A stretch of DNA of 25,955 bases from a virus: the IMG/VR virus record IMGVR_UViG_3300031215_000063, positions 1 to 25,955 of that record; one strand, 5' to 3'. The notes under the pieces were generated by a model, which did no database searches, was not told where the DNA came from, and saw only the letters and a program-made list of their open reading frames with translations. A program made the position numbers and the translations under genes. This document shows positions 1 through 25,955 of this stretch, piece after piece. The stretch's first letter is position 1. Each line of letters begins with the position of its first letter.

Positions 1-2
1 AA

Positions 3-80
3 CTATCTAGAGTTAAGTTGTTGGAAAAAATAATAGAGTTTTGTTTGTCAGAAATGGTTAGAATTAAGAAGGAAAATTAA
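3..80 (+). CDS. 3' end of an unidentified gene (partial)
   Basis: The frame starting at base 3 is open from the window edge to a TAA at 78-80 and encodes about 25 residues, ending RIKKEN. It looks like an amphipathic helix with a basic end. The ribosome binding site of the next small gene lies inside its last codons, a coupling typical of this genome. Nothing in the fragment identifies a function, and the other two frames close within the first 35 bases. Confidence 0.4.
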   Translation, partial: LSRVKLLEKIIEFCLSEMVRIKKEN

Positions 81-81
81 T

Positions 82-165
82 ATGAGAAAAATATCTAAAG
101 AAGAGATATCAGAAATACTCAAACTCTCAAATAAAAATGTATGGGCAATTTATAAATATGATTAA
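82..165 (+). CDS. 27-residue small protein, N-terminus shared with the gene at 15665-15802
   Basis: This ATG frame encodes 27 residues beginning MRKISKEE and ending with TAA. A purine-rich AAGAAGGAAA sits just upstream. The first 24 bases are identical to the start of the minus-strand gene at 15665-15802, and the similarity continues weakly afterwards (an ILK motif follows in both). That argues for a real, duplicated small gene rather than a chance frame. The encoded peptide is charged at the front, with one tryptophan near the end. No function can be assigned. It sits among closely spaced small plus-strand genes, as is common in early regions of phages. Confidence 0.5.
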   Translation: MRKISKEEISEILKLSNKNVWAIYKYD

Positions 166-189
166 AGAACAATCACAAGGGGGAAAATA

Positions 190-270
190 ATGGACCACAC
201 AATATCTACTATACGAGTTGTAGTATTATCAATCGCAGTACTCGCGGGAATGTATTATCTATTAAAATGA
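190..270 (+). CDS. 26-residue single-span membrane peptide
   Basis: The ATG is preceded by AAGGGGGAAA, a good ribosome binding site. The frame encodes 26 residues with a hydrophobic stretch of about 15 residues (VVVLSIAVLAG) and a C-terminal lysine, so it should be a single transmembrane peptide. The TGA stop is one base before the next start at 272, consistent with translational coupling. Peptides this short often act on a host membrane protein, but nothing here shows which. Confidence rests on the ribosome binding site, the spacing and the membrane character. Confidence 0.5.
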   Translation: MDHTISTIRVVVLSIAVLAGMYYLLK

Positions 271-271
271 A

Positions 272-628
272 ATGAGTAAACTAGCTAAATTATTTAACCA
301 ATTATCTACATCCGAAATATTGAAAGAAGCTACTCCCACTGAAATGAAGGAGTATGTGTTCTTCCACCACATCATCCACCAGAAAGAGGTGATCGAAACA
401 GAAGGTTGTAGTAAAGCAATGATGCTGCTGGAGTATGATATAGTAGATGATTTTATGGAATCTAAGATTATATCTTTCAAAGGAGCACTAATCAACTCTG
501 TAGAACTAGAATCAGGTAGGGATCTACTGGTGAAATACTTCGATAGATCAATCGGGATATACCCCCCTATCATTTTCACAGTTAAGGACTATATTAACTG
601 TGATATGGAGAAGCTGTATGGAAGCTAA
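272..628 (+). CDS. hypothetical protein, 118 aa
   Basis: This protein of 118 residues is mostly helical and acidic, with two adjacent histidines followed by IIHQ near residue 32 and two methionines near residue 50. It has no signal peptide, membrane segment or recognised motif. It starts two bases after the preceding stop and its 3' end overlaps the next gene by 11 bases, so it is part of the same transcription unit that ends in the HD-domain protein. I do not recognise the family. Confidence 0.7.
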   Translation: MSKLAKLFNQLSTSEILKEATPTEMKEYVFFHHIIHQKEVIETEGCSKAMMLLEYDIVDDFMESKIISFKGALINSVELESGRDLLVKYFDRSIGIYPPIIFTVKDYINCDMEKLYGS

Positions 629-875
629 TTTATCAGAAGTATTGGCTAAAATTAACACAATTGAGGTACCCTACACTCCCGAACACAACAGACTCTGCAT
701 GGAACTATGCTACTCCATGCAGGAGGTGGTCAATCACCTAGATAACTTAGTTAATAAAGGTACTCTAGATGTTGAAGAATTACTTACATCAAGTAGAAGG
801 ATAGCTAACCTGTGCCTCTCATACTCCCCTGACCCTCAGCAAATAAGATTTAAAAAAAAACTAATTAATATATGA
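618..875 (+). CDS. hypothetical protein, 85 aa
   Basis: This is a small helical protein of 85 residues, beginning MEANLSEV and ending with a lysine-rich tail (FKKKLINI). I chose the ATG at 618 because GGAGAAG lies five bases upstream. An in-frame GTG at 600 has no such site and would lengthen the overlap with the previous gene. The TGA stop overlaps the next ATG as ATGA. No motif identifies a function. A bundle of helices with several leucine and cysteine positions is the most that can be read. Confidence 0.65.
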   Translation: MEANLSEVLAKINTIEVPYTPEHNRLCMELCYSMQEVVNHLDNLVNKGTLDVEELLTSSRRIANLCLSYSPDPQQIRFKKKLINI

Positions 876-1102
876 AATACGAAAATAGAAAAGAGATGCA
901 GTACCTATTGACAGTGATAGAGGGTATTGAGTATTTGGAAAATGATTTGGTAGATTCATGTAAAGAAAAGTTAAAAGGGAAATATGAAGGGGAAGTTAGG
1001 AACTACTTTGGACTAGCTACCTCAGGAAATGAGGTAGCTGTTATCGCAGAGTATCTAATAAATAAAAAACTAGAACTAATTAAATTATCTGGAGAATTAT
1101 GA
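872..1102 (+). CDS. hypothetical protein, 76 aa
   Basis: This 76-residue, lysine- and glutamate-rich protein is probably all helical, with no membrane segment. Its start overlaps the previous stop (ATGA), and its own stop overlaps the start of the HD-domain gene in the same way, so the three genes are translationally coupled. The last codons (KLSGEL) double as the ribosome binding site of the next gene and form one copy of a 21-bp direct repeat found again at 1611-1631. No family is recognised. Confidence 0.65.
   Translation: MKYENRKEMQYLLTVIEGIEYLENDLVDSCKEKLKGKYEGEVRNYFGLATSGNEVAVIAEYLINKKLELIKLSGEL
1082..1102 (+). repeat. 21-bp direct repeat, copy 1 (start region of the HD gene)
   Basis: This copy carries TCTGGAGAATTATGA, that is the ribosome binding site and start codon of the HD-domain gene. 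An identical 21-base copy lies at 1611-1631, immediately after that gene. Confidence 0.85.
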
Positions 1103-1611
1103 GATTATCACAGCTAGAACAAAAAACTAAGGACTTCGCAACATACAAACATGAAGGACAATTCCGAAAGTACACAGGAGAGCCTTATATCGTACACCCA
1201 CAAGCAGTGGTTGAGCTAGTTAAATCAGTGCCCCACACAGAAGATATGGTCTGTGCCGCTTGGCTACACGATACAGTAGAAGATACCGACACTACTATTT
1301 CAGAGATATATTACTCTTTCAATGTGACGATAGCGTACTATGTTGAGATGTTGACAGACTTAACCATCAAATCGGATGGAAATAGGATGTATAGAAAGGG
1401 TTTAGAACGTAGAAGGATAGCTAGAGCTATTCCACAGATTAAAACCATCAAATTAGCGGATCTAATAGACAATACTAAGTCGATAGTCGCCCAAGACAGT
1501 ACTTTTGCTAAGATTTATCTAAAGGAGAAGTTACTATTACTAAGGGTATTAAAAGAAGGCCAGCCCAAGTTATGGACTGAGGCGAATAGAATAGCTAGTG
1601 TAAATATTTAA
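1099..1611 (+). CDS. HD-domain alarmone hydrolase, MESH1/SpoT-hydrolase type
   Basis: This 170-residue single-domain protein resembles the hydrolase half of RelA/SpoT proteins and the stand-alone enzyme MESH1, which removes pyrophosphate from (p)ppGpp using Mn2+. Family residues are visible in order: a KHEGQFRKY segment at 17-25, the VHP histidine H33, the HD pair H57-D58 inside WLHDTVEDT, E61-D62, and the KLAD..DN segment with D121 and N125. The length fits a hydrolase domain alone, and there is no synthetase domain. The ATG overlaps the preceding stop, and a GGAGAA ribosome binding site lies just upstream. In the cell it would act on soluble alarmones, perhaps to suppress the stringent response or to neutralise small toxic alarmone synthetases. 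The fold assignment is firm; the exact substrate, including (p)ppApp, is inference. Confidence 0.88.
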   Translation: MRLSQLEQKTKDFATYKHEGQFRKYTGEPYIVHPQAVVELVKSVPHTEDMVCAAWLHDTVEDTDTTISEIYYSFNVTIAYYVEMLTDLTIKSDGNRMYRKGLERRRIARAIPQIKTIKLADLIDNTKSIVAQDSTFAKIYLKEKLLLLRVLKEGQPKLWTEANRIASVNI

Positions 1612-1631
1612 AATTATCTGGAGAATTATGA
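1611..1631 (+). repeat. 21-bp direct repeat, copy 2
   Basis: A perfect second copy of the 1082-1102 sequence, 529 bases downstream. It again places GGAGAA ahead of an ATG, here opening a frame of only 20 codons. Confidence 0.85.
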
Positions 1632-1690
1632 ATAGAGTAATGATGCTATATCCCAAGGAGAGTATATATTTAATTGTTTGGAAGATTTAA
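1628..1690 (+). CDS. 20-residue reading frame behind a duplicated start site (remnant?)
   Basis: An ATG frame of 20 codons (beginning MNRVMMLYPKE) uses the duplicated GGAGAATT initiation region from copy 2 of the 21-bp repeat. It may be translated because the site is the same as that of the HD gene. However, its short length and its position between a strong gene and a convergent hairpin suggest it is what remains of a longer gene after a deletion or duplication. No function can be assigned. Confidence 0.3.
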   Translation: MNRVMMLYPKESIYLIVWKI

Positions 1691-1707
1691 ATACGCTTTA
1701 ACTATTA

Positions 1708-1726
1708 GCTAGACCATTAGTCTAGC
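1708..1726. terminator. hairpin between convergent transcription units
   Basis: GCTAGAC and GTCTAGC form a perfect 7-bp stem around a 5-base loop, exactly where the plus-strand unit ends and the minus-strand unit reads toward it. It overlaps the last codons and stop of the small terminase gene. Neither side carries a long T run, so termination strength is uncertain. Confidence 0.45.
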
Positions 1727-2202
1727 CTCTTAGGTTTAAGTTTGTAGTACATTTCTTTCATGATTTGGAGATCCTCCTTACTCATCAACTTCTTCATAGT
1801 TTCTTTATTTACATCTTTTAAAGTATCTGGGTCCAGTTCTGGCTGCTTGTCTTTCCATCCAAAATGGTTCTTGAGTGCAAAGTTAGCGGCGTTCCCATTG
1901 TATGTTCCCGTAAGATACCCATCCTCGATACCCGCCTCTATAGCTCTAGTGGCCATTTCTAATACCTCTTTAAACCTATTATCTCCCAACATAGAAAGAT
2001 ACCTATAATGAGATAGCCCTAGATGAGCTTTCATACCCGACATTGAAAAGGGTGCACCATTCATTTCAGCTACTTTAAAATACTCAATGACAGCATCTTC
2101 TAACTCAAATTCCGTAATATACTCAACATATCTAGTTAGATATTTATGCCTAACTTTCTTTTCCTCAGAGGTAGCCTTACCACTATGTTTAGTGCTTTTC
2201 AT
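1717..2202 (-). CDS. terminase small subunit, P22/Sf6 gp3-like
   Basis: The small terminase subunit recognises viral DNA and helps load the large subunit for packaging. This 161-residue protein ends with the pattern typical of phage DNA-packaging gp3-like proteins: a repetitive helical region, then GTYNGNAANFALKNHFGWKD at about 99-118 and a charged helical tail. The N-terminus is basic and lysine-rich. Its ATG overlaps the 3' end of the upstream gene by 14 bases. It is the last gene of a long minus-strand operon, and no large terminase follows; plus-strand genes converge on it instead. The assignment rests on the FALKNHFGWKD signature and the size. Confidence 0.78.
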   Translation of the reverse strand: MKSTKHSGKATSEEKKVRHKYLTRYVEYITEFELEDAVIEYFKVAEMNGAPFSMSGMKAHLGLSHYRYLSMLGDNRFKEVLEMATRAIEAGIEDGYLTGTYNGNAANFALKNHFGWKDKQPELDPDTLKDVNKETMKKLMSKEDLQIMKEMYYKLKPKRLD

Positions 2203-2641
2203 AATTCAATTCCTTTTTCAATATAGTTACATCAGGTAGGCTAGCTGTCTCAACAATACAAAAGTCGAAGCTACCTTTCTCAATAGTATAGTCATATACA
2301 AACTCACATCTATTTAAGATAGTGATATTATCATCTTTTATCAAATTCAATATAACTAAAGTATCACACAAGTACTTATCTATGATAGTACCTACATTCA
2401 TTAGATCCGCAATATCTTTGGGGATATGTATAAAATAGAAGAATTTGAAAGGAGGTTTTAGATCGAAATCTCCCCAATCCATCCGTCCAAATGTTTGAGC
2501 AAAGAATTTCTTATTTTCAGATTCAGAACCCCAATGGAGGTTCCTATAGTCATTGAAGTTAAGGTTTACTTTTTTAGCTTTTACTTTCTTTCGAGGAATG
2601 GAGAGGGTTATAGGTAGGTTATTTTTCCAATATACTTTCAT
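2189..2641 (-). CDS. RusA-like Holliday-junction resolvase, probable
   Basis: RusA-family enzymes cut Holliday junctions in phage DNA, and the gene often sits near packaging genes. The 150-residue product has a basic N-terminus (RKKVKAKKVNLNFNDYRNLHW) and then a RusA-like segment: DLMNVGTIIDKYLCDTL followed by LIKDDN at about 79-108. This matches the family arrangement D.DN..K..lD.L with a downstream DD. The first Asp/Asn pair is less canonical, so the catalytic set should be checked. I start at the ATG at 2641, one base after the upstream stop. A TTG at 2662 would overlap the neighbour. The call could also be a RusA-fold protein without activity. Confidence 0.55.
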   Translation of the reverse strand: MKVYWKNNLPITLSIPRKKVKAKKVNLNFNDYRNLHWGSESENKKFFAQTFGRMDWGDFDLKPPFKFFYFIHIPKDIADLMNVGTIIDKYLCDTLVILNLIKDDNITILNRCEFVYDYTIEKGSFDFCIVETASLPDVTILKKELNYEKH

Positions 2642-2642
2642 A

Positions 2643-2834
2643 TTACCTATATAATTCCTCAATCATAATTTCTAGCATTTCGATTTTAAGTTTAATATTT
2701 TTACAATTATTTAGTAATGCAATAGCCTCATCTATATTATCTACTGAAATAGCATCCATAGCTAATTCGGCCAATTCACAATACCTACCTTCTAGATGGG
2801 CTATTTTGATCACAAACATACTTTTATTTTTCAT
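2643..2834 (-). CDS. hypothetical protein, 63 aa
   Basis: A 63-residue acidic helical protein, probably two or three short helices (AELAMDAI, DEAIALLNN, KIEMLEIMIEELY), suggesting a small helical bundle or coiled-coil hairpin. It overlaps the upstream gene by 11 bases and its TAA is one base from the next ATG. No family is recognised. Translational coupling in the operon supports that it is real. Confidence 0.6.
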   Translation of the reverse strand: MKNKSMFVIKIAHLEGRYCELAELAMDAISVDNIDEAIALLNNCKNIKLKIEMLEIMIEELYR

Positions 2835-3018
2835 TATTAGCCCATTCTAATAGTTTCCTTTCACAGTCTTCCTTACTTACACCTGTAAAATTATTTCTCT
2901 CATCCTTTGTCCAGTCTTCGGCTGTTTTATAAAAAAACAGTATAGTGTATTGACTGGCGTATGCAATAGTAAATTCATCACTTGAGTTCATTAACTGATT
3001 AATTGTTTTATATTTCAT
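2824..3018 (-). CDS. hypothetical protein, 64 aa
   Basis: A 64-residue soluble protein beginning MKYKTINQL, with a central hydrophobic beta-like strand (YTILFFYKT) and a charged helical end. The first 17 bases of the gene are repeated at 3483-3499 in front of a nine-codon frame, suggesting a duplicated and decayed copy nearby. No ribosome binding site is obvious, and translation may depend on the upstream small membrane gene. Function unknown. Confidence 0.55.
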   Translation of the reverse strand: MKYKTINQLMNSSDEFTIAYASQYTILFFYKTAEDWTKDERNNFTGVSKEDCERKLLEWANNEK

Positions 3019-3039
3019 AATTGTTCGCTTAAATTAATG

Positions 3040-3114
3040 CTACGTTGAAGTAACAAATGTGATTAGTAATAGTACAACACCCCAAAGAAACGTGGTACTT
3101 ACTATATCCATCAT
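3040..3114 (-). CDS. 24-residue membrane peptide
   Basis: AAGGAG lies six bases before an ATGATG start. The frame encodes 24 residues with a hydrophobic core of about 15 (FLWGVVLLLITFV) and ends TST with a TAG. It is a likely single-span membrane peptide filling an otherwise empty gap between two coding regions. The strong ribosome binding site makes it credible; its role is unknown. Confidence 0.55.
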   Translation of the reverse strand: MMDIVSTTFLWGVVLLLITFVTST

Positions 3115-3120
3115 TATTAT

Positions 3121-3144
3121 CTCCTTATTATTTTACTATTTCCT
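3121..3144. repeat. 24-bp direct repeat, copy 1 (spacer with ribosome binding site)
   Basis: On the minus strand this sequence is the spacer and AAGGAG site in front of the 24-residue membrane peptide. The same 24 bases recur at 3537-3560, where they are translated as part of the C-terminus of another gene. Confidence 0.8.
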
Positions 3145-3447
3145 CTATTGTTTACGAACATCCACCCAACCTTCTTTATCTGTGTAATTGTTGAACCCCC
3201 ACTCCATAGGAATCAATTGAACGGTATCCTCAGTCAAACACTCAAAGTAATCACCCTCACAGGAGTCCAGACAGTTCTTATATTCTAACTTATATACCTT
3301 ACCCTCAAGTGTGTTCTTAAGAATTACGTAACAAAACCAACCTCCCCACTGATATGAAGAAGAAACCTCTTCGTGATTGACGAACTCCCATCCTGGGGAG
3401 GTTAGCTCTAATATATCTATGGCTTCTTCTTTAGTAACAACTTTCAT
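3145..3447 (-). CDS. hypothetical protein, 100 aa
   Basis: A soluble 100-residue protein. Residues 1-15 form a short acidic helix (KEEAIDILEL). The rest is rich in aromatic residues and looks beta-stranded (YQWGGWFCYVILK, KVYKLEYKN), with an acidic CEGDYFECL segment. AGAGGAAA precedes the start. There is no membrane segment or signal peptide. It is not recognised as a known family; three cysteines at 58, 63 and 70 or so could support metal or disulfide binding, but this is only a possibility. Confidence 0.65.
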   Translation of the reverse strand: MKVVTKEEAIDILELTSPGWEFVNHEEVSSSYQWGGWFCYVILKNTLEGKVYKLEYKNCLDSCEGDYFECLTEDTVQLIPMEWGFNNYTDKEGWVDVRKQ

Positions 3448-3482
3448 CTATTTCCTCTATTATTTATTTTTAAAAAATTTCG

Positions 3483-3499
3483 ATTGTTTTATATTTCAT
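3483..3499. repeat. 17-bp repeat of the start of the 2824-3018 gene
   Basis: The bases ATTGTTTTATATTTCAT occur both at 3002-3018, where on the minus strand they encode the start MKYKTI, and here, where the same start is followed by a TAA after nine codons. This looks like the remains of a duplicated gene start. Confidence 0.7.
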
Positions 3500-3515
3500 C
3501 TCTGGGCACGTATAT

Positions 3516-3953
3516 CTAAAATCTAGGGGCATATCCTCTCCTTATTATTTTACTATTTCCTTTTATAATATCACTTTCAGTTAGTCTAACTAGTATTCTA
3601 GTTTCATCAACTACTACTCTAGGCCCTCTATGCAAGTCAAGACCGTATGTGTACCAACTATTTTGAGGTATCTTACCTATTCCTTTAAATTCAGTAGTAT
3701 TTTCACCAATAACATAGATATGGTGAATAGGATCTTTATCAGCTATACTATCTGAATGCCAACCGGGGATACAGGTATACTGGCCTACTTTAAGGTCTTG
3801 AAGTTTAACATCGACAGTAATGTAGTTTTTAGAATTTGTTAGAGGAGCTGACCTAATTAGGTCAGCTAGTTCAGGAGAGGCATACCTTAGTACACTAGCT
3901 AGCCTAGCGTACTTACAAGTTAAGTTAATATCCACAATAGTAATCTTCTTCAT
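3516..3953 (-). CDS. hypothetical protein, 145 aa, possible Fe(II)/2OG-oxygenase-like fold
   Basis: The 145-residue product has an order of residues reminiscent of the double-stranded beta-helix iron oxygenases: PGWHSD with H66 and D68, a following HHIYVIGENTTEF strand pair, a distal LHRGPR with H108, and arginines at 119 and 123 in RILVRLTE. In that superfamily HxD plus a distal His bind iron and an Arg binds 2-oxoglutarate. The protein is short for a full catalytic domain, so it may be a minimal or inactive member, or a small cupin-like phage protein. It overlaps the upstream gene by 29 bases. Its last residues are encoded by a repeat (3537-3560) that is a spacer elsewhere, so the C-terminus may be altered. 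Confidence 0.6.
   Translation of the reverse strand: MKKITIVDINLTCKYARLASVLRYASPELADLIRSAPLTNSKNYITVDVKLQDLKVGQYTCIPGWHSDSIADKDPIHHIYVIGENTTEFKGIGKIPQNSWYTYGLDLHRGPRVVVDETRILVRLTESDIIKGNSKIIRRGYAPRF
3537..3560. repeat. 24-bp direct repeat, copy 2 (translated copy)
   Basis: Identical to 3121-3144. Here it lies in frame in the end of the 3516-3953 gene and encodes GNSKIIRR, so what is an intergenic ribosome binding region in one place is coding in the other. Confidence 0.8.
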
Positions 3954-4299
3954 TTAAGGAGAGTTCCCCCTCTTTCAATGTATATGTGAGTTTAAACCCT
4001 TCCACCCCATATTTATGTCGGAATAGCTCCTCTACAACAGCCATACAAGTTAATTGGTCAGCGAACTCCAAACATATATCAGCTAGTGCACTATTTTCCC
4101 AATCCTCGTAGTCTTCTTCATTCACGTAAAACATAAATTCACACACATCCCCATCATTAAATCCTGGGATGTAACCTACGAATACTAACTCCGCACCCTC
4201 TTTACCGGTTAGAAAGTCTTTCATTTCTTCTAGTATAGCCTCCCAACACACGTTTTTTGCTTTTTGTACTTCTTCAATTGCTAATTCTAATTTTTTCAT
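3925..4299 (-). CDS. hypothetical acidic protein, 124 aa
   Basis: A very acidic 124-residue protein: an N-terminal helix (LELAIEEVQKAKNVCWEAI), a strand (ELVFVGYIP), then an Asp/Glu-rich stretch (NEEDYEDWEN) and a C-terminal NEEDYYCGY tail. The acidity could mimic nucleic acid or mediate protein binding, but this is speculation. The ATG overlaps the stop of the NadV-like gene as ATGA, so it is translated together with the NAD gene pair. No family is recognised, but its position directly after the pair is worth noting. Confidence 0.65.
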   Translation of the reverse strand: MKKLELAIEEVQKAKNVCWEAILEEMKDFLTGKEGAELVFVGYIPGFNDGDVCEFMFYVNEEDYEDWENSALADICLEFADQLTCMAVVEELFRHKYGVEGFKLTYTLKEGELSLNEEDYYCGY

Positions 4300-5987
4300 A
4301 AAAACCTTATATCGTTATAGTTAACTTTATTAAATACTTTTCCATTTTTAAATACAGTCCTTAGTTCTCCACATCCACTATCTTCGAGGGAAACTTCTTC
4401 ATTTAAAACATAATCATCACCTGATTTAACTACCTGAAGTAATCCTTTGGCGGAACGTTTGATTCCACCATCAGTAATAGGGTCTTTAAATACTGTTTGA
4501 GGTACTGCCCCAATCTCACCATAGGTGGTTTTCATAGCTATCCCAAAAGTATCTCTAGTTTGGTACTGATATGTGAAAGATCCTACTCCAAATACAATAT
4601 TACTAGATGCGAACCCCTTTTCCTCTAATCTTTGGAAAATATCAACTGCCCTATCCATCGTAATTGAGTCGCCATATATGACACCCACATGAGGGTCTAG
4701 TACTTTATATCCCTTTGAGTTAATTGATCCCCCAAACTCATCCCACAGTAGCTCAACCACACCTTTTGATTTAGGTAATAATGCAATTTCCACCATAAAT
4801 ATATCGGAATCGGAGCGTTCGATAAAATAAAATTGCTTGTCGAACCTATTCCATCTAACATCCACAACACACTCGTAGCACTTACCTTCAAACTTAAATT
4901 TTCCAACAACCTCATCCCCTCCCCATTCACCGTGACCAGTTTCATCAACCAGTCGCTCCAAAAGGGTATCTTTACACCATGCTCTGAACTCTCCAATATC
5001 TTCACAGTCTTTACTAAAATCCTCAATAGTTTCACCACAAATAATATCAGCCGGATCACCTGAATCAGGCCTAATGACTAGTTTACCTTCTCTAGCTAGT
5101 ACTTCTTCCTTTAATTTAGGCAGATACTCAGTCAGTACTTTCCACAAATCCCAAGTATCAGACACCACACTAACTATCCCACTAGGATATAATTTAGTGA
5201 TTAGTCTTGAAAAAGTTTCTAACTCAGACTCCTTAGATCCCATACACATAACTGAATGTTCAGTAGCAGGCACTGACATAGCAACTACCCCCTCAGCATC
5301 ATAGTATTCCTTAGCTAGTTGGATAGCAGGTACCGTATCTGATCCCATAAAACTAAGTAAATGAGCTGACCCAGATAATGCAGCATCATAAGGATTACTT
5401 AATCCTCTAAACGAAAAATCATGACATTGAAAATTCACATGTGAGGTATCGTCGCAAGTTCTTTCTGAAGCGTCCAGGCACAACTGTCTATAGTGATGTG
5501 CTATAGTAGCTGATGTAATAGGTCGCCATATAACACAACTTAACAATGTTTCGATGTAATTCACTAGCCAAAAGAAATCATCATGAGTGTTAGTTATTGT
5601 TAAATAGGGTACTCCGATATCCACCCTAGAGCCTTCAGGCAATGCTTTTATCTCAATAGGTAAATGTCCAAGTCTGTGCAACATTGTGAACATAAATACA
5701 CCATTATCCCCTCCCAGCGAGCTGTCCAACATGTTTTTATGTTCGGACAATAAATCATTCAATTCCCCTACCGACAGATTAAAAAATTCATCATTAAACA
5801 AATCAATTAAGTAGTCCTTAATGAAGTACTGTAGCCCATAAAAGACTGTTTTATTGTCTTTTAACCAAGGAGAATGTTTAGCTGACCTAGCTGTTAGGTT
5901 AGCATATATTTTATTTGTCCCAGCAGGGTATTGTCGTCGATGGTCTACTTTGTAAAAATCTATCAGGTCTAGTGGTTTAAGTTTCAT
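4296..5987 (-). CDS. nadV: nicotinamide phosphoribosyltransferase-like enzyme (NadV/NAMPT family; Namat candidate)
   Basis: NAMPT enzymes join nicotinamide to PRPP to make NMN. The phage relative Namat joins nicotinamide to ADP-ribose pyrophosphate, giving NAD+ in one step. This 563-residue protein carries the family landmarks in order: DFYKVDHR at 10-17, HDFSFRGLS at 189-197 (F and R around nicotinamide), MGSDTV with D217, TEHSV with H244, VSDTWD at 276-280, IRPDSGDP with R306 and D308, IYGDSI near 437-442, FGVGS near 476, and FKDPITDG near 500. About 85-90 residues are inserted after the RPDSGDP loop (about 319-408) relative to human-type NAMPT, which explains the extra length. AAGGAG precedes the ATG, one base after the prs-like gene. 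The family is certain; NMN versus NAD+ product is not decided by sequence. Confidence 0.93.
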   Translation of the reverse strand: MKLKPLDLIDFYKVDHRRQYPAGTNKIYANLTARSAKHSPWLKDNKTVFYGLQYFIKDYLIDLFNDEFFNLSVGELNDLLSEHKNMLDSSLGGDNGVFMFTMLHRLGHLPIEIKALPEGSRVDIGVPYLTITNTHDDFFWLVNYIETLLSCVIWRPITSATIAHHYRQLCLDASERTCDDTSHVNFQCHDFSFRGLSNPYDAALSGSAHLLSFMGSDTVPAIQLAKEYYDAEGVVAMSVPATEHSVMCMGSKESELETFSRLITKLYPSGIVSVVSDTWDLWKVLTEYLPKLKEEVLAREGKLVIRPDSGDPADIICGETIEDFSKDCEDIGEFRAWCKDTLLERLVDETGHGEWGGDEVVGKFKFEGKCYECVVDVRWNRFDKQFYFIERSDSDIFMVEIALLPKSKGVVELLWDEFGGSINSKGYKVLDPHVGVIYGDSITMDRAVDIFQRLEEKGFASSNIVFGVGSFTYQYQTRDTFGIAMKTTYGEIGAVPQTVFKDPITDGGIKRSAKGLLQVVKSGDDYVLNEEVSLEDSGCGELRTVFKNGKVFNKVNYNDIRFL

Positions 5988-5988
5988 A

Positions 5989-6753
5989 TTAATTCTCCTT
6001 TATATTAATAGCTGCATTGTTGTATTTAAAACTATACACATTATTGTAGTATTCTCTTAACTCGTCTGTTCCTCTTGTAAATAGTCCATGTGACACAACC
6101 AAATCAAGATCATACTCAGGTAATTTTTTAGCTAGTTCAATGAATGTTCTACCTCCATCACAGATATCATCAATGACTAGTCCGTTACCTTTAGCATCCT
6201 CTAAATCTATTTTTATTTTCGGTCCAGAACTATCTCGGGTCTTTGAAGCGCAGTACACAGGCTTATCGAATAGTTCACCTAATCTACTAACTTCCTTGTA
6301 CGCTCCAGCATCAGGTGCTATAAAGAAATCGTAAAAGTCTAGTTTATTTTGGAAGTTAGATATTCTCCAAACGGCTGCTTTAGATATACTTCTAGCGTCT
6401 CTGAAATAGTTCACTGTAGATATGTTATGTAAATCAACAATTTCAAGATTGGTATGGGATAACTTGTTGATTACCTGAGATATAGCATACAGCGCATTGT
6501 TATTTTCTGGCCTATCTTGTCTAGCATACGGCATATATGGAATACTTAATATCCACTCATCAGTCGCTAACACATCACTAAGGATAATTAACTCTTCTAG
6601 GTCTCTATTGGGGGCGCTATCCCATGCCCACTCAACTACATGAACTTCCCTATCGTCTAAATCAACGTCTACCTCACCTCCTCCCCAAACATTGGGTTTG
6701 ATGCTTAGCCTTTCATTAGGGCTGTTCCAGTACTTATTGTATAAATTTATCAT
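5989..6753 (-). CDS. prs: ribose-phosphate pyrophosphokinase-like enzyme (Prs family; Adps candidate)
   Basis: Prs transfers pyrophosphate from ATP to ribose 5-phosphate. The phage relative Adps acts on ADP-ribose instead. The 254-residue product is shorter than cellular Prs (about 315) and divergent. Recognisable are PYARQDR at 75-81 (ATP loop), VDLHN at 106-110, APDAGAYKE at 146-154, the flexible-loop lysine in SKTRD at about 170-174, and the PRPP-loop signature VIDDICDGGRT at 193-203. Cellular enzymes have DLHADQ after the ATP loop and DTGGT in the PRPP loop, and both are changed here. I chose the ATG at 6753, which shares one base with the primase stop and has GAGGGA nine bases upstream. 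A GTG at 6756 is possible. It is directly followed by the NadV-like gene, so the two products probably act in sequence. Confidence 0.9.
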   Translation of the reverse strand: MINLYNKYWNSPNERLSIKPNVWGGGEVDVDLDDREVHVVEWAWDSAPNRDLEELIILSDVLATDEWILSIPYMPYARQDRPENNNALYAISQVINKLSHTNLEIVDLHNISTVNYFRDARSISKAAVWRISNFQNKLDFYDFFIAPDAGAYKEVSRLGELFDKPVYCASKTRDSSGPKIKIDLEDAKGNGLVIDDICDGGRTFIELAKKLPEYDLDLVVSHGLFTRGTDELREYYNNVYSFKYNNAAINIKEN

Positions 6754-8324
6754 CACATTATCCCTCTTATATGGTTATCTTTAATAGGTTCAACTCTTAC
6801 ATTTAACTTAGCGGTCTCAATACACCAACAATTTTCTTTATGTCCATCAATACTTACAGTTTTAGACTCAAACCCTGCTCTCCTAGCAATAGCCCACTGC
6901 CCTTTTGTGCCAATATTATATTTATTGTCTTTGCAAAATCTATCAAAACCACTTCCCTTGAATATAACATAAGATTCTCCACTAATGTCTTTACTAACTG
7001 CCCTACCATTTTTAAAGAAGGAGTATACTTCTTTATCACTACCGTACTTCATATTAACTGCAGTAGTCGCAAATTCTTTCAACGCCGCTCTAGTAGAGCC
7101 TACTTCTCCAGCATCATCTGGAGCATCTACTAACTCTACTTTGGTGAATTTCTCATTTAGAAAATCTGTCCAATCATTCTCCTTCCGCTTCTGGAATAGA
7201 TAGTTTATGGAGTTCATCGCCTTTACTCTAAACTTCCCGTGATCACATAATTCAGCATCAGATAATGATATCTCACGATCATTTACAAATAAACTATACG
7301 AGGGGGGGTCGGTTAGTATCTTAGTTAGTTGTCCGATGTAGATCCCGTCTACACTATCTTCCTTCAGTGTTTTTCTAGCATCAATCCCACAAACTAGCTG
7401 TTTACAAATTGCCTTATTACAATAAGGCAACGATCCACAAGAATAATTAACTTCTTTGGTAATTTGAGCTTTGGCTCTAGACCTAAAATACCCTTCTCTA
7501 TATTCAGGAGTACTTAGTGCTTGAGCTCCCTCATTCTGAAGCAGCTGGGTCAGTGTTTCCACATCAATATTATCGTCTTTTTTCTTAAAATATATAGATG
7601 CTTGGTGAATATAGTTCTGCTGATGCCCAGCCGGTACTTTTTCATCTCTATCTAAATAAGGTTTCATACAAGGAGGGGCATCATTCTCATCAAATTTAGG
7701 TATTAGATCCAATTTATCGTTTAACTTACGAACTTCTTGAGCGGCTAGTACAAACTCTTCTAGATCTAGATATTTTCCTCCTGAAAATGCCAATCTATTA
7801 CATTGTTCTGTTTCAGAGTATAGATTGTAATAGGGGAGGTTTATCCAATTACCCTTACCTTCTAACTCATTCAACTGGTTCTGCTTTGGGAATATCTCAA
7901 CCTCATCCTTCGAGGAATACTTTCTTTCTATACCTTCTAGGTTTAGCTTTTGTAAAAAATCTCCCAATAAAAACCTTAGATCTCTGGCTTGGATGCCCAT
8001 CCCACCAAAGAAAGTGTAAAGGTGCGCACCTCCTGATTTGGACCTGCACGCTAAAAGAGGTAGATTTTGGTTTTTAATGGCCCCTTCTACATCCTCGAAA
8101 TTAACTTGGGTGTCCAAATCAATTGCTCCAAAATTACAGAACCCACTCTTTCTAATGGGAATAACGCCTAGGCTAATCTCTCCTCTTAGATGTTTTTCGT
8201 AATCATCAAAGGTTAGGTCTTCTTTTATTGTTCTACTGTGGCCGTCTGATCTACCGTATGCGTGGGTACCTCCACTAAACAGATCAGTGAACTCATTTAC
8301 ACTATCTTCATTTATAGCTTCCAT
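6753..8324 (-). CDS. archaeo-eukaryotic primase-type DNA primase
   Basis: This 523-residue protein is an AEP-fold primase of the phage/TOTE-like group, expected to make primers for the family A polymerase. Visible landmarks: the opening LFSGGTHAYGRSDG region, HLRGEISLGVIPI, the metal-binding FGAIDLDTQ with D69 and D71, the nucleotide-binding CRSKSGGAHLY with S97 and H101, and EIFPKQ with E143 supplying the third acidic residue, followed by GNWINLPYY. Four cysteines at 296, 302, 307 and 312 form a probable zinc site (CGSLPYCNKAICKQLVC). The C-terminal 200 residues have no visible helicase motifs. AAGGATG precedes the ATG. It lies between the 5' nuclease side of the operon and the NAD gene pair. 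Confidence 0.85.
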   Translation of the reverse strand: MEAINEDSVNEFTDLFSGGTHAYGRSDGHSRTIKEDLTFDDYEKHLRGEISLGVIPIRKSGFCNFGAIDLDTQVNFEDVEGAIKNQNLPLLACRSKSGGAHLYTFFGGMGIQARDLRFLLGDFLQKLNLEGIERKYSSKDEVEIFPKQNQLNELEGKGNWINLPYYNLYSETEQCNRLAFSGGKYLDLEEFVLAAQEVRKLNDKLDLIPKFDENDAPPCMKPYLDRDEKVPAGHQQNYIHQASIYFKKKDDNIDVETLTQLLQNEGAQALSTPEYREGYFRSRAKAQITKEVNYSCGSLPYCNKAICKQLVCGIDARKTLKEDSVDGIYIGQLTKILTDPPSYSLFVNDREISLSDAELCDHGKFRVKAMNSINYLFQKRKENDWTDFLNEKFTKVELVDAPDDAGEVGSTRAALKEFATTAVNMKYGSDKEVYSFFKNGRAVSKDISGESYVIFKGSGFDRFCKDNKYNIGTKGQWAIARRAGFESKTVSIDGHKENCWCIETAKLNVRVEPIKDNHIRGIM

Positions 8325-8576
8325 CTATTCATCCTTTTTTATTTTTGCAGTGATCGCTTTACCTATTTCCTCACCCAACACACACTGTATAGCGTCACTT
8401 TTCAAAACCAATGCGGTGGGTGTTGGGGTATGTGAAAATTTAAAAGCTAGTCTGGTAACTGCCGTGTAGTATTCTCGAACAACCACCCAGCAGGTAAACG
8501 ACACTATCCCATCTGATCTAAAGTCTAGAATTCCTTTTACCTTGTCACCCTTAATTGATTTAATTATAATTTCCAT
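8325..8576 (-). CDS. hypothetical protein, 83 aa
   Basis: An 83-residue beta-rich protein with an alternating hydrophobic start (MEIIIKSIKGDKVKGILDF) and a helical lysine-rich end. It has no membrane segment. AAGGAG precedes the ATG, and its stop is directly followed by the primase start, so the two may be translated together. Not recognised. Confidence 0.65.
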   Translation of the reverse strand: MEIIIKSIKGDKVKGILDFRSDGIVSFTCWVVVREYYTAVTRLAFKFSHTPTPTALVLKSDAIQCVLGEEIGKAITAKIKKDE

Positions 8577-8586
8577 CTATCTCTCC

Positions 8587-8829
8587 TTACTTGTAAAAAT
8601 TTTGAATCCAATCATAAATCATATTTAGTAATATCATTTCATATGCAGGGTCGGATACCTTCTCATGTAAAATTTCTCCATCAGAAGGTATATTGACTAA
8701 GTAATCTAAGTAACTATTACCTGATATGTTAATCTTCCCTTTAAAGTCAACACCAAATTTAAAAGATAAATCTATAAATGTTCCAACTACTCTTTCACAG
8801 TCAGGGGTGTGTAAATAAACTATATTCAT
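8587..8829 (-). CDS. hypothetical protein, 80 aa
   Basis: An 80-residue protein starting MNIVYLHTPDCERVVG, with beta-like strands in the first half and a hydrophobic helix at the end (YEMILLNMIYDWIQNFY) that looks amphipathic rather than membrane-spanning. AGGAAG precedes the start. Function unknown. It sits in a run of small genes between the 5' nuclease and primase genes. Confidence 0.6.
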   Translation of the reverse strand: MNIVYLHTPDCERVVGTFIDLSFKFGVDFKGKINISGNSYLDYLVNIPSDGEILHEKVSDPAYEMILLNMIYDWIQNFYK

Positions 8830-8844
8830 ATATACTACTTCCTA

Positions 8845-9027
8845 CTAATCATTTGGGATCAATTTTTCCAGCTCCGACACTCTAGCTATTAGAAAATCTA
8901 TTTCTGTTTCAGTGTCTTGCTCTAGCAGTTCCAACACTCGCTCTAAAGCATTAAATTTTTCTTTCAGCTCTTTCAGCTCTTTCAGCTCTTTCAGTTCGGA
9001 TTCTATCCTAGTTATTGATAATTTCAT
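8845..9027 (-). CDS. 60-residue coiled-coil protein with a slippage-type repeat
   Basis: The 60 residues are almost entirely heptad-like: four LKE units near residues 12-23 (ELKELKELKELKEKF) and then ALERVLELLE and ARVSELEKL. The LKE units come from tandem copies of the 9-mer CTCTTTCAG read on the opposite strand at about 8967-8996. The protein is a likely coiled coil, perhaps oligomeric. GAGG precedes the ATG. The repeat number may vary between relatives through polymerase slippage. No specific function is evident. Confidence 0.6.
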   Translation of the reverse strand: MKLSITRIESELKELKELKELKEKFNALERVLELLEQDTETEIDFLIARVSELEKLIPND

Positions 9028-9270
9028 CTAATCTAGCCTCACATTGAAAGTAGCGGTGTATCCCGAATATCTATAGTGTTCTGTAAAAGATCCTGCTGTT
9101 AGTTTGGAATCTTGCTGATACTGCAACATGTCATCTAATATAAAGTGATTACAGGGGTATTCCCCTATATCAGCTACAGTATTATCTCCTAGCTTAAAGA
9201 GCTGCTGAAGTAGCTGGTCCGTTAATTTAGCTTTCTTTCTTAGTGTTGTTATCTTCTTTTGTATTTCCAT
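9028..9270 (-). CDS. hypothetical protein, 80 aa
   Basis: A soluble 80-residue protein with a basic helical start (MEIQKKITTLRKKAKL) and a beta-like end (YSGYTATFNVRL). I use the ATG at 9270 rather than a TTG at 9276. Neither has a strong ribosome binding site, and the gene overlaps the small upstream gene by 44 bases, so translation is probably coupled. The family is not recognised. Confidence 0.55.
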   Translation of the reverse strand: MEIQKKITTLRKKAKLTDQLLQQLFKLGDNTVADIGEYPCNHFILDDMLQYQQDSKLTAGSFTEHYRYSGYTATFNVRLD

Positions 9271-9388
9271 ATTCAATCAACATCAATTCACAAGTTAAAA
9301 TTAAAGGGTATGTCACAACTTCAGCTAATTTAGAATCGTATAGCCAATCCCTAATGTACCTGATTTCTTCTCTTACTTCTATATTCAT
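9227..9388 (-). CDS. 53-residue small protein
   Basis: The ATG overlaps the stop of the 5' nuclease gene as ATGA and is preceded by GGAGGGA, one of the best ribosome binding sites in the window. The 53 residues start MNIEVREEIRYIRDWLYD and end with a lysine-rich tail, probably helical. The frame fills a gap that has no longer gene. It overlaps the downstream gene by 44 bases in another frame, which makes that downstream start slightly uncertain. Function unknown. Confidence 0.6.
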   Translation of the reverse strand: MNIEVREEIRYIRDWLYDSKLAEVVTYPLILTCELMLIEYGNTKEDNNTKKES

Positions 9389-10359
9389 ACTAATCCCTCC
9401 TTTTTAGTTGTAGTATTATATTCATCATTGAATATTGTTAAAAAACATTCAAGCCTAGCTTTTTTTGTATTAGCTAATTTAATCCCAGTTCGTAACTTAA
9501 TTGTATTGTTCAGCTTTATAGTGTCTTTATCCCAATTACAAATTATTTTTTTAGGTTTTTTACTAAATTTACTTAATTTATATATCAAATTCCCAAAATA
9601 TTCGTTTTCTTCACATGGAAGTTGGATTATTTTAGCGAAACGCTCAATATACTCAGTATATCCATCCTCAATGGCTTTATACTTCTTACTGATAGTTCCA
9701 CTCTCGTTGTACTGAGGAAGTTCCTTCAGAAGGTATTTTAACACACTTTTTTCTCCGACTCCTTTGATAGCTATAATATTATCTGAAACATCTCCAGCCA
9801 GGCACTTTACTATCCAATAATCCTTCGGGTGAATACGATATTTCAATATAAAGTCAGAATGTGTAAAATACCCATCTGTAAAATCGAACATCCTAACGTT
9901 TCTATCAAGTAGTTGGTACAGATCGAAATCCCTAGCTACTACTGTAAAGGTGTGTTGGTTGTTGTGTTGGATAATTAGTGCTTCCAAATCATCTGATTCG
10001 AATCTCTTATGTTCCAGTAGTGGGGTTCTATTTGATTTAGCTACTTTAGTTATTTGAGATGTGATGGCTGAAAAAATAAGTTTATTAAGTTCTAATTCCA
10101 TAGGATCTAGTTTAGATTCCTTAATGTTCCTATTTAATTTGTAATCAGGGTATATGTCTTTTCTCCAAATATCGTCCCTAGGACAATCCCTACATAGAAT
10201 CACCTGCTCGATTGGAAATTCTAAAAATAGATTCGTCAGCACTTCCTCTAATCTAGTTAGAACATTAAACTTATAATTTGATAAGTCTGTTGTTTTAGGT
10301 AGTGTAGTTTTGGTGTAATGTTTCAAGTAGCTTATATCTACTAAGGTGTAGTTACTCAT
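9385..10359 (-). CDS. 5'-3' exonuclease / flap endonuclease (PolI N-terminal or T5 D15 type)
   Basis: FEN-type nucleases remove RNA primers and 5' flaps during replication. The 324 residues show the acidic two-metal centre: D8 in TLVDIS, D58, YPDYKLNR at 70-77, the ESDDLEAL cluster at 121-128, ARDFDLYQL with D144 and D146, and LAGDVSDN with D190 and D193. These run straight into the helix-three-turn-helix IKGVGEKSVLKYL. It is a stand-alone enzyme, unlike PolI where it is fused, and the polymerase lies separately at 12579. AGGAGG precedes the ATG. Length and motif order fit the family. Confidence 0.88.
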   Translation of the reverse strand: MSNYTLVDISYLKHYTKTTLPKTTDLSNYKFNVLTRLEEVLTNLFLEFPIEQVILCRDCPRDDIWRKDIYPDYKLNRNIKESKLDPMELELNKLIFSAITSQITKVAKSNRTPLLEHKRFESDDLEALIIQHNNQHTFTVVARDFDLYQLLDRNVRMFDFTDGYFTHSDFILKYRIHPKDYWIVKCLAGDVSDNIIAIKGVGEKSVLKYLLKELPQYNESGTISKKYKAIEDGYTEYIERFAKIIQLPCEENEYFGNLIYKLSKFSKKPKKIICNWDKDTIKLNNTIKLRTGIKLANTKKARLECFLTIFNDEYNTTTKKEGLV

Positions 10360-10371
10360 TTATTTATCCTC

Positions 10372-10824
10372 CTATTTATACTTTTTAGAACGGTTATCTA
10401 CAAGCAACATATCTTGATGTTTATCCTCTAGACTAGTTATTTCATTTACATCAACTACAATGTCTACCTTTTCAGTATTTCCCATTCTTTTTTCCAAATA
10501 GAATTTATCAGCTTTAGTTCTGGCTTCCAATTCATTACATGCTAGAACCTCGTAGCTAAAGCAGGTAACCTCTTTAGTATATACTCTAAATGGGAATAGA
10601 TTTACTGTTACTAGAGATCTCCTTAATTTGTTACGAAATGAGATAGGTAACTTGGTGGATACTGATTTGTAGGCGTACAGAGTACTGATTGAGATATCCA
10701 TTTTATTGGCGTATTCCTCAAGTGACTCGCAGTTGGAAACCTCTATGTGTAAATCTATAAGAGCAGTATCTGTTAGACTAGCTACATCCGCCTTACTTCT
10801 AATGTTATTATATTTCTCAAACAT
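10372..10824 (-). CDS. hypothetical protein, 150 aa, possible helix-turn-helix
   Basis: Residues 34-54 (SLEEYANKMDISISTLYAYK) have the spacing and small/polar turn of a helix-turn-helix, followed by a basic stretch (RNKLRRS). The second half is mixed and charged (FRVYTKEVTCFSYEVLA, then DIVVDVNEI). It may be a DNA-binding regulator or accessory protein, but the motif is only suggestive. Its start overlaps the stop of the small membrane gene upstream by eight bases. Confidence 0.6.
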   Translation of the reverse strand: MFEKYNNIRSKADVASLTDTALIDLHIEVSNCESLEEYANKMDISISTLYAYKSVSTKLPISFRNKLRRSLVTVNLFPFRVYTKEVTCFSYEVLACNELEARTKADKFYLEKRMGNTEKVDIVVDVNEITSLEDKHQDMLLVDNRSKKYK

Positions 10825-10963
10825 TTACACCCACCAACCTAATTATCCACCATACTAAGGTACCTAGCCCAAGTCCTATCACCATAGTCGCTGTTACCAT
10901 TACTGATATATACCCTACTATTAGTCCAGTTATTAGGAATATTTCTTTAATTTTTTTTAACAT
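10817..10963 (-). CDS. 48-residue membrane protein, two predicted spans
   Basis: The frame fills the gap between the pentapeptide gene and the 150-residue gene. After a basic start (MLKKIKE) come two hydrophobic segments (IFLITGLIVGYISVMVTATM and MVIGLGLGTLVWWIIRLVG) joined by almost no loop, so it is either one long or two short spans. The stop overlaps the next start (ATGTTTGA). No clear ribosome binding site is seen. The composition makes a real membrane protein likely, but its role is unknown. Confidence 0.5.
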   Translation of the reverse strand: MLKKIKEIFLITGLIVGYISVMVTATMVIGLGLGTLVWWIIRLVGVNV

Positions 10964-10975
10964 ATTATTGCTATT

Positions 10976-11635
10976 TTAAGATTCAATGTTTGAGATACTT
11001 TTTATAAATTGTCCGTACCTTTTTATTTGAGTAACTGAATAATTCTCGTCTTCCCCTATTTTCTCAAAATTCTTTGCCCAATTTACCGTTCGGTATGTTT
11101 TACATCCTATTGCGATATATTTATCATCATCAAACGCTACAGCAAGATGCTGTTCGCATTGAAAAATGGTGATGCCTTTAGCTCCAGATAAATCAGCTCT
11201 AGATAACTCAGCTCCCGATAAATTAGCTCTGTATAAATTAGCTTCTGATAAATCAGCTCTATATAAATTAGCTCCTGATAATTTAGCTCCTGATAAATTA
11301 GCTTTATATAAATTAGCTCCAGATAAATTAGCTTCTGATAAATCAGCTCCTGATAAATCAGCTCCAGATAAATTAGCTCTCGATAAATTAGTATCCCTCA
11401 AATCAGCATACCTCAAATCAGCATACCTCAAATCAGCACTACTCAAATCAGCATACCTCAAATTAGCACCAAGCAAATTAGCACCAAGCAAATCAGCATC
11501 TCTTAAATCAGCATCTCTTAAATCAGCATCCCTCAAATCCACACAACACAGAGTAGCACGAACACCCTTACGTCCTACTGATTGTACCCAAATTTTATGT
11601 TCAGATAGAATTCCATCTAATATTTCTTTTTTCAT
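10976..11635 (-). CDS. pentapeptide-repeat protein, 219 aa
   Basis: Residues about 33-152 are 24 consecutive five-residue units of the A(D/N)LXX type (such as [15 protein letters not shown]), which fold as a right-handed quadrilateral beta-helix, a DNA-like rod. The N-terminus ([18 protein letters not shown]) and the C-terminal domain ([22 protein letters not shown]) match a common phage layout in this superfamily. GAGGGA precedes the ATG, and a TTGCAA-17-TATAGA promoter lies upstream. Some family members mimic DNA and shield gyrase; that role here is inference. The repeats are 15-base units at DNA level, so copy number could change by slippage. Confidence 0.9.
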
Positions 11636-11683
11636 AATATTATTCCCTCAATTACTAGTTTTTTAAAATTATTGTATAGTAAG

Positions 11684-11712
11684 TCTATAATTTACTTAAA
11701 ACATTATTGCAA
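11684..11712 (-). promoter_or_regulatory. sigma70-like promoter for the pentapeptide-repeat operon
   Basis: Read on the minus strand, TTGCAA (11707-11712) and TATAGA (11684-11689) are separated by exactly 17 bases, about 50 bases before the start of the pentapeptide-repeat gene. On the opposite strand the same region has TATAAT at 11686-11691 that could serve the divergent peptidase gene, with a weak TTTAAA 18 bases upstream. Confidence 0.5.
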
Positions 11713-11719
11713 TAAAAAT

Positions 11720-12166
11720 ATGTTAAAACATTTTGATATAAAAGAATTGGTCCCTAGAGATATTTATGAGAGTAGAGGACAATTTGCGTGGAGTTTATTC
11801 GACCCTAGATTGCTTGAAACATTGGACCAGCTAAGAAAAGCTTTTGGTGTACCTATTACAGTGAATACTTGGGCGTATGGAGGTAATCTACAGTATCGAG
11901 GGTTTAGGCCATTTAAGTGGTATGTTGATCAGGGAAATCTAACTTCTACATCACAACATCTATTTGGGAGAGCGGTTGATTTTAACGTTAAAGGGCTATC
12001 TGACCTAGATGCTAGAAGATGTGTTAAGATTATGAAAGCAGACGGGGAATTACCTCATGTAGTTGGTTTTGAGGAATTTGAAGGAATGAATTGGGTACAT
12101 TTAGATGTTAGAATAGTTCAAGAAAGATTCTTAGACCATAATGGACTATTCGTTTTCGGGAAATAG
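11720..12166 (+). CDS. M15-type peptidase, probable endolysin or murein peptidase
   Basis: The zinc peptidase pattern is clear: STSQHLFGRAVDFNV places H80 and D87, and MNWVHLDVR supplies H127, the three ligands of the M15/DacB-like (peptidase M15_3) fold. At 148 residues it is a bare catalytic domain with no cell-wall-binding module or signal peptide, so it needs a holin to reach peptidoglycan, or is delivered in the virion. I use the ATG at 11720; an upstream in-frame TTG at 11672 lacks support. The gene is alone on the plus strand, divergent from the pentapeptide gene, with its 3' end facing the tRNA cluster. D-Ala-D-Ala peptidase versus cross-link endopeptidase cannot be separated from sequence. 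Confidence 0.8.
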   Translation: MLKHFDIKELVPRDIYESRGQFAWSLFDPRLLETLDQLRKAFGVPITVNTWAYGGNLQYRGFRPFKWYVDQGNLTSTSQHLFGRAVDFNVKGLSDLDARRCVKIMKADGELPHVVGFEEFEGMNWVHLDVRIVQERFLDHNGLFVFGK

Positions 12167-12183
12167 AGGTATCAATATTTATT

Positions 12184-12259
12184 TGGTGCTGAAGGTATGA
12201 ATCGAACACACAACCTACTGATTACAAATCAGTTGCTCTACCAGTTGAGCTACTCCAGC
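12184..12259 (-). tRNA. tRNA-Thr (anticodon TGT)
   Basis: A 76-base cloverleaf with acceptor GCTGGAG/CTTCAGC, D-arm CTCAACTGGTAGAG, anticodon loop TTTGTAA giving TGT, T-arm GTGTG-TTCGATT-CATAC and an encoded CCA. It reads ACA. All stems pair well with only a few G-U pairs, so it should be functional. Confidence 0.92.
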
Positions 12260-12267
12260 TAATTCTT

Positions 12268-12351
12268 TGGTGTAAGATCTAGGATTCGAACCTAGGAACC
12301 CGAAGGAAGAGATTTACAGTCTCTCTGCTTTAACCACTTGCATAATCTTAC
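12268..12351 (-). tRNA. tRNA-Tyr (anticodon GTA)
   Basis: An 84-base class II tRNA with acceptor GTAAGAT/ATCTTAC, anticodon loop CTGTAAA giving GTA, a long variable arm (TCCTTCGGGTT), T-arm CCTAG-GTTCGAATC-CTAG and an encoded CCA. Its first 12 bases (GTAAGATTATGC) are repeated as a fossil in the spacer at 12431-12442. Confidence 0.93.
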
Positions 12352-12391
12352 ATTTTGGTACTCCGAGAAGGATTCGAACCTTCAGATACAC
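12340..12391. repeat. 52-bp direct repeat, original copy (tRNA-Tyr/tRNA-Leu junction)
   Basis: The bases from 12340 to 12391 span the 5' end of tRNA-Tyr, the short spacer, and the 3' half of tRNA-Leu. They are identical to 12431-12482. Here every part belongs to an intact tRNA, so this is the source copy. Confidence 0.92.
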
Positions 12392-12432
12392 GTTTCTAAG
12401 ACGTGCCTGTATACCAGTTCCAGCATCGGAGC
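12356..12432 (-). tRNA. tRNA-Leu (anticodon TAG), short variable arm
   Basis: A 77-base tRNA with acceptor GCTCCGA/TCGGAGT, a 3-bp D-stem with the Leu-like loop GGAACTGGTATA, anticodon stem CACGT/ACGTG with loop CTTAGAA giving TAG, T-arm GAAGG-TTCGAAT-CCTTC, discriminator A and encoded CCA. It would read CUA, a codon that is frequent in these genes. Leu tRNAs normally have a long variable arm, while only TATCT is present here, so the gene may have lost it. It still folds well. Confidence 0.85.
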
Positions 12433-12482
12433 ATAATCTTACATTTTGGTACTCCGAGAAGGATTCGAACCTTCAGATACAC
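12431..12482. repeat. 52-bp direct repeat, derived copy
   Basis: A perfect copy of 12340-12391 placed 91 bases away. It carries a 12-base piece of the tRNA-Tyr 5' end in what is now a spacer, and supplies the entire 3' half of the tRNA-Pro-like gene. The junction with tRNA-Leu is at a shared GC dinucleotide. Confidence 0.92.
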
Positions 12483-12523
12483 AGTTCCAAACCGCGTACT
12501 CTACCAGGCTTAGGTACCTCTAG
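12447..12523 (-). tRNA. tRNA-Pro-like (anticodon TGG), chimeric and probably defective
   Basis: The anticodon region CGCGG-TTTGGAA-CTGTG would read CCA as tRNA-Pro, and the T-arm and CCA end are perfect. However, the 3' half is a base-for-base copy of tRNA-Leu from the 52-bp repeat. The 5' acceptor strand (about CTAGAGG) cannot pair with TCGGAGT (three weak pairs of seven at most), the D-stem is weak, and the anticodon stem has two G-U pairs. It is therefore most likely a recombinant pseudogene; the 5' end given is set by counting from the T8-A9 position. Confidence 0.6.
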
Positions 12524-12578
12524 ATTAGATTGAGATACTATACTAATATTTCAATCCTTGTCTAGTATTTTATTTTGA

Positions 12579-14495
12579 TTATGCACTAGCCATAAACCAG
12601 TTTTCCCCTATTCCAACATCTGCTCTAATCGGCACATTTAGCTGGGGCACGTTTTCCATAATATCTTTAATCTTTCCTGTCCAGTCATTAATCGACTCTT
12701 CAGGAGCAATTACATCATATTCATCATGCACTGATAGTAGTAAATCACATTCAGTATTCCTAGTTAAATCATTTACCTCAATTAACTTCTCTTTCATGAT
12801 GTCAGCAGCATTCCCTTGGAACATATACGGCCCTGCTTTCCTAGAGAATCTCTTCTCTAAATTCATCCTTCTACCTCCCAATGTTAATAGAAATCCTCTA
12901 GTCATAACTAACTTTTGAAGATGATCTAATGTGGGCTGCACTGTTGGGAATGTTTCATGATAAATCTTAAATAATTGCTCCGCCTCTTCTCCCGGCTTTT
13001 TCCATCTAATGAGTTTGTTTTCCGCATTAGTAAATTCTTCCATCGTCCAAGGAAGTCCCATTAAGTCAGCTAGCATACCCTTTCCCATGCCGAAGGATAA
13101 TCCTAGATTAATTGTTTTTGCTCTACCTCTAGCTGATTTAGCGTCTAATCCTAAAGTGGTTGCTAGATCCATCAATTCACTGACTAATGTGTGATAATCG
13201 ATATCAGGATTATCTCGGTACGACTTTATCAACTTTTCATCACCTGAATAATGGGCGAATACTCTATTTTCGAACTGACTCCAATCGACGCTTCCCCATA
13301 ATTTGCCTTTAGGTGCGTAGTAAGCTGATCTAATTAATTTACTAGTCATGTAACTAGTTTCGCCTTTATCTTTTTTAGGTTTAGGCACCTGCTGTAGATT
13401 AGGTGCTCTACACGAGAACCTCCCAGTAGCTGCCCCTCCATCCTCTCCCTTAGTCTGGTTAAAAGAGCAATATATTTTTCCAGTTTTATGGTTGTAGAGC
13501 TCCTGCATTGATGAAGTGTACGAACTTAATATTTTATCTAGGGTAGCTATTTCTCTAAGATAATCAGCCAATGGGTGGTTAACACCTTTTAATGATTTCC
13601 CTGAAAAACTAGGGTTACCTGTTTTAGTTAGTTCTAGCCCATCTAGTAGATTTAGTTCTGCAAAAGCTCGCTTATTGTCATTGGATGATCTGGGATTGTA
13701 AGTGGTTTTCCATTTCAATACGTCATTGCATTTTTGAGATAACTTATCTCTAAGTGATATCAGATCCTTTTCCTTCTCGACTATGTGGTCCATATTAGCT
13801 GGGACACCTCTTCTTTCTATCTCAACTAGTGCTTTTAATACTTTCATCTCACGCTCCAGTGCAAACTCTAGATTGTGATACTTTGAAGGAAACATCAATA
13901 GTGATGAATGAGGTTTTTCAATTAACTTAATCTGGTAGTCATACAACTTTTTAGTTAGAATAATATCTCCAGCACCGTATTTAGCCACCATTTCAAAAGG
14001 AGCTTCGTGTAGATGTCCCATAGCTTCCTTTTTAATGGAAGTTTCGCTGCGTTTCCTAGTACCTCCCATTATGTTTTCAACAATGTAATCTATCATTTCA
14101 CCATCTGTCTTACCTGCATCAAAATACTTCTGACATAGATAGTCTAGTGCAAACTTAGGGTGGTTCTCATTTATTAATGATTCGGCAACCATAGTATCAT
14201 AGACATTATATCCATACATAGTGTTTTGATCACAACCGCCCTGTACAAACATATGGAGATCGAACTTAATGTTGTGTCCTACTATTAGTCCAGCTTTAGG
14301 GAGTTCATTGTTTATCCATTCCACAAGTCTACTGTTCCATCTAAGAATATACACTTTATCGTCGATTCCTAACTGCAACATGAAAGGCTTACTGACCATC
14401 ACATTTACACCATTGGTTTCTGTATCAGCTACAACAATTCTCCCATCTATTTTAGGTAGGTCAGATGGATTAACTATTTCATAGTCCACTTTCAT
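12579..14495 (-). CDS. polA: DNA polymerase I-type (family A) replicative polymerase with 3'-5' exonuclease
   Basis: The 638-residue protein has a proofreading domain (ADTETNG with D24 and E26, GHNIKFDL with D79, AKYGAGDIILTK with D177) and a family A polymerase domain: GAATGRFSCRAPNLQQVP at 354-371, motif A GSVDWSQFENRV with D404, motif B SARGRAKTINLGLSFG at 454-469, and motif C SVHDEYD with H590, D591, E592. The 5' nuclease domain is absent and encoded separately at 9385. In motif B the position equal to E. coli F762 is L464, and that equal to Y766 is F468. It overlaps the upstream gene as ATGA and precedes the tRNA cluster. It should replicate the phage genome together with the AEP primase. 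Confidence 0.95.
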   Translation of the reverse strand: MKVDYEIVNPSDLPKIDGRIVVADTETNGVNVMVSKPFMLQLGIDDKVYILRWNSRLVEWINNELPKAGLIVGHNIKFDLHMFVQGGCDQNTMYGYNVYDTMVAESLINENHPKFALDYLCQKYFDAGKTDGEMIDYIVENIMGGTRKRSETSIKKEAMGHLHEAPFEMVAKYGAGDIILTKKLYDYQIKLIEKPHSSLLMFPSKYHNLEFALEREMKVLKALVEIERRGVPANMDHIVEKEKDLISLRDKLSQKCNDVLKWKTTYNPRSSNDNKRAFAELNLLDGLELTKTGNPSFSGKSLKGVNHPLADYLREIATLDKILSSYTSSMQELYNHKTGKIYCSFNQTKGEDGGAATGRFSCRAPNLQQVPKPKKDKGETSYMTSKLIRSAYYAPKGKLWGSVDWSQFENRVFAHYSGDEKLIKSYRDNPDIDYHTLVSELMDLATTLGLDAKSARGRAKTINLGLSFGMGKGMLADLMGLPWTMEEFTNAENKLIRWKKPGEEAEQLFKIYHETFPTVQPTLDHLQKLVMTRGFLLTLGGRRMNLEKRFSRKAGPYMFQGNAADIMKEKLIEVNDLTRNTECDLLLSVHDEYDVIAPEESINDWTGKIKDIMENVPQLNVPIRADVGIGENWFMASA

Positions 14496-14689
14496 AATAT
14501 TCCATACTCTATAAATCTAGTTGTAATTTTATATATTCGTTTCAAATCATCTTTGAAGTAATATGAACGTTTAATCTTTTTAAAAATACCTCTATTAACA
14601 TAGGTAGCTCGCTGTCTATCAAAAACCATTACTCTAACCCCTAGAGGCAATTCTTCTAGATTATTTAAATCTATTTTAATGTAGTTCAT
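14492..14689 (-). CDS. hypothetical protein, 65 aa
   Basis: A 65-residue, mostly beta-stranded basic protein ([17 protein letters not shown], then [13 protein letters not shown]). It overlaps thyA upstream and polA downstream by ATGA junctions, so it is translated with both. The shape suggests a small barrel-like or nucleic-acid-binding protein, but no family is recognised. Confidence 0.6.
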
Positions 14690-15465
14690 ACTGCTACCTT
14701 AGCTTTTATTGCAGGGTGAGATTGATAATCTACTAATTTAAAGTCTTCATATTTGTAGTCGAAAATACTGTCAACATTTTTATTGATTTCCATACTAGGT
14801 AGTGGATAAAAATACCTGCCGAGTTGTTTTTTAACTTGGTCTATATGATTATTGTAAATATGGACGTCCCCAAAAGTATGTACAAACTCTCCAACTTCTA
14901 AATCCAACTGTTGTGCTATCATCTGAGTTAGTAGGGCGTAAGATGCTATATTATAAGGTACTCCTAAAAACATATCTGCACTTCTTTGATATAGCTGACA
15001 GGATAGTTTATTATTTACTGTGTAAAACTGGAATAAACAGTGACAAGGTGCCAGTGCCATATCTTCTAATTGAGACACATTCCAAGCTGACACAACATGT
15101 CTACGACTATCCGGATCATTCTTTAAGTTTTCCATTAATTCAGCTATCTGGTCTATCCCACCGTAGTTTCTCCATTGGCTACCATAGATGGGTCCAAGAT
15201 CTCCATTTTCATCAGCCCATTCATTCCATATAGTTACACCATTATCGTTGAGGTACTTAACATTAGTGTCTCCCTTCAGGAACCATAGTAATTCATGGAT
15301 TATTGATTTAAGATGGATTTTCTTAGTAGTTATCAGGGGAAACCCTTTACTTAGATCGAATCTAATCTGCTCTCCAAATAGTGATAGGGTTCCTGTACCT
15401 GTCCTATCTGATTTAGCTGTTCCAGTGTTTAGTATTTTTTCTAGTAGATCGTGGTATTGTTTCAT
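14686..15465 (-). CDS. thyA: thymidylate synthase, ThyA type
   Basis: ThyA methylates dUMP to dTMP with methylene-tetrahydrofolate. The 259-residue product is near the 264 of E. coli and shows [13 protein letters not shown] at 19-31 with the phosphate-binding arginine, [20 protein letters not shown] at 46-65, [21 protein letters not shown], the active-site [10 protein letters not shown] with C141, [15 protein letters not shown], and [16 protein letters not shown] lies five bases before the ATG. It is flanked by small genes with ATGA overlaps and sits in the same operon as polA and the RNR genes. Confidence 0.97.
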
Positions 15466-15668
15466 GTTTCTCCAAAGTACACTGTCCCATCTATTATTTC
15501 TATGTTACTAAATGGTTGGGAGGGATATTGATCGTCAAATTCAGTCTCCACAAAGTCTGTAAATCTTTCGTATTGATGATTCAAACCTTCAGCACAAAAT
15601 ATAGCTGTGTCAGCTGGGATAGTTAGTAAATATTGGACTAGGTCAGATACTTTAGCTGGTCTATTCAT
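15462..15668 (-). CDS. hypothetical protein, 68 aa
   Basis: A 68-residue acidic protein starting with a short helix ([19 protein letters not shown]) of a kind seen in many small phage proteins, then a beta-like end ([15 protein letters not shown]). Its start overlaps the stop of the upstream small gene as ATGA, and its own stop overlaps thyA. No function is known. Confidence 0.6.
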
Positions 15669-15802
15669 ACTAACTCCACACTATCTAGTAGTCTGTTTAC
15701 TATAAGCTTAACACGAGGTATGCTTGTAAAATCCACACCTGTTCTTTTTCCATATGTGATATCCTTAAGTATTTTAGCCTCTTCTTTAGATATTTTTCTC
15801 AT
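15665..15802 (-). CDS. 45-residue small protein, paralogue of the gene at 82-165
   Basis: GGAGAG precedes the ATG, which overlaps the stop of the upstream membrane gene (ATGA); the TGA in turn overlaps the next start. The first 24 bases (MRKISKEE) are identical to the plus-strand gene at 82-165. The rest is a basic helical peptide (LKDITYGKRTGVD, SIPRVKLIVNRLLD). The double overlap and ribosome binding site make it a solid small gene. Function unknown. Confidence 0.65.
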   Translation of the reverse strand: MRKISKEEAKILKDITYGKRTGVDFTSIPRVKLIVNRLLDSVELV

Positions 15803-15987
15803 TTTCTCTCCTGTAATTGTAAAGTTCCGTCTCCTAATAGGATGACGTTATAGTTTTCAACTATGTCTACTATGTTTGGTTTAGGTTTGCGATCACATTT
15901 TCCACTTGCGAGTATCAGGAATCCGCTAATCATTACTCCGGCTACTGCAATAGTTATCGTATATATTATATAATCTTGTTTAGTCAT
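15799..15987 (-). CDS. 62-residue membrane protein
   Basis: Residues about 6-28 (YIIYTITIAVAGVMISGFL) form one clear transmembrane span behind a short N-terminus. The remainder (KCDRKPKPNIVDIV, then GDGTLQLQERK) is soluble and charged. The start overlaps the helicase stop as TAATG. Topology and a cysteine just after the span could suit a small periplasm-facing or cytosolic anchor; no family is recognised. Confidence 0.6.
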   Translation of the reverse strand: MTKQDYIIYTITIAVAGVMISGFLILASGKCDRKPKPNIVDIVENYNVILLGDGTLQLQERK

Positions 15988-17306
15988 TAATATATCTCCA
16001 AAAATCTGTTAGTTCCTACGATAGTTAGTTTTTTACGTGCTCGTGTTAGTCCGACGTACCAGACTCGTTTCTCACTGTCTATATCCCTAGCACTTGCGGT
16101 GTAGAATTCTATATCAGACCGGTTAGGTAGGTCAGTGAAGAGAACAATATGATCCGATTCAAGTCCTTTATAATTATGGATTGTAGATAGTTCAATATTA
16201 CAATCCCCCAATAAGTCAACATTATAAATATAATCTAAAAATTCTACTTTAATGAAAGGTGCAACTAGTACATCTCTCCAATGTTTGGCTTTTAAAACAT
16301 CTTTTACATCTGCAGTTGTGTCAATGAAAAACTTATTATTTTTTTCCAAATACGCCTCATCCTTGGAGTACCAGGCTCTTATAGCTTCTGCGAAGTAACT
16401 ATCGAAGTAAGATTTTGATTTAGATTTCTTAAATGGTAAGTATAATCTAAGTAATTCCTTTTCCACTTCTTTCATTAAGAAGTTATCTCGAAATAGTAGT
16501 GTAACTGGACTAGTTACACTATCTAGATTGAAATAGTTAGTGTAAGAGACTTCTCCTTCAAAGTTAGTTGGTTTGACTATCTTATCCTGCCGTTTAGAAA
16601 TCGATCGTACGTGCTTAGTAGCTATTTCATGGATCTTAGAGGGTACTCGGTAGGACTGGTCTAATATAACCTTCTCAGTAGCTACATTAACCATTATTTG
16701 TTCGTCAGACCCATTAAATGTGTAGATATTTTGATCGTCATCCCCCGCTAGATATATTGTTCCCCCTTCTTTAACTAGTTTTTGGATGAAAGACCAATTT
16801 AAAGGCGTCATATCTTGCGCTTCATCTACAATGACGTATTTGTATTTCACTTTGGGAGTAGCTAGTAGCATATCCGAAAAAGATACTAACATATGGTATT
16901 GTTTGTATTCCTTATACCTTTTGTTAAATTCCTGTAGATAGGGCTGAAAGGTCTCTTGTAATTTCTCAGTATTTAGATTGATTTCTCCAAACATATTGTA
17001 GAAGTCCCTTTTATCTAATTTAGAAAAGTATTCGTCACAGAGACGCATTTCCTCTACCCTATCCATATTCAATACTTGGGAGGATTGGTATTCATTAATT
17101 TCGTACGCTAATGAATGAGAAGTTTTAGTCTTTATTAGCTTTTTATCTTTCAGGCGGGATTGTATTTCTCTAGCTGAGGATTTTGAATAGCTGAGAACGA
17201 CCATATCAAAGGTAGTCTTTGATAGGTCATCTATTAGTTTAGTTAGGTTAGTTGTTTTACCTGTGCCAGGTGCTCCAAATATTGATATAACATTATACTT
17301 TCTCAT
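15987..17306 (-). CDS. SF1 DNA helicase, UvrD/Rep type
   Basis: The 439 residues carry the helicase motifs in order: motif I GAPGTGKTTN at 11-20, YSKSSAREI, motif II VIVDEAQDM near 155-163, motif III LAGDDDQNIYTFNG, motif IV-type LDQSYRVP, motif V STIHNYKGLESDHIVLF, and motif VI VWYVGLTRARKK. The protein is shorter than UvrD (about 720) and lacks the large 2B insertion. It probably unwinds DNA during replication or recombination, as T4 Dda-like enzymes do, but this window has no DnaB-type helicase, so it could have a wider role. It overlaps the neighbouring gene upstream by 14 bases. Confidence 0.9.
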   Translation of the reverse strand: MRKYNVISIFGAPGTGKTTNLTKLIDDLSKTTFDMVVLSYSKSSAREIQSRLKDKKLIKTKTSHSLAYEINEYQSSQVLNMDRVEEMRLCDEYFSKLDKRDFYNMFGEINLNTEKLQETFQPYLQEFNKRYKEYKQYHMLVSFSDMLLATPKVKYKYVIVDEAQDMTPLNWSFIQKLVKEGGTIYLAGDDDQNIYTFNGSDEQIMVNVATEKVILDQSYRVPSKIHEIATKHVRSISKRQDKIVKPTNFEGEVSYTNYFNLDSVTSPVTLLFRDNFLMKEVEKELLRLYLPFKKSKSKSYFDSYFAEAIRAWYSKDEAYLEKNNKFFIDTTADVKDVLKAKHWRDVLVAPFIKVEFLDYIYNVDLLGDCNIELSTIHNYKGLESDHIVLFTDLPNRSDIEFYTASARDIDSEKRVWYVGLTRARKKLTIVGTNRFLEIY

Positions 17307-17694
17307 CTAGTGGGGCAGTTAGGTCTTTAAATTTATCGTACATTTCGTCTTTGAGTTCCTTTATTTTATTTCCTATAGCTGAGTCAACATCTTTTTGTAG
17401 ATCTTTTGATATAAAGTCCCAGTTTGTGGATAGTGTTTGCATTTCAGATATTCTACGATTATATTTTTCTAGTTCTAGATTACGTTTAAAGAATTCTTCT
17501 TTATTCCTATCTCTCATATTAATTTCCATATATTCATCTATACGTTCAGATTCCCATGTATCGGGTAGGTACGCTATTCTAGAGCAGTTTTTAGATATAT
17601 TGGAAATATTTTCCTTATCTGTTTCAGTTAATACTAACATCATAGGTGTTTGGTCGCCAGTATCGAACCATTCGTCTTTAATTTTTATTTTCAT
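17293..17694 (-). CDS. hypothetical protein, 133 aa, coiled coil
   Basis: After a beta-rich start (KIKIKDEWFDTGDQTPMMLVLTE) the protein becomes highly charged and helical (EEFFKRNLELEKYNRRISEM, IGNKIKELKDEMYDKFKDL), consistent with a coiled coil. It overlaps the helicase start by 14 bases and the small upstream frame by 17. It might be a helicase partner given the tight coupling, but this is inference only. No family is recognised. Confidence 0.65.
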   Translation of the reverse strand: MKIKIKDEWFDTGDQTPMMLVLTETDKENISNISKNCSRIAYLPDTWESERIDEYMEINMRDRNKEEFFKRNLELEKYNRRISEMQTLSTNWDFISKDLQKDVDSAIGNKIKELKDEMYDKFKDLTAPLDEKV

Positions 17695-17884
17695 CTACTT
17701 TAATACATTTATAAGGAGTTACTATATTATTATCTACTTCTAGACTAGCTGAACCAGTCATTACTTTTACTGTTGCTATTATTACTACTGATGTGATGAA
17801 TATACAAAACACTACCTACATACCTACGATAATACGTATAATTGATTTGCAAAACTCTCTAGCAGCTATTTTATTAATTTTCAT
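17678..17884 (-). pseudogene. small membrane protein gene interrupted by an in-frame TAG
   Basis: From the ATG at 17884 one reading frame runs 69 codons to the TAA at 17678 with a single in-frame stop, a TAG at 17816-17818. The first 22 residues (ending KSIIRIIVGM) and the following segment (VVFCIFITSVVIIATV) join into what looks like one basic N-terminus plus one transmembrane span, so it reads as a single gene with a nonsense codon. A GTG at 17812, two codons after the TAG, might allow restart (44 residues). No tRNA with anticodon CTA is present in the window. It overlaps the 17694 gene by 17 bases. Confidence 0.45.
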
Positions 17885-17941
17885 AGTTGGTGTAAGTCAA
17901 TATAAAGTTTTTGAAGGGCTTCATCCCTAGATTCTTTAATT

Positions 17942-18265
17942 TTAAATACTACAGTTATCTTCTCCAGAAAAGCTATTGGACAGCATATTTATCTGCTTTA
18001 GTAATCTTTTAGTTAAACAAACTCCATCATGGGTAGACTCTTCAACGTAGAACTGGTTGTGGATTTGGAGAAAACTTAAAATAATTTCTGATCCGAAATC
18101 AGTTACACAAGTATACCTCATCTGTCCTCTAACTTCTGAATAATGGAGGGAAACTATTACCGCATTACCTGTTTTCCTACCGTCCTTAGTGAATAATACC
18201 TTACCTACTTTCAATTCAGGAGGATATGTAGTACATCCCTCACAGCACTTAACTTCACAACTCAT
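17942..18265 (-). CDS. hypothetical cysteine-rich protein, 107 aa
   Basis: The start MSCEVKCCEGC has four cysteines in nine residues, suggestive of metal binding. The middle is beta-stranded (KVGKVLFTKDGRKTGNAVIV, then RYTCVTDFGSEII) and looks like a small barrel. AAGGTAAATA precedes the ATG. It lies two bases downstream of the MazG-like gene. No family is recognised, and a role in nucleotide or nucleic-acid binding is only a guess. Confidence 0.6.
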   Translation of the reverse strand: MSCEVKCCEGCTTYPPELKVGKVLFTKDGRKTGNAVIVSLHYSEVRGQMRYTCVTDFGSEIILSFLQIHNQFYVEESTHDGVCLTKRLLKQINMLSNSFSGEDNCSI

Positions 18266-18266
18266 A

Positions 18267-18743
18267 TTATTTACCTTTTAAGATAGCTATTTTATTTACA
18301 GGCTGCCAATTTCTAGGCTTCATCACTTTTCCTTCAGCATTCTTGATAATGCGACCATTAGTTTTCTTAGCCATATTAGCTTTATGAATAGCTTTAAACA
18401 TCTTATCTAAATCTAATCCTAATCTATTGCATAGCTGACATAATACGTAGATCAAATCACATGATTCAGCACAGATATTGGCCAGTAGATCTTCAATAAA
18501 TGGTCTATCTACTGAGTTTTTAGGTAGACTTGATAAAACTACTGTTTCTTCATTTAGTGAAGGGTTCTTTTCAACATAGTCTTCTAGTCTGATAATTTCC
18601 TGGGCTAGCTCCATCAACTCTTCTAGAACCATATCGTAGCATTTTCGGGCAGCTACTACATCTAACGTAGGTTCGGGGTGGCAATCTACTGACATTGCGT
18701 CTAGAAAGTCCTTTTGCAATCTTGGGTAAGGTTTATTCTCCAT
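18267..18743 (-). CDS. MazG-like nucleoside triphosphate pyrophosphohydrolase
   Basis: All-alpha NTP pyrophosphatases hydrolyse NTPs to NMPs, cleaning dNTP pools or supplying precursors. The metal site is plain: LEELMELAQEI with E41, E42 and E45, then ESCDLIYV with E93 and D96, and the conserved IHKANMAKKTNG with N123 and GKVMKPRNW after it. At 158 residues it fits the single-domain phage group. GGAG lies upstream of the ATG, and the gene overlaps the previous one by 11 bases. It sits between the RNR and helicase genes of the nucleotide-metabolism operon. The preferred substrate is not visible. Confidence 0.85.
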   Translation of the reverse strand: MENKPYPRLQKDFLDAMSVDCHPEPTLDVVAARKCYDMVLEELMELAQEIIRLEDYVEKNPSLNEETVVLSSLPKNSVDRPFIEDLLANICAESCDLIYVLCQLCNRLGLDLDKMFKAIHKANMAKKTNGRIIKNAEGKVMKPRNWQPVNKIAILKGK

Positions 18744-18945
18744 TGTGGTTATCTCCGAATATCTTAAGTTTTAAATCGGCTTCTATAGATTCTATGTCTG
18801 ACCCTGTCTTGTCATCTTCAGGATATAGAGACTCTGAATACCATTCCCAATTGTCTACCCCCCCTGCCTCTAAAAGCTGTAATTTCTCAAAAGATAACTT
18901 TAGTTCAAAATATTCTTCTCTAGATATCTCAATATTATTCTCCAT
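18733..18945 (-). CDS. hypothetical acidic protein, 70 aa
   Basis: A strongly acidic 70-residue protein, helical at the start (SREEYFELKLSFEKLQLLEA) and later rich in Asp and Glu. GGAGAG precedes the ATG, and both ends overlap neighbouring genes by 11 bases. No motif is recognised. Confidence 0.6.
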   Translation of the reverse strand: MENNIEISREEYFELKLSFEKLQLLEAGGVDNWEWYSESLYPEDDKTGSDIESIEADLKLKIFGDNHNGE

Positions 18946-19195
18946 TTCTCTCCATACTCTCTAGTTCAAATTTGATAAGTTGTAACGTTTTTTCAAGATC
19001 CTGCTTTTTATTTCCTTTATTTCTACATCTTAAAATGTACTGAACTGCTTGAGTTAACCAAGGTTCGTCCCATAAGAAGTTCTCAATTACTTCCTTCACC
19101 TCTAATCCAAACTTGCCAATGTAATGTTTTGGCCTTTCTACCATATCACTACTATTGTTTATAGAATCAATATATTCATTTTTCATAATTTTCAT
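18935..19195 (-). CDS. DUF3310 protein, T7 gp1.7-like
   Basis: The pattern VERPKHYIGKFGLEVKEVIE near residues 19-38, then AVQYILRCRNKGNKKQDLEK and a helical LIKFEL end, is that of DUF3310, a small phage domain found in T7 gp1.7, a nucleotide kinase, and in many phages next to replication genes. At 86 residues it is a bare domain, so kinase activity is not assured. I keep the first ATG; a second three codons later is possible, and neither has a ribosome binding site. The tRNA-Met gene lies just upstream, so processing of that transcript may free this message. Confidence 0.75.
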   Translation of the reverse strand: MKIMKNEYIDSINNSSDMVERPKHYIGKFGLEVKEVIENFLWDEPWLTQAVQYILRCRNKGNKKQDLEKTLQLIKFELESMERNGE

Positions 19196-19205
19196 AATTT
19201 TAATT

Positions 19206-19282
19206 TGGTAGACAAGGAGAGACTCGAACTCTCGACCTCCCCGTTATGAGCGGGATGCTCTAACCAACTGAGCTACCTGTCC
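19206..19282 (-). tRNA. tRNA-Met (anticodon CAT)
   Basis: A 77-base cloverleaf with acceptor GGACAGG/CTTGTCT, D-arm GCTCAGTTGGTTAGAGC, anticodon stem TCCCG/CGGGG and loop CTCATAA giving CAT, T-arm GAGAG-TTCGAGT-CTCTC and an encoded CCA. The D-arm resembles elongator tRNA-Met. A CAT anticodon modified to read AUA (Ile2) cannot be excluded. It lies alone between nrdB and the DUF3310 gene on the same strand. Confidence 0.92.
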
Positions 19283-19293
19283 TAAATTTTAAG

Positions 19294-20250
19294 TTAAAAC
19301 ACATCTCCCCATGCGCCTGTAGTGTTTGCTTTACCATACTCAGTAGCTCTTGTTTCGAAGAAATTTGCGTGCTCAACGTTATTTAATATTTCACTGACCC
19401 AAGGTAGTGGATTCTCTCGAACATGGAATAAACTATCTAATCCCAATCCTAGAAGTCTTCTATCTGCAATGTATCTAATGTAGTTTTTGACATCTTCTGC
19501 AGATAGTCCTCTAATCTTACAATGGTCGAAGCAATAATCTATAAAGTTATTCTCTAGCTCAACTACTCTTTCGCATGCTTGATAGATCTCTGTCTTCAAT
19601 CTTTTATACATTTCTTGAGGGACATATTCACTAACGTACTGTTTGAAAAGTTGGCTCATTGCCTGTACGTGTAAAGTTTCATCCCTAATACTAAATGTAA
19701 CTATTTGGTTCATACCTTTCATTAAACTAAATCTATCGAAGTTTAGTAGCATAATGAATGAACTGAATAACTGAATTCCCTCAACAAATCCACTAAAAAC
19801 TGCCATTGTCTTAGCTTTTTCTAAAATAGAGTCGGTATTGAACTTTAAAAGATACTCATGCTTGTCATACATGACTTTTATATCTAAAAACTTCTTATAT
19901 TCCGACTCATTAAATCCCAATGTATCAATTAACATTGAGTAGGCATCTTTGTGGATAGCTTCCATGTTAACGAAAGAGCCTAGCATCATCCTAAGTTCGG
20001 GGTGTGGAAACATAGGTAAGTAATGTTCTGCGTACGCTCCTGCAACATCTGCATCTGCTTGAGTGAAGAATCTAAATATACTAGAAACCAAAGACTGCTC
20101 ATCTTTAGTTAGTTTTTTGTTATAGTCCCTGATATCCTCATCAAGTTTAATTTCTTGAGGAATCCAATGCATCTTGTTTTGAATGAGATACGCTTCGTAG
20201 GCGAATGGATATTTAAACGGTTTGTAGTAATTTCTTTTCTCTAACAACAT
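19294..20250 (-). CDS. nrdB: ribonucleotide reductase class I, beta (R2) subunit
   Basis: R2 holds the diiron-tyrosyl radical that starts ribonucleotide reduction. Of 318 residues, the ligands line up with the family: D66 in FTQADADVAG, E97 and H100 in NMEAIHKDAY, the radical tyrosine Y104 four residues after H100, then SGFVEGIQLF and RDETLHVQAM with the second set of Glu and His. The spacing matches tyrosyl-radical enzymes rather than Y-less forms. It follows a small gene one base after nrdA's companion, in the same operon. The C-terminal tail (GAWGDVF) would bind the alpha subunit. Confidence 0.94.
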   Translation of the reverse strand: MLLEKRNYYKPFKYPFAYEAYLIQNKMHWIPQEIKLDEDIRDYNKKLTKDEQSLVSSIFRFFTQADADVAGAYAEHYLPMFPHPELRMMLGSFVNMEAIHKDAYSMLIDTLGFNESEYKKFLDIKVMYDKHEYLLKFNTDSILEKAKTMAVFSGFVEGIQLFSSFIMLLNFDRFSLMKGMNQIVTFSIRDETLHVQAMSQLFKQYVSEYVPQEMYKRLKTEIYQACERVVELENNFIDYCFDHCKIRGLSAEDVKNYIRYIADRRLLGLGLDSLFHVRENPLPWVSEILNNVEHANFFETRATEYGKANTTGAWGDVF

Positions 20251-20251
20251 A

Positions 20252-20458
20252 TCAACTCTCTAAATCTTGGAATAGGTTATACAAAACCCATAGCTTTCGT
20301 TTAATTACAGTATCTAGAGGAAGGGCCAGTTTCTCTAGATTTTCAATACTTTTCTCGCTATACTCGGAGGCCCATAAATCAATTATCTCCTCGTATAGCA
20401 CTTCTACTTCTTTGACAATATCTTTTGGACGCTTTCCTCTTTTATTTTTAATTGTCAT
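20252..20458 (-). CDS. hypothetical protein, 68 aa, between nrdA and nrdB
   Basis: A basic N-terminus (MTIKNKRGKRPKDIV) followed by a helical acidic region (EVEVLYEEIIDLW, then EKLALPLDTVIKRKLWVLYNL). The ATG at 20458 overlaps the nrdA stop as ATGA, and its own stop is one base from the nrdB start, so the three genes are tightly coupled. A TTG further upstream would overlap nrdA more. It could be an RNR accessory protein, but no family is recognised. Confidence 0.65.
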   Translation of the reverse strand: MTIKNKRGKRPKDIVKEVEVLYEEIIDLWASEYSEKSIENLEKLALPLDTVIKRKLWVLYNLFQDLES

Positions 20459-22218
20459 GATGCACATGCAACACAAGCATCCTCATAGTCGATTTCGGGG
20501 GATCTCTCAATCTTCTTAGTTAAGTCATCTGCTCTAAATGGTGCTTCCGATCTAACATAGTACAGTGTTTTAAGTCCCTTGTGCCATGCCATCATATGTA
20601 TATTGTGTAGATACGCTTTATGTACGTCAGAAGTAAAGAACAAATTTAAAGATTGTGCTTGACAAATATATTGTTGCCTGTCTGCTGCTAACTCAATTAA
20701 CCATTTTTGATTAATTTCTATAGCTGTTTTAAAAATGTCGGACTCGTCCTTACTTAAGTATTCCAAATGAGAGACTGACCCTTTATTTCCTCCGATAGAT
20801 TCCCACGTAGTTAAATCGTTCTTTCCATACTTTTTCAACACCTCTACCAAATACTTATTCCTGTAATTGTTTGAACCTGCTTTTGTTTTCTGTCTAAATG
20901 AATTAGCTCTCACAGGCTCGATTCCAGGGCTTGTGTTGTTTGAGATAATACTAATTGAAGCGTTTGGGGCAATTGCCATTATATGTGCATTCCTTCTAAT
21001 GTCTTTATTAGGCCCTTCTGTTATTGCGTCGGGGTAGACACCGTCTCTTTCAGCTAATTTGATTGATGCTTCTGTTGCTTTGATATAAATATGTTGGAAT
21101 ACCTCTTTATTTATCAACTTAGCGGATAAGCTTTCAAATGGGACATTGTTTTTTTGGAGGTAACTATGGAACCCCATAGCGCCTAGTCCAATCGACCTTT
21201 CTCGAGTGGCTGAGTACACTGCTCTAGATAGTTCAGGGGGTGCTTTCTTGATAAAATCATCCAATACATTATTTAGGAAATCTATAATGTCGTGTAATAT
21301 AATGTCGTTATTCTTCCATTCATCATATGTTTCAATATTTAAGGAAGCTAAGCAACATACTGCTGTTCTATCGTCATTAACTGGTAGTGTTATTTCTGAA
21401 CATATATTTGAATGCTTAACTGACAGTCCTTTTTCCTTTAAGGAAGGGGGTAAGGCATCGTTAACAGCTTTATCAAACATAATGTAAGGCTCTCCTGTAG
21501 AGATTCTATTCTCAAGTATGTTAATCCATAGGTCAGTTGCTTTAACTGTTTTAACTACTTTCATAGTGTGGGGATCAACCAAATCAAACGAGTCATCAAA
21601 CTCAGTATTTTCCTTTCTAGCCTTTTCTTTACCTTGAACAAGCTCCATAAATTTCTCTGAAATAACTAGCCCGTGGTGGATGTTAAGTGCTTTCCTATTA
21701 ATATCTCCTCCAGTAGGTTTCCTAATATCTAGAAACTCTTCTACTTCTGGGTGGTCGATCCTCAACCAGCTAGCATATGCTCCCCTTCTATTTTTACCTT
21801 GCTGAAAAGCTTGTATTTGCGAATCAACCACTTTGACGAAAGGGATAAGCCCTGTTGATTCAGATCCTCGTGATGTAGCTATTCCAGTACTTCGAATGTC
21901 GCCCCAGTATCCACCAATTCCTCCTCCCATAGAGGATAGCCAGATATTTTCAGAGTAATGATCACTTAATCCTTTTCTAGAATCTGGAACATAATTGAGG
22001 AAACAACTGATTGGAAGTCCTCGGTCAGTCCCCCCATTAGCTAATACAGGGGTTGCAGGCATGAACCATAGCTTCTGCATATATGAAAGTAATCGTTTAG
22101 ATTGGTTGGTATCATTACCGTAGTAGTTGGAAACCCTTTTGAACATATCGTCTGAAGTAGTTTCATCTCCATGTAGATAGTTCATTTCAATCATCTTTTC
22201 TTGGTAAGTCTCTAACAT
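20455..22218 (-). CDS. nrdA: ribonucleotide reductase class I, alpha (R1) subunit, lacking the ATP cone
   Basis: The 587-residue protein holds the reductase active site: PISCFLN with C72, NICSEITLP with N271, C273 and E275, CCLASLN with C288/C289, the radical-transfer tyrosines in TLYYVRSEA, and a C-terminal CVACAS pair (C582, C585) that passes electrons from thioredoxin or glutaredoxin. It begins almost directly at the barrel region, so the N-terminal ATP cone of the 761-residue E. coli enzyme is missing and dATP shut-off should not operate. Start support is modest (no clear ribosome binding site), but a good promoter lies about 45 bases upstream. Confidence 0.95.
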   Translation of the reverse strand: MLETYQEKMIEMNYLHGDETTSDDMFKRVSNYYGNDTNQSKRLLSYMQKLWFMPATPVLANGGTDRGLPISCFLNYVPDSRKGLSDHYSENIWLSSMGGGIGGYWGDIRSTGIATSRGSESTGLIPFVKVVDSQIQAFQQGKNRRGAYASWLRIDHPEVEEFLDIRKPTGGDINRKALNIHHGLVISEKFMELVQGKEKARKENTEFDDSFDLVDPHTMKVVKTVKATDLWINILENRISTGEPYIMFDKAVNDALPPSLKEKGLSVKHSNICSEITLPVNDDRTAVCCLASLNIETYDEWKNNDIILHDIIDFLNNVLDDFIKKAPPELSRAVYSATRERSIGLGAMGFHSYLQKNNVPFESLSAKLINKEVFQHIYIKATEASIKLAERDGVYPDAITEGPNKDIRRNAHIMAIAPNASISIISNNTSPGIEPVRANSFRQKTKAGSNNYRNKYLVEVLKKYGKNDLTTWESIGGNKGSVSHLEYLSKDESDIFKTAIEINQKWLIELAADRQQYICQAQSLNLFFTSDVHKAYLHNIHMMAWHKGLKTLYYVRSEAPFRADDLTKKIERSPEIDYEDACVACAS

Positions 22219-22260
22219 TAAATACTCAGTCTTTAAATTAAAAGTTGTTGTTGAAGGGTA

Positions 22261-22289
22261 TGTATACGCAGATGGGAATGTAATATCAA
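22261..22289 (-). promoter_or_regulatory. sigma70-like promoter for the RNR operon
   Basis: On the minus strand TTGATA (22284-22289) and TATACA (22261-22266) are separated by exactly 17 bases, an almost consensus spacing. It lies about 45 bases upstream of nrdA, leaving a leader of roughly 35 bases, and is the best promoter match I found in the window. Confidence 0.65.
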
Positions 22290-22432
22290 GCTTTTATATT
22301 AATAAACTAACTATTACCTCTAAGGTACTATGTTTAGTAGAAAGTAATAGTAGCTACTAACTCAAGGTTACTTTTTAATTACTAGATCAGCCCTTATTCT
22401 AAAAGTTCTTACACGTACATGAGGCAATAGTA

Positions 22433-22543
22433 ATGAGTAATTTTATTTCAAAACTTCGCTGCGCTATGGAACCCTCACGTACATGGTATATGCGCGAGGC
22501 TACCTATTTTAAATTAGCAGTTGACTTACACCTAAGCTTGTAG
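22433..22543 (+). CDS. 36-residue basic peptide
   Basis: In the strand-switch region a frame of 36 codons begins MSNFISKLRCAMEPSRTWYM and ends LHLSL, with GAGG eight bases before the ATG. It is basic and its base composition is less AT-biased than its flanks. One copy of the CACGTACATG repeat lies inside it. It may be a genuine leader or early peptide, but no similarity is recognised, and a chance frame cannot be excluded. Confidence 0.35.
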   Translation: MSNFISKLRCAMEPSRTWYMREATYFKLAVDLHLSL

Positions 22544-22549
22544 TCTAAA
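22521..22549 (+). promoter_or_regulatory. possible sigma70-like promoter for the plus-strand unit
   Basis: TTGACT (22521-22526) and TCTAAA (22544-22549) are 17 bases apart, about 130 bases before the start at 22678. The -35 is good and the -10 weak. The leader between would be long and AT-rich. Confidence 0.35.
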
Positions 22550-22677
22550 TTGGGAATATTCGAAACTAACCTAGCTGGAGGAAATTTAATTAAAATAATA
22601 CTGGACTTACATAAATAAGTTTAGGTACAACACACAAATAATTTAAATAACACGATCAAATAATTAAATAGGAAAAC

Positions 22678-23433
22678 ATGATTGATATTTCAAAACTAGG
22701 TAAAACCCCCGACTACGTAAAGAAACAAGAGCTTAATATCGAGAAAACAGGCGGTTCATATATCCCATCCATCACTGTACTTACAGGTATGAGTCCTCAA
22801 ATTAACAAGCAGAATGAGGAAAAGTACGTTAAAGGAGCGGAAGCAGGCGACTTACTTATATCTGCTCCAACACCAGTACTGGTTAAAGCAGATGATGGAA
22901 TCGAATTTATCCCCGCTGTGTACCGAGAGCCTTATTATGTTGTTTGGGAAAGTGATAACGCTCATAAATTAGATAAAATGGGCAATAGAAAAGAGGGCGG
23001 TTCCCGTAAGAAAAGGGTTGGAGAGTTCACTACATTAGATAGTGCATTGATCGCATGTGATAGTGAGTTTAAAGTACCTGTAAAAACAATTGACTATCTT
23101 ATATTCACACCTAAGTATATGAGTAAGGGCGATCAAAAACCTATTATTCTTAGATTTGATAAGCCTAGTAGATACCGATTGGCTGACGATTTTGGAGAAG
23201 CTTTATCTCAGGAAGGGTCGGTTAGCTCAGTCAGGTGGTGTTTGACTTCCAAATACATTAAGGAAGTTGATAACCCATATTTCACATTTGATATCAACGC
23301 TGTAGACAGACCAAAGGCGAATGAATACAAAGCTATTTCCACACTAGCGGAAGAAGTTAAGCCTGCATTCCTAGGTCAGCGGAAGAAGCCTGTTACTCAA
23401 ATTTCAGATGTAAATAGTAACGTGATAATGTAG
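22678..23433 (+). CDS. conserved-looking phage protein, 251 aa, unknown function
   Basis: The protein begins MIDISKLGKTPDYV and has a central TGMSPQINKQNEEKY..GAEAGDLLIS segment followed by strands (FIPAVYREPYYVVWE), a basic loop (RKEGGSRKKRVGEF) and later strands (LIFTPKYM, KPIILRFDK). The layout (an N-terminal disordered part, then a beta-rich domain) resembles a widespread but uncharacterised phage early protein, and an OB-like single-strand DNA-binding role is conceivable because none is otherwise found. This is only a guess. AGGAAA precedes the ATG. A hairpin follows the gene. Confidence 0.65.
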   Translation: MIDISKLGKTPDYVKKQELNIEKTGGSYIPSITVLTGMSPQINKQNEEKYVKGAEAGDLLISAPTPVLVKADDGIEFIPAVYREPYYVVWESDNAHKLDKMGNRKEGGSRKKRVGEFTTLDSALIACDSEFKVPVKTIDYLIFTPKYMSKGDQKPIILRFDKPSRYRLADDFGEALSQEGSVSSVRWCLTSKYIKEVDNPYFTFDINAVDRPKANEYKAISTLAEEVKPAFLGQRKKPVTQISDVNSNVIM

Positions 23434-23440
23434 TTAACTT

Positions 23441-23464
23441 TAGCTAGGATACATATCCTAGCTA
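23441..23464 (+). terminator. perfect palindrome after the 22678 gene, possible terminator
   Basis: TAGCTAGGATA and TATCCTAGCTA form an 11-bp inverted repeat with a 2-base centre (a practical loop of 4 or more), starting eight bases after the stop. The following TTTC is a weak T tract, so it may attenuate rather than fully stop transcription, or act as a processing site. Confidence 0.5.
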
Positions 23465-23482
23465 TTTCAATTAGGAGGTAGT

Positions 23483-23767
23483 ATGAATCAAATAGAAGTA
23501 TTAGCTGTATTTGTAGTGGCCTCTTTATGTATAGTTATATTCATATTGAACCGACTATACGAATATAACCTAAAACAACAGGGTCTAATCGAATCTTTGA
23601 TAGTTGAAAGTTATAAGGATAAGCTCCTTATCGCTAAACTATATGAAGGTAGTGATAAGGAGTCTTTTGCTGAGGGAATATTTGGAGGTTCTTATCAGGA
23701 CTATCTAAACCCTGAAGTTGGGGAAGTAGATATAAAAGTGGATGAAAAAGGCATATATCCAGCTTAG
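23483..23767 (+). CDS. 94-residue membrane protein
   Basis: AGGAGG lies ahead of the ATG. Residues 5-23 (EVLAVFVVASLCIVIFIL) form one transmembrane span, then comes a basic helix (NRLYEYNLKQQGLIE) and an acidic soluble tail ending GIYPA. The shape is like a small N-terminally anchored protein with a cytoplasmic or periplasmic tail; an antiholin, spanin-like or regulatory role is unproven. Its TAG overlaps the convergent stop of the next gene. Confidence 0.65.
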   Translation: MNQIEVLAVFVVASLCIVIFILNRLYEYNLKQQGLIESLIVESYKDKLLIAKLYEGSDKESFAEGIFGGSYQDYLNPEVGEVDIKVDEKGIYPA

Positions 23768-24012
23768 AAACTTAACAAACCATTTAGATGGGATATCTGT
23801 TGGAAAAGCTTATTAACGTCGATTCCTAGGTCGAAAACTTGATTTAGGATTAGTACTCCCACCCCACCGTAGAAGATCGTTTTAGAGCTGTTTTTAAGCA
23901 CATACTTCGATACTATCTTTAACTTATCTGAGTTGCGTTCTGCATCAGATAAGTCCTCTTTCAATTTAGCTGAGATAACTGACCCAACTACACTAGCTAT
24001 AATATTCAACAT
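23764..24012 (-). CDS. 82-residue membrane protein, holin-like
   Basis: A hydrophobic N-terminal stretch (MLNIIASVVGSVISAKL), a charged middle and a second hydrophobic segment (SKTIFYGGVGVLILNQVF) give one or two spans, with a polar C-terminus. Size and location, right after a coiled-coil/membrane protein and downstream of the tail-fibre-like gene, suggest a holin or holin partner, but no family signature is visible. Its TAA overlaps the stop of the convergent gene, leaving no space for a terminator. Confidence 0.55.
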   Translation of the reverse strand: MLNIIASVVGSVISAKLKEDLSDAERNSDKLKIVSKYVLKNSSKTIFYGGVGVLILNQVFDLGIDVNKLFQQISHLNGLLSF

Positions 24013-24402
24013 TTATCCTTTCATAATGTAAGCTATCGCTGTTCCGATAGCTGAAGTTAATATAATTTGTAAGAATGCACCAACTAGGATAACTTTTCCA
24101 GCAAATGCTTTCTGTCTTTCAATTGTAGTTATTAAATTATTCTCTAACTTAGCTAGTTTTGTAGTGAAGCTCCTTTCTAAAACATGCATCTCTTCCTTCA
24201 GCTTCGCCGTTTCATTTTCTATATGTTCTATCCTCTCTATATTATGTACCCTAGCTACTAGCCTTTGTATCTTAGACTGGGTTTCATCTATTAATAGGCT
24301 AAACTTTTGTAGGGACGATACCATAGAATTGAGAGTTTGGACTATCATACCTACATCGATAGGGTAGTTCCCTGACAGGACTATCTTATCTAATTCACTC
24401 AT
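24013..24402 (-). CDS. coiled-coil membrane protein, hemolysin XhlA/holin-like
   Basis: The 129-residue protein is soluble and helical for about 100 residues (KIQRLVARVHNIERIEHIE, KLAKLENNL) and then has a single C-terminal span (ILVGAFLQIILTSAIGTAIAYI) and a short basic end. Coiled coil plus C-terminal anchor is the layout of XhlA and related lysis proteins. I start at the ATG at 24402, with AAGGAAGGAT upstream; a longer upstream frame would overlap the neighbouring gene by 50 bases. It pairs with the next membrane gene. Confidence 0.6.
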   Translation of the reverse strand: MSELDKIVLSGNYPIDVGMIVQTLNSMVSSLQKFSLLIDETQSKIQRLVARVHNIERIEHIENETAKLKEEMHVLERSFTTKLAKLENNLITTIERQKAFAGKVILVGAFLQIILTSAIGTAIAYIMKG

Positions 24403-24403
24403 A

Positions 24404-24793
24404 TTAATATCCTTCCTTTTTAAAATTAGGTATTTTAATAAAATCCAATACCTCAATATTTCCTAAGGGATCGGCCGGGAAAGATATTGTATCAACTATT
24501 GACTTATCTGATTTGTACTGTTCGTTGAATAATATAATAGACTCAATCCAATTCTTCCAAGCGGTATCTTGTTGATGTCCTACAGAAAGTCCTGGGATGT
24601 ATGAGTATCTAGATATTATTTCTTTTTGTTTTTCTTTTATTTTAGAATATCTAAATTGCGACTTGTACGGCTCTTTGTGGTTATCGTTAAAATCCATTGA
24701 CACCACTTCACACGTTTCAAACCCTTCTTCTATAGTGTCTATAACACACACTACACACTCACCATTTTCTTTAAACTTCAATTTAGCCATCAT
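24404..24793 (-). CDS. hypothetical protein after the tail-fibre gene, 129 aa
   Basis: A 129-residue mixed protein (MMAKLKFKENGECVVCVID, then GHQQDTAWKNWIESIILFNEQ and IEVLDFIKIPNF). It overlaps the upstream tail-fibre-like gene as ATGA. Such small genes directly after fibres are often fibre assembly chaperones, but no such signature is seen here. Function unknown. Confidence 0.6.
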   Translation of the reverse strand: MMAKLKFKENGECVVCVIDTIEEGFETCEVVSMDFNDNHKEPYKSQFRYSKIKEKQKEIISRYSYIPGLSVGHQQDTAWKNWIESIILFNEQYKSDKSIVDTISFPADPLGNIEVLDFIKIPNFKKEGY

Positions 24794-25955
24794 AAATTTA
24801 TCCTAAAACTATGCAGTCCGAACGAGCCTGAGCCCCCGTTTACATATATATATACATTTTGATTAATGATAGGGATCTCATTCCCTGAAAGATTATCATT
24901 AGTGTAAGATGTGGCGAACGATAAATCTTTAGTCCCAGAAAATGTGTTAGCTGCGGACACACCGCCCCCATCGATTGAGGTTCCTCTAAAGAATCCGGAG
25001 ACGACAATACTAGGAACTAAAGCTGAAATATCTACCAAGACATAAGAAGTCGAGCTAGTAGAACCTAAATTGGTTAGAGAAGTTCTTTCGGTGTCACACA
25101 AGTCGTCTCTTTGCAGGGACTCAAGCAAGTTTGAATCATCGTCATTTCTAATAGCTCCAACTCTCCTGGTGTAAGTAGATCCGCTAGGCTTATCGCCTGC
25201 CGCTATATCATCCCAATCAGTGTTTGTTGATAAAACAGCACCTAAAGTTCCCGCTCCATTTGAATAAATAAAAACATAATACCATTTATCCTCTTGCTCG
25301 CTTGCTGACCCTTCGGCGGTTACGTCTTGCGCTCTTTCTCCTCCAGAATCAAGCCCTACGGCTAAATCATAAACTGCCGCTGTGGTTTGACTTTCTACAC
25401 AAGCTAGCCCAGCGTCTGAGTATAGAGTTAAGTAGTCAAAAGAAACATCGATCTGATAGGTAGGATTTGTTGCGTTGTTTACGATTTTAAGGTTTAGATC
25501 TCTTCCCAATCTTAGATAGCCTTTTGCTCCAACTGGGCTAAACACAGGATTAACTATATTACCTGTAATAGTTGCATTACCTGTCACAGCTAAATTATCT
25601 GCAATAGTTAGATCTCCTGCAAGAATACTAGAGCCACTTTCGTCAAAACTAACTACCTTAGTTCCTCCGGCGGGATTAACCCCTCCTGTGAATAAATCTA
25701 TTTGGTCGAAAGCAGATATTTGAACATCTCCAGATGAAGCAGTTAGCCCAGATAGATTAAGTGATCCAAAACTAGCTGTACCACTTACATCAAGATTGCC
25801 TCCAACAGTAGAGTTCCCAGTTACAGCTAGATTAGCTGAGGCAGTTAAATCTCCTCCAACAGTTAATCCAGCAGATACGGTAGCTGACCCATTTGCGTTT
25901 AATTTCAGATTTAATGCTTGAGTACCTGATTGGGTAGTAAAGAAGCTTAACGATC
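24790..25955 (-). CDS. tail fibre or tail spike-like protein (5' end beyond the window)
   Basis: The frame stays open to the right edge, so at least 388 codons are seen and the start is outside. The N-terminal visible part is a run of short TVGGNLDVSG- and LAVTGNATITGN-type repeats, the glycine/asparagine-rich pattern of fibrous phage proteins that stack beta-strands. This is followed by a larger C-terminal domain of mixed strands (YQIDVSFDYLTLYSD, WYYVFIYSNGAG, GSFGLHSFRINL). It should be a receptor-binding or baseplate fibre. The exact type is not determined by the sequence seen. Confidence 0.7.
   Translation of the reverse strand, partial: SLSFFTTQSGTQALNLKLNANGSATVSAGLTVGGDLTASANLAVTGNSTVGGNLDVSGTASFGSLNLSGLTASSGDVQISAFDQIDLFTGGVNPAGGTKVVSFDESGSSILAGDLTIADNLAVTGNATITGNIVNPVFSPVGAKGYLRLGRDLNLKIVNNATNPTYQIDVSFDYLTLYSDAGLACVESQTTAAVYDLAVGLDSGGERAQDVTAEGSASEQEDKWYYVFIYSNGAGTLGAVLSTNTDWDDIAAGDKPSGSTYTRRVGAIRNDDDSNLLESLQRDDLCDTERTSLTNLGSTSSTSYVLVDISALVPSIVVSGFFRGTSIDGGGVSAANTFSGTKDLSFATSYTNDNLSGNEIPIINQNVYIYVNGGSGSFGLHSFRINL

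Follow-up and report, generated by a model that had tools for sequence, protein, structure and literature searches.

Do the two adjacent genes at this locus, one of the PRPP synthetase (Prs) family and one of the NAMPT family, provide an ordinary NAD+ salvage route, or do they form a NARP1 module that rebuilds NAD+ after host defences have destroyed it? The window, by which we mean the whole stretch of DNA analysed, is an entire IMG/VR record of 25,955 bases, a fragment of a virus whose genome is incomplete. From its alignments, trees, predicted structures and gene neighbourhoods we conclude, with high confidence, that the two genes form a phage NARP1 module, which makes them a further example of an already described counter-defence. 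The genes concerned are these:

6753..8324, minus strand: primase of the AEP-TOTE type (PF22548, 5e-15; phrog_21866), directly upstream of adps
5989..6753, minus strand: adps, an ADP-ribose (pyro)phosphokinase-like gene of Prs fold, 254 aa from the ATG at 6753 (phrog_619, tree side, start sequence, AlphaFold2 model)
4296..5987, minus strand: namat, a nicotinamide ADP-ribose transferase-like gene, 563 aa (phrog_448, NF006629, 48% identity to SPbetaL1 Namat, model compared with 9w5w)

The preliminary description of this DNA had placed a Prs-family gene immediately before a NAMPT-family gene, one base apart, and the reading frames bear this out: 5989-6753 is followed by 4296-5987, with the adps stop and the namat start separated by the single base 5988. 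Upstream, the primase stop and the adps start overlap in the sequence TGATG, sharing one base; downstream, the namat stop overlaps the next ATG, beyond which lie small unknown genes. Owing to the overlapping stops and starts and the one-base gap, primase, adps and namat make up a translationally coupled run, and Shine-Dalgarno-like sequences stand at both genes of the pair (AGAGGG for adps, AAAGGAG for namat). The adps start is probably the ATG at 6753, the alternative being a GTG at 6756 (5989-6756, 255 aa). The primase belongs to the same operon as adps and lies outside the NAD+ pathway. Elsewhere the window holds an HD_4-domain protein (1099-1611, plus strand), a possible small alarmone hydrolase; a pentapeptide-repeat protein of 219 aa (10976-11635, minus strand); three tRNAs in a row (Thr, Tyr, Leu-UAG; 12184-12432, minus strand); and a separate tRNA-Met (19206-19282, minus strand) adjoining ribonucleotide reductase genes. 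A near-DNA search of the phage collection returned no relative of the fragment except 90-base RNR and tRNA matches.

By profile search, the namat product is a phrog_448 nicotinamide phosphoribosyltransferase (E 7e-182), scoring 570.9 bits against NF006629 (cut-off 405), and the adps product is a phrog_619 ribose-phosphate pyrophosphokinase (E 4e-44) whose 66 bits against TIGR01251 fall under the cut-off of 113, marking it as divergent from true Prs. The NAMPT-like protein can be assigned to its family with strong support, the Prs-like one with moderate support. The Pfam and NCBIfam labels for the two, PRPP synthetase-like and nicotinate/nicotinamide phosphoribosyltransferase, speak for classical NAD+ salvage, in which a divergent PRPP synthetase would supply PRPP, an NAMPT would make NMN, and the NMN would be adenylylated by the host (NadD/NadM/NadR) or by a phage enzyme not seen here. 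We consider this quite unlikely for the reasons developed below; were it true, the pair would give general support to phage growth or act as a NARP2-like counter-defence.

Our reference for NARP1 is the Bacillus phage SPbetaL1 (OQ921341; Adps of 272 aa, Namat of 491 aa, structures 9w5w and 9w5x), for which the steps of the pathway have been established (PMC12774641). By homology to that system, the substrates, products and counter-defence role of the window pair would be as follows. The Adps, whose fold is that of Prs, would transfer pyrophosphate from ATP to ADP-ribose and so form ADP-ribose pyrophosphate (ADPR-PP), and Namat would join ADPR-PP and nicotinamide into NAD+ in one step, dispensing with an NMN adenylyltransferase. 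Namat would work as a NAMPT-fold dimer in which the clamp helix from one subunit and the clamp loop from its partner together grip the adenine. During infection, the two enzymes would refill the NAD+ pool once it has been broken down to ADP-ribose and nicotinamide by host NADases of the TIR, SIR2 or SEFIR type.

Namat is told from NAMPT by a clamp helix of the form GSXΦXΦXΦTRD, whose aromatic third and seventh residues stack on adenine, and by a clamp loop that carries R, or else K/Y followed by a stacking residue (PMC12774641). An alignment of the window protein with the SPbetaL1 Namat, other phage proteins, five true NAMPTs and 35 relatives located the relevant sites:

4551..4583, minus strand: selectivity-clamp helix GSFTYQYQTRD, residues 469-479, by alignment with the published motif
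5865..5894, minus strand: selectivity-clamp loop TARSAKHSPW, residues 32-41, by alignment and the loop rule of PMC12774641
5256..5258, minus strand: H244 of EHS, at the position of the conserved EHS histidine (SPbetaL1 H245) in the alignment
5064..5072, minus strand: R306-P-D308, with catalytic R306 and D308, numbered as in SPbetaL1

The helix is an exact Namat signature in which both adenine-stacking aromatics, F471 and Y475, are present; the same site in the five true NAMPTs reads GG[GA]LLQ...RD. In the loop, K37 occupies the position of SPbetaL1 R40 and is followed by H38, which fits the K rule if the histidine stacks, something that sequence cannot show. The catalytic core is complete (D13, Y15, F189, R192, D215, R306, D308 and the EHS histidine, in SPbetaL1 numbers), including the arginine whose exchange in R306A abolishes SPbetaL1 Namat activity (PMC12774641), and the compared positions all match that enzyme except for K in place of R40 and S in place of A362, both common in relatives. 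A tree computed without the clamp columns puts the window protein on the Namat side, opposite the NAMPTs, with support of 100. Furthermore, its predicted structure (pLDDT 91) has its best match in the SPbetaL1 Namat–NAD+ structure 9w5w (Z 47.9, 1.6 Å, 468 residues), with human and mouse NAMPT clearly lower at Z about 43.

Just under Namat in these structural matches ranks HdNadV (9ke8), solved with NMN. In the tree it sides with the Namats, although Q392 and R396 stand in place of its clamp aromatics. Tree position alone is therefore not proof of substrate, and trees were dropped as sole proof once HdNadV had landed on that side. HdNadV lends some weight to classical salvage, as does the observation that Namat in vitro also turns PRPP into NMN, at about half the human NAMPT rate (PMC12774641), but the window protein has both of the aromatics of which HdNadV has neither. 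Our substrate call, a prediction read from sequence, rests on the clamp residues, which the window protein has, rather than on the tree. Considered for itself, the grouping of HdNadV (PDB 9ke8 / 9keo) with phage Namats minus the clamp aromatics suggests a substrate switch within the Namat side. Another Namat clade (loci L055, L056, L060, L065, L068 and L076) carries a clamp helix lengthened by seven residues (GSFTYQ-GAVTPDA-IITRD), with Ile at the place of the adenine-stacking Tyr396, and its Adps loop reads DDI...GGTF, lacking DICDGG; judging from these residues, this clade may recognise the adenine side differently.

For the Prs-like partner, a tree was built from 52 sequences, seven of them true Prs, and invariance was scored over 45 aligned Adps. 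Three sites stand out:

6511..6522, minus strand: RQDR, the ATP-site motif, R78-R81, aligned to E. coli Prs RQDR 96-99
6424..6435, minus strand: D107-L-H109-N110, by alignment a departure from the Adps group motif, with H109 kept
6142..6171, minus strand: DDICDGGRTF loop, D195-F204, the usual phage Adps form, replacing the Prs ribose-5-phosphate loop DDMIDTGGTL

The preliminary description had called this protein about 60 residues short and altered in its DLHADQ and DTGGT motifs, and had suggested that these traits could reflect an ADP-ribose substrate. The shortness stands in comparison with E. coli Prs (315 aa) but is not unusual, 250-300 aa being normal for Adps (272 in SPbetaL1, 250 in ctKR88). 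Both motif changes are confirmed by the alignment, in which the classical features DLHA(D/E)Q and DTGGT are absent and the window reads DLHNIST and CDGGRT, the latter shared with most Adps. The inference itself went in the right direction, as these features are common to all of the Adps, among them the SPbetaL1 enzyme for which biochemical tests exist. We rejected a reading of the short, motif-altered protein as the product of a degenerate gene, since tested and paired Adps have the same size and altered loop. Judged from Prs structure, the change in the DTGGT loop would suit a substrate that bears AMP on its 5-phosphate.

In the tree, the protein groups with phage Adps, the SPbetaL1 enzyme among them, and away from the seven Prs, with support of 99. 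Placement with the classical families, the PRPP synthetases and the NAMPTs, had been named beforehand as an outcome that would speak against NARP1, and neither protein shows it; the position of the partner outside the Prs clade and the loss of its ribose-5-phosphate loop also count against classical salvage. All twelve residues that are invariant across the 45 Adps are kept (D80, H109, P147, D148, G150, K171, R173, D195, D196, G201, T203 and F204), and R78 and R81, nearly invariant in the group, flank the invariant D80. The AlphaFold2 model (pLDDT 86.7) finds its best fold matches in PRPP synthetases. The window protein is the most divergent Adps of the set, with the longest end branch (2.11) of all 52 sequences and at best 34% identity to any relative, and where the group motif reads DPHSDVT it has lost the SD of HSDVT, a motif that also varies in other Adps (HNEEV, HSEVG, HSPVG). 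Given the long branch, the low identity and the change to DLHNIST, its placement inside the Adps group is unsure, and only the side of the split is secure.

The pairing itself is conserved. In 76 of the 80 related viral loci, an Adps gene accompanies Namat on the same strand (upstream in 67, downstream in 9), at spacings from overlapping to 3.1 kb, and the four loci without it are all cut by contig ends; of a wider neighbourhood, only scattered RNR genes recur. Matches (E 1e-5) to the NAMPT family occur in 1,919 phage records and to Adps/Prs in 1,146. As the preliminary description had it, no NMN adenylyltransferase is visible in the window: a domain search of the 26-kb record, itself incomplete, gave no CTP_transf_like match. 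Taken alone, such a gap says little when only 26 kb are at hand, and the gene may lie elsewhere in the genome. An adjoining NMN adenylyltransferase, another outcome named beforehand as contrary to NARP1, occurs in none of 36 relatives, the candidates in four of them being small or weak matches 8-30 kb off. The NMN-route genes that we examined, by contrast, come with this enzyme: KVP40, whose NadV is without the clamp, gives two matches in the same search, and on two bacterial plasmids, from Sinorhizobium and Methylosinus, true NAMPT genes directly adjoin an NMN adenylyltransferase/Nudix gene. A classical NAMPT or NARP2-like assignment is accordingly at odds with a window in which the clamp is present and a CTP_transf_like match is absent. 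The NARP1 reading is supported by the clamp signature, the catalytic residues, the tree sides, the pairing, the lack of an adjoining NMN adenylyltransferase and the best match to 9w5w, and the resemblance to the NARP1 arrangement first noticed in the letters holds good.

Several relatives carry further genes close to the pair. Macro-domain-like ORFs, with a weak Pfam macro match, lie between Adps and Namat in L010-L012 (5513-5962), L016 (5476-5988) and L019 (3004-3516); a macro domain was looked for in the window and none was found. On the contig of L074, a gene with a RyR domain (RyDEP family; 32410-32544) lies 1.2 kb from Namat. A RyDEP is inserted in the DyoEdafos NARP1 operon (PMC13232231), and phage Adele has a macro-domain gene near NARP1 (PMC12846349), so that by analogy these putatively ADP-ribose-related neighbours parallel published NARP1 loci. 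A gene for a PF15891 protein (nucleoside 2-deoxyribosyltransferase-like) occurs in nine of 49 Namat-bearing viral records, in every case with a copy at most 1 kb from Namat, a proximity whose crude chance product, with relatedness ignored, is about 2e-14. Copies lie at L007:5603-5998, L020:5212-5703, L026:4655-5116, L031:5511-6008, L038:5480-5968 and L057:5317-5793 and on the contigs of L049, L055 and L060, and in six of the nine records the gene stands between Adps and Namat. By analogy with RyDEP, this protein could be a glycosidase that feeds ADP-ribose into the pathway; a limited literature search found no paper linking PF15891 to NARP1.

Set beside known systems, the window pair shares with SPbetaL1 NARP1 its gene order, tight coupling, NAMPT-type core, clamp helix (GSFTYQY.TRD) and fold, with 48% identity between the Namats at the Z of 47.9 given above. 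It differs in the K at position 40, in some 80 extra residues after RPDSGDP and in its Adps, which is 26% identical to that of SPbetaL1 and has DDICDGGRTF where the latter has DDLSSFGGTF. The pair of Salmonella phage Felix O1 (NC_005282), which is probably close to the NARP1 tested in Bas63, likewise has Adps upstream of Namat, K at position 40, the DDICDGGRTF loop and a long insertion at the same place in Namat, with GSYTYQYMTRD as its clamp motif; unlike the window, it has an HNH gene between the two genes, and identities are 41% for Namat and 25% for Adps. KVP40 NadV, a classical phage NAMPT, shares the NAMPT fold and catalytic residues at 31% identity, but reads GGGLLQQLDRD in place of the clamp and has no adjoining Adps, its genome carrying two NMN adenylyltransferase-type genes.

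Like the clamp motif itself, the extra residues of the window Namat had escaped the preliminary description; they form a distinct feature:

4776..5030, minus strand: alpha/beta insertion of about 80 residues, residues ~320-404, in the loop after RPDSGDP, by alignment and predicted structure

The site adjoins catalytic R306/D308 and is variable in length, the aligned stretch after RPDSGDP measuring 14 residues in true NAMPTs and 20-117 in Namats. A Pfam search for a known domain in the insertion gave no match, its database relatives occur only inside phage Namat-type genes, and its presence in many relatives means that it is not peculiar to the window phage. Insertions of the window type have the motif HGE..WNR.DKQ.Y, common to L002 and L004 and found in part in L010 and L023. 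Perhaps the insertion and the altered HSD motif of the divergent Adps together point to a form of NARP1 whose substrate use or regulation has changed, one that would, say, use an ADP-ribose derivative or channel ADPR-PP between the two enzymes; we regard this as quite improbable.

A still slighter chance attaches to a NARP1-derived pair in which the Adps has lost its activity or changed its substrate, with Namat working as an NAMPT on host PRPP or the pair using another ADP-ribose derivative, for although the 2.11 branch, the shift from DPHSDVT to DLHNIST and the want of a confirmed close Adps relative in viral contigs would suit it, the protein retains every invariant Adps residue in an intact, translationally coupled frame, its fold is predicted well, and other Adps vary at the same motif. 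Scanning viral contigs with only Adps as the query confirmed no relatives, since back-translated seeds cannot cope with so divergent a protein.

Returning to the NARP1 reading, the system has been described before and such pairs are common in phages; what the present locus adds is an extension of NARP1 to a phage lineage without a close sequenced relative in the phage collection, and its presence suggests NAD+-depleting defences on the part of the host lineage. It further indicates that the clamp motif and the Adps partner allow NARP1 to be recognised in raw sequence, although databases label the genes as an ordinary PRPP synthetase and a nicotin(amid)ate phosphoribosyltransferase. The length-variable insertion site of Namat and the recurrent accessory genes around NARP1 are more promising ground for novelty than the pair itself.
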